From Rhizophagus irregularis (taxonomy: Eukaryota; Glomeromycota; Glomeromycetes; Glomerales; Glomeraceae): a stretch of 64,000 bases of DNA. Position 1 is the first letter of the stretch. Every line of letters begins with the position of its first letter. Location: the NCBI RefSeq assembly GCF_026210795.1, contig NC_089455.1, forward strand, positions 2,542,001 through 2,606,000, written 5' to 3'. Shown here one piece after another: positions 1 through 64,000 of the stretch. The position numbers and the translations under genes were made by a program. A model generated the notes under the pieces. It did not search any database and was not told the origin of the DNA. It was given only the letters and a program-made list of their open reading frames with translations.

Positions 1-108
1 TGCCTTAAAAAAAAAATAATTTTTGTAAAATTTATAAAAAAAGTGCAATGTATATGTTACGAAAATTAACTAATTTTAAATAAGAAAAATTAAAATAAAA
101 TATCATTT

Positions 109-726
109 TTAATCATCATCTTTCTTATATATATGAAAATCCTTAAAACAATTACTTCTTTCTTTATTATAATATAAGACTAAATTACATTTTATACAAT
201 ATAACTGTAATTGAGAAGGATTTTTTGTTGCTTTTTCCTGATTCTTTTTTGCTAAATATTTACACCATATACAACTACTCCTTGTTTCTCTCCATTCTGG
301 AAAATGACCTTCCAGTAATAATCTTTCTATAGGGGGTTCTAAGGTTGCTTGCCGAAACCTAGGGTTTAGGGCTTTAGGCAAGATGGCGTTTTGCCGAAAA
401 GTGAAATTCTATTGAAACTATATTAAAGTTATATTAAAAAACTGGCGAAACTTTGGAGAAAGGTGAAACTGCCAAAACTTATTATAAATGCTGAAACTGC
501 TGAAACTCTGCCGAAACTATAATAAATCTATAGTAAAATTTTGACAAAACTAATCGTAAGATTTTGAAGAGGTTTAGACAAGCAACCTTAAGGGGTTCAA
601 ATTTTGCTGTAACATATTGCTGCTTTTTAGTAGAATTAACATAAATAAACTTAAATTGTTTAGTTAATTCATCAACTTGATTTTATGTATGTGGTTTTTT
701 ATTACTTCCTCCTAAATCTTTTTTAA
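109..726 (-). pseudogene. piggyBac transposase remnant, C-terminal part
   Basis: This is the 3' part of a piggyBac-type (DDE_Tnp_1_7) transposase gene read on the minus strand. From about 381 down to 109 it encodes the cysteine-rich C-terminal domain, with spaced cysteines in CIWC, CIKC and NCF followed by a histidine, as in piggyBac cross-brace zinc domains. Between 588 and 726 the minus strand continues the same protein (residues such as VDELTKQF and AKFEP), but a stop codon is present and a 245-bp MITE (343-587) interrupts the frame. The catalytic part of the same gene lies beyond the 5.45 kb insertion at 6185-7774. The gene is clearly dead. I am confident of the family because both ends carry piggyBac-specific motifs. 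Confidence 0.8.
343..587. mobile_element. TTAA-type MITE, copy 1
   Basis: A 245-bp non-coding element starts GGTTGCTTGCCGAAACC and ends with the near-perfect inverted copy GGTTTAGACAAGCAACC. It is flanked by CTAA on the left (339-342) and TTAA on the right (588-591), so the likely target duplication is TTAA with one mutation. The inside is a run of short phrases built on CTGAAACT and GCCGAAAC. A related copy lies at 22095-22617. The element sits inside the piggyBac C-terminal coding region. Confidence 0.75.
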
Positions 727-878
727 TTAAGGGTACAGTATGTGTCGATCATTTTTATTATGTATCAGGTGGCTATTTTTTCTAAACACGTGCAAATCCA
801 AAAACTCGGTTTACATATCAACTCAATTATCGTGACATACAAACAAGTTTTACATTTCAAATTTTAGCCTATAATAAT

Positions 879-1271
879 ATGACACGTAACTGGTATAATT
901 TTATCGTTCAAAAAAATCCTTCCATCTATAAAAGTTACCAAAGAATGAATAAAAGCTGGTTTGTTATTGAAATGTCTTCTGAATTTGAAGTGTTACCTCT
1001 CCATAAAGAATTATCGGAATTTTTTTTGCCAAAACACTACTATTATAATCTTGAAAAAACTCTACAACTAAATGCAAATGTTGGTTATATTCATTTGCAA
1101 AACAATGCTCATGACGAAAGTTCATGGGTTCCATTATTACCAGATTATACTGTATATACCTCTTTAGCTGGAAATTTTTTCAAGTTATCTATTAAAAGAG
1201 TGGAGGATTCTTTGCAATATTTTTGGCAAAATTTTGGCAAAGATTCTACGTTTATTAATTGTAATGCTTAA
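879..1271 (+). CDS. 5' reading frame of the transposase-helicase, closed by TAA
   Basis: This open frame of 130 codons from the ATG (open back to about 795) lies inside the transposon, just upstream of the main gene. It is in the same frame as the main ATG at 1299. The only obstacle between them is one TAA (1269-1271), followed by nine sense codons. Its amino-acid composition is protein-like, rich in aromatic and charged residues, but I recognise no domain. It is either the true N-terminus of the transposase separated by a nonsense mutation, a 5' exon with a splice I could not place, or a small separate protein. Confidence 0.5.
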   Translation: MTRNWYNFIVQKNPSIYKSYQRMNKSWFVIEMSSEFEVLPLHKELSEFFLPKHYYYNLEKTLQLNANVGYIHLQNNAHDESSWVPLLPDYTVYTSLAGNFFKLSIKRVEDSLQYFWQNFGKDSTFINCNA

Positions 1272-1298
1272 GGTCAGGAAAAATTAGGGTTTCACTTA

Positions 1299-4200
1299 AT
1301 GATAAAACATTATAATTTGAAAAATATATCACTTCCTTCAGTTCTGGGGCTTACCGAACCTACTATAATAGAAATTTTGCAAAAAACAATTCATAAAGTT
1401 TTTCCAGATCGTTTTTCCTATCATGGCCAAACTAAAAAAGAAAAAGGTTTAATTCGTAGTCTTAAACGGAAAAGTGATGAACTTGAAAAATTTTGTAGTA
1501 CTGAAGAAACTATTGTTTGTGGGATAAAATTGGAAGAAAAGGGAAAAATCATCAATCCAAAATTTACACAAGCCCTTATGGTGATGCATGAAAAGGATAA
1601 ATCGGCATTATATAATGCTAACCGTAATATTAAACGGTTAAAAATCAAGATCGCACAATTTCAAGATGAAAAATCCAATTTGAATAATAAAACTGAAATA
1701 CTAAACCAAAAATCTGAGAGGATAAAGAAATCAGTAAATGATATATTAGACGAAAAAAAATTAGGATCTACAATTTTAATTAGTACAGAGCAATATCTTT
1801 CTCTTATACTTTCTCATCCTTGTAATCATTGTAATAATACCGATCTTCAAAATAAATCTTATCATGTATCATATGTGGGTTTTAATATTACAATTGATGT
1901 AAGTTGTCAACTATGTGGTACGATTGATTCATATTCCAATCAATCAAAGGGGATCAACTTTTCGCATCTTATTGCAGCATCAGCTTTGGCAAGTGGTGTT
2001 AATCGTCATGCAATGCAAACTGCATTGGCAGTTATGGGTATTACTACTCAAAGTTGCAAACAATCATACCATAGATACCAATCTCAGATGTTTCCCACTA
2101 TTATATCAAAAGCTGAGGAATCCGCTAGACAAGCACTAGACGCTGCTATGGCTCATGCTAATACAAAGGAAAAAAAATCATTTGTTGTTGGATTTGATTG
2201 TTCTTGGTCCCACTCTCGCAATGCAGGACAAGCGAGTGGTGAATTTATTTACTTAGATGATCTTGAAGGTATATTGTAATAAATTTTTTATTTTAATTAT
2301 TTTCTTAATCCAGCAAATGACATGTTTTAATAATTTTTTAATTATATAATATAAGGTTATGGGCATAAAGCAGTTGTTGCTTTTCATGTAGTAGAAAAAT
2401 CTCGTATTATTACCAGAAAAGGAAAAGATAGTGCTTCTGAAGAAAAAGTTGTATTACGAAAAGGTAATTTTGAAGCAAGTTCGCGCCAAATGGAACATGC
2501 TATTTTAATTGCGCTTTTGGAGCAGATTACTCCAATTTTGGAAGAGTCTGACCTTTTGCTTGAAGTTTGCATTGATGGTGATTTGGATTCTAACAAAACC
2601 TTAACAAATGTTCCCATCATTTCAGAGATTTATGCGGATCTCAAGCATGCAAGCAAAAATATTCGAAAAAATTTATGTAAGTTAATTTTTTAATTATTTA
2701 AAACATTATTTACTTAATTTTTTATTCATTTAATAATAATAGTAAAAAAACAATATGCGCGTTATCATGGTTTTGAACAACATATAATGAGATATTTTAA
2801 TGGATGTGTCTTTGCTGCTGGGTTAAGAAAAAGTAATAATGAATCAAATACACCAACAAATGAAGAATTGCGTTATATTCAAGTAGAAGGTTTAATTCAA
2901 CATTTGCTCAATAATCATGATCTTTGTTGGAAAGAAGTTTGTTGGCATAAAGAAAATGAAGAATTACAATTACAATCTCCAACATTACAATCTTTTACAA
3001 AAATAGAGATTGAAGGGTTTCGGAAAATGCTTTTAACAATTTTCAGACTTCCTATACAACAAAGTCTTGTTACTCAATATCGAACAACTTATAATGAAGC
3101 TTTCAACCGAAAAATTTTACGATTTCTCGATAAACGAATTGATTATTGGGCTTCTTATAAAGCACGTCATGCTTTAGCTGTTATAGATAATAATGAAGGC
3201 CTTAGTTGTATGATGAGCACTGTACGTGAGACTGCTGATTTCAGTTCACATGATCAGCATAATATAAGTAAATTTACTGGAGAACGTCAAAGTGAATTAA
3301 ATCGTTCTCGAAATATTATAACTAAACGTAACCAAGAACGTGCTACAAAATATGCTAATGAACGTCAAGAATTGCAGGGATTTGATTTTAGTCAGGTTAA
3401 TTTTCATGTCTAATTATTTTAATTTAATAAAAGTTTTATTATCTAACATACTTTGTGAATTTTATTTGCATATAGGAATTAATTCCATATAAGTACAAGG
3501 CAGAGGAAAGAATACGAGCTAATGCATTTTATCCCTCTTTTGGAAAACTAATTGCAGATTTTGATGTGATTATTAAATGTCAAGGTTGTTCTGCATTCCG
3601 TAAGAAAACTGTAACTGGTTTATGTTCTTTATGTTCATTTTATGTTTTAGCAGGTTGGTGGGAACGCTTATTGAACAAAAATTATGTTCCTGCTATTAAG
3701 CAAAACCTTTTGGATTCAAAAGAAGTAATATTATTAGCAGCAAAACAAGTATTTGGTTATAGTCATTTGCGAGAAGGACAACTTGAAGCTGTAGAGGCAT
3801 ATTTAAAGAACAAAGACACATTTGTATCAATTAAAACAGGAGGGGGGAAAACATTTTGTTACGTAATTTGTGCATTAATTTTTGAAGGTATAACAATAGT
3901 TATTAGTCCACTGAAAGCCTTGATGGAAGATCAAAAGGCAAGTCATTGTTTTAATTAATTGATTTTTGAAAAAGTTGCTTATAATTATTATATATTAGCG
4001 AGAGTTAGTGCATCTTGGTATACCTTGTGCTTCAATTTATGCAAATACAGTACAAAGCAGAAATGAACAAGGCAAAATATTTGAAGAAATTGCACTTGGA
4101 TTTACAAAAATTATATTCGTTACTCCTGAAAAACTTTGCTTAAATAGAGAATTTCAACATTTTATTAGTAATATGTATAATACGGCAAAAGTGCGTTTTG

Positions 4201-5735
4201 TGATTGATGAAGCTCATTGTATTTTAGATTATAGTAACTTCAGGTAAATTATTTATGAAAATATAAAAATGTTGTAATATAATATTATTTAAAATACGCA
4301 TATATTAATATATATTTTTCTAATAGGGAATCTTGGAAAAAATTAGGAATATTGAAAAAAAATTGGCCTTTGGCTCCTATTATGCTTTTAACTGCTACAT
4401 GTACATATCAGGATGCTCAAGACATTCGTACATCCTTTGGAATACCATCAGAAAACTTTGCCATGATCCGAGGTTCCTCTTTTGAGCGCAAAGAAATAAC
4501 TATAGAAGTTTATAAAAGAAAGGATAATCGTGAACTATTTTCAAATGACCTTATGAGTTTAATTAAAATGCACGAAGGAGAAAAGACTATTATTTACTGT
4601 GCAACACAGTCAGGATGTGATGATCTTTTTGCAATACTGCAATTACTTTTACCAGATAAAAATATAGGTATATATCATGGTGGATTAGGAGACGAACAAC
4701 GTGAAAGTATTATGTCATGTTGGAAAAATGGCAAAATTCAAATAATGATTGGAACTAATGCATTTGGAATGGGTATTAATTCCACTAATGTTTATCTAGT
4801 AATACATTGTGTAGCTCCTTTGAATATGAGTAAGTAAACAATATCATAATTGTTTCTAGTGTATATTTTGTTGACATTTTTTATATCTAGCAAATTTAGT
4901 GCAACAAATTGGACGAGCAGGACGTGATGGTAATAAAGCCAAGAGTATTATATTTTATTCAATAAAAAAAGATTTAAGAACAAATTTTGGAATCTTGGCT
5001 GAAAATCGGGAAACGTGTGTATTATATAATAATAAAAACAAGTTTATATCATAAAAAAAATATTTCACTTTCCACATGATTTTAATAAACAAAATAACTT
5101 GCACAAAAATTACATGATCCTAAAATTATGAATTTGACTGTTTGTTACAACCTACTAGATTCTTTAATATTCAAAATATGACTGATCAAGAATGTGAACG
5201 AAAACGTTACCTTGATACTGGAGCACACAAAATTCGCGAAGTTCTTCTATTTTGCCGAAATCAATATGAATGTCGAATTCAACTAATTAGTCGGTATCAT
5301 TTTTGGAATGGTGATAATATTCCTTCTCCTTGTTTGAAGTGTGATAACTGTAAAAATCGGATAAAAGAACAGCCTACTTATGAGAATTGCATAGAGGAAG
5401 TTTTCCATTTATTGGAAATTATTGAGGAAATGAGTAATAATAACTATGAGATTACTGAAGATGATGTGGTGAAAGTTTTTTGTAAATCAAATACTAAAAA
5501 GATTCGAGAATCAGGTTTGAATGAGTTAGAAATATACAAAAGTGGTCGGAAACCAAAATTTGGAAAATCAAAAGAATTTTCTGGTTATATACTTGCAGAT
5601 TTAATAGTACGTGGTTATGTAGAACAAAAAACTTTACTTCATTATTCTTCACCAAACGCCCAAACCTTATCGGCAAGCGTGTTTATAGAGGGACTTACGA
5701 CTGAAGCAAAAGCTAGAGTTATAGAAGATTCATAG
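1299..5735 (+). CDS. DDE transposase fused to RecQ-family DNA helicase (8 exons, 1284 aa)
   Basis: Exons by in-frame splicing: 1299-2268, 2356-2676, 2743-3395, 3476-3937, 3999-4243, 4327-4829, 4891-5014, 5159-5735, totalling 3,855 nt. Residues 1-150 include a charged, coiled-coil-like stretch; a CNHC...CQLC zinc knuckle follows at about 180-210. DDE candidates are D300 (FDCSW), D397/D399 (DGDLD), the signature DLKH at 418-421, and E549 (YNEAFN). A second CxxC pair at 683 onwards leads into a full helicase: Q-motif region (FGYSHLREGQ), Walker A TGGGKT at about 769, DEAHC at 872, LTAT, QIGRAGRDG at about 1057, and the RecQ zinc-binding domain (C...CLKCDNC). The fourth intron (3938-3998) would use a GC donor; the others are GT-AG. 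The helicase half matches RecQ family order; the transposase half resembles Kolobok/Mutator-like enzymes. It is intact from 1299, so it may be expressible, though the upstream frame carries a stop. Confidence 0.8.
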
Positions 5736-6184
5736 TATTATTGGGTACATAGAAAATAAATAAATATGTATTTTGCTTTGTAAAATGTAATAATAAAAAA
5801 GTATAAAAGAGAAAAATGAATTTTGAAAGTGGGTTTACGCGAAAATATGTATATTTTATTTAGTATAGGTCTATGTGCTAACTTATAAGATGAGTCGAGC
5901 CAACAAATTGGCAACAAATAAAATCTAAGATTTCATATTCGCAAAAACATAGTTTCATATTCGCAACTTTATATGAAGATTTTTCCAAGTTTTTTTTTAA
6001 AGAATACAGTTTCTTAAGTTAAAAAATGAAAGTTCAGAACCGTGGCTTTCTAACAGTATAAAATTTATCCTTTTATGTTAGATATTGCAAAAGTTTGAAT
6101 TTTACAGAAAATTGTGTGACTATGTAACGTAAATTTTGCACATCAATTACTATGAAATTATCACGCGACATACTGCACCCTTAA

Positions 6185-7774
6185 ATTCCATAATAATTGT
6201 ATTCTAAAATCCTTTTAATTAACATTTTTATCAATTTTTTTAATATTAAGTATGAGTTAATTAAAGCAGTATCTAATAACCAGAAAAATAACGGCATTCA
6301 CGTTTTTCGTATTGGTAATTGAGTACCATAATATCCTCATAATTGGTCAGCAATATCCACTCCATCCATAAAGTTATTGTAATCATCAATTATAACAAGA
6401 ATGGGTAAAGATTTTTTGCTTGCAGTCCCAAAAACTACTTGAACCTTAACTGTATTAGTACTTGTTTTATATGGTCTACATTAAATTCTCTCAATTCAAT
6501 TTTTATTTCCATTATCAATTTGGTGAATAGTTGAAAGCATAGTAACTAGGCTATTATCTATCCACAAAATGGCCAACACATTATCAACAACTACCCCAGA
6601 AAGTGTATCCCAGTCCAGTTTTCTGTTTATTTTAAAAATATGTGAAAAATTAGCACTATTTTTGCGAACAGTTTTACATGTTTCAATTTTTTTTTTACAC
6701 AAATATTTAAAAAGCTTAATACTAGAAAAATAATTGTCCATATAAATATTGAATGATTTATTTTCTGTTGGCAATTAAGAAACAAGATGATACACTTCAT
6801 TACCCATTTTACTTAAATCTGGTACTTGTTGAACTTCAGGCTGGTTTTGAATTCTGGAAGTAAAAATAAAAGAATATGTATAACTAGCATACACAGAGAG
6901 AGAGAATTTTGTAGCCTTCTGGGGTGGGTTTATTTTTAATTCTTACAATATAAGTATTTTTTTCTAAAATCTAACTATTATCCCATCAACTGAAATATCT
7001 AATAATGGCACACAGATTGATTTGAAAATTGTTTAGATATGAGTTGCTAAAGGATCTATTTTAGAATACCAAAATGGAAGCTGAACAGTGCAATCTGAAA
7101 TATGCATAAAATGTTTAATCTAAATATATTAACAATAGTTTAAATTAAGTTTTAATTAATTTAATAAAAATATTAATATACATAATAACAAATATCTGTT
7201 CAAAACAAACTAGAAACATAAAAGTTGTAATTTTATGTTTAGGAAACTTATTATCTCTATTTTAATCATCTTGAATACTAGGCAATTTAAAAACGTCTGC
7301 ATATATTAGAATTGCCAACCAAATTCTAAACTCTTTTATTGTTAATTCTTTCCATTTACGTCCTTCTCCTGCATCCTTCATATAAGCATATTTATTTGTA
7401 TTTTTAACAATTATTTTTATTTGTTTAAGAGAAAAAAAAGAGAAAAAAAGTTAAGTAAGGTGATAGTAAAAGAAAGTTATTAGGTAAATTTATGGTAAAT
7501 TTATGTAAAGGTTTAGTATGTTAAAAATTGTCAAAAAAAGGTGGTGGTGGAAGTTGTGCAGCTTATTCTCTATTATCCTTTTCACTACTGCTATTTCTTG
7601 CTCTACCCTGACCTCTATCCTGACCTCTACCTCTATTACCATCTTTACCACCAACATTCTCTTCATTTTGAATTTCTTCAACATTATTATTACTATCGCT
7701 ATTATTGTCTTGTTCATCAGTAATATTATAAATATTCTGAAAAAAATCAACAATAAACAAATCCTATTTATCAT
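6185..7774 (-). pseudogene. piggyBac transposase remnant, N-terminal and catalytic part
   Basis: Read on the minus strand from about 7774 down to 6185, this is the N-terminal and catalytic part of the piggyBac gene whose C-terminus lies at 109-726. The start region is an acidic and RG-rich tail (about 7760-7563). A W-rich helical region follows near 7390-7270 (TNKYAYMKD, EFRIWLAILIY). Near 6990 is SVDG, near 6730 YMDNYFSSIKLF, and near 6340 DGVDIADQL, which occupy the positions of the three piggyBac aspartates. KTSTN and LPILVIIDDYN flank them. In-frame stops occur, for example just before 6774 and within the DQL segment, so it is not functional. The break at 6181 is exactly the TTAA target of the 5.45 kb transposon. 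Confidence 0.85.
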
Positions 7775-7965
7775 TCATTAGTATCCATAGTGAAAATAAA
7801 AAAAATTAAACAAAAAATAATGAAAATAATGAAAAAAAAATGAAAAATCTTTGGACTTTAAAATTCCAAAATTCTGAGGTTTGATAAGCATTTTTACAGG
7901 TCAAATACTGGTTTAATTTTAAATGATCAGCCAATTTTTTAACCATACATTTGATAGCTAAAATA

Positions 7966-8926
7966 CAGTCAACTCCCTCTATAGTCACTCCCATTATAGT
8001 TACATTCTACTATATAATCACACCAGTTGAATGTTCAAAACACTTTATTATTAAAATCTATCCTATATAGTCACAATCTATCTATAATCACTATCACACC
8101 TATCCTCAAAAATCTTATATTTAAAAAAACCGTTTATAATCACAGTTATATAAAGAATATATTAAATAACTTGGCATCTAATAATCGTACAAAGATGTAC
8201 CATAGCTTGTTAGAATCGTCTCACTGAGACGAATCGAATGGTGGTAGTTTTATCCTTTTATGATCACTGGCTGATGAATTATTCGACAAAATGTTAAGCA
8301 TCGGCATTATTATATTTCTTGATTTACGTTTACTGCACCATTTAACATTTTGCTAAATTTCTCGGTACTTAGTGATTGTAAAAAGACGATTAATAGCTCG
8401 TTGGAATCGCCTTATCAAGACGAATCGAATGGTGGTAAGCACATCTCTCTGTGATCAATATTAACGGAGTTACTACTTAAAAACCATTTAATATTTTTTA
8501 ATTTCGGAAATTGATCTAGTGATTGGATTTCGATGTATTTTATACCATTAGATTCGTCGCATCAAGACGAATCGAATGGTAGTAAGATCGTCTCTTTAGG
8601 ATCAATATTGGCAGAGTTATTACTCAAAAACCATTAATATTTTTTTAATTTTAGAAATTAATCTAGTGATTGGATTTCGATATATTTTATACCATTAGAA
8701 CCGTCTCATCAAGACTAATCGAATGGCGGTAAGATCATCTCTCTATGATTAATATTGGCGGAGTTATGATACAATAAAGTTTTAAGTATAATTTTGGCCA
8801 AAATTATGTTAATTTTTGGCCGGAATTATGATATACTAATATAAGAAATTTTTTATATAGTCACATCTCTTTATAATCACCAAATATGGACTGTTCCAAA
8901 TGTGTGACTATAAAGAGAGTTGACTG
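7966..8926. mobile_element. TA-flanked TIR element (mariner/pogo-type), non-coding
   Basis: A 961-bp element is flanked by TA (7964-7965 and 8927-8928). It begins CAGTCAACTCCCTCTATAG and ends with the inverted form of CAGTCAACTCTCTTTATAG. TIRs of this form with TA duplication are typical of the Tc1/mariner-pogo group. No transposase is present. Its middle holds four tandem units of unequal spacing (see 8213-8760), and the motifs TATAATCACA and ATAGTCACA recur near both ends. Confidence 0.75.
8213..8760. repeat. Four tandem units with a GACGAATCGAATGG core
   Basis: Four copies of the core lie at about 8228, 8419, 8566 and 8713, spaced 191, 147 and 147 bp apart. Each is preceded by a GTCTCATC-like half that forms a small hairpin with GACGA. 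The last two units are most alike and include GTGATTGGATTTCGAT and a run ending GGAGTTAT. The same core occurs inside the unrelated hAT-type element at 19032-19903. Confidence 0.7.
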
Positions 8927-8928
8927 TA

Positions 8929-10019
8929 TTGTAGTACAATATTGCTGTAAAATTTTATGATAATCTGGCTTTTATTGAAAAAGTTTTATATGACAGATGT
9001 TTTTTTTTTAATAAATTGCAGGCAAATTTGCCTACAAAACCATTTAAGAAATAATAAATAAATAATTTATTATATATATAATATTCATTAGCTATCCATT
9101 CTATTAATAATAATTAATTAATTATAATTTATCAGTAAAATATTTATTTATATATATAGATTTGTAGCAATTATATATAAATTTAATTAAAATTTAACTA
9201 ATTTAATATATTTTTACTATTTTAATTATTTATAAATTATTAAATTTTAGTTTTTTACTTTAAATTACTAGAGATAATCATTATCATTGACCAGAATTAT
9301 CAATTTTCACTGGCACTATATTTTTTTAATGCTAGTTGATTGTTATAATTTCAGTTACTAGTAAAGATGGTCATTGATCCTAAAAAACCGTGATCTTATG
9401 GTTCTACACCATAAAAAAACAGACCGGTCTGTCTTAGTGTAGAACTGCGGTTTTTCAGTTCTGTATTACATATAATAAGACCATCAGTTTTTTTAAAAAC
9501 TGCAGTCTTTTTAAGACTAACCGGTTTTTTTTCTTTTTTTTTGCAAATAAAAAAAATTTTTTCCCTAAACTTTATTAAAAATAGCCTTGTTTTTATAAAT
9601 AAACCATAATCAAGATCTTTTTAATATACAAAATTTTTTTTACAAATCACCTGAATATATCATCATCATATATATCATGCACTTACTATTATCCAAAGAA
9701 TGTAATTAATATAGCATAGTAATATTATTGTAGCATAATAGTTAATGTAATTAATGTAATTCATATAATAAAAATAAATGATTAAAATGTAATTTTAAAA
9801 ATCATTAATTAATACTTAAAATTAAGTATATTACAAGTATTTTATTAAAATATACTATATTTTATTGCTATACAAATACATTATATTTATCAGTTAGTGT
9901 TTATCAAATATAAGGTATATTAGAATTTATTTAAAAAGCACTTGAACTAAATATCCCTAAAGTATTTAGCAAGTACTTGGTAAATGCTTTGACTAATTCA
10001 TGATGAAGTCAATTCAAAA
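8929..10019. other. Gene-free AT-rich stretch
   Basis: I see no gene here. Around 9370-9530 there is a cluster of partial inverted repeats built on AGACCGGTCTGTC, AACTGCGGTTTTT and AACCGGTTT. It looks like a degraded MITE, but I could not find a matching end pair or target duplication. The rest is AT-rich sequence. Confidence 0.4.
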
Positions 10020-10400
10020 ATGATTGCTAGTTGTGTGAATGAAATCTTCTTGACCATGGATACTACTTCAGCTCATGATTTTAACTCAGATAACTTCAAC
10101 ACTAATGAATCTGATTCTGATGCCAATAAATCTGATTCTGATGTATATTTCAAATCTAATGACTCTGACTCCGATGATGAGTATGATCACAAATTTTATA
10201 AAAGGCTCCAGTGTAAAGAAATGGCTTGATTAGCAAAGTTAGAGAAAAAAACACTAAGCCTGCTGATGATGATTTTGATAAAATACTCATGGAAATCCAT
10301 GAGAACCATGATATATATTTTGATAATTCCATACCTCAGTTAGTAATGAATCCTATTATCTCTCTGGTAACTGCCTAGGAGAATTATTAAGCAAAATCAC
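10020..10400 (+). pseudogene. Fragment of a repetitive acidic protein
   Basis: An open frame of 69 codons (10020-10229) encodes an Asp/Ser-rich acidic segment. The reading continues in broken form to about 10385, where the sequence encodes ISLVTA followed by a stop. The minus strand at about 17690-17740 encodes the same ISLVTA ending after another acidic stretch. The two are therefore copies of one repetitive protein whose function I do not recognise. The 17.7 kb copy is joined to a coiled-coil N-terminus; this one has only the tail. Confidence 0.45.
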
Positions 10401-11620
10401 ATATCCACATAGACTGAATTATCATATAGGTTATTTCTTTTTTTTTTGAATCACATGGGTGGCTTATCCAAAAGAGACTGTGGTATTCTAAACCTGATCA
10501 CCTGAAATACGCAGAAGATATTCAGTAAAATTCTTGCTGGCTTTCTATCTGCAAAAGTATATAATGTGCAGTATATGTTATTCACAGTGAGACGTCATTG
10601 AATTATTAGCCAGTAGATCCTGCTTCTATTGGTTGGAAGCGTGAAGAGTCTTCACGATTATCATATGACACAGCATGTATTGGCAAACTTTAGGAAAAAA
10701 ATGAATATTATTCAAAAAAAATAATCGTGTATAATAAATAGTCTAAAGTCATAGAATGTCCCGCATCATGCAATTTATTTTAGCTTAATGTATTGCAAAT
10801 AAAAAACGTAAGTGACCCGAGCAATGTAGTCAAATATTTTTCTCGTGGCAATTCAATGTACTGTACATACTAATTTTTTATTGCTCGCATGTTAATACAG
10901 GTAATTTAGGAAATCTGGATCGGCAAATTATTGGGCAATAAGATTGCCAGCGAAGATCCAGGGACTTTATTCTCAAACTTTCTCGCATATTCTCAAAATT
11001 ATTATAAAAGGACCCCTTGATGATCTTTACATATGGACAGCGTTAAATTCTTTTATTGTTATATTAAGGAGAGTCCGTTGATCAGATTCTCATGATGCGA
11101 TCATATTAACGTAATTTTCCCCAAAAGCGTATTCCAAAATCGATCCTGTAAATTATATATGTCCTAGTTAGTGAATCCTTTTATCCGCCTCATGCAAGTA
11201 AAATAAAACTAATAAAACCAATCTAACTTACCATTATATGCATCATTGATATTAACAATCAAACGAACTCTTATTTTCCACACAGTAATAATAAAGTAAG
11301 TTGTTTATTGCTCGACTAACTTCTTGAACCATACCAACATGATGTTAATCGATTTTCCCGCCTCTATAGATGTTCCAAAATAAAAGCGGACATATTACTT
11401 TTCTTGTTATATATCGGCGTTTTGATCTTTGCCGAGAAAATCTTTGACAATCATCACGCGTATAATAGGCGCAGTGAACTTATTCACAAAGTTTTGCGCA
11501 GTACATCAAGCATCTTCACGTGCCGAATTCTTAATGTTTGGCGCAGTATCGTACTGGTGATAAAAAAATTTCAAGGCGTTTTTTTTTATTGCGCAATGAG
11601 ATACCATTTTAATCTGCACA
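10401..11620. other. Gene-free stretch, somewhat less AT-rich
   Basis: No convincing gene is visible. The open frame at 11404-11709 has no recognisable domain and overlaps the tandem repeat upstream of the small gene, so I do not call it. This stretch may contain upstream regulatory sequence of the gene at 11964. Confidence 0.4.
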
Positions 11621-11757
11621 GGAATTTCATTTCAAACTTTGCGTTTTTTTACTCGCGAGATGAGATAAGGGTCGAACTAGGACTTTCATTTCAAACTTGG
11701 CGTTTTTAATCTCCGCAGATAAGGTCGAATTAGGAATTTCATTTCAAACTAGAATTA
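11621..11757. repeat. Short tandem repeat upstream of the small gene
   Basis: A unit of about 55-60 bp beginning AGGAATTTCATTTCAAACTT and ending in a TAAGGTCGAA-like phrase is present two and a half times. It lies roughly 120-250 bp upstream of a TATA box, in a position where repeated activator sites would be expected, but no function is shown. Confidence 0.6.
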
Positions 11758-11873
11758 GGAACTTGCTTTAATGAATCGGGAATCCCTAATCTCTGTAACA
11801 TTAATTATAGATAATCTATAAAAGATTATGAGTCACAGCGCCAGATGTGATTAACAATAAAGATAGGGGCAAG

Positions 11874-11885
11874 GGCTATAAATAC
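11874..11885 (+). promoter_or_regulatory. TATA box of the small gene
   Basis: The phrase GGCTATAAATACC is a strong TATA element. It sits about 80-85 bp before the ATG at 11964. This would give a start site near 11905 and a 5' leader of about 60 nt. Confidence 0.6.
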
Positions 11886-11963
11886 CAGCATTTTTAACTC
11901 TTCTCATAATATTAGGTTCCTAAACTCCATAACTCTTAATAATCAAAGAAAAGAAACAAAATT

Positions 11964-12227
11964 ATGACAACCCCAAACTATACCACAAATTCAAAATCCA
12001 ATTCTAAAGCAAATGGAGTTGTGAGAGGTGCATACGGAACTCAGCTTCCTCTTTCTTCTGTGACGAAGTCTAGTGAAAAACCGAAAAAAGCAACATCGTC
12101 AGTTATCTTTACCTCCAAACCTGTTCCTAGTGAAAAAAAATCGAGGTATCCGTATACATCGTCAGGTTCTGGTAACGTTACCTTTACCCCCAAACCTGAT
12201 AATTCTTCTTCCAACTCTAACAGATGA
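11964..12227 (+). CDS. Small Ser/Thr/Lys/Pro-rich protein, 87 aa, unknown function
   Basis: This single-exon frame begins at an ATG in an A-rich context (CAAAATTATG) behind a clear TATA box. The 87-residue product is rich in serine, threonine, lysine and asparagine, and probably disordered. It holds two weak internal repeats, SSVIFTSKPVPS and GNVTFTPKPDNS. There is no signal peptide or membrane segment. I do not recognise a family. The strong promoter and higher GC than the surroundings argue for a real gene rather than a chance frame. It stands alone between transposon remains. Confidence 0.6.
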   Translation: MTTPNYTTNSKSNSKANGVVRGAYGTQLPLSSVTKSSEKPKKATSSVIFTSKPVPSEKKSRYPYTSSGSGNVTFTPKPDNSSSNSNR

Positions 12228-12553
12228 AGACAGTTCCAAATTGTTAATATACGGAAGAAAATTTTGTTTATTGAAACATGAATATTTGTATTTTTTTTTT
12301 ATAATTAGTTATTATGTGTACTTTTATTATATAGTTATTATGTAATTTCAATAATCAATTACGACTATTAGGATTTTTTTATTTATACTAATAGATTTAG
12401 GTTATTTACTGCATGTTACATTTATGAATAACTTACCGTAACATCTATCAAATGTATTAGTCTTGGATTTATTGAAATATCATAATAAAGTATTATCTTT
12501 CTTGTTTAATATGTGTATGTTACATGAGATGTGGAATGAATCTGTAAAATCAG

Positions 12554-15500
12554 CAGTGATGTTAAATGACATTGTCATTTGGCTAATTTTCAAATGACTT
12601 CAAATGATATCTGGCATTTAAAAAAAATCATTTGCAAATGATAAATGACAAAATGACACGTCATTTTTAAGTAACAATTGCGACAATTGTGCACATAATT
12701 AATTTGTTGATCATAACTCCAAAAAGCATATTGATAATATCCAAAAATAGCTTGCAATGTATATTTAAATTTGGGAAGTCTTCTGTTAATAATGTTAATA
12801 ATGTGATTCAGGAGTCAAAAATTTAGGAGATATGCGACACAAATTTATTATTTGTTTGTTGAATCTAAAGATTTATCGATCTCTTTTTTCACACTTCACA
12901 TTCTCAGTTTTTTAAAGCATATTTCGTATTTCAGTATATACTAGTTAATAGTTTGTAGGAATTAAAATGGGCAAAGAAAAGCACAATTTTCGTGAATTTT
13001 TTTTTCATGTATAAGAAAGCATACTTTGCTTCTTGCCACTTCTAAACCTGAATGTCATGTACCTAATAAAGCAATATTATGTCGTAATCATTTAAAAAAG
13101 TGTGAAAATTTTGCATCTGAATATCATGAGTGAAAGGCAAGAAATTTTGTCACGTAAAGTTCCTGAAGATGAAAAAAAGAATAAAGGAACACCAATATTA
13201 GATAATGAAAAGAGTGTAGAAACTGCTAAATTTACCAACACTGTACCATCTACCTCTTCTGTTATTAAACAAACAACTTTATCAAGATATGTATCATGCC
13301 CATTGTCTAAGAAAGATAATCATCATTTTGAAAATCTCATATTATTAATGATGGTATCAAATGGTTTATCATTTACTTTTCTGAAAAATAAAGAGACACA
13401 AGAGGTTTTTAGATTTATTGCACCTGCATTGAAACTTCCAGGACGTCATGCTATCAGTAATCGTATTCTCTCCAAATCTGCGAAACAATTAACCCAATCA
13501 ATTGTAGAGCAGGCAAAAGCTGATGTAATTGGTGTTACTGCAGCTTTTAATGGCTGGACTAACGTGAAACAAGAACATCTTTTTGGAGTCGTATTTATTA
13601 CTTCATCTGGCAAAACATTAATTTGGGGGTTAAAGACATTAGCGATCAACGGTCTAAAACTGATGATGTTAAAGTGTTGATTAAAAGCTTGATGAATAAT
13701 GCTGAATTAAAACAAATAAAAATTAACTGCTATGTTTCTGATTCTGCTGGAGAGTATGCTGTAGCAAGGTAAATATTATTTGATTTTGTAATTAAAGGTT
13801 GTAGATTAATACAATTTTATTTTATTTTTTTAGACGCCAATTAAGAATAGAATATCCAAATAAGGTATTTTTACCTTGTATGGCTCATCAAATGAATTTG
13901 GTTGTAGGTGATATTTTTAAGGAATCACTTCAAACAAGTATCAAAAAATGCAGTTCGTGTTGTAAGCTATTTTCATTCTTCTCCATATTTCACTGGATTA
14001 TTAAGAAATGAACAAAATTCATGTTATGGACAAACAATAGCATTGATAACTCCATATGAAACACGCTGAAATAGTTATTACTTCTGTTTTCACAGTATCA
14101 TTTTAAAAACAGAATTAGCCTTAAAGATATATTTTCGGCAAATCACCCGATTTCTGATGATTAGTTCCTAATCGGCCATTTTTTTTTTTATTATTTCAGA
14201 CCTTAATTACAAAATGTTCATCTGAACGTATTGGAACACCAAGTACAGTACTTCTCAAACTGGAATATCTCGTCAATGTTATAAAACTAATACAAATAAT
14301 GAAAATAAGTGTCTCCCATCTGATATAATTGAAATTATTAATGATCCAAAGTTTGGACTCAATTATTTGAACTACAAAATTTATTGTTACCGATATGTGG
14401 TGCATTGAACAAATTACAAAGAGATGTTTCTCGTTTATATGAAATTACACATTATTTTGGTTGGATAATTAAAATGTTTTCCTCTCACAAGGATAAAAAA
14501 TTTGGTAATTGCATGATAGGAAAATTGGAATCACGTTGGGCACAATAGGAACAGCCTTTATTGTTTCTTTCAGTTGTTCTTCATCCAAAATATCGAATTT
14601 CAAAATTTAATTCTTCTAATAAAAAGATTTCTTATACACATTTTGAACAGTGGCTCATATATTACTATCAAGCATGGTTTAATGAAATGCCAACAAGAAT
14701 TTTTCGGGATTATTTATCATATCAGCGAGAGTTATTCCCTTTTAATCCTGAAATTTATAATCAATTTGAAGAAAATATTATTGATTTCTGGGAATCTGCG
14801 TTAATGCAACTTCAGTAGAGTGCCTTTGGTAAAATATGGGTTTTTTGCATTCAAAACACCGAAATCGGCTACATATAAGTATATTTTATATATTTACTCA
14901 AATGATTTATTGTGCAAAATCAATACTAATACAATTTAATATTTTGTAGCATAAAAAAGTCTTGGTTATGACTCAATTGTGAAGTGATATATTATGCAAA
15001 AGAAAACGTAAAGAAATAGAAATTTCTGAAAGACAATATAAACAATTGCTTGCTGAACCAATACAATAATATGAATCAGAAGATGATGATGAAAACAATG
15101 ATGATAGTGAATTTACATTTAATGCTTTTAATGATAGTGATACTGAAAAATTAGAAGAAACTTCTATTATTAATGATTGTAATGTTAATGATACCTTTGA
15201 AAAATATGACAATAATAATATTCTTAATCCTGAGCAATAGACTAAAATAATTGAAAGTTGGATTAAAATAGTTAATACAGAAAATGATTCAAATAATTTA
15301 GATAGCAGAGAAGTTGAGCCTTATGATTTTGAAGTAGGAGGGCATGATACTCAACCAGTTCCATTAGCTAAATGCAAATTACTTGAATTGTTTAATGATT
15401 CTTTAGAAGCTTCAATTTATATGATATGATTCAATAATAAATTTTAAATAAATAAATTTACATTTTAAATGATACTAAATGATTATCAACTGAAAATAAT

Positions 15501-15653
15501 AAATATATTAATTAATTTTGGCCGGCATTAAAAATCACATGATATAATTTCAAATGACAAATATTGCTTATCATTTACTCTCCGAAATGACATAATGTCA
15601 TGTGTCATGTCACTAATGTTATTTGTGTCATTTCATATTACTTTACATCACTA
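12554..15653 (+). mobile_element. hAT transposon, decayed
   Basis: This element of about 3.1 kb starts CAGTGATGTTAAATGACA and ends with the inverted form of TAGTGATGTAAAGTAAT. The ends fit the hAT pattern (Y-A-R-N-G). Many AAATGACA subterminal repeats lie inside both ends, as usual for hAT transposase binding sites. No perfect 8-bp target duplication is left. It carries a broken hAT transposase gene on the plus strand. Confidence 0.75.
12967..15429 (+). pseudogene. hAT-family transposase, broken
   Basis: Fragments in order on the plus strand: a BED-like zinc finger near 13030-13115 (CHVPNKAILC, then HLKKC); a DUF659-like block at 13330-13680 (NGLSFTFLKNKETQEVF, FNGWTN); a continuation after a frame change near 13640; an in-phase intron at about 13769-13833; the hAT signature CMAHQMNLVVGDI near 13880-13920; a C-terminal piece with VVLHPKYRI at 14561-14818; and an acidic tail to 15429. 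Several frameshifts and stop codons (for example 14069-14071 and 14546-14548) show that it is dead. The order of the motifs leaves little doubt about the family. Confidence 0.85.
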
Positions 15654-16044
15654 TTCAAAGCTGGATTAATTTCATTAAATTTGGCAATTTTTTGTTTGAG
15701 AATTTCATATGACAATGATCCAGGATCACGCTTACTTATAATAAAGGTCATCGTAGAAAATTGACCCTTTACTAATAGTTTTTACCTTACTTTTTTCTTA
15801 AATTCTATTGGTTAATTAGCTAAAAAGGAAAAAAATCATAACAATGTAATATAAAATTTCATTTTATAGTAGGATCTGCAAAGAATTTTATATATGATTT
15901 TTACCTTAGGCCTGGAGGTGACCTATCTTATAAGTAAGCGGGGTCCTCAACAATTCCCATGAATATCGCTGATATAATAAATGAAAAAACAGCAAATAAA
16001 ACTAAAAATAGCATGCTTTCTGAAGAGTTGAATAATGTCAAACT

Positions 16045-16195
16045 TAGAGCTCCTAATGAGTCAAGTTGAGTCGAGTCACGAGTCAAAAACCTTAATTTTA
16101 AAGTACTTTTTATTAAGTTAGAATATAATTAAACGAAAATTTACAATTATGTGAGTCAAAAATGCGAGTTTATGCGAGTCATTTTTGGAGCTCTA
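16045..16195. mobile_element. hAT-type MITE, 151 bp
   Basis: The element starts TAGAGCTCC and ends GGAGCTCTA. It is flanked by a perfect 8-bp duplication GTCAAACT (16037-16044 and 16196-16203). Inside it repeats GAGTC/GACTC phrases. The 8-bp duplication and TIR form are diagnostic of hAT. Its ends resemble those of the larger element at 19032-19903 (TAAAGCTCC). Confidence 0.85.
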
Positions 16196-16941
16196 GTCAA
16201 ACTGGATATGATACAGATAGAGTAATGTGTAGTAATTTTATTATAAGTTTATTAGTAAATCAAGTTTTTTTTAAATATTAATTTTTTTTAATATGCAATT
16301 CTTTTATGTAAATGCACTGGAAAAAAAGTTTATTTTATACTGTATACCTACTACATGTGAAAATGAGAATTTAACCTGATTTATTAATAAAAATATATTA
16401 CTTTATTATGTATATTATCATAACTACAATTTTTACAATTATATTTTTTTTCAGTTAAAATAATAATAACAGCCTGAATCCCTCTCTCTGAATTGTAATA
16501 ATAGTGCTTAAAAGAAAATCTGAAGAATTATAATACTTAATATAACACTAATGGAATAATGCCATGTCTCAAAAATTTCTGTTTATTTTTAAGATCTTTT
16601 GCGAAATAGAAGATCGCATGTAGTACATCTTTGTTTGAATTTACAACCCCCTATTTCAATTGTAATAAAAAATCAGAATATTTGTTTATCATGAATCAAG
16701 ATCTATAGATGACAAATCATACTAATTCCTATTCAAAATAGATTAATGTATTATTAGCTATACACATAATTTGAATGTACTAATATCAGTAGAATAATAA
16801 AAATATATCATTTATCTGAGAATATGTAAATCATAGATTTTAATTTTTTTTTAACAATACCTTATCTTATGATCTGCATATAAATCAGGATGTATTTTTT
16901 TTATTAGTAATTCAGAACTACATAATGAAATAGAACTAGAG

Positions 16942-17419
16942 TTACAATCCACAAATAATCTGTTAACTGTTATCTGAATCTGTCAGATTAGTTTGGTAAA
17001 AAATATCTGAAAGTCAGATAATTACATCATCTGGATATCCTTAACAGATTATCTAGATCATCTGATTATTAAACATAATTCTGGCCAATTATGTAGTGCC
17101 AGCCAGAATTACAATAGCAATAGTTATATAATCTTAGATAAAAGGTTTAGCTATTGAATAAGTTATATTATACAAAATTTTTGCTAATTTTTTGTGTTAT
17201 ATGATATTATACAAAAATTCATAATTTTAGCCAGAACTATGAATTTAGTCCAATTTAAGTTCAAGATATCTTACAGATATTTAAAGGAATTATCTGAATG
17301 ATTTGTTACAAATATCCTTCATCTGTCTTTATTTGATCTGTCTACAAAATTTTTATCTATTATCTGAAAATATTGGGATATTCGGTCATAGATACAGATG
17401 GAAGATAGATAGATTGTAA
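16942..17419. mobile_element. Probable MITE with TTACAATC ends
   Basis: The left end reads TTACAATCCA and the right end is the inverted form of TTACAATCTA. The inside is full of ATCTG/CAGAT phrases, many of which pair across the element. No clear target duplication is visible, so the boundaries are tentative. Confidence 0.4.
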
Positions 17420-17689
17420 TACTAAATAGAACATACCAGAACTTTAGGAAAAATTCATCAGTATAGCAACACAAAAATATTGTTCTTGGTTAGGGTTATT
17501 AATAGATTCATTTAAAAATAAAGCTTTTGCAGTCCACTTGATAAATGACATAATTAAATCACATGCCTAATACTAACTGCAAATATAATTTACATAAACT
17601 AATTACATATTACTACACATGAAATATGCAAAGCTAAGCCACTCATTTAATTTAAAAAAAAAAATGAGTAACAAAGTAAATAAAGTAGT

Positions 17690-20052
17690 AATAATAATTC
17701 TCTTAAGCAGTTACCAGAGAGATAATAGAACTCATTATTGGTAAAACCTTCTTTTCATATTTTTCATCATAATAGTAATAACCTTTATTACATTTACCAT
17801 ATTCATTAGTATATTAACCATATCCATCATATCCATCATTATTGTCTGAATCATCTGGTATCTCTTTTTCAGAATTATTAGAATTAAAGGCATCATTGAT
17901 TGAATTGGGATTGCCATTATTTATATTAATAAGGTCTGAAAAATTAAAATTATAAAATACAGGAATAGGTAAAGTTGATTCACTTACCTCAGCTAAAATT
18001 ATCTTTGATGCATTAATCTAATTATCTGAAATCTTCTCTTTAGAATTAATAATAGAGTCATCTTGATCATCAGATAATTCATTGTTAGGATTTTTGAAAA
18101 AATAATTAATAATGGTTTGAATCTGATTATCAGATAATTTTGCAGTAGAATTTACATTTCACACTATATATTTTAATATATTTGATTTATTAATTTCCTA
18201 TTTTTTCAGTAAACTCATAAACCTTTTTGGTTCTATTGATGCATTGATATAAAGTATTTCATTTGGTGTCAGAATTGTATGCAAAAATAAAATCGTAAAT
18301 CAATCCTTTAGTTTTTTTTATGTTACCTTTTCTTTGATCATAATTTTATTTATACTATTATCCAATCCTATAATAAAATTTCTTCAGTATAAAATTTTCA
18401 TCTGATTAGCCTTTATCTTCAGTACATTGCATTCTCATATAAGCAGTTTATATTTTACAATACATCTAAACTTAATAATTTTATTAAAACCCTCTAGGAC
18501 TCTATCTTTTTCTAGCAATTATTTTTTTTATGGCTCGTAAGTGAAATTTCAGTTATATGTTTTTTTTTCAGATCCATCTATAGTAAAATCAAATACATCC
18601 TGCACAATATTTTCTATTTCTTTCTTTTTATATATATGATTGAAATTTTTTATTTACAAAAGAGGTGGGTCCTTTTAAGATACTTAAGTTTTTAATAGAC
18701 GATTTATACAATAATTTCTTTTTCCTATTCCTCTACCTAATTTCATTACTAACCTTTTCCTTATCCATTTTATCTAAGAAAAAATCCATTTTCTTATCTT
18801 TTAATAATTTAATATTCACATTATTATTAGATGCTAATATTTTTAGTAATATTTCTAATATTGCTTCCTTATTATTTTATGGTTGTCTATTCACTACTAC
18901 AATTCTTTTCTACCATCATAAGCTTAATCTTAAGCTCTAAATTTTTCTGCTTTAATTTCTTTATTTTAGCATCATGTCTTTCATTATATTTCTTATTTGC
19001 TTTTAAAAACTCAATATTCCTATGCTTAAGTTAAAGCTCCGAATGGTTCGGGCTAAACTGGGAAACCGATCTGAAACTGGCTCAAAATTTGGTTCGGTTC
19101 AGTTTGGGTATTAGAACCAAAAAACTGGCGGTTCAAGTTCGGTTTAATCCGATTTTTTATAAAAATGCAAAAAATCGAATAGCCGGCCATCTAGTGATCA
19201 TACAAAGTCGAGCCATATATCATTGGATCCTTATGACGAGACGCGTCGAATGGTGGTAAGATCATGTCTCTAGCATCGATAGATAGCTTGCTAATGCCAA
19301 TTTTTTATAAATTATTTAGCATGAATTAACTTACAATCTATTAATGCTAGAGATATGATTTCACTGCCATTCGACTCGTCTCATCGAGACGAATCCAATG
19401 AGTCCTAATTCATATTTGTATGACCATTAGACAACAAATAAATTCATGTATCGGAATTTTTAATTTTTAATGCTCGAAAATTTTAAAAAAATGCGAAACT
19501 TGATATTATTCGCCATCTAGTGGTCGTACACGTACGAATTTATATTCATTGGATTCATTTCACTGAGACGCGTTGAATGGTGCTAAGATCATGTCTTTAA
19601 CACTGATAGATAGCTTGCTAATTCCAATTATTGATAAATCATTTAGCATAGGTTAACATGTGATCTATCGATGCTAGAGACATGGTCTTACCACCATTCG
19701 ACGCGTCTCATCGAGACGAATCCAATGATATATGGCTTGACGTTATACGATCACTAGATGGCCAGCTATTCGATTTTTCGCATTTTTATAAAAATCGGAT
19801 TAAACTGAACCGAACTGCTGGTTTTTCGGTTCAGTTCTTACGGATTTTGGCTCTAATCTGAACTGTCTATAATCCGGACCAAACCGACCCGTTTGGAGCT
19901 TTAGCTTAAGTTCAGCTATTTCAGCATCAAACACTAAGTTTATTTTTAAGATTGAGAATTATAGTATTCTTTTTCCTAAACTCTGCATTCTTAACCTCAA
20001 GCTTGATATTTTTAACTTCAAATTCTGTTTTAATAATTCAAGTTCAGATGAC
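17690..20052 (-). pseudogene. Decayed coiled-coil protein gene, split by a MITE
   Basis: On the minus strand an ATG near 20052 starts MSSELELLKQ followed by a Leu/Lys-rich heptad-like stretch (ISSLRLRMQSL). The frame is interrupted by the 872-bp hAT-type MITE (19032-19903) and resumes at 19024 with FLKANKKYNERHDAK and KIKKLKQKNLELKIK. Stops follow near 18895. Further down to about 17700 the strand encodes acidic Asn/Asp-rich sequence and ends with ISLVTA, as in the fragment at 10020-10400. It looks like one copy of a repetitive gene family with a coiled-coil head and an acidic tail. I believe such MSSELELL-type proteins are common in Rhizophagus, but that is recollection, not a search. Confidence 0.5.
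19032..19903. mobile_element. hAT-type foldback MITE, 872 bp
   Basis: The element starts TAAAGCTCC, ends GGAGCTTTA, and is flanked by a perfect 8-bp duplication GCTTAAGT (19024-19031 and 19904-19911). The two arms are inverted copies over several hundred bases, so the whole unit can fold back on itself. Each arm carries GGTTCGGTTC-like phrases and the GACGCGTCGAATGGTGGTAAG module related to the tandem units at 8213-8760. It interrupts the coiled-coil gene of the minus strand. Confidence 0.85.
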
Positions 20053-21890
20053 ATAATCTATATGTATAACTAATACATTGTATATATACATTCAAAATAA
20101 AAAGAATATCATGTAATTTTTCCTTACAGCCTGTAAATGAAATTTGCTAAGAAAAAGATTTTTTATTATATGCAAAAATAAATACAAAAAATCAGAACTT
20201 ACCTGTGATACATGATATCTATAGTATATTAATATCCTATTCTATTATTTTGTTTTTATCTACTTCAATAAATTCTGTGATTTGATTTGATTACTTTATT
20301 TATAAAATAAAAAATATTACTAGAGCAACTATTACTACATAAAAAATGTGAATATATCACTGATACATGTTGTGAATAAAAATACTAATTATTTCAGAAA
20401 ATGAACAGAAGTAATTTGCTAAAACCAAGTATTCTCAGGATTTTTTTTCAACACTTTCTAAAGGTATACAATAATATGAATAGATTCTATTTCACCATCA
20501 TATTGAAGATAAAAAGTATTTTTTTAAGTCATTTTATTTCTTCTATAAAAAAATAATAAGTAAACTTATTGGGAAGTTCTATTAATTCCCCTTATTTTTT
20601 CAGTAGTATTTACAGTATTGACTAAAACATAATTGGCTTATTTGAATTTTCTTATATATAAATCAAAGTTTTTTTGACTTAAATTTTGCTGGACCTTTCT
20701 AATTTTGACTTCCAGATTTTCAATGGTTGAATTATTATCAATTACTACAAGGAAAATACCTTTTTCAATCTTATTTCAAATAAAGCAGATAAGACGAATA
20801 TTACTAATAATGGAAGATATTTTGTTTTCTTAAATATAAGATCCATAATGAGAAAAAAATGAGTTCTCATATATACATAATTTTTAGCATATATATATTT
20901 TATTTTGCGTTATTTTATGAATATGATTTTTGCAAAAATGTTGGCTGAACTTTTACATATCTCTATATACTTTATATCTTGCTAGAAAAAAGTTAAGAAG
21001 GTATATGGTATAATTAGTATTGTTGTTTAATATTAAGAGTTCCATGAAAGCATATGCAAATAGAATTTTCTTACCTTTTCACATAGAAATCTATTAGAAA
21101 AACATATAGTTAGCTTTACATCAAGTAATCTTGAAATTGCAAAGTTCTTAGCCTTTTACAACTTATACTTTTGACAGTACTATTAACTAAGTGGACAAAT
21201 AAATTTAATGTGATAAACTGACCTTAATGCATATTTTCATTAAATAAATATATTTTTTGCAAAATGTTTAAATCAGAAAATAACATTAAATAAATAAAAT
21301 TTTTTAATTGTATAACATGATTTATTTTTCTATTGGTTGTTCTTTAAGTACATATCCTCTCTAAGTGCATGTGCATAGCCATGTATACACTTATGAAAAC
21401 GTTACTACTGTATTTTAAACTTTTGATAAATTTTACTCAACCCACATCTTTTATTTATTTATTTATGAGTTTTTCATTAAAATGCAAATTTATTTATCAT
21501 TATTTTTTTAATTTATAATAAACCTTACTTAACTCATATTTTAATTTTCAGATATTTTAACCTTTTATTATTTTGAATACCTCAAGTTCAGATTCTCAGA
21601 AATACCTTTACAGATACTAGATTATATGGGAATGATCAAAATGACCTTTTGCATAGTTATTAATCATAACCTTTTGCATAATTACCAGTTATAACCTTTT
21701 ATATAATTGCTAGTCATTTTTTATTTTCAGAGCATGCACCAAATTGTCACTATACATAAAACTGAAATTGGTTAATTTCAATCTTCAAAATGGTCAAAAT
21801 GGTCAAAATGATTTTGACTTGGACCCTTCCAAAAGTCATAATGGTCAAAATTACATTATAGTTATAATTTTATAGTAAACAATAATATTA
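20053..21890. other. Gene-free AT-rich stretch
   Basis: I see no gene. At about 21640-21715 a phrase ATAACCTTTTGCATAATT is repeated three times with variation, and near 21790-21850 CAAAATGGT is repeated. Nothing else stands out. Confidence 0.4.
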
Positions 21891-22094
21891 AAATTCAAAG
21901 TTAATAATCTCTGTATCCAGTAATTCAATTTTTATGATCTTTATATGGTTGGATTCAGCTCATCAAGAGGATTCCAATAATATGTATTTCCAATATTGAC
22001 AGAGATATTCACATTTAAAATTTGGTATTAAATAGTTATAATTTTTGTAATAAATAATAATATTAAAATTTAAAGTTAACAATCTCTACATTAA

Positions 22095-22617
22095 GGTTGC
22101 TAGAGAAACTAGGGAGGACCCCGGATATCTAATATAAAGGTCATAATGGACTTTTGGCCAAAAACACCCCTTTTTGCTGAAACTCAAAAAATCGTTTTTT
22201 GTAAATATCTCAGCATCCAGTAATTCAATTTTAATGAACTTTTTTTTATTTTGTAGCCCTCATTTAGCTCTACAATTTAAAAAAAAGTTCATCAAAATTG
22301 GACCACTGGATGCCGAGATATTTACAAAAAACGATTTTTTGAGCCCCTGAAAAATGGGCCAATCTGCCGAAAGTGTGACTTATGACCTGTTTTGGAGATA
22401 TCCGGGGTCCTAACTAGGGGGTTTTAGCAAGTTGGCAAAATGCCGAAATGGTGAAAGTCTTATTAAAAAGTTGGCAAAACTCTGGAGAAAAGCGAAACCT
22501 AACAAAACTTATTATAAATACTGAAACTGCTGAAAATTTACTGAAACTATAATAAAACTATAGTAAAATTTTGGAGAAACTAATCATAGAATTTTGGAGA
22601 GGTTTAGGCAGGCAACC
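22095..22617. mobile_element. TTAA-type MITE, copy 2 (interrupted)
   Basis: This is the same family as 343-587: the left end is GGTTGCTAGAGAAAC and the right end GGTTTAGGCAGGCAACC. It is flanked by TTAA (22091-22094) and TTAC (22618-22621). Without the nested 300-bp element and its duplication it would be about 218 bp. The internal CTGAAACT phrases match copy 1. Confidence 0.75.
22113..22412. mobile_element. 300-bp foldback element nested in the MITE
   Basis: The ends carry AGGACCCCGGATATCT and its exact inverse. A 5-bp duplication ACTAG flanks it (22108-22112 and 22413-22417). The halves are strongly complementary, for example AAATCGTTTTTTGTAAATATCTC against its inverse in the right arm, so it forms a long hairpin. 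It has no coding capacity. A 5-bp duplication does not settle the superfamily. Confidence 0.75.
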
Positions 22618-22762
22618 TTACTCTACATCCAGTAATTTGATTTTATGATATTTATGCAGTTGGATTTAACTCATTGAAAAGATTCTAATAATATATATTT
22701 TGTATCTGTAGTATTAATATTGATGAAGTTATTTATATTTAAAATTTTATATTAAATTATAA

Positions 22763-24264
22763 GGAAATTGCTAACTGTTATTTGGGCGATTGTCACCTGA
22801 AACTTTGATTACATGACGGAATTAATATTTTTGATTGGCCAGATTGCCCACATGATCACATCTATTTATTTGTTTATCGAATCTCATTTTTAGTATAAGT
22901 TCGTTTCCTCAGTTTTTTCAGTCTCAGTTTTTTTCAGTCTCAAGGTATTTTTCTTTTCTTTTATTTTTATTTCTAACTTACATTCTGCTTACATTTTGTT
23001 TCTTACTATTCTTTTTCATTATTTTTAGATTCTTTAGTCCTTCCAGTTTTGCAATTAAGGTTCAGTTATTTTTCACTTTACGTTTCGTTCTTTTATTTTT
23101 TTATTATTTTTATTTTGTTACTGTTTCATATTTCAGTTTTACAATTAATAAAGATATGTTTTTTTTTTGTTTTTTTTTATTTCATTTCTATCATTCCTTA
23201 CTAATTTCAATTTTTTTTACTTTATGGTTTTATTTTTTACTTGGTTTTCTATCATTACCCAACCTCCTACTATGATCATTTTTTTATTTTTTGTATTACT
23301 TCTCATTATTCCATCTTTTCGTCTCCCATTATTTTCTATTACAACTTTTCATTTTCTATTATCTCTTTTCTCTTCTGTTTACTTCCTATTATTTCCTTTT
23401 GCCTCTCATCACTCCTTATCGTCTCCTATTACTTCTCTTCATCTTTCCATTACTTCTTTTTGTCTCTCATCACTCCTTTCCATCTCCCATTACTAATATT
23501 CGTCTCCTATCACTTTTTTTTGGTTTTAATCATTCCTTATCATTTTCCATCACTCCTCTTCATCTTCCATCGCTTCTCTTTATCTTCCTATCACATCTTT
23601 TCATCTCTCATTACCCATTTTTACCTTTAATCACTCTTCTTCGTCTTCCATCACTTCTTTTTATCTCTTATTACTCCTTATCGTCTTTATCACTTCTTTT
23701 CATCTTCCATCACTTCTCTTCATCTTTTCATTACTTCTTTTTGGCTTCTATTACTCCTTTTTACCTTCCATCATTCCTTTTAATCTCTCATCATGTCCTA
23801 TTTCTCCTTTTTGTTTCCTATCACTTTTCATTACTCTTTTTATCTTCTATTACTTTCCATTACTCCATTATTGTTGTTTCATTTTTTTATTAGCATCTTT
23901 CTCCTTGATCATTGTAATTTATTTATCTTTTTTATTTATGTTATTATTTTTTTATTTGTATTGCTTCATTAAAAATAAATATGGTGATTTTTTTCTTTAA
24001 AATCGTAAATGTGAGACTTAAATTTTAATATTTGCAAATAAAAATAAAATTTCATTAAAATAAGATTTATTTTGAATAAATGTGTTTGCAAAAAATTTTA
24101 TAAAAAATATCTTCACAATAAAATTTTAAATTTAACCAATCAAAAGGTAAAAATTAGCCATCAGCCGATTTACTATATATTGTACATTATGTGACATATT
24201 TGAGAAAAAACCCAAACGATGATCGCCCAGACGATAATCACCCAGGCGACGATTAGCAATTTCC
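22763..24264. mobile_element. Mutator-like non-autonomous element, 1.5 kb
   Basis: The left end GGAAATTGCTAACTGTTA matches the inverse of the right end (GGAAATTGCTAATCGTCG). A perfect 9-bp duplication AAATTATAA flanks it (22754-22762 and 24265-24273). Further inside, GGGCGATTGTC-like phrases also pair. A 9-bp duplication is typical of Mutator-like elements. There is no transposase; the middle is a pyrimidine-rich minisatellite. Confidence 0.8.
23280..23880. repeat. Pyrimidine-rich minisatellite
   Basis: About 600 bp on the plus strand consist of imperfect units of roughly 20-25 bp such as TCATCTTCCATCACTTCTTT and TCTCTCATTACTCC. Purines are almost absent apart from A in CAT and TTA. Long open frames in all three plus frames are by-products of this composition. 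Such a tract could form a triplex or act as a promoter-like sequence, but no function is shown. Confidence 0.75.
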
Positions 24265-24273
24265 AAATTATAA

Positions 24274-25576
24274 TTATAAAAAGGAAATAATAATTTTACG
24301 CAGATGCGTTGCAACGCACTTTTCTTTTGAAAATTATTAAATAGTAAATTTGCTGATCATAATATAATTATAAATGATTAACAAATTTACTATTTAAAAA
24401 TTTCCAAAAAGAGAGTATGTTCAAATGCAGATAGTTCAAATTTTAAACCTTATAAAATCACATAACTATGATGTAATTTTAATTATTTTGACTTTAATTT
24501 TAACTTTTGATCTTTTCAAGTTGAAATATTTCAACTTTTGGGTTTTAATTTTGATTTTATATATAATTGTCGCTGGCATCTGCTACATACTGATAGATGA
24601 AATCCTAATATTTACAAATTATTATATCCTTGCTTGATTTAAATTTTATCATTTATAATTTATTCAAAATTTCAAACTGCAATAATTCTCTTAATGTATC
24701 TTTTTATTCAATAATATTTCATAACATTATTTTTTTTTCTTTTATTCATTTATTTCAAATATTAAATTTTATTAATTATTAAAATATTTTTCAATATAAA
24801 ACTATATTAATAACTTTCTATTAACAACTAATACAATTATTAATTATTATTATCTTTTCTTAAATCCCTAATGATTATTTCAATTTCAAATCAAAACTTG
24901 ATGAAATTCAATCAAAGCTTCAGCTATACCTATTTTAAATTTGGAGTGATACAAAACTATTTTATGATTAGTCCTATTTATTATGACTCATTATGATTCA
25001 TTCCTTGGCATTATGTTATTTCTCTTAAATTGATATTTTAATCCAAACTAAAATATTCAGTCCAGTCTGATCTGATTTCAAATTATAAATCTAATTCAAA
25101 TTAAATTTTACAGATTGGATTAGACTAAATTGAATAAATATTTTCGCAATACAGTTGACATTATGTTATTTTTCTTGGCATTATGTTATTTTGTCATTTT
25201 ATTGACACAATGATAATCTATTTATATTAAACTAATAATAACTAATCTAATAATATTAATATAAAATAATTATAAATAACTAACTTTAAATAAATATTAT
25301 TACAAATAACTATTATACAACTATAAAAATATGGAATCTTTACAATAGAAAAGTACAAAACTCAAAAAAATATCAAAAATTGAATTAATATTAAATCTGC
25401 ATTTATTTCAGTAAAAAAAACATAATTAGCATATAAAGTAAAATTAAAATTTTTTTTGAGTTTTGTACCTTTCTATTGCAAAAATCCCATATATTTTCTA
25501 ATTATTTCAGTTAAATCTTCTTCCTTCGATTAAATGTTTACCTATGTTTTATTCAGTATATAATTCGTTCTTTAAA
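24274..25576. other. Gene-free stretch with small palindromes
   Basis: There is no gene. Notable pieces are the perfect 12-bp palindrome GCGTTGCAACGC near 24306, a 16-bp inverted pair TTAAATAGTAAATTTG (24337-24352) with its exact inverse at 24382-24397, and the phrase GGCATTATGTTATTT repeated near 25011 and 25173. Confidence 0.5.
25332..25489. mobile_element. Small TA-flanked foldback MITE
   Basis: The ends pair over about 40 bases: TATGGAATCTTTACAATAG on the left against TATGGGATTTTTGCAATAG (inverse of the right end), then GTACAAAACTCAAAAAAA in both arms. TA lies at each boundary (25330-25331 and 25490-25491). Confidence 0.65.
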
Positions 25577-26044
25577 TAAGGGGAGTGACACATATGATGT
25601 GATTATTATAAGGGGGGGAATTCACGAATTTCTGACATATCACGTGATATTGATTATAGCCAATAAAATTAGCGTAATTTTAGCTGAAATTAAAATAATC
25701 ATTTGCCAATAAAATTCTTTTCATGTGATTTCTTTGTTTTATTAATAGTGTAACGTATTGTACATATTGTTCTTTGTTTTAACATACGTCGCACAAGCTT
25801 TATATTAAAAAAAAAAAAGCTGCGAAAAATTATCTTTCAATAGTCCCTCTTACCCGCCAATTCCAAAGTTAAAACCCGTACCTACAAAAAAAAGCAAATA
25901 AGAACGTTAAAAAGTGTTTTTATACAATAAAATACAATAAAACAAAATATTCCCACCCTTCTAGAAACTTTTACCCGGTTTAATTCTAAATTCAAAGCTG
26001 TCAATATTTACACAAAAGAACATATTACGAAGAACCCAACTTCT

Positions 26045-28240
26045 TTATTCGCCCTCTGATTGTATTTCCCAGTCATTAATTATTAAAACTCGAACATCAT
26101 CAGCGCGAATTACGAACCAAAAAATCGTCAATGGAATTGGTAGGATTCTTTTTTCTGGCTGGTCGTCTTCGTCATTTTGGATGATGATTTTTCTTATGTT
26201 GAGTAACAATAGAAAGTGTTGGGAAGTATGCATTACATTCAGGACAACAGAGACGACCATAAGTATTTGCATTAATTGAAGGACAGTGGACATCATATCC
26301 AGGTATCTTGAGCTTATCACAGTATTCTAATATATGAATCAGGTTTAAAAAATGCCCATCATTTCCTTTTGTTACAGGTGGGAGAAACCCATCATTTTCT
26401 GCGAGAAGAATGGCTGCCTCCACCATTACGCTTAGGTGGCTTGACAAGGCATCCTCGCATTTCTTAATATCAAGTGAATATTGACACATTCAGTGTGGTT
26501 TTCTAACCATTTCCAAGGTACAACTGACTCGTTAGTACCTTCTTTTTCAGATCCAGGAAATATAATATCATTGAATGGGGAACTTTTTTGATCAGTGTAT
26601 TGCACGGTGACTGGTTTCCCGAAAATAGGATCACGTTTCCAGAGAGCACACAATGCCTCACCAGCATAACGAAAATTCTTCATTGCAAGTTTTGAATCAT
26701 TAACCTGGCCTTGAGAATTAAGGTGAGAACCATATTTGTTGATTGGTAATGTTATGCCAGCAAGTTTTTGAGAGAGCGTTGCCATACTACGCTCAACAGG
26801 GTTATACGATGATTAACCAGATGCGTGCGTCTGAATAGAAAGGTAATCAAGGTCAAAAGCACGGAACATTCTACAATACTGGTATATATTTTTCATATGA
26901 CGGGGATTTTCGTCCGGACTTTCATCAACTAAAATAATCCAAATTGGTTTTATATGGCTGTCAATTTTCAATATTTCATCAAAAACGACTGTCTTGAGTT
27001 AGCGAATTAAGATCAATTATATGAGTGGCAGAGCTTGTGCCAACTTAATATTGTGGATGTATAAAAATCAAAAGTTGACCATTACGAAAAGTATCATTCG
27101 TATCACTTGGGTTAATTAGTAAGTAAACTGATAGGATGAGTTTTTGCTACATACTGATCGGAAAATCATGATCAGGTAGTGTAATGCAAAATTTCTTGAA
27201 AACTTTGTAAAGTTTGAAATGTTCTTCCAACTGCAGGAATACCAAGAGGAACCTTGGCTTTATCGTCCTGTGAAATAATAACAGAATGTGTTGAAAATAA
27301 TGCTGCAAACTGTTTTGCTCCTTTCACAGATGCAAGAAAATAATGTTCATCAATATACTCGTTTCTTTTACTTCGTGAAACTGAAGCATTTGCAACAATA
27401 GCTGGATGGTAATGTAACTTTGCTGCTTTAGTATTTGACCGAGATGGTAGCAAGTAATTGTTGAGGGTGGTGCGAGAGAGATATTCGTTATATTTGGAAT
27501 TAAGATCCTCTCGAAGATGACGAATGGTTCGAACTTTAATAATTTCTTTTCTTCTCTTTTTATCTGCAGCTCCGAACTTAATGCATTCATGTATATGCTC
27601 AATTAAATTGGGATATTGAGTTAAAAAAGGTGGACGACCAGGTGAATCATATAGTATCACTTCTTGGTGCTTTTGTAAGAGTCTCGCTTTTTTTGCTCTA
27701 CTTTTTTGTTGATATCCTGCTTGACGCTTCAACTTCTTAATCTTGTTATCCTCATCATGCAGAACTTGCTTGAGAGTTGCCATATGCTCCAACAAATTAT
27801 TCCGAATCTCCAAGTCATTAGTAGAATTATAAATTCGTTGAAGTTCAGCAAGCTTCGTATTAGTTGTATTAATGGTTTCCATGGCTTTTCTCTGTGCAGC
27901 AGCATTAGGAGGCGGAGTAGAATCAGCTACAATAATATCTTCAATAGGCTTTTGAAGGACTTGGTTGGTTTGAGCAGACTTTGGATTTTGAGATGTATTG
28001 GGCTGTAATTGATTAATTCGCATAAAACCTTGGATTGGAATTGGAGTTGCCAAGTATTCTCTGATTTTACTTTCAATATCTTCAGGTTTATGTCAAATTT
28101 CTTTCCATATATTATTACATTCTGCACATAAACTAACTTTTGGGTATGTAGGGTTTCTTGTATTTACCATACGATAATATCCAAAAGCATTACAAGAACC
28201 TTTGGTATTGGTTTGTAGAAGTCTTATAAACGTAAAATTT
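26045..28240 (-). pseudogene. DDE-type transposase-like protein, broken, family not named
   Basis: Read on the minus strand: a CAEC zinc pair near 28130; a Gln/Lys-rich helical region; a DNA-binding-like Lys/Arg stretch near 27720; and HYHPAIV and SQDDKAKVPLG (candidate first Asp, about 27260). After a frameshift at about 27172 come DHDFP and LILSVYL with stops; then VDESPDENPRH (second Asp, about 26920); YNPVERSMATLS (candidate Glu, about 26790); NFRYAGEALC; and a terminal C2H2-like finger (CPECNAYFPTL...HKKNHH, about 26200). Stops and frameshifts show decay. I recall many proteins of this layout in Rhizophagus, but I cannot assign a superfamily. Confidence 0.65.
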
Positions 28241-28355
28241 ATTATATTTTGGTGTAGTCAGAAAAGCCTGCATGTTGAAGTCTCAGATGTAAAAATTTTT
28301 CACAGACGTGAAAATTTTAACGATCAAACTTTCACAAATCAAGGGGTACCATATG

Positions 28356-29816
28356 TAGCATAGCAGGCTTTCGATTTTATCACACGGATTTTTTCGATTT
28401 TATCACGTGATATACAATTCTGATATGAAACATTGTTTAATTTTTTGAAAAATTCGGCATATTAATATATCCTTAAATTCTATCAATATATATGTCCTAT
28501 ATTAAATTTTAATTATACCAATTTTTATTAAAATCAGATTATTATTGGCTAACTTTTATATATAACAACTTATTAATTTAACGTGATCAATACATTTTTT
28601 TGATATAAATGTTTGGTGAATTCAAAATTCTACATAATAATTATAACTCAAACTTTCCAAATTAATAAATAGCAACTTGATATACTTGTATTCAAAATTT
28701 TACTGAATATGGATGTAAAATAAAGAACTTTAATATATATCATCTGTGTAAAATTAAAATCGAACATAATTCTTATAAAAAAAATGCAAATAATTTAACT
28801 TATATATAAACTAGGCGGACGTTTTTATATTCACTTTAAAGAATAGACCAAGTCCTATCCAACAAATTAAAAATTACTTTGGTTGAATCATTGGTTGATA
28901 AATAAATGCGTTCAACACATTTATTCCTAATTATGAATTTGATTGTCAACATTTCTATATGTAGTGAATCAATTGGAAAGATCTTCGATTCCAAAATTAG
29001 AGTGTAATTTAATCTTTTAAAATGTAAAATTATTTGTTTAGCCAATATACACACTGAGAAAATAATACCATATTACTAATATTACATCATAAAATTTCTT
29101 ACCAAGAAGTTATTTCTAAGATTTTGTATTTTAAAGGAATGAAAAAGAGTCATTCACTATTCAAAGAAAATAAAATAATAGATAGATCAGTTTCTAACAG
29201 AGAAAAATTATGTAAATAATTTATTATAAAACCAAAAAAATTTTTTTTTTAAGAAGTTGTTAAATATACAAAGAAAAGAGCTTCTTCAAAAGAGTTCTTC
29301 CATCATAAATTTCAATAAACATATAGTAGATTAAAAAGCTTAAGTAAAAACAAACCTTTGAATATGTCTGTTTCCATTGTTACAAATAGATCTCATATTT
29401 CTTTGTTTCTTCAGCTTATTACAATTTGAAAGAAAATGTACTATGCTTATTTTCGTTTTATAAGAAGTTTTCAAGTATTTATAACTTCTGGATTCCGTCT
29501 CCAATAGCCAGATTCCTTTGTAATATGTTTAAACATAACCTGAAGAATCGATTTTTTTTATTGTCCTTCGCTATTAAATTTTTTGTGGCACAATTAAAAT
29601 AAATTAATACAATTATCATATGCCGATACATTTGATATCCAGCCAATAAAATACATATCTATATAACAAACAATTACGTCAGTGTTACGACTGTTATGTC
29701 ATTTAAAATTACTTGAAAACTTGATGATTTACTTAAATTTTATTTGTTATTTAAGTAAAAATCACATTTGCCAATTGTCATGTGATTATTCGAAAATCGG
29801 AAAGCCTGCTATGCTA
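28356..29816. mobile_element. Nested non-coding TIR element, 1.46 kb
   Basis: The ends are TAGCATAGCAGGCTTTCGAT on the left and TAGCATAGCAGGCTTTCCGA as the inverse of the right end. CCATATG (28349-28355) and CCATGTG (29817-29823) flank it and are probably a 7-bp target duplication with one change. I find no transposase motif in any frame. It lies inside the TAA-flanked transposon. Confidence 0.7.
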
Positions 29817-32614
29817 CCATGTGTATCAAAACTATAAATTTTTTTTGTGGTATATTGATAAGAAATTTTTCCGTTATTTTTATCTAAATGTTCAAAAATA
29901 ACTTTTACATTATGAAATTAAAAAATTTTTACATATTAAAAGGTTGAGTGTTACATTTTGTATTGACGTTGATTAAAAAAATTTTTACATAAAAGTTGAG
30001 TGTTACATTTTGTATTGACATTAATTAGTAAAGAAAAAAAAGATTTGGGACGATATCAAATTGATGATAGTAATTGGTTAAATGTATATTATTTAATAGA
30101 TCACGTGACAATAAATTTCACGAGGGGAGGGGTCAGCTTTATTGTAACCCTATAATGACGTGATATGTGTCGCTCCCCTAATTATTCTTCTAATTACATG
30201 ACTATCCCAATATCTAAGATTACAATATTCTATTTAATTTTAATGGCATTTAGAACTCTTTTAATGTAAATCCTTATTGTAAATTTAATGTTAAATCCTT
30301 TTCATTTAAACGTACGTTTATTACTTCTCTTTAAAATTTTATTTGTATTTTGTAATTTAATAGTTTAACTTTGCTTATAAGATTTTAATACATAAAGTAA
30401 TTCTAATGTTCTATAAGATTGCATTATGAAAATAAAGGATCTGAGTTAATGTCCATAAGCAACTTCTTAAAAAATTGAGTTTTTTATTAAACTATTAATT
30501 AAATACCAGATATAAGCTAATAAACTATTAATAGTTACTTTCAACTTAGAAATTCTTTCACCTTTATTGACAGATAAAAATGATTGTAATGAATAGTTTA
30601 GTGTATTTAATATAGCTTCTACAGACGCTTATCTGTCTGAAAGGTATTCAAAATTATTATTAGTTACAATTTCAATAATAGATATTGGTATGCCAGAAGG
30701 AGTCTTTTCAGTTTTATGCAAGTTTACCAAAAGGACACCCTTAAAAGTAGTAATTTCATCCTTATAATTAATAAAATTTAAGTAATCAATAAGATGATTT
30801 TTATAATTCCCAAAATATTTAAATATTAAATTATCTCATGTCAGAAAATTTTCAGATAGTTTTTCAATACATTAAAAAAGCTGATATATGTCTTTGACAA
30901 TCAATTCAACTGTAATATTTAGTAGTTTAACAGATTTATTAAATATTCAACTCATTTAATTCTAAAATTTCTGGTTTTTCATCTATCTGAACTTACATTG
31001 CATCAACCTAGTTTCAACATTCATTGTAATTTGTAAATGTCTTAATATGATGATAATAGTTATATTACAATTAGTTTTCTGAACTGATCAAGATTTTATT
31101 ATAAATAAATTCATTAATACTATAACAAATTATTTAATTGGTAGAAAAATTTGGTATAATACAATAAAATATTAAAAAATTAATACATTTGTAAAACATT
31201 ATTATTATAAAAGAAAAAGAAAACTTTTGAAATATAAATTACTTATCTTTTGATAAATAAATTAAAAATGGTAAATGGTAAAATTGCTTATTTAAAAAAA
31301 ATTTTATAAAACTAATATCAAATTGCTTTTTATATTAAAATTTATCTTGCAAAATTTTTGTTATACTAAAAAAAAATTCATTTTAAATAAAAGAAATTTA
31401 ATATAAAAAGGGTTATTTACATAAATGAATTTATAATTTTTTTTTATTTAACATTATACTGCATTTTATTAGTAAAATTTAATGCAATAAATTTTTTTTA
31501 TATAATTAAATACATATTATACTAAGAATTCATTATATTGTGGAATTCATTATATCAAAATTTGCTATAGAAAGTGCTAACTGTAATAATATTAAAAATT
31601 AAAATATATAAGTTATTTTATATTACATAATTTTGTAATTTATATTATATAATATTTATAATCAGTAAATTTATAATAATTAAATCTTTTACTTGCTTAA
31701 ATATAATAAAAAATTATATTTTAATTCTTTTGCTAATTTTAAAATGAAGAAAAATAATTTATTTTAGTTTAATTAGTTTAATTGTAAAAATAAATAAGAC
31801 AGTTTGTAATATTGAGAAAGTATTAATATCTGGTGTTTATTTAGTTAAAATATTTTTGATAAACTAATAAAAATATTTATTGATAAGTCTATTAATTTTG
31901 TATTTAGAAAATAGTGTACTAGAATCCTAAATAATACTAATACAATTTACAAATAAACTTTAAATACTAAAGTTTATGGTATAATTCTATTAATATTGAA
32001 ATTAAAAATATGATTTTACTATCATTAGAATTCTTTTATTAAAACAAATCTAATGATATAAATTTTATTAAAATCATTACTAATTATATTAAAAACTGAA
32101 GTATATGCAATAACAAAATTTTGAAAATATCCCTGTAATATACAACTTTTGAAAAATTTTAATATAAACTTTAAGCAAATTTAAATATGAGTTATATTAA
32201 TATTGTTCAGAATTCTGGTATATTAATTTTAAACTTAAATATAGAATATACTTTTTGGAAAATATAATTATAATAATAAATTTGTATGAATATAAAAATA
32301 AATTTTGGCCAGTTAATAAAAGAATAGCTGGTATTTCTTTTTATTATAATAAGAGTGATATATATTTATTTAAAAGGTTAATTTAACAATTATTATTTTT
32401 ATATATTAGTATTATTATATTAAAATTAAGATCAGTATATAAGAATTATTTATTATGTTAGGATTAGGATTAGTATATTAGATTATAATTGCATTAGAAT
32501 CATTAGTATATTGAATTATAAATAATTATAATTGCATTTAGTTAAAATTAAAATAATTATAATTGCATTAGAATTAGAGTTAGTATATTAAATTATAGAA
32601 AATTTCAAAGTTTG

Positions 32615-32988
32615 CACAGGGTGTTTAAACACGGATCATGTGAAATATAATGACACCAATGTCACATCCTCTTATTTTTTCTATGTAATATATGTATTTT
32701 TGACTGCTTTGCAAATTTACTTAAAAATAAAGAAGGTTTTAAATGCCAGTTTTGACTTTTGACTTATATATGAAAAACTGTCTTTGCCGATTATTTCCTA
32801 AATTTTTTTAAGAATGATTAGCAAAATCAATTATTTATAGGTAAAGTCAAAACTGATATTCAAATGCACCTTTGATGCCTTAGGTAAACTTATAGAGTAG
32901 GCAAAAATCCATTTATCTACTAATTTTGAAGTTTGTATTATTAGTCAAAATGGAAATAATCACATGATCTGAGTTTAAACACTCTGTG
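32615..32988. mobile_element. Foldback MITE, 374 bp
   Basis: The left end CACAGGGTGTTTAAACACGG pairs with the inverse of the right end, CACAGAGTGTTTAAACTCAG. The following ATCATGTGA is also shared, and the arms continue to pair in the middle (GCATTTAAAACC-like phrases). No clear target duplication was found. Confidence 0.6.
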
Positions 32989-33417
32989 TACAAATAAAAA
33001 TTGGCTAAATTATAATTGCATTAGGATTGGATTAGTATATTAGCATTTATTATATTGGATTATAATTGCATTAAAATTAAAGTCAAAGTGTTTAATTTAT
33101 AATTTATGTAATAAAATTATCAATAGTTAGATAATTTTTTTATTAATATATAATAAAATTTATTGCAATAGTTGTGAACTTAAAAAACTAATAAATTTTA
33201 CAGTAAACAAACAGTTATTTTATTACTATTTGATTAAGGTGATAAATTTATTTATTTATTTTTTTATTTAAAATTTTCTTAAAAATTTAAAATTTAAATA
33301 AAATAAAATAAGTTTAACTTGTAAAGTTTAATAATAAAATTTCCTAAAAAAAAATATATAAGTTTTTTTTTTAAAAAAAATAAATATATCTAATATATAT
33401 ATAGTAAATTTTATTTA

Positions 33418-33595
33418 CCGTATTTTTCCAAAATTAGTCATCCCAAAATTAAGCACCCCTACCAACTTTTTGAACTTTGATAAAAAGATTTTTATATAAA
33501 ATAATAGTAAAAAAACTTTCAAAATTAAGCACCTTCCCAAGTTTTTTAACCAAAATCCTTGTAAAAAAGGAGTGACTAATTTTGGAAAAATATGG
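33418..33595. mobile_element. TA-flanked MITE, 178 bp
   Basis: The left end CCGTATTTTTCCAAAATTAG matches the inverse of the right end (CCATATTTTTCCAAAATTAG). TA flanks both sides (33416-33417 and 33596-33597). The inside repeats AAAATTAAGCACC twice. The form is that of a Tc1/mariner-type MITE. Confidence 0.75.
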
Positions 33596-35564
33596 TATTA
33601 ATTATTATATAAATTAATAATATAATTAATTATATAATAGAATTCAAATTAACTAATCTGAAATTAAAGGTTTAGATTAATTATTTTAAATTTTAAATTA
33701 CTTTAATTTACAGTACGTCAAGCACAATTATCAAAAAAAATTTTTAAGCGGCCAAATTTTTTACATTATGTAATACTAATCCTGTAATTTTATTGGTCAA
33801 ATTTATTTAATTTAAGTGATAATTCTTAATTCTAGCCAAATTTACATAGTTAATAATTAAACGAAAGTAATTTTGGCCAGACTTACATGTAATTCTGGTC
33901 AGAATAAAACGGCCAAATATTTAATTTAATAGTAAAATATTTCAACTTTGAATTGCTACTACTTTATTAAAAAATACTTTACAGGAAATTTAAAAACATA
34001 GTTTTATTAAGCTTAATCTGGTTTATCATTGTACATTTATACTTTATGTTTATCTTTTTTTTTGAATGAATAGTAGTGATTTAAATTTCATCAAATTTAA
34101 TTGCTGGGACTAAGTTGTATGTACTGTATAATTATTAAAAATTTATTATTTACTATAAATTAATATATTGTTATTTTATTAATAATATTAATTTTTCATT
34201 AATTAATAATACTAGTTTATTTTTATTTTTTAATTTTAAAATATAAGATTAGATCAATTAGATTTTAATATATTAAAAAAAAAAAAAAAAGAATAATTTA
34301 CAAAATTTTTTAAAATTGTTATTTAGTATAAATTAAATTTTGAAAATATAAGAAAAAAGTAGTTTATAAATTAGATTTTTATAGAAAAAAAATTTTTTAC
34401 AATATAAAAAAAAAATGAAATTATTTTATAAATAAATTTTTTTTATATTTATATAAGAAAAAAATGATTTTATAATAAAATTATTTTATAAAATAATTTT
34501 TTTTATTTTTTCAGTTTTTTTAAAATTAAGAAAAAAAAAGTAGAAATTAAAAAATTGATAAAATTTTTACTTTTTAATGTTAATGCTCATATATTACAAT
34601 ATATATAAACTAAGAATAAATTTTGTTAAACAGAAAATTAAATTAGTTTAACTTAAATATAATAATTTTTTTTTTTTATAAAGAAAAGTATTTATTTAAA
34701 TTATTCTGAAAAAAATAAAAGTTAAATTGATGTAATATAAATACTATATATTCTTATTGTAAAATTTGTTAAAATTAATTTTATATTTTTATAGACTTTT
34801 AAAATCTTAAATCTGTTTAAAGGAAAACTTAATTAATGAAAAAAAAAGTAAATAAAGAATTTAATGAAAGTTTTTTAAAAAAATTTCTTTATAGTAGTAA
34901 GTAATAAAAAAAATTGAAAAAAAAAGCAGAAAACTTTTAAAATATAGTTAAAAAAAAAAAACCTCTCTATAATCACATCCTTTCCAAAAAAAATAGATGT
35001 GATTATAAAAGGACTTTTCTATAATTTTTTTATGGTAATTTTGGACCAATAAAACCAGTGTTTTTAAATTACGTGTGACAAGAAAATTTCCAATGAAAAA
35101 AACTAAATATTTATTTGATTATATTATAACACATAACACATAACACAATAACTTGATTACGAAAATTAGCATATTAATTGTTGCTATTGAATTTATACTT
35201 TAGGATTTATTTACTGACTATATCTAGATTAGTTTGTATCGTAATTAATAATAGTTATTTACGTAATGCGATGAACGCTAAAATTTTAGTCCCTAAAAAT
35301 TTTTTTTTGTTGACTAATTTACTTTGTCGTCACCAAATATAATAAAATATAAAATATATTGTCTTGAAAAGAGATCAATAATCACGTTAAAATGACCTAA
35401 TTCCGGTAAAAAGGTTTGATTCATTTATCCGATATAATCGTAATGTTTTATTCTCAGCGACAACAATATGCTTGTTTAACGCTTTTAAATTCTAAGTTGA
35501 ATTAATAGAGTTCAAAGTAAAGCAAGTAAAATCACGTGATTATTTATCTTATGAGAGAGAGAGG

Positions 35565-35640
35565 AGTTCCTTGATTTGTTAAAGAGAGAGAGAGAGTTAC
35601 TTTTTTTTTTATTTTGTTAAAGAGAGAGAGAAGCGGAATT
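35565..35640. repeat. GA-rich microsatellite
   Basis: The phrase TTGTTAAAGAGAGAGAGAG occurs about three times between poly-T tracts. It lies about 430 bp downstream of the BTB gene. Confidence 0.6.
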
Positions 35641-35834
35641 GTTTTTTGTGGTGAATGTTCAATTTTTTTTTTGCTTACTTTTTTTTAAAAAACTTAAATC
35701 TTACAAGAATATTTTCATATATTATAACTCTTAAATCTAACGCGTTTCTTTTTAAGAAAAATTTCTATAATTTTTTTCTAAAACTTAAGATACGATGGTT
35801 ATTTCCCTTAATAAGAAAATTTTTTTTTTTTTTA

Positions 35835-36040
35835 TCCCACTTATTTCACTTAAAAACCTTTCAATTCTATTCCACTTATTCCACTTAAAAAAAACCTTTC
35901 AATTTTATTCCACTTATTCCACTAAAAAAAACCTTTCAATTCTATTCCACCTATTCCACATAAAAAACCTTTCAATTCCTATTCCACACTTATTCTGCTT
36001 AAAACCATTCCACTTAAAACTTTTCCAGTTTCATTCATAT
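35835..36040. repeat. Minisatellite in the 3' flank of the BTB gene
   Basis: About five imperfect units of 33-40 bp contain ACCTTTCAATTCTATTCCAC and TTATTCCACTT. The array ends about 20 bp from the stop codon of the BTB protein gene, so it probably lies in that gene's 3' untranslated region. Confidence 0.75.
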
Positions 36041-36060
36041 TTTTTGAATCATCTTTTTTT

Positions 36061-37328
36061 TTAATCTTCTTCAGAACTATTATTTAATTTACCAATTTTT
36101 GAATATTTTTGAATAGCATTTCTAGTGAATAAACCGGACATTGACATAGTGATAGATTTATAATTATTACCAAATTCCAATCTAAAAACCATATTGGGAA
36201 AAACATTTTCTAAATATTTTCTAATATCTTCATAAAAATGATTAACGATACAATAACCATTTAAACTAAATTCAATTAATTTAGCACCACCAGTATTACA
36301 ATTATTACAACGTCTATTACATCCTGAACAATTAATTGTTGAACATTTATTTGTTGAACGATTAGAACATATTGATTGAGATTGTATTGATTGTATTAAA
36401 AAACATTCCATTGGAGAACCATCACGAAAGAAAGTAATAGAAACACGATCAATTAATTTTGCAATTGCGGTACATATTAAATCTTCAATAGAATAAGCAA
36501 ATTCATCTAATAAAGCACCACCAGCTTTTTGTGCTATTGGTAAAGGGGAAGTGAATGGGATACCAAAATAAGAAAATTCTTGTTCTAATTCAGGTAAAGA
36601 AGTATAAGGAGGATATATTGGTGGTGATGAAGAATGAGAACATTGATGACGTCGACGTAATACTTGATTACTAGTATTAATATTATTACTATTATTATTA
36701 TTATTATTATTAGAAGTAGAAGCAGAAGGTTGAGTAGGAGTTGAACCATTAGTTTTTATAACCCCAGATAAAGCAGCTAAAGCACCAGTAGGTACAATAA
36801 CATTATTATGATCTGCATGAGTACCATTATTATTAACAGAATTAATTGATGAAATTGTAGTGGTAGAAGAATTTGAACTAGGAGTAGTATTCTCAAAAGG
36901 TAATTCAGGAGAAGGACGCCAAACAATATTTCCAGTACGATAATATTCCATAATATAATGAAATGCATGGCCATTTCTATCAATAAAATATTCATTTCCA
37001 TTCACCGGATGTAACATTGCTTGATTACGTGGATGAAACATTGTACCCAAGAAAGTTTTTGGATGAGCTGTTAATGTAGAACGATAAGTTTCATACTACA
37101 AAAATAAGTATGGATTTTTAGGATTTTTATTATTTGCAAGAAAGAAAAAAAAAAAGAAATCATTTAAATAAGAGAAAGGATATTAAAAATCATTCTCTTC
37201 CCATCTTTTACCTTGACACCACCTACGTTAAGAACGATACGTTCATCAATGAATTGGTCAAGTTGGTCACCAATCGAAGTACCATTATCAATAGAATCAT
37301 CCTTTGACTTTCCATTTTTTGCTTCCAT
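36061..37328 (-). CDS. BTB/POZ protein of the KCTD (K+ channel tetramerisation) type, 383 aa
   Basis: Two exons: 37328-37212 (39 codons) and 37095-36061, split by a 116-bp phase-0 intron. The BTB T1 domain starts at about residue 31 with IVLNVGGVK and continues after the splice with YETYRSTLTAHPKTFLGTMF, then NEYFIDRNGHAFHYIMEYYRTG. It is followed by an Asn/Ser/Thr-rich linker (about 115-195) and a C-terminal domain with EFSYFGIPF and a CSGCNRRCNNC cysteine cluster. KCTD-type BTB proteins are usually oligomeric adaptors, often for cullin-3 ubiquitin ligases. There is no channel segment, so it is not an ion channel. I chose the ATG at 37328 because upstream in-frame codons are low-complexity Phe/Lys. 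Confidence 0.88.
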
Positions 37329-37339
37329 ATTCAAAAAAA

Positions 37340-40300
37340 CAATCTTTTTTTTTTTTGAAAGAAATATATTTTTTTTTTCAAGAAAGAAAAAAAATCTACA
37401 AGAAAAAAAAAAACCAAAAATAAAATACAAGAGAATAAAAAAAGTAAATAAAAAGAAAAAAAAAAATCTACAAAAAAAGAAAAGAAAAAAAAATATGTAA
37501 TATGAATAAAAAAATAAATAAATAAATAAATATATATATAAATAAATAAATAATACTCTAGATAATAATGTCTAATAAGATAAAATATAATAAATAATAA
37601 TAATAATATAATAATAATATATATATATATATAAATGATACAAATCTTTTTTTGAGAGAAAATGTAAAAAAACGGAACAAAGGGGGGTTTATATAGAATT
37701 TATTTTTCTTTCCAATTTAATTTTTTTTTCTTTCCGTTGTTCTAATATATAAATATATAATAATAATATTATAATAAATAATAATTGTTTTTTTTTTACT
37801 CTAAAATTAATTAGTTTCCTAATTAATTAATCATGTACCAATAGTCTAGTTGTTTTCAGAAAAAAAACACGTTTTAAACTTGTACAATTTATATCACATA
37901 TTTTTTATGTAACACTTTATTAACCTTAATTTATATTAAATCTATTTTACCGTATCTATTCAATATATTAACTAGTTGAATCATAAAATATATATATATA
38001 TATAAAAATATGAATATGAAATCATTTTTTCTAAATAAAATTAATCGTAGTTTTTTTATAATTAAAACTAGTTTTTTTTTTCTTATCATGTCAAAAAAGT
38101 GGGATCATTTCCCTTATTTCATATAAATTGTATAATGAGACGCAGTAATGTTTTTTTTAAGTAATTTAATTGGTTCTTTATATCGATGTGATAATAACTA
38201 AATTAAGATCTCATTACTTTTTTTTAAAAAAAATTTCTAAAAATCGATGATTAGAACAGACTAGATCTTTTTTTTTATTTTTTATTTAAATTTTAGTTAA
38301 TTTTTTTTTTTTTTTTCATTTATACAATATTATTACTTCATATTATCTTATTATCTCATTGAGAATTTCCATTTCATACATCATCATTGCGGATTGCCCG
38401 AATATACTGTTTTTTTAAAAAAAATAATTCTTTTAAATGTTGACATTTTTTTTTTTTGATTTTCAATTTTTCATACCAATAACCTGGAATTTAAACTGAA
38501 ATTTCATTGGTCCAATTACTAACCAATATTTACAGATCGGAGGAATCATGTGGATCATTAAAAAAAAAAAACTTTATCTCCTATCTCACTTTTAGAAAAT
38601 TTTTTTTTTTGATTACACAATGAACCCGCCCTAAAAAGAATGAACGAACCCATTAAAGGAAATTCTTATTTACAGACTATAATTTCTTTAGTATAACCAC
38701 GCGACAAACCTTAAAAATACAAACATTCGGAGTTTGTTATTCCGAATATACTAATTAAAAAAAAAAGTTTCGAAAAACATTCTTGATTACAGAAAAAAAA
38801 AAAAAGAAGTAACACCTGACCGTTACCCAATTGTTTTGATTATAAGTAAACAATAATAACTTTATTCATTATATTCATTATACTTTTTTTTTCTCTTGAT
38901 ATCTTCGAAAATTAGAATTTTTCATTATTCTAAATATGAATAGAACCTTCCATATAACGAAAATTAAAAAGTTATTGTTTTATTGCGTAAGGTATTTGAT
39001 AAATACACGTGTCTAAAAAAGGTTTTGATATCTCACGTTGCACGACAACTTTTCCTGTTACACTACCGCAAAAAAAGGGACCAAATCGAAACATGTTCTG
39101 ATCAACAGCACACACACTATGACAATATTCAGCCAAAAGAAAATAATGCGTTATTAATACATAATACATTATTATTATTAAGCATATGATTTATTAATTC
39201 AAGTTAGTCAACACACAACTTTTTTTTCCCCTAAATTTTCAGTCAGTCAATGTCAACATGCATAATTTATAAGCATGTATATGCTGATCAACAATTGGTT
39301 GTAGAGAAAATAGAAAATTACGTAAAAAAAAAAACGATTTGCGTTTATATTAAAAAAAAAATTAAAAAATTTCAACTTTTTTTCAAAAAAAAAAAAAAAA
39401 AAAATTATCCTGTCGATTGGATAATCAATATATTATAATATCCGTAATATTATAATATTTGTAATACTGTAATACCATCATATATTCGCGAGACGCGAAT
39501 ACTTATTTATTTGATGATCAAATAATATTAATTTTCGGTAATTTCCCTTCATTCATATAATGATTTACAGTGTTTTGCGAATTTTCTTAATAGAAATTAT
39601 ATTTCGATTTGTTTTTTTTTTTCGAATGATTAATTATGATAACATTTTATTTAAAATGTACGGAAAATGTACGGAAAGTAACGAAAAAAGATATGAAAAC
39701 AACGTAAACATATTACGGAGATGAGTTTACATTTTCGTACATTCCGTTTTATGCAATATAATTCAGATTATTCGTATACTTTCCGTAAAATTTCCGTACT
39801 TAATCCGTCAACTTTTTGTTCCAAGTCTAGAACGAGGTTCTAGATTTAGATTCTAGACTCTAGATCGAGCATGTATGTTAAAAATCATCTAACTTTGATT
39901 GTCTATCGAAATTTTTTTTTTGATTTTTTTTTCCATTCATTATTTCTTATTTTGTTTATTTTAATAGTTTTTTAACTTGTTGTACCGATTCTTACATTTT
40001 TAAAAGGCCGAAATATGGATAAAAAATGTTGTTACACAGGAAATAAATCGGTTTTTAATATAAATAATAAAATTAACTTAATTGTTTGTTTAACGTTCAG
40101 ATCATGGGGAAAGAGAAGTTTAAAGTTATACAAACTAAATAAAACAAACATAATAAAAGAGCAGAATCTAGACGGATGCAAAACATGTAATGTATGTTTG
40201 CTACCATTATGTTTGTAAGGAATAAATGGGAATGTTGGGGAATGTTAAACAATGTAATTGTGTAACCTTTTTACGGCATTTCATTTCACGTGATATTAGA

Positions 40301-41400
40301 CGTCAAAAAAAAAATTCTTTCTTTTTTTACTACTAAATTAATAATCAATCGATGATAAAAAAATGCGATCTCTTTTCCATTTAATGTGTTTAATGTTACA
40401 CGAATTACTGCCATTACTGCCGCTAAATGTGTTAAATGAGCAAAAATTTCTCTTTCAAATAAAAATAAGATATTATATAATTTAATTTATTTCAAAGTAA
40501 AAAAAGATTTATCAATGTAAACATTTGAAAAGAAAAGAGTAATAATAATAATAATAATATAATAAAGAAAGAACTAAAGTAAAAAAGGGTGAATAAAAAA
40601 TCAAAAAAAAAACTTTGATCCTTAATATTTTATAAATAAAAGAAAAGGAACTATATAAAACCACTTTTTTTTAGTACTAATTATTCTGGTCAAAGCACAA
40701 AAAATAAAATATTCTTTATAAAAAATAACGATAAAAAAATATTTTTTTTTTTCACCAATGAACGAAGATGAATATTTTTTTTTTGTTTCCGAGCTATTTA
40801 TCTATCTATCTTTTTTATCATTTTATGATCCATATCCGAAATATAATTATCTTTTATCTAATCTTTGTAACATCCTTTTCCCGCTATTAGATAGTTACCA
40901 CAATAAAAGATATTTTTTTTTCGAATATCTAAAAAAAAAAGGATTATTTTGTTAAAATTTAAAGGAAATATTTATTTATCATAGAAAAAAAAAATTATGA
41001 AATTAAAAAAAAAAAGAAAAAATGTAAAAAATGTAAAAAATAAAATATTATACCTAGAATACTTTCAGGATTTTCACGCGAAAATAATAATAATAATAAA
41101 AAATAAAAGATAAATTCTTTTCAATAAAAAAAAAAGAAAAGAAATAAATCTATTAATTAATTATTTAAATTTTTAAATTTTTCGAATTTTATATAATTAA
41201 TTATATATTTAAAAAAAGTTTTTCTACCGATTTTTTAATTTTCTTTTTAAAAAAAGAAAAATATTCGATTAGTAATAAATTCTTTAATAAATCGAAAAAA
41301 AATTTGCAAATTTTCTAAAATAAATATTATCTTACCAAAAAAAAAAGAAAAAACTTTTTTTGAAAAATATTTTTTTTTGAATAATTATTTTTATCAAACA
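37340..41400. other. Long gene-free stretch upstream of the BTB gene
   Basis: There is no convincing gene. The stretch holds A/T homopolymers and AAAT/AT microsatellites (37500-37640, 40535-40570). It also has a perfect 8-bp stem TATTCGCG/CGCGAATA with a 3-nt loop (39483-39501), an inverted-repeat block (39653-39801), and overlapping TCTAGA palindromes near 39825-39865. The frames at 38972-39189 and 40015-40218 have no recognisable domain. Confidence 0.45.
39653..39801. repeat. Inverted repeat with ACGGAAA units, possible MITE
   Basis: The left arm reads AAATGTACGGAAAATGTACGG then AAAGTAACGA. The right arm is the inverse of AAGTACGGAAATTTTACGG then AAAGTATACGA. The block is about 149 bp long. 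No target duplication is clear. Confidence 0.5.
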
Positions 41401-41455
41401 CATAAAACGCTTCACTTCCAAAGGTTAATACAAATATTCGGTATTAACTCTTAAT

Positions 41456-41604
41456 GATGGTATCTTTGCTAGTCACTTTTGACACTTGTAGGGCAGGAAG
41501 GGCCCGCACAATCGTCGCAAGGATAGCGGGAACAAGAACCACCAAGAGGAAGCTTAAGAATTACTGTTTTTGGGTGGTGAAGAAAAACAGTCTAAATTTA
41601 TGAT
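41456..41604. other. GC-richer island with a hairpin, possible small gene or ncRNA
   Basis: A stretch of about 90 bp (41485-41560) is clearly richer in G and C than anything within several kb. On the plus strand an ATG at 41456 opens a basic peptide of about 49 codons. On the minus strand a cysteine-rich frame (GGSCSRYPCDDCAGPSC) is open but lacks an ATG. Directly after the island lies a 9-bp perfect stem ACTGTTTTT (41563-41571) with its inverse at 41583-41591 and an 11-nt loop. I cannot tell a micro-ORF from a structured RNA or a regulatory element. Confidence 0.4.
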
Positions 41605-41672
41605 TTCATTCAATTTATATTTTTTTTTTTCTTTCTATCAGTTTTCTATGGAAATTTTTTTTGATTCTCATT

Positions 41673-43230
41673 TCTAAGCCTGTGCCTCATTATTTTTTTT
41701 TTAGAAGCCTCATAAAAATTCTGAAAACTTTTTAAAGTTAAAAAAAAAATATTTTTTTTTTCTATTATTACTCCTTTCTCATCAAAAAGTTGGCTTGTAA
41801 ATTCCAATTTTGGAATTTTCATTTGTTTGGATTATTTGGCTGAGACTTTGGTGACACGATAACAAGAAAAACAATCATCTTAATTTAGTTTTAATCAACT
41901 TTATTATTTCGGGCTTTTGGATTATTAAAATTTCACCCTTGACTTTTTAAAGGAATACTAAATAGGATTAAATATATATTGAGGCTTTGAAATTTTTTCG
42001 AAGGCTGTGAAAAGAAAACCCAACAGATCATTCCACGTTTATAAAAAATGTAGTTTTTTTTTTTTGAATTCACGGCTGAGATATATTACGATCAAGATAT
42101 TTACTATTTATTGCTTAGTCAATGGCTGAGACGTTTCATTTAATAAGGAAACCAATTATTTTCTTTTTAAGAATCTTTTTTTTTTTTTTTAAGAAAAAAC
42201 TTTTATTGTAAAGGGCTTATGAATAAAAAAAAATTTTTTCTATTATGGAATATAATAATTCAATGAATGTTTTTGGCTGGTGTAGGAAAAAGGTTGAATG
42301 ATCAAAAAATATGGCGAGGATGGGGCGTGACAAGGCTGGTGAAATATGGCTGAGATCTTTTTTTATTAAAAAAATTTTTTTTTTTTCTTCTTAAAAGAAG
42401 TAACGAAAAAATGGCTTGGAAAATGTTGTAGATCACGTCAATCACAAAATTGTTAATTTTGCAAATATTTTTTCTTTCTTTTGAGGCTTAGATATAAGAA
42501 GTCGATCTTTTATTATAATGTAAATAAAAATAAACAAGAACGTGTAAAATAATAAACGTGATCGCAAATCTTTACAATTTTTGTAATAATTTCAGGCTTG
42601 GAAAATTTGTGGCCGAGTCAAAAAAACGAAAGACAGAAAGGAAGAATGATTTTCTTTTATTCCGTTCCGTTTAATATATCTCATATTGGATAGATACTTA
42701 AAGTTATCTGATAATTGTCAACAAATAAATCAAGTTCGGATTATATCGGACATTTACTTTATAATTCAATCCGTTTTTTAAACGGCTATTTACTTTAATT
42801 CTCAAGTCCGAAATAAAATGGCTTAGTCGGTAAAATTATTATAATTAAATTTATGATACGAACCTTTCCTTATAATTCCGGACCTTTGATTTTATCTTAT
42901 ACCGAGGTGAATAATGAAAACAAATTGAAATAATGAATTTAATCATTGAAAGATAGATAATTAAAGCGTTACGAGGCTTAGAAAGAAAGACGATGAATAT
43001 TTTTTTTTTTTTGTCTCACGATATCAAACAAAACAAGTTTAAATTCACTTTTTTTTTAGAGTTTATGTCCTTAAAAATTTTACTCAGCCCAGTGTGACAA
43101 GCCATAACTATATATGTCAATCATGTTAAACATTTCACAGCCAATCAGTCCTTAACATTTAGAAAAAAATGCGCATTTCATCCATATTCTTTTTTTCTCG
43201 ATTTTTTACGATTTTTTTCTTCGTGGCTTG
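41673..43230. promoter_or_regulatory. Cluster of GGCT-core motifs, function unknown
   Basis: In this AT-rich stretch GGCT or its complement occurs about 18-20 times. Frequent forms are GGCTGAG (near 41838, 42067, 42122, 42347), GGCTTAG (near 42483, 42820, 42974) and GGCTTGG/GGCTGGT. Nearly all are in the plus orientation. From base composition alone I would expect about one or two. There is no open frame. A transcription-factor binding cluster or a non-coding RNA are the simplest readings. Confidence 0.4.
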
Positions 43231-43954
43231 CACGACATGATCGACAATCTTTTTTAACAAAGGGTTCATTCACGAATTCAAAACGTGTGAATTTTTTGTC
43301 AATTAAGATAGAAATAAATTACTTATTTAAGTGTCGGTTCTCATCTAAAAATCTAGTATACTTTGATTCTTTCCATATAAAGATTGTGGAGTAATAATAA
43401 ACAAATGTGATCAACAGTAATTAAATTAAAATATTATTACGATGTCTTCCGTAAAAAAAATAAACATGTTTAAAATCTTTTTTTTTTTTTTCTGAAAGTA
43501 TGATATCATGTTACGTGTCTTTTCTGCTTTTTTTTTTTCAAGATTCAACAAAAGCAAAAATAACAAAAAAAATTTATTAAAATTTCTAAAGAATTATAAA
43601 ATTTTAAAAGAATTATAAAAGTTCGAAAGAATTAAATTTTTTATAAAATATGACAAACTTTTTTTTTATCAAAAATTGATTTATTTTTTATTTTATTTTT
43701 GGAATTTCATTTCGTAAAAAAAAAAAGAGATTCGATTCATAAAAGAATTACTAATTTTTGATAAAATCTCGTTTCAAATTTCAAATTCAAAAATTCAATT
43801 GTTACGAATAAACAAAATTAATCCAAATTACATAAAATACTAGTTATTTTGAAATTAACTTGTTATTAATTATGATCATGATTTTTCATTTGTTCAATGC
43901 TTTCTTTCTTCTGTTAAAACTTGTTAAAAACTTGTAATAAATACTTACTTGTGT

Positions 43955-44190
43955 AAATTGTATAAATAGAAGTATATATAAATGCTGTAGAAAAATATAT
44001 ATAAAATGTTGTATAAATGCTGTAAATAAATATATAAAATGTTGTATAAATCCTGTAAATGAATATATATAGATGCATGTTATATAATTGCTGTAAATAA
44101 TTGCCGTAAATAAATATAAATAGATGCTGTAAAAGTGCTGTTTTATAAATATATAAATACCGTATAAATACCGAATATAAATATAAACAT
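43955..44190. repeat. Minisatellite of TGCTGTAAATAAATATATA type
   Basis: Imperfect units of about 24-35 bp share ATGCTGTAAATAAATATATA or ATGTTGTATAAAT. A long minus-strand frame across it (43886-44215) reflects the repeat and not a gene. Confidence 0.65.
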
Positions 44191-44699
44191 AAGCCTCTAT
44201 ACTATTTACCATCAAATTCTTTGTAATTATAAATATTTATGTCATATGGTATTTTTAAAAAATTATCATTATTAATGGAGAGGAAAAAAAAAACATTTCT
44301 CTGAGAATAAATAATCTGAAATTCATAATCAATTTTTTTTTTTATAATGTTAAAAGGCAATTAACGTGATCGTAAAGAATTTTTTGGAAATCTTTGCCAT
44401 ATACAGTATTTGCGCGAAACAAATTATAAATTACTTTATAGAATATAAAATAATATTTTTAATTGTTTATTTGTTAATAATAATAATTAAATAAAAAAGA
44501 AAGAGAAAGATAAAATAAAAAAAATGAAATAATCCTATCAAATAACAGGTACGGTGAAAATTTCTATTGGATATTATTGGATACCGATATAAATTTTAAA
44601 ACAAGAAAAAAATGGTTGAAATGATAAATAATTCTATTAATATGTATTTATATATCAATGAAAGTATGAAACTACTATTCTATGACATAATCAAACAAA

Positions 44700-47595
44700 T
44701 TACTGGATCTCAGCTAAAAAAAGATGATTAAAAATTGAAATGGTAAGTAATCTTATTAAGCTATCAATACTGTGGATTTTTCTGTGATATAAATAGGATA
44801 TTAAATTTCGATCAGAATCCCGAACAAAAAAAATATGATTAAAATAGCAAATAATCTTATTAATACTATGTATACACCAATGAACTTCAGTTTCTGCGAT
44901 ATAATCGAACAAAATATTAGATCCCAATAAAATCCCAAACAAAAAAGCTAGATTGAAATGACAAATAATCTTATTAATACTATGTATACACCAATGAACT
45001 TCAGTTTCTGCGATATAATCGAACAAAATATTAGATCCCAATAAAATCCCAAACAAAAAAGGTTGATTGAAATGACAAATAATCTTATTAATACTATGTA
45101 TACACCAATGAACTTCAGTTTCTGCGATATAATCGAACAAAATATTAGATCCCAATAAAATCCAAAACAAAAAAGATTGATCGAAATGACAAATAATCTT
45201 ATTAATACTATGTATACACCAATGAACTTTAGTTTCTGCGATATAATCGAACAAAATATTAGATCCCAATAAAATCCCAAACAAAAAAGATTGATTGAAA
45301 TGACAAATAATCTTATTAATACTATGTATACACCAATGAACTTCAGTTTCTGCGATATAATCGAACAAAATATTAGATCCCAATAAAATCCCAAACAAAA
45401 AAGATTGATTGAAATGACAAATAATCTTATTAATACTATGTATACACCAATGAATTTTTCTATTATAGTAACCAAATAAAAAATTAGATTCCAATAAAGC
45501 TTTCAACAAAGTTAATAATTTTCTTCTATCATTATTCCACCAGTTATAATTTGAATTTTGTTTAAGCTTTAAAACTTGTGCAATATTTTTTTGCATAGAG
45601 TACATACATTTGTTGTGGATAACCAAAGTTGACCGAAAGGTATATAAATTTGATCTTATATAATCAATATAAAATTTCCATTCTTTTGTCAAATTGCCCG
45701 GGTACTTGTTGCAAACAATTAAAGTTAACCAAAAGATATATGAAAGTAGTGTTACTATATTATTAATAACAAGTTCCAATACTTTTAATACTTTTGCTAA
45801 ATTGTCTAGATACTTGTTGTAAATAACTAAAGATATTATATGATAATTGTATCATATATTTTAATATAAATTGTATAAAATATTAGTTTTATAAATAATC
45901 ATTATAAATAAGATTTTAATTACTCACTATAATTATTATATTCAGCTGATTTGATATTATTAATATCAAGTTCCCATTCTTTTGTCAAATTGTTCATCAG
46001 ATACTTGTCGTAAATAACTAAAGTTAACCAAAAGATATTATATGAAAATTGTAATATATATTCTATATAAAATGTTTATAAAATATTAGTTTTGGTATAA
46101 AAAAACATTTTAATTACTTACTATAATTATCATATTTATCTGATCTTTTATTATTAATATCAAGTTCTGATTCTTTTGTTAAATTAATTAAAATGCACAT
46201 ATGTAATAAATAACTGTTAATATTAATAATATAAAATTTAAATAAATAAATAATTACCATTAAAAGAGGTATAATCATTATTTTGATAATAATAATTAAA
46301 TGGATCTGAATAATTTGTAATAAAAATAAAGTTTTTTTATTATATTATTCATATCTTTAATAAATTATTATTATAAAATAGCTTACCTAATTCTAAAGAT
46401 TCTAAGGTAAGGGCTTCTTGACTCATACTTGTATATATTGCAGATTTTATCATTTTACTTAAAGGTCTACTCGTATAAATTGCTCCCGGATTATTGGTTG
46501 TTATAGGTCCAATTTCTGGGGATAGTTTAATCTTTGTTGGTTTTTCAAGCTCACTTAATTTAATATAATCTAATTCTTTTAAAATACTACTAGCTGTTGG
46601 CCTTTTATTCGGATCGGAATGCCAACATTTTTTCATCAGATTAATATAATCTTTCGGTATATTTGTAGTACTAATTGGAGGACGAAGACCATTACAGATA
46701 CTAATGATAAGATCTATATCATGAATTTGATCCCAAAATGGTCTTCTACCTGTCATAAATTCCCACATAATCATACCAAAGCTATATATATCTGAAGCTG
46801 TAGTATACTTGTGTCCTTGAAAAATCTCTGGAGCAATATATGGAATGATTCCATAAATCTCACCACTATTATCTGCTGCGATTGAGGATTTACTTATTCC
46901 TAAATCACATATTATTGCAGAAGTTGCATTATTATAAAGGATATTTCCGCTATGGAAATCACGGTGAATAATATTTGCATCATGAATATACTTTAGTCCA
47001 TTTAAAATAGAAATTAACATAATCAACTTTTTGTACCAAGAATAATAAAAGTGATTTGTTATATAATGTCTCAAGTCTCCTGAAGAATAATAATCCATAA
47101 TTATCATAAAATCCTTTGTTGTGGGATCTTGGGTAATTCCGTAATAATTGATAATACAAACATTATGAAAATTAAAATATTCATTAATACCAAATATTTC
47201 TGATGAACGTGAATGATAATCATAAAATATTTCAAGCTGGATTTTAAACACACATAAACATATATTAATACAAGTTCTTCATATTATGAAAAATAATAAG
47301 TTATTATAAAATACTATACCTCATTTAAATCCTTAAGTGTGATGTCTTTAGAATTGTTAAGTTTTTTAAGAGCAATTGTTTTGCATTTATTATTATGTTT
47401 TTCAACCCATATGGCTTTATATATTTTACTAAATCCTCCCTCAGCAAGAAATTCTATGTTTTCAAATTGGTCATAGGAAACAAACTCTATCCTTCCGGTT
47501 TTTAGATTGTCATTTTTTTGCGTATATATAATAAAATCGTCCACAACATTATTTCCACTCAATTTGTAATCTCGGTTTTTATCATAGTATTTCAT
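44700..47595 (-). CDS. TKL-like protein kinase with mini-exon tail and 38-residue repeats (752 aa)
   Basis: Six in-phase exons: 47595-47320, 47236-46387, 46305-46258, 46172-46122, 45978-45928, 45682-44700 (2,259 nt). The kinase domain has a glycine loop at 50-58 (LAEGGFSKIYK), catalytic Lys77, HRD at 183-185 (HRDFHSGN), DLG in place of DFG at 203-205, and APE at 227-229; it appears active. Three small exons (48, 51 and 51 nt, all phase 1) encode a DPFNYYYQNN-type piece and two variants of ELDINN...YNNY. The last exon encodes a hydrophobic C-terminus with six 38-residue repeats (VHWCIHSINKIICHF...). Expanded TKL-like kinases with Sel1 or similar tails are typical of Rhizophagus; a signalling role is likely but the substrate is unknown. 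A tandem paralogue lies 3.6 kb upstream. Confidence 0.85.
44846..45475 (-). repeat. 114-bp tandem repeat array inside the kinase gene
   Basis: Six units spaced exactly 114 bp apart (anchors near 44846, 44960, 45074, 45188, 45302, 45416) encode 38-residue repeats. The inner units are nearly identical, while the outer two are diverged yet keep the frame. 114 is a multiple of three, so a second frame is also open through the array. The first unit (near 45470, with FGYYNRKIHWCIH) also exists in the paralogous gene, where the array has shrunk to about one unit. Confidence 0.85.
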
Positions 47596-47599
47596 TTTG

Positions 47600-48920
47600 T
47601 ATGATTGAAATATTTTTTTTATATAAAGAGTAATAAAGATAATTAATTTAGGACACTCGGTCTTTATATATAGAATTATAGATATAGGTATATATATTTC
47701 GAACTATTTAGCCAATCTCTTGTTTTTCCGGATTATTTTTATTAATAAAATGTTAGAAAATCATATGGTTACACGGATTCATTTAATTTACAATCAACTA
47801 CAATGACAAAGTTATCATTGGTCTATTCATTGAAAGATTCTAATCCAAATTAAAATTTTGATTTTGTCATTTGAAAAAATACGCCAAATTAGCAAAAAAG
47901 TCAATAAAACAATCGGATCTACCTCAATTAATTACAATTTCGACAAATCTAGACAATTTTTTTTTCATAATATTAAATAAATTTTATATTGTAATTAAAA
48001 GTATAAATATTATACGCTACCTAAAAATGACATAGAATAATCGTGAAGGAACATTTAAATTTCCCATTTTTTTCCCCCTCCAGTTAAAAATCCAGCATGA
48101 TGACATACTTGATATATAATTGATTAAACATAAATTTTAGATTCTTCTCTATGCATAAATTCCTATTGAAAGCTTTTTCGTAATGATGATGATAAATATT
48201 TTTTATGTGGACACTACCGATAAAGAGCTTGAATTGGATGGGTTTATGATTGAAATATTTCTTTTTTTAGTCATTAAATCGATCAATTGTTTAATTGGTG
48301 ATCTGTTGATTAGAATGGAAATAAACAAAATGTAGATCAATCAATTTGGATTTTATTACTGAAGTCCTAACTTGATATGAAATTAGCGTATTTTATAAGT
48401 AAATAATATAAATAAAGTTAATTTATTTGTAAAGATTAAGTTCATATAGCGCAGTAAATTAAGTTGATACTATATCGATATTTATTAGAGAATAATTAAT
48501 TAAGGTGAAAATTGTTTATTATAATGACAATAATTCATATTATATATTTCAGAGTTATTTTATCTATATTGTAATAGTTAATAATTGAATAAAATTTGAA
48601 ATTATATTTTATTTATCAGAATACTAACGGCAAGTTATTTAAAAAATTATAAAGTACAAAATAGTACAAAATAATATAAAATAAATAAAAATGTTTAGAA
48701 ATAACAGAAAAATAAAAATAATTTTGCTTTATTATGCAATTTGTTAAAAAAGTAAAAGTAAATAAATCCTGTACTTTCCTTAATTTTATAAAATATCCTA
48801 CAAATATTGTAAAAGAAAAAATCATAGATAATACTTATATAAATATAATTATTTGTCTCGTCATTATAATTATTAGATTTCATATTATTAATATCCAATT
48901 CCCATTCTCTTGTTAAATTA
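47600..48920. other. Spacer between the tandem kinase genes
   Basis: No complete gene is visible. At about 48840-48910 the minus strand carries an orphan mini-exon-like segment encoding TREWELDINNMKS, related to the mini-exons of both kinases and now downstream of the stop of the second gene. The rest is AT-rich. Confidence 0.5.
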
Positions 48921-48921
48921 T

Positions 48922-51183
48922 CTAAAATATATAATACAATAAAATAAACTTTATTAAAATTTTTTTAAAAAAAATTACCGTCAGTATTGCTATTTTGATA
49001 ATAATAAAATGGATCGATCCCAATAAAATCCCAAACAAAAAAGATTGATTGAAATGACAAATAATCTTATTACTAATACGATGTATACACCAATGAATTT
49101 TTCTATTATAGTAACCAAATAAAAAATTAGATTCCAATAAAGCTTTCAACAAAGTTAATAATTTTCTTCTATCATTATTCCACCAGTTATAATTTGAATT
49201 TTGTTTAAGCTTTAAAACATGTGCAATATTTTTTTGCATAGAGTACATACATTTGTTGTGGATAACCAAAGTTGACCGAAGGGTATATAAATTTGATCTT
49301 ATATTATCAATATAAAATTTCCATTCTTTTGTCAAATTGCCCGGGAACTTGTTGCAAACAATTAAAGTTAACCAAAAGATATATGAAAGTAGTGTTAATA
49401 TATTATTAATAACAAGTTCCAATACTTTTAATTTTGCTAAATTGTCTAGATACTTGTTGTAAATAACTAAAAGATATTATAAGATATTAGTTTTATAAAT
49501 AATCATATAAATAAGATTTTAATTACTTACTATAATTATGATATTCATCTGATTTGATATTATTAATATCAAGTTCCCATTCTTTTGTCTCGTGAATAAC
49601 CAAAAGATATTATATGAAAATTGTATATAAAATGTTTATAAAATATTAGTTTTGGTATAAAAAAACATTTTAATTACTTACTATAATTATCATATTTATC
49701 TGATCTTTTATTATTAATATCAAGTTCTAATTTTTTTGTTAAATTAATTAAAATGCACATATGTAATAAATTATAATTATATAAATAAGAATATTTATAA
49801 CGGTTAATATTAATAATGTAAAATTAAAATAAATAAATAATTACCATTAAAAGAGGTATAATTATTATTTTGATAATAATTAAATGGATCTGAATAATTT
49901 GTAATAAAAAAAATCAATAAAGTTTTTTTTTTATTATACTATTCATGTCTTTAATAAATTTTTATTATAAAATAGCTTACCTAATTCTAAAGATTGGGCT
50001 TCTTGACTCATACTTGTATATATTGCAGATCTTATCATATTACTTAAAGGTCTACTCGTATAAATTGCTCCCGGATTATTGGTTGTTATAGGTCCAATTA
50101 ATGGGAATAGTTTAATCTTTGTTGGTTTTTCAAGCTCACTTAATTTAATATAATCTAATTCTTTTAAAATACTACTAGCTGTTGGCCTTTTATTCGGATC
50201 GGAATGCCAACATTTTTTCATCAGATTAATATAACCTTTCGGTATATCTGTAGTACTAATTGGAGGACGAAGACCTTTACAGATACTAATGATAAGATCT
50301 ATTTCATGAATTTGATCCCAAAATGGTCTTCTACCTGTCATAAATTCCCACATAATCATACCAAAGCTATATATATCTGAAGCTGTAGTATACTTGTGTC
50401 CTTGAAAAATCTCTGGAGCAATAAATGGAATAATTCCATAAATCTCACCATTATTATCTGCTGTGGTTGAGGATTTACTTATTCCTAAATCACATATTAT
50501 TGCAGAAGTTGCATTATTATAAAGGATATTTCCGCTATGGAAATCACGGTGAATAATATTTGCATCATGAATATACTTAAGTCCACTTAAAATAGAAATT
50601 AACATAATCAACCTTTTGTACCAAGAATAATAAAAGTGTTTTGTTATATAATGTCTCAAGTCTCCTGAAGAATAATAATCCATAATTATCATAAAATCCT
50701 TTGTTGTAGGATCTTGGGTAATTCCGTAATAATTGATAATACAAACATTATGAAAATTAAAATATTCATTAATACCAAATATTTCTGATGAACGTGAATG
50801 ATAATCATAAAATATTTTAAGCTGGATTTTAAACACACACATATACATATATTAATACAAGTTCTTCATATTATGAAAAATAATAAGTTAATATAAAAAT
50901 ACTATACCTCATTTAAATCCTTAGGTGTGATGTCCTTAGAATTGTTAAGTTTTTTAAGAGCAATTGTTTTGCATTTATTATTATGTTTTTCAACCCAGAT
51001 GGCTTTATATATTTTACTAAATCCTCCCTCAGAAAGAAATTCTATGTTTTCAAATTGGTCATAGGAAACAAACTCTATCCTTCCGGTTTTTAGATTGTCA
51101 TTTTTTTGCGTATATATAATAAAATCGTCAACAACATTATTTCCACTCAATTTGTAATCTCGGTTTTTATCATAGTATTTCAT
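48922..51183 (-). CDS. TKL-like protein kinase, tandem paralogue (553 aa)
   Basis: Six in-phase exons: 51183-50908, 50821-49981, 49889-49845, 49726-49682, 49581-49531, 49325-48922 (1,662 nt). It is nearly identical to the gene at 44700-47595 over the kinase domain (LSEGGFSKIYK, HRDFHSGN, CDLGISK, APE), with three residues lost near the end of exon 2. The fourth exon would use a new acceptor (TTAG) because the original CAAAAG-type acceptor has mutated; the frame is kept. The 38-residue array is reduced to about one unit. After GILLGS the sequence joins a DPF-type mini-exon read in another frame, then stops at 48922. The ATG at 51183 matches the paralogue; an in-frame ATG at 51297 could add 38 residues. 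Confidence 0.82.
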
Positions 51184-51299
51184 TTTGTATGATTGAAATA
51201 TTTTTTTTATGTGGTTAAAATGATTTTTCGATAATGGATTTAAAGTCTTTTTGAAGTATAAAAAATGGTAAAAAAAATCTTGGGTATAAAAAGGCATAA

Positions 51300-53335
51300 A
51301 ACGAAATTATCTCTTCCTAATTCTTATATATATACTTTATTAAAAAGAGTATTTTTTTTCTGTTTACCAGTCACAAATAAGTGACATTAATCCGAAAATT
51401 CATATAAACAAATAAAGAAAAAAATCAATAATAAAATGACTTTTGAAGTTTTTCTGATTTTGGCGTTATCGTTCGAATTTTATTTTTATTATGAAAGAGA
51501 TTAGGTATTTTTTACAAAGCAATTTTTTTGCAAATAAATCTTTGCATTCCGATAGAGCGCAGCAATTTTAACGCCTAATTTTCAATTTTTGATGTTATCT
51601 CCGAATTTTGTGAAACATTTCTATAAAACTTTGTTAAAAAAAAGAGATTAGATTACAAAGTAATTTCAACTTTTTCACATGGAAATTATTACTGAACAGA
51701 TTGCAACAAAGTCGACGAGATATACTTGCCGTCGGAATTAATTACGGCATATGAAGCTTATAATATATTAAATCGCCGTAATGCCGTAATTATTTAATGT
51801 CAAAAATACAAAAATTACACAAAGTAAATATTTTTTTCTGGTTATGCCGTAGATAATTTGTAATCCGTATATCTATAATGCTGGTCTCGATGATTTGTTA
51901 AATATTTAAATGGTAAAATCCATATTTTGTGATGGCGTAATTTCAATTCGGCAATTCCGACGGCACTTATACGACGAGAATTAAAAATTGTGATGTTTAT
52001 TTTCATTATAAAACATATGAGGTGAAACTTGTGTGACAGCAGTTCGCAATCCATTTTTTTAGAGATATTGTTGCTTCTTATGAAGTATGAACCATAATTT
52101 TATTAAAGTGGGTTATTAATAGATTTTTAGGTATTTATATTTAAGCGCGGTGTATAAACGTTTTCAATCAATCACGTCATCAAATAAAAAAAGAAAAAAT
52201 CTCAAAAGAAATTTGGCTAACGGTTTTTTGCCGTTTTCAAAATGATGTACGCAGTTTATTTGTGATTGTATATTCGAATACCAATATTCGCCCGGTTTTC
52301 ATTCGGTTTTTTGTCCATATTTCGTCCGGGTTTCATCCGGTTTTCGGGTTTCTTTTTTTTTATTCAAATTTAACTGCGTACAACGGCGATAAAAGAAAAT
52401 GTGAAAACAAAGAACATTTGGATCTTAAGTCGGTAGAGGCCTCATAATACGTTTTTACTTGAATCCTAAGGTTTTCAGCGCTCTTTCTGTCCCAAGTGAC
52501 GATGGGAAACTCCTGGCATCTCTCTACTCGCATTTGGAGCATCATGACTCTTCTTCGCTTGTTGTTTTTATCATTAAAACTTTGTACTACTACATATTGC
52601 AAGCTTTTTATACAAATAAATAAAATATTGTATTATCGTAGTTTGCTAAACTTGCGCACCCTAACGTTACACGCCCATTAAGATTAATTTATTTATTACT
52701 CGGTTGAGATTTCAATGAATGAGTAAAGCTTTTAGAATTTTAATGGACGATCATTAAAAAAAAAATATATGTATATACTATTGTGTACTGATATAGAAAG
52801 TGTAAATATTGGAATTGCCCGTTACGCTTACATCATCTAAATCTTTGATTTGGGCACCAGAGTACGATACGCTAAACTAAACAATGTAAGATGGAACCAT
52901 ACATATTCAGTCATCATTGTTAAATCTTTCAATCCTGATTCACTGATTCATATTTATTTACGCAGATAATCTGTAAACATCTTACAACATCTTACAAAAG
53001 AATTTTGTAGTGAATAATAAGTAAAACAACATGTCTTGAAATAGTGTCTCTCCAGATCAAGCAAATCGCCAAATATATATATAACATATTCTTAATTTCC
53101 GAATTATCCGAATTATCTGAGGGTTGGTAACGCGAGTTCTATCATATGACACATTAATCATACGGTAAATCCCAAATATAAACGTAATAAAACCTAATTT
53201 ATAAATGCTTTTCCGACATTCTCGCGCACAAAAATGATTGACAAAATAGGTTTAAAATTGCTTAAATAAACTTAAACTCTCTTTTCTCATTTTATTTTTT
53301 CATTTTATTTTTATTTTTATTTTTTTCTTGTCATA
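51300..53335. other. Intergenic region upstream of kinase 2 and ZNF277-like gene
   Basis: There is no gene I can support. It contains a MITE (51726-51967). The frame at 52360-52602 (minus, 80 codons) lies in a less AT-rich patch and could be an exon or remnant, but I do not recognise it. Near 52290-52350 CCGGTTTTC-like phrases repeat. Confidence 0.45.
51726..51967. mobile_element. MITE with TGCCGTCGGAATT ends, 242 bp
   Basis: The left end TTGCCGTCGGAATT matches the inverse of the right end (AGTGCCGTCGGAATT). A 5-bp duplication TATAC flanks it (51721-51725 and 51968-51972). Inside, TTACGGC and GCCGTAAT repeat in both orientations. Confidence 0.65.
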
Positions 53336-55434
53336 ATGACTGACGATCAGTGGACTTCGGTAACTAACGCTCGACATGGAAATTCTCGTATTAATAAATC
53401 ATCATTTGGAACTCGAGGAGGAAGAACAAAACCATCATACAAGAACAATAAATTATCGTCAGCTAATAAATCTTCGGATCATTTAAATAAAAATTCATCT
53501 TCATATAATAACATAAACAATAATAGATACGCATTTCCATCAAATATTAATTATGAACAAGGATTTAATTTATTAAATGAGGGTGAAGATGAAAATGAAA
53601 ATGAAAATGATTCTTCTGATGACTCTTTAGAACAAGATGAAAATAATGATTCTTTATCATTGAAACCTTATCATATTGAATTATCATTAAAATGTCCTTT
53701 TAAAAATTGTCAAAATGAATTATTAAATAATAGTACAAAACTTAATGATCATTTAAAAGAATTACATAATTTACGTTTTGTTAATTTACATCATGTTTAT
53801 TTAATTATCGAAAAATATTTGGATATTTGGTCAAAAAAAATTAATGATGATAATGTTATTCAACAATTAAAGATTGAAATTGATAATGAAGGTACGTTAA
53901 ATATATTTATATATATTGATTTATAGACTTTTATTTTTAATATCATTTAATAGTATTGAATTATTCTTGTTTTAGGTGATAAAGTGTATGTAATTGATCC
54001 AGAAAAATTTTCTGATGATAAAATTTTACGAGAAAAACTTCAACTTGATAAATTGGTATTTATTAATTTAATCAATAATGTTTGATTTAAAATATTTAAA
54101 TTAATTTATTTTATATACGTTTATTTATATTTATAGAACGAAGTTTTACAAATTCAAGCACATGAAAGAAATAATGATGCTAAATTAGAGCGTAAATGTT
54201 TATTTTGTAAAAATATTTCCGATAATAGGTAAATAAATATATATTATGTGTAATACTTATGTCAAAGAAAGAAAGATTCTTGACTTACCTAACCCACTTT
54301 TTAAATAGGACTATATTATTTCGTCATATGTTTATGGAACATAATTTCAACATAGGCTTGCCAGATAATCTTGTAAACGTTAATGATTTCTTAGCAATTC
54401 TCGAAGATAAATTAAACAAGTAAGATATTTATTTACAATGTTAAAAATTTCTTAAATATAATTAATTAATATAATATTTAATATACTTAAATTTATTACA
54501 GTCTTCAATGTTTGTATTGTGAAAAAAGATTTACTACGCCAGCAGTTTTACGTAAACATATGCGTAAAAAGAAACATTTTAAAATTAATGCAAGAAATAG
54601 AATTTATGATAAATTTTATGTTATAAATTATTTAGAACCTGGAAAAAATTGGGAAACATTTGAAAACGAAAATTATGAATCTGACGAAGATTACAATAAG
54701 GATGAGTAAGTTAATTATACCTTTATGAGTTATTAATCTTTTTAAATAATAACCAAATATATTTTTTTTGTAATAAAGCTCTTGGGATGATTGGAATGAA
54801 GAAGAATATCAATCAACAAATTGTCTTTATTGTACTAATATATCATCAACAACAAAAGAATGTTTAAATCATATGGTTAAGGAACATAATTTTAATTTAT
54901 TAGGAATCAAAAATAAAATGGGTAAGTTAAAATCTGTAACTTTTTATTTTTATAATCTATAGGATATTAATAATCTTTTTTTCACTTTAGGACTGGATTT
55001 CTATCAAACAGTTATTCTAATTAATTATATTCGATATAATGTTAAAAACAATACTTGTATGGCATGTTTAACAAAATATGAGAATTCAAAAGATTTATTA
55101 GTTCATATGAATAATGAAAATTGTTTTGTAAAACTTCCATCATTAGATAATGAATTCTGGAAAGACCCAAAGTATACTTTCATTTTATCATTAATAAAAG
55201 GAAAAAATTTTTTAATTTTCTTATTTTATTTAAATATTTTTTTTTTCTTTTAGATATCTTTTACCAACTTTACAAGATGATCCATTATTAGTTGGATTTG
55301 AAGATTCAAGTGATGATGATAAAGATGATGATTTATTGTTACATATTCCAGATAATACTATTGTTATACCTGAAAAAACTCCTGAAAATTTGGAGGAACA
55401 ATTCAAACATTTATTAAAAATCAATAAAATTTGA
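53336..55434 (+). CDS. ZNF277-like: ZNF277-type zinc finger protein (8 exons, 515 aa)
   Basis: Exons: 53336-53891, 53976-54055, 54137-54228, 54309-54419, 54502-54705, 54779-54921, 54991-55171, 55254-55434; total 1,548 nt. A disordered Asn/Ser/Glu-rich N-terminus (to about residue 105) is followed by C2H2-type fingers: CPFKNC...HLKELH; CLFCKN...HMFMEHNFNIGLPDN; LQCLYCEKRFTTPAVLRKHM with KINARNRIYDKFYVINYLE; CLYCTN...HMVKEHNF; and CMACL...HMNNENC. The order, the GLPDN and YDKFYVINYLE phrases and the WDDW acidic stretch match the ZNF277 family. Animal ZNF277 is linked to the ribosomal protein uS5 and to Polycomb-related regulation; a fungal role is unknown. All introns are short and GT-AG. Confidence 0.88.
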
Positions 55435-56396
55435 TTAATGAAATTTGTTACTAAAATTATGTTATAAATGTTGGTAAATACTTGAATTTAGATTTTAATA
55501 CTTAACAAAAAAATTTGGAATTTGGAATTTGATATATATAAATTAAATTTGAAATTTGAAATTTGTTATTTAGCAATTTAGAATTTGAATTTTAAAATTT
55601 GAATTTAAATAATATTTTTTTTTAATATTACTTGTAATTTAAATAAAAGTATTACCAATTAATTTTTTTATTAAATAATTAAATAAGCTATAAAAGTTTA
55701 AAAACCTTTAAAATATTAATTCTTATTATAATTTGCAGAATTTTTGAATCCATTGAATTTTGCCAATTTTTTAGATTTAATATAATAGCTAAATCTCTAG
55801 TTTTAACAATTGAAATATAAATTTAATAATTTAATTTCTAATTTTAATTTTAAATAGTATTATAAGAATTTTTTATTAAGTTTATTAAATATTTATTAAA
55901 AATATATAATTTTCAAATGTTTTTTATCAACTATAAACTTTCAATTATCAACTTTTTTTTTTTATCAATTATAAACTTTTAATTATTTATTAATTTTAAA
56001 TATAAATTCATCTGAAAACTATATTAATCAAAATAGTAAATCTTGTGATTTGTATTTTAACTTGAAATATCAATCTTTCTAACCCTCAAAATATAATAAT
56101 TTTTAGTTAAATTTATTATTATATATAAAAAATAATGTATTAATATTTAATAATAAAGTAAATAAACTTAAAATAATATAATTTTTTAATTAAAAAAAAA
56201 CTAAAAAACTGCTATAGAATTTAAAAGCTTAAAATCTGATTTTTTAAATTGGTTTATTTATAATTATATTGTATTTAATAGTTACATAAAAATTTATAAT
56301 TTATATATTTTTATAACAAATTACCATTTAATATAAAATATATTATATTTAGCTTTCTGAAAATTTAAACTACATATTTTTTATTATATATAAATT
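55435..56396. other. Convergent intergenic region, AT-rich
   Basis: This lies between the 3' ends of the ZNF277-like gene and CDC23. It contains only AT-rich sequence with short TTGGAATTTG/GAAATTTG repeats (55510-55600). I see nothing else. Confidence 0.5.
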
Positions 56397-58821
56397 CTAG
56401 GATTTTTTTGATAAAAGCAATCCATCTTCCAATTCCTTTACTATAATTCTTGCATCTTCTTTTGACTGAAAGTAAGGTTTAAAATATCAAAAATTTTAAT
56501 TAATAAACAATAATAAATTAAATAAATAATTAAGAGAATACCTGTACTCCAAAACTGGATAAAAGTTCAGTATGCTTTATACATTCTTCTACATCTCCTT
56601 TTTCCTTATAATAATGAGCTAAAAATTTATGTCCATTTTTTCTTTCTTCGGCATCTTCATGTAACTATAAATTAATAAATTTACTTAATTATTTATCTAC
56701 TTTTTTTTAAACAAAATCATAATCTCGTTTTCTCATAAAAGCTTACATCATCCTTAGCTAACAAACGAATCCAAATAACCGCAGCTTTTTCAGTATCATA
56801 ATCTTCATATAATTTAGCCAATTTTGTCATAGCATAAATGGTAGATGTACTATCGATATCTTTTGCTTCAAGTGCTCTACTAAATCCTTTAATGGCTTCT
56901 ACATACAAACATTGCTGCTCATAAAGTGCAGCTAATCTTAACCACATTCTAGAATCATATGGTCTAATTAAAAAAAAATTATATTAATAGTTTTTCAGTT
57001 CATTGAGGAATTAAATTTCAAGATATATACCTTAATGCTGAAGAACGTTGAAAATAATAAATTGCATAAAATGGTAACTTCAACATTTCGTATATTTGTC
57101 CAAGAGCACACCACGCTCTATAATCTTTTGGATTTACCTCTAATAAAAACTAATTTACTAAGAATTCACTTCCTTAAATAAATTTTATAAATTTTATCTT
57201 ACCTACTGCTCTTTTATATGAAATTACTGCAGCGTGTGTATTTTTTATTTCCACATATTCATGCCCCATCAACGTCCAAGCCGATAAACAATTTCGGTCA
57301 ATCTGTAATGCTCTTCTGAAATATGAAATTGCTTTTTCTCGTTCTACTTTTGAACTATAATAATTTCCTAAAATAATTTAAAACCAATTTAATTATCAGA
57401 TAACAATAACTTAAATAAGCTTAACATCAATTACCTAAAACGCACATAGTTTCAGCCCGAAACTTATCTGAAAATACACACATATGAGCTAAGATACTTA
57501 GCTTAGCACTTTTCCCCTCTAGAACATACAATATATTCGAATATATGTCCATATCATCTATTCTATATGGATCAGCTTTAAGTAACCTATCAAATATTGT
57601 TTCAGAAAGATCATAATCTATAATTATAATTTTTATTAGAAATATTGTAAAATATAACCGCAGTTTCCTCCCAAATATGATAAAAAAATACCTCGATTAT
57701 AATAATACATTAAGGCCTGTTTTGTCTTCAAGAATCTATTATCAACATATTCTGATGGGAATTCTGCAGCTATGTCAGAAAACGTTTGCGGAGAATCTTG
57801 TAATTCAACTGACATATGAAGTTTGAAAAATAATGACATAAAAGTATTCGGCAATCGACTTAACACATTTCCTAACTTTAAAATTTGAAGGATAACAGAC
57901 GATTAAAATAATATATATACTTGAAATAATACTAAAAAAAAAATATAAGTACCATATCCCTATTAGTAATACATTCACCCAACTCAATCCAAGCACTCCA
58001 ATTGTAATGATAACTTTGTACTGATTCCAGAAATAAATCCTTAAGATTCTTATCTTGAGGATATAATTGTTTGCGCATTACTGCATATCTTGATAAAGAT
58101 AATAAAATAAACTCTATATAAAGGAAATTACTAAACTCTTTGCAGTACAAAAATCAAATCTTACATGTAAAGCAGGAAACCATCATTCATTTCACAAGAA
58201 TTTCGCCATGATTCCATTTCTTCCATTAATTTAGGTATTTCTTTGTTAAATGTCTTTAAATCATTCATTTGACCCATAATATCATGACTTTCTTCATCTT
58301 TACGCTTTTCTCCGGCCTAATAAAATTAAAATTTAACATAAAAGCGTTAGAATATTATATATGTATATATATATAATTTTACTTACCATATATTTTGAAT
58401 ATATTTTTAAAAATCTACATTTGGAGGATTTACATGATTCAAGAAAGTAAGCAGCTCTGTCAAATTCCTTGACATCGAAATAACTTTTACCCAACAGAAA
58501 TTTATCATATTCGACTAAATCAAGATTTGTTGATTCTTGTGTCATACTTGAATCCATTGATATGTCCATTTCTGAATTGTCAACGGGTACGTTAGGTAAT
58601 CCTTCCACTGTTTCAGCTGCCCTACAAGCAAATAAGAGTTTATGAATAAGAAAAGTTCACGAATAAACGGGAAAACAGGTAATTATATAAAATTACCATT
58701 TAGCAGAAAAATAAAGACCTCGATCAGAACATTGTATTACACCTTCTCGTAAAACTTTTTTCATTTCATTTATAGGAAAAAACTCATAACTTGAAGGCTT
58801 TAAGCCGGTTTCGAGATTCAT
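56397..58821 (-). CDS. CDC23: Anaphase-promoting complex subunit CDC23/APC8 (11 exons, 565 aa)
   Basis: Exons: 58821-58697, 58621-58387, 58316-58165, 58088-57953, 57875-57692, 57617-57435, 57367-57203, 57139-57031, 56963-56747, 56664-56542, 56465-56397; total 1,698 nt. The product is a tetratricopeptide repeat protein. The N-terminal half has [20 protein letters not shown] and WSAWIELGE. The C-terminal TPRs include [33 protein letters not shown] and [11 protein letters not shown], the hallmark run of CDC23, followed by [13 protein letters not shown]8 is a scaffold subunit of the APC/C ubiquitin ligase that drives mitotic exit; it helps hold the coactivator and neighbouring TPR subunits. Length is normal for the family. 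It shares a short divergent promoter with mevalonate kinase. Confidence 0.93.
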
Positions 58822-58974
58822 TCTTGATAAGTAATAAGTAAAATAAGTAAAGGAAAAATAATACACGGATGATCTTGATGATCTTCAAAAATACCATTAG
58901 AGCAGAGATCAGCAACACAATCAAGTTCAAATTCCAAATCGGGGAAAATAGCTTTTAGTTAACATTCAATTTTA
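58822..58974. promoter_or_regulatory. Divergent promoter between CDC23 and mevalonate kinase
   Basis: Only 153 bp separate the two start codons on opposite strands, so both core promoters and leaders must fit here. I see no obvious TATA box. The region is less AT-rich than most intergenic DNA in the window (for example GATGATCTTGATGATC near 58870). Confidence 0.6.
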
Positions 58975-60892
58975 ATGTCTTCGCCATCTCGTTATCTTGT
59001 TTCAGCACCAGGTAAAGTTATACTGTTTGGCGAACATGCAGTTGTCTATGGAAAGGTAAAATTTTTTACTATCAAATGTAATATTTCAAATTATAATTAT
59101 TTGACATATTCGTTTAAATTATTTTTAGACCGCAATTGCTGGTAGTCTAGACGGACTTCGTACTTACGTATTTTTTGAAAAACGGGATGATGGATTTCTT
59201 GAATTGAATTTGCCAAAACTTGGCCTTCAGCATCCTTTGTTATGGCCTATTTCTGCTCTTCCGTATTCCAAAGTGACAACCGTTAGCAAAGGTATATTGT
59301 AGTATTTAACTTCATTATTCTGATACGGTAATTAACTTTGTTTTACAAAACTATAGAAAACAATTCTTTACAGGAATCAACAATTAATGAAGAACTTTTA
59401 AAATCATTAAAAGAAATTGTACTTGATGGCAATGCTGGTAACAAAAATAATCAAGAAATTAATGAACTTCAACAAGTGGCGGCTTCGGTCTTTCTTTATC
59501 TTTACGCAAGTTTAGAAGATAAACAAACTTCATGGTATAATTATAATTATTTACTAACATTGCAATTTTAAATGTAACAATTAATTAACTATTGTTTTCA
59601 ATTAAGGTGTGGAACGACAGTTCACATCGCATCTAATTTACCTGTGGGTGCTGGACTGGGTTCCTCTGCCGCTTATTCAGTTTGTTTAGCTACAGGATTA
59701 TTACTTGTTCTAGGTCACATTACTATTCCTAATTATGGTGAAAAAGTCGGAGGATTTAATATTTCGGATTCATCTTCTCCTATGAATTTAATTAATCGCT
59801 GGGCTTTTCAAGCCGAGAAAATAATTCATGGAACTCCTTCGGGAATTGACAATGCAGTAGCTACTTACGGTAAGTATTATTCATATATTTATTACACTTG
59901 TTTATAATAATGTGCTGAATATTTATTTTATTTAAAGGTGGCGCAGTATCATTTTCAAAAGGCGTTATGGAAAATGTGATAGAGTGAGGCGTTTTCCTTC
60001 TTTGAATTATAACAAAATTGTATTATATTTATTGAAATATGACTAGATTTTTTCTGTAAGATTTCAATCACTTCGATTCCTACTAACAAATACCAAAGTA
60101 CCAAGAAATACACGAACTCTGGTTGCTAATGTTCGTAAATTGCATGATAAAGTATGATTAACTACTCCTTTTTGTCATCGATCCTTTGACTACCATTGAA
60201 ATATTTTGGGCTAATTTATTTTTTAGTGCCCACATATTGTTGTCCCTATATTGGAAGCAATTGAAGGTATTAGTTCAAAATTTAAGGAAATAATCAATAG
60301 CGGAGGTATGAAACCTTTTTTAATTATTTCTTGTTATAATTAAATAATGTTTTCTAACATATTTTGTTTATTAATTTAGATTCTCAAAAGGAGTTGAACC
60401 AAAATATTGAGGCAATTGTTTTTCTATTTGTATTAAATTTTTTTCAATTAATTTCATATTAAATTTCAAAACCTTTACATTTTTTAGGAATTAATTGATT
60501 TTAATCATTATTTATTAAATTCTTTGAGAGTAGGACACCCATCTATTGATAAAGTTAGGGAGATTGCTGCACAATATTCATTACATTCAAAACTCACCGG
60601 AGCCGGAGGTGGAGGATGTGTATTAACTTTACTTAGAGACGGTAGATATGTAAACATTTTATAATGTTTCTCATACATTATATATAACTAATATTTTGAA
60701 TTAATAATAGATGTTCCTAATGATGATATAATGAAAATTATGCTGAACTTGACATCAATAGGATTTGAATGCTTTGAAACAAAAGTTGGAGGACATGGAA
60801 TCAGCATATTGGATGCTTCAACTATAAGTAAACAAGAATTTTTGTCATCTGAAAACATACAACAATTTTCCGGTTGGAAACATTTTAACTAA
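58975..60892 (+). CDS. ERG12: Mevalonate kinase (10 exons, 424 aa)
   Basis: Exons: 58975-59055, 59129-59291, 59357-59534, 59607-59869, 59938-59983, 60061-60151, 60227-60305, 60380-60417, 60488-60641, 60711-60892; total 1,275 nt. This GHMP-family kinase phosphorylates mevalonate with ATP in the isoprenoid/ergosterol pathway. Motif 1 is [17 protein letters not shown] at the N-terminus. Motif 2 is [13 protein letters not shown] from residue 153, the ATP-binding loop. [10 protein letters not shown] follows with the likely catalytic Asp222, and motif 3 [14 protein letters not shown] lies at 349-360. Length is normal. It is probably cytosolic, as no targeting signal is seen. All key residues are present, so it should be active. 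Confidence 0.95.
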
Positions 60893-61422
60893 TAATTTTG
60901 AAGAGTAAAAACATCATTTTATTGATGCCTTTTTTATACAAAAATATATCTTTAAATTACAGAGGTAACAGATTTAATATATCACAAAGAAAATACGAGT
61001 TATTTTGTTGCTCTATATAGGGAAATAAAAACAGTATGCGACAAACCGCTATATAAAGAAAAGAAAAATTATACACAAATAAAAAATAGGGAAGAAAAAA
61101 TATATGCATAAAAAAAAAATTTTTAAAATGTTCCTGGGGAAAAATAATTTTTTCCCCGCTTATCCCCAAAATTCAATATAAAATACATATTTCTTTGAAA
61201 ACATTGTTTCTTGGTGAAATAAATAAAATATAAATAAAAATAAAAATAAAAAACAAAAACAAAAAAAGATATTAAAAGTGTAATTTTCTTTAAATCATAT
61301 TAAACAATTCATTATATTTACTAAATCCTATTTAACTTCATAAAATATTTCCTCATCTTTATTTTTAATTTTTTCCCTGATTGTTAATAATAAACGCTCT
61401 CCACCTCAAAATATCAACTATA
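60893..61422. other. Convergent 3' region with a GGGGAAAAA hairpin
   Basis: The 3' ends of mevalonate kinase and Mo25 face each other over 530 bp. At 61136-61157 a perfect 9-bp stem GGGGAAAAA/TTTTTCCCC with loop TAAT is present. It could assist 3'-end formation on either strand. The rest is AT-rich with AAATA repeats near 61220. Confidence 0.5.
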
Positions 61423-63299
61423 CTATTTTGAAGTTTGTAACTCTTGGATTTGCTTCAATAAAAACAATTTCTCATCATTAAATTGCTCATCATCTAATTG
61501 CATATAAAAAGTAAGTGTCGGTTTTATTAAAAAAAGAACTAAAAGAACTAAAAATGAATATAACAGTAAACAAACCGTGACGATCATTATGGAAGTTCCC
61601 TAAAAATTGAATTAACCTTTCCCGATTTTTACCCAAAATATCCGAAATAGGTTTGGTTTTGTTTGGATTCGCCACGAATATCTAAAATAATTTCTTTAAT
61701 TAAAGAACCAAACGTGTAATTTCACGATTATTTATCAAACACAAAATCATACCTTGAACACGTGAAAAGCTTCGAATTGAATATTACGGCTCTTATCTCT
61801 TAGTAAATTCATCATAAGTTTCAAATTCTCTGCATTCGCAATATATCGAGTCATCACATTAAAATTACAACGATCCAGTAAAATTTCGCCAAGAAGCTAA
61901 AAATTTATAAATAATCAATAAAATATTTCCAGATGAAATTGATGAAATTGTAACTTACTTTAAGAGATTGTCGCTTGGTCACATAATTATTTGAATTCAA
62001 TAATTTAGTATAAGATCCGAAAAACTAGAGTATAAGAATAAGTAAGCATAAACTCTTAAACATTCAAAAATTACGTGATTCATTAATTAACTCATTACCG
62101 TGTCATAATTAGTATCCAAAAATTCAGCTACTAAAGTTTTATGACGTGTCAATATTTCCTTTTGAACAAATTTAAATTATTATCAAGAAGTTAAGAGCAC
62201 TCTATGAAAATAAAGGTGTATAATAATAATTCAACTAACCTTGAATGTTGCGAAAGCATCACTCGCAATATCAAATGTGCTCATTTCTACATAAGTAAAG
62301 AAATCGTAAAATTGCGGGGAATATAATATAATCTTAGTTAAGGATTCATGTCGAAGACATTCCCGCAGAATCATTCCGCAGTTGAGAGCTATGTCAGGAT
62401 TCTCATATCTGTAAAGGAAAATTAAAATGTGATATGGTTGTGTAAATATTATATTCAATAATCTCGTTTACATCCCATTATATCCCATAAAAAATTCAAT
62501 CACACACATACCCTTTAAGTAGAGTAAATAGAATTTCCTCACGATTCCTTAAATAATCAACAGTTGGCGTCAAAGAACCTATCTGTCTTCTTAGAAGGTT
62601 GTTGAATATTTGTGATACATCTTTCTTTGCCTATTATATTGATAGTAAAGACTTTATAAGTTTATTGGGTAAGAGAATTGTAACACAAACCAAACTATAA
62701 TTGACAGATACCTCAAATTCAAACCTCCAGATATTCAACACTAATAACTGTAAAATATCATTATTATATACTTCTTGTGCCAATTGCGCAACCGTTTCTG
62801 GCACAGGATCACTTTCTAAAAAAAATGATACATCGGATGAATATATTTGGAAAGTACATTTAAAAGAGATCAATGATGATTTACGTGCTGAATTAAGAAT
62901 AAAAATTAAAGTCAAAATGTACCTCCATCACCATAAAGAATAGTTTTCATAGTCGTCAAATTCTTCGATATGTCTTCGCTTGCCTACGAAATGACATTGG
63001 GTGAGGACCATTTTTTTATCGCTATACAAGTTCGTTGAGAGGTCAAGAACAACTCTTCTCAGAGTCAAAAGTATAAAATTTATCCAAGGACGACCCTTAT
63101 AGTAAATAGAGTCTTTCTTGTAGACTCAAAGTTTCCTTCTCTCAAAACAAGCTGCAGTCTTTGTCCTAATAAACACAAATAACTCGTTTCAACCAACCTT
63201 CTTTTTATCGACACCATCCAGCCTATTAATGGCGTCTTTAACAATCCTCACCAACTCGTGTGGTGTTTTTTGCTTTGACTTAAATATTAGAAAGCTCAT
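61423..63299 (-). CDS. HYM1: Mo25/CAB39-like scaffold protein (Hym1) (10 exons, 333 aa)
   Basis: Exons: 63299-63198, 62983-62923, 62815-62712, 62630-62512, 62408-62240, 62158-62099, 62024-61959, 61896-61753, 61681-61576, 61493-61423; total 1,002 nt. The N-terminus [18 protein letters not shown] is typical of Mo25. Further hallmarks are [54 protein letters not shown] and [16 protein letters not shown]. The family forms an armadillo-like helical scaffold that activates STE20/germinal-centre kinases; in yeasts Hym1/Pmo25 acts in the RAM/MOR morphogenesis network. Length matches the family closely. The first intron (63197-62984) is longer and less AT-rich than the others. It is convergent with mevalonate kinase. 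Confidence 0.94.
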
Positions 63300-63544
63300 A
63301 TTGTACAATAAAGTTTTGTAGTTGAGACAGTTTTGAGAAAGGAGGGGTTTAGCTTCAACTGTTCAAAAGGATGGAAAAGGGGAATATATCTCCTGACGAA
63401 CTTTACCCCGTTGATATTAGATTGACCGTGTGGTTTGACCTTGTCAACCTGGCAACATTCTCCTGTTTTGCTAAAAATGTACTACCGCATGTTATTTCCA
63501 TGAGTACAATATTAAATAATAAAAATTGGATTTATGTATGCTTT

Positions 63545-63626
63545 GACGACGTGTCCGAGTGGTTAAGGAGTGTGACTAGAAATCACATGGGCTCTGCCCG
63601 CACAGGTTCAAGTCCTGTCGTCGTCG
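63545..63626 (+). tRNA. tRNA-Ser (anticodon AGA)
   Basis: An 82-nt cloverleaf: the acceptor stem GACGACG pairs with CGTCGTC and is followed by G as discriminator. The A box lies in the D arm (TGTCCGAGTGG). The anticodon stem TGTGA/TCACA holds the loop CTAGAAA, giving anticodon AGA (serine). A long variable arm (TGGGC...GCCCG) is typical of tRNA-Ser. The T arm is ACAGG/CCTGT with loop TTCAAGT. No intron is present. A T8 run at about 63640 would end RNA polymerase III transcription. Confidence 0.96.
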
Positions 63627-64000
63627 CAATAAAAATTTATTTTTTTTCTTCACATTAAGAGCGTTAAAGGCGAACGTGTAATTGTATGTGACAATAAAAT
63701 AATAAGTGATAAATAATACTTAAATATTTCGTAATTTTGGTATTAGTGATCTTTTATGTTAAATATATTATGCAATCTGCATTTTGAACTTAATGTAGGT
63801 AGAAAAAGATTTATTTTTCAAAAATTTCATAATATCTTTAAACAATTAGACAATTTTTAAGTATATTTTATATTATAAATATAATCTTTTTACAAATTTT
63901 CATATGAAAGTACCAAATTAATACTTTTATCAGTCAATCCCTTCTATAATTACTTCCTTTTAAAATTATCTAATGGTATAAATGTATCTATTGGTGAAAA
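63627..64000. other. Window end, no gene seen
   Basis: AT-rich sequence follows the tRNA terminator to the window edge. I see no coding frame or repeat worth naming. Confidence 0.5.

Follow-up and report, generated by a model that had tools for sequence, protein, structure and literature searches.

A probable KolobokH transposon of Rhizophagus irregularis whose single gene joins a transposase to a RecQ helicase

Introduction

Transposons of the Kolobok superfamily generate a 4-bp TTAA duplication and have 5'-RR...YY-3' termini, unlike piggyBac, and the DDE triad of their transposases has a C/D-x-x-H signature between the second D and the E, with a zinc finger between that signature and the E (Kojima and Bao 2022, PMC9587614). 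A further zinc finger, of CCHC type and downstream of the first D, marks KolobokP, E, D and 5 as well as a few solitary families and is lacking in KolobokH (PMC9587614). KolobokH is a fungal Kolobok lineage in which a RecQ helicase lies downstream of the transposase; the available text of Kojima and Bao leaves unstated whether the two form one polypeptide (PMC9587614). Like the element described here, Kolobok-1_CCri of a rhodophyte is a Kolobok with a RecQ helicase, but it is not a fusion since the helicase is on the complementary strand (PMC9587614). An element likewise named KolobokH, with RecQ-like helicases, is described from Cladobotryum mycophilum; it is approximately 10,470 bp in length, adjoins telomeres, and is described with a pair of RecQ-like genes plus one gene that is uncharacterised (PMC10989895). 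In contrast, the Rhizophagus element is 5,450 bp in length and has one fused gene, and its copies are mostly internal in their chromosomal position.

AcademH belongs to another superfamily. It too is a helicase-carrying transposon (PMC10799480).

The element lies in a 64,000-nucleotide stretch of DNA (the window) from the fungus Rhizophagus irregularis (Glomeromycota). Positions 731 to 6180 are, with little doubt, a decayed autonomous-type KolobokH transposon that was inserted at a TTAA within a dead piggyBac and whose single gene encodes a transposase-RecQ polypeptide. Comparison with the published definition of KolobokH, as given in the available text, revealed no difference, the TTAA target, RR...YY termini, C/D-x-x-H DDE motif, downstream RecQ helicase and fungal host all being common to both (PMC9587614). 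An earlier note on this DNA, made from the sequence alone, had described a TTAA transposon in which a Kolobok-like DDE transposase is joined to a complete RecQ helicase, and this description stands, with the DDE half recognised by motifs only. Its suggestion that the fusion might be undescribed does not, as the transposase-RecQ architecture is already in print as KolobokH (Kojima and Bao 2022, PMC9587614).

Results

Features of the element are listed in Table 1. The terminal 13 bases of the two ends match at 12 positions, a level that 36 of the 1,113,025 ordered pairs of TTAA sites across the window attain, the true pair included, and matching ends by themselves are weak evidence in DNA this AT-rich. 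The boundaries are settled because an uninterrupted relative of the insertion site has one TTAA copy: the joined flanks are 93% identical to C13:3340377-3340642, with 266 of 266 bases covered and the second target copy absent. This empty site, together with the TTAA on both sides, confirms the TTAA-flanked element proposed in the earlier note. TTAA was present at 11 of 12 left ends, the sole miss being that of L012, and at all 11 right ends, as counted in the window copy, L001-L003, L011, L012 and L014-L020 wherever the locus reaches an end. The empty site of L017 is a weaker case, as its relatives carry ATAA rather than TTAA there. The termini are GG...CC in the window copy, in the miniature elements (MITEs) L014-L016 and in L017-L020, and AG...CT in L001 and L002, both of which fit 5'-RR...YY-3'.

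The use of TTAA targets is common to the element and piggyBac. Membership in piggyBac was rejected since the element interrupts a piggyBac, the DNA of which matches PF13843 (DDE_Tnp_1_7), while DDE_Tnp_1_7 was not among the Pfam matches of the element's own transposase half up to E = 1.

Table 1. Coordinates of the element and its gene within the window
Feature	Position	Strand	Remarks
5' target-site copy TTAA	727..730		single copy in empty site C13:3340377-3340642
Left terminal inverted repeat GGGTACAGTATGTGTCG	731..747	+	14/17 match to right end
Exon 1	879..2268	+	N-terminal region, CxxC..CxxC site, putative first catalytic D (FDCSWS, residue 440)
Exon 2	2356..2676	+	putative second-D region (IDGDLDSNKTL) and DLKH signature
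Exon 3	2743..3395	+	H-x2-C-x4-C site and putative catalytic-E region (NEAFN)
Intron 3, phase 0	3396..3475	+	transposase/helicase junction; missing from L017-L020
Exon 4	3476..3937	+	CxxC linker, TGGGKT; Pfam and PDB matches; motifs presumably RecQ motif 0, Walker A (TGGGKT) and motif Ia
Exon 5	3999..4243	+	DEAH motif II
Exon 6	4327..4829	+	helicase region, Pfam matches; presumably RecQ motifs III-V
Exon 7	4891..5014	+	motif VI (QQIGRAGRDG); donor 5015 preferred to 5042
Exon 8	5159..5735	+	RecQ zinc-binding (PF16124, 8.2e-07), RQC (PF09382, 9.8e-06), stop codon
3' non-coding end	5912..6180	+	about 75% identical to 374-bp MITEs
Right terminal inverted repeat, CGCGACATACTGCACCC on + strand	6164..6180	-	terminal match to left end
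3' target-site copy TTAA	6181..6184		single copy in empty site

The eight exons splice in a single frame from the DDE-like transposase into the RecQ helicase, as had been claimed, and the start of the gene is corrected from 1299 to the ATG at 879, which restores 140 N-terminal codons that had been missed. Codon 131 (1269-1271) is an in-frame stop in the window copy but is read as an amino acid in L001, L002 and L003, and intron 4 of the window copy is GC-AG compared with GT-AG in the same three copies. The window copy has two candidate positions for its last donor, 5015 and 5042, and the former is favoured because L001, L002 and L003 have GTGAGT at the 5015 column. Stops or frameshifts are present in the window copy, L001, L002 and L003 alike.

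The putative DDE transposase half was identified by motifs alone, the assignment being that of this analysis, and in the window copy its DDE core is split over introns. Comparison with Pfam and with PDB sequences recognised no transposase family in this half, and a scan of viral contigs with alignment A1 returned no relative. The motifs were tabulated in 16 rows, for which 15 of the 25 loci were used (L003, L011-L016 and L018-L020 were left out). The first D (D440) and the H of DLKH (H561) are conserved in all 16 rows, and the D of DLKH (D558) and the putative catalytic E (E689) in 14 each; the second D was read in the window copy and L017 only. Between the DLKH signature and the E is a candidate zinc finger, H-x2-C-x4-C (residues 629-637), with three ligands identified (H629 in 15 rows, C632 in 14 and C637 in 15). 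In the window protein the interval from D440 to D537 contains no more than two cysteines and hence no CCHC zinc finger, as in KolobokH.

Profile searches of the protein, which gave no match to a transposase family, bore out the full RecQ helicase with zinc domain that had been reported and added an RQC domain (DEAD, 4.6e-26; Helicase_C, 7.7e-24; RecQ_Zn_bind, 8.2e-07; RQC, 9.8e-06). The top solved-structure matches of the helicase are E. coli RecQ (1oyw, 5.6e-61) and human BLM (4o3m).

Discussion

Both halves of the gene are under similar constraint. Across three pairs, in a comparison that left out L003, dN/dS was 0.207, 0.185 and 0.176 for the transposase half and 0.154, 0.153 and 0.131 for the helicase half, with higher values (0.23-0.32) in the N-terminal region. 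The halves also occur together: 29 of the 31 clusters matching the junction exons contain both, one of the others having the transposase exon only and the other the helicase exon only. With regard to copies that share the termini and lack the helicase, which the earlier note had raised as a point against the fusion, those found are 374-bp MITEs with similar ends, alongside fragments consisting of the 5' part only (C26 and C1:3930606-3933908). The MITEs were rejected as evidence against the fusion because they are without coding DNA. All copy numbers of the element are lower bounds.

The function of the helicase is not stated in the available text of the published KolobokH descriptions (PMC9587614, PMC10989895). 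The DDE part would cut at the terminal inverted repeats and insert at TTAA, and the tethered helicase, predicted from its family to move 3'-5', would work at the same element ends, where its most likely task would be to unwind strand-invasion or gap-repair intermediates after excision. A more ambitious prediction, offered tentatively and with low confidence, is that the tethered RecQ core makes the protein a self-contained cut-and-repair machine in which strand-invasion intermediates at the excision gap are dissolved and the donor site is refilled from the sister copy, rendering cut-and-paste transposition effectively replicative. If true, this would explain why the helicase is kept in 29 of the 31 clusters. 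Alternatively, the helicase could be passive cargo, a captured gene without a part in transposition, given that some Kolobok lineages have a transposase only and others have unrelated accessory proteins (PMC9587614). This alternative is doubtful because cargo should decay or be lost, whereas the two halves are similarly constrained and stay together even in copies whose exon matches are only about 31% identical to the window protein.

Less likely still is that the transposon holds two neighbouring genes, one for a transposase that stops within intron 3 and the other for a RecQ helicase with a transcript of its own, with no fusion protein. Exon 3, if unspliced, runs into an in-frame stop at 3411-3413, the fusion in the earlier note hung on one unverified splice junction, and the wording of Kojima and Bao, 'downstream of the transposase domain', is compatible with two genes (PMC9587614). 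Against this, the junction intron is absent from L017-L020, a sister subfamily with at least four recent copies (on C18, C20, C22 and C23), three of which are 99.85-99.92% identical to L017, and in each a single 382-aa open reading frame covers both sides of the junction (the intronless junction letters were inspected for L017). Moreover, the window copy has no in-frame methionine in the 125 residues from the junction to Walker A. L001 and L002 preserve the reading frame from exon 3 into exon 4, and L003 has identical letters at this junction and is frameshifted upstream. Among the five distant loci with a match across the junction, L005 and L006 have the intron at the same place and resume cleanly after it; in L008, L009 and L010 the junction is garbled by stops and changes of frame. 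The read-through copies favour a single polypeptide, a matter on which the KolobokH description is silent. Since retention of intron 3 would yield a transposase-only protein, two products from the fused gene are possible.

It is highly improbable that the helicase is a telomere-associated RecQ-like gene lately captured by a transposon or beside one by chance, for although the Cladobotryum KolobokH adjoins telomeres (PMC10989895) and 3 of the 31 clusters are no more than 51 kb from the end of a contig compared with 0.7 expected (a cut-off picked after the distances were known), the other 28 lie farther inside, a distribution on which chance proximity was rejected, the window copy sits 2.54 Mb along a 3.46-Mb contig, and the helicase is inside TTAA-bounded units and accompanies the transposase in nearly every cluster.

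The fused transposase-RecQ gene bears on the annotation of RecQ genes in arbuscular mycorrhizal fungi, as the genome yields 22 RecQ-zinc matches and 21 of them fall inside clusters matching the junction exons of the element, and counts of RecQ genes in these fungi are affected by what this family supplies. With its ends settled, a single frame across the junction and at least four near-identical copies, the element opens the question of what the helicase does to direct assay.

The ends of the element and its insertion site

Matching ends beside TTAA are not rare in the DNA of the window, where 36 of 1,113,025 ordered TTAA pairs carry such ends, and the decisive test is therefore an empty site. 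A Pfam search showed that the flanks of the element belong to a decayed, minus-strand piggyBac, and when the element is removed by script a single frame continues across the junction of the joined flanks. The joined flanks (266 bases) are 93% identical over their full length to C13:3340377-3340642, a relative elsewhere in the genome that has a single target copy and no insert. This empty site settles the coordinates of the element and its 4-bp duplication, and bears out the TTAA-flanked transposon proposed in the earlier note. Between the parts of the interrupted piggyBac, window positions ~340-600 are rich in 'gccgaaac'-like motifs and include a 'gggtttaggg' run.

The element and the remains of piggyBac that flank it
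Feature	Window positions	Strand	E-value	Remark
Element	731-6180			TTAA on both sides; ends agree at 12/13
piggyBac zf-Tnp_2	109-408	-	0.017	weak, short of its cut-off
piggyBac PF13843	6496-6774	-	9.6e-10	
piggyBac PF13843	7262-7450	-	1.7e-07	

Relationship to KolobokH

The earlier note did not say whether the fusion of a transposase with a RecQ helicase had been described; the architecture is in fact known. KolobokH, a fungal Kolobok lineage with the helicase downstream of the transposase, is named in Kojima and Bao 2022 (PMC9587614), and the name recurs in PMC10799480; since the element is assigned to this named lineage, it is not a new kind. A passage of a 2024 paper (PMC10989895) states, citing Kojima and Bao, that a telomere-adjacent KolobokH resembles a structure found primarily in R. 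irregularis. The word Rhizophagus is absent from the main text of PMC9587614, so this statement may rest on its supplement or on Repbase. The accessible part of an R. irregularis transposon survey (PMC11075540) includes a Kolobok profile among its searches and does not name Kolobok among the families found, and the corresponding part of PMC12730594 does not mention Kolobok.

The gene and its two halves

The eight exons splice in a single frame in the window copy, as first described. The 1284-aa protein read from them was incomplete, as alignment with L001, L002 and L003 (relatives 77-79% identical to the window copy in DNA) shows that the frame opens further upstream, at the ATG of position 879, for a total of 1,424 codons. 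Codon 131 is a stop in the window copy and a sense codon in all three relatives. When spliced by the exon limits of the window copy, L001 has three in-frame stops and L002 has two; L003 shows a frameshift and an interruption of ~1.35 kb. All four copies, that of the window included, are damaged.

The helicase half contains DEAD, Helicase_C, RecQ-zinc and RQC domains (Pfam), and its matches in a sequence search of solved structures include E. coli RecQ and human BLM, consistent with the complete RecQ helicase that had been recognized. For the transposase half, neither Pfam profiles nor PDB sequences yielded a match to any transposase. Its DDE-type catalytic residues are putative, a motif assignment of our own that is based on conservation in an alignment of 16 rows (the window copy and 15 of 25 loci), some of which are close relatives of one another. 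The first D is conserved in 16/16 rows, the H of the DLKH signature in 16/16 and its D in 14/16, the E in 14/16, and each ligand of an H-x2-C-x4-C site in 14-15 of the 16.

Intron 3 of the window copy is in phase 0 and lies at the junction of the two halves, and unspliced exon 3 runs to a stop at 3411-3413. Two distant copies, L005 and L006, have an intron at the identical place, with the helicase frame resuming at the same residues; in L008, L009 and L010 this stretch of the match is garbled. In the four copies of a sister subfamily, L017-L020 (C20, C22, C23 and C18), the exon 3 and exon 4 matches adjoin base to base within a single 382-aa open frame (letters shown for L017), and on C24 a further copy carries the two matches, separated by 72 bases, in a 443-aa open frame. 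In the window copy, the 125 residues that lead from the junction to Walker A contain no Met. The comparison of copies at the junction and the absence of this Met favour a single polypeptide, and the read-through copies support the proposed fusion at the level of sequence.

The family in the genome

The exon-3 protein and the exon-4 protein each had 35 matches in a genome search; joined at 2.5 kb, these form 31 clusters, that of the window included. Both halves are present in 29 of these; C1:3873473 has the transposase part only and C29:3236067 the helicase part only. Fragments outside the clusters match the 5' part only (C26 and C1:3930606-3933908) or the 3' end only (C12:2234319, 96%). The genome has 22 RecQ-zinc matches, 21 of which are inside or adjoin the clusters; the other, at C4:3899936-3900073 on the minus strand, may be a host RecQ gene. 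At their ends, 374-base MITEs resemble the window element (~80% over the first 54 bases and ~75% over the last 269), and a 382-base query that includes the target copies has, among the 43 matches listed, at least seven full-length matches at >=90%, itself included. Counting estimates of dN/dS for three pairs, which include time spent decaying, range from 0.18 to 0.21 in the transposase half and from 0.13 to 0.15 in the helicase half, with 0.23-0.32 in the first 130 residues. Three of the 31 clusters (C28:3421519, C8:31357 and C11:5172449) lie <51 kb from a contig end, with 0.7 expected and the cut picked after the distances were known; these are of interest because KolobokH adjoins telomeres in Cladobotryum (PMC10989895).

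Over ~5.19 kb, L018, L019 and L020 share 99.85-99.92% identity with L017, whose identity to the window protein is ~39% across residues 3-941. The TTAA borders expected of further copies are found in all four, 5,181-5,183 bases apart, and the ends of L017 agree at 30/36 bases. Near-identity on four contigs, together with these ends and borders, suggests recent movement. L019 is inserted in an AT-rich tandem repeat with a spacing of roughly 100 bases, and its joined flanks have 456 matches in the genome; the left flank of L018 appears coding-like by eye.

A possible role for the helicase

Judging from family membership, the transposase would cut at the TIRs and insert at TTAA. Strand-invasion intermediates are unwound by several helicases, BLM included, and in Drosophila synthesis-dependent strand annealing is severely impaired when BLM is lost, frequently accompanied by flanking deletions (PMC8951532). 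By analogy with this role of BLM, the tethered RecQ core could protect or refill the donor site.
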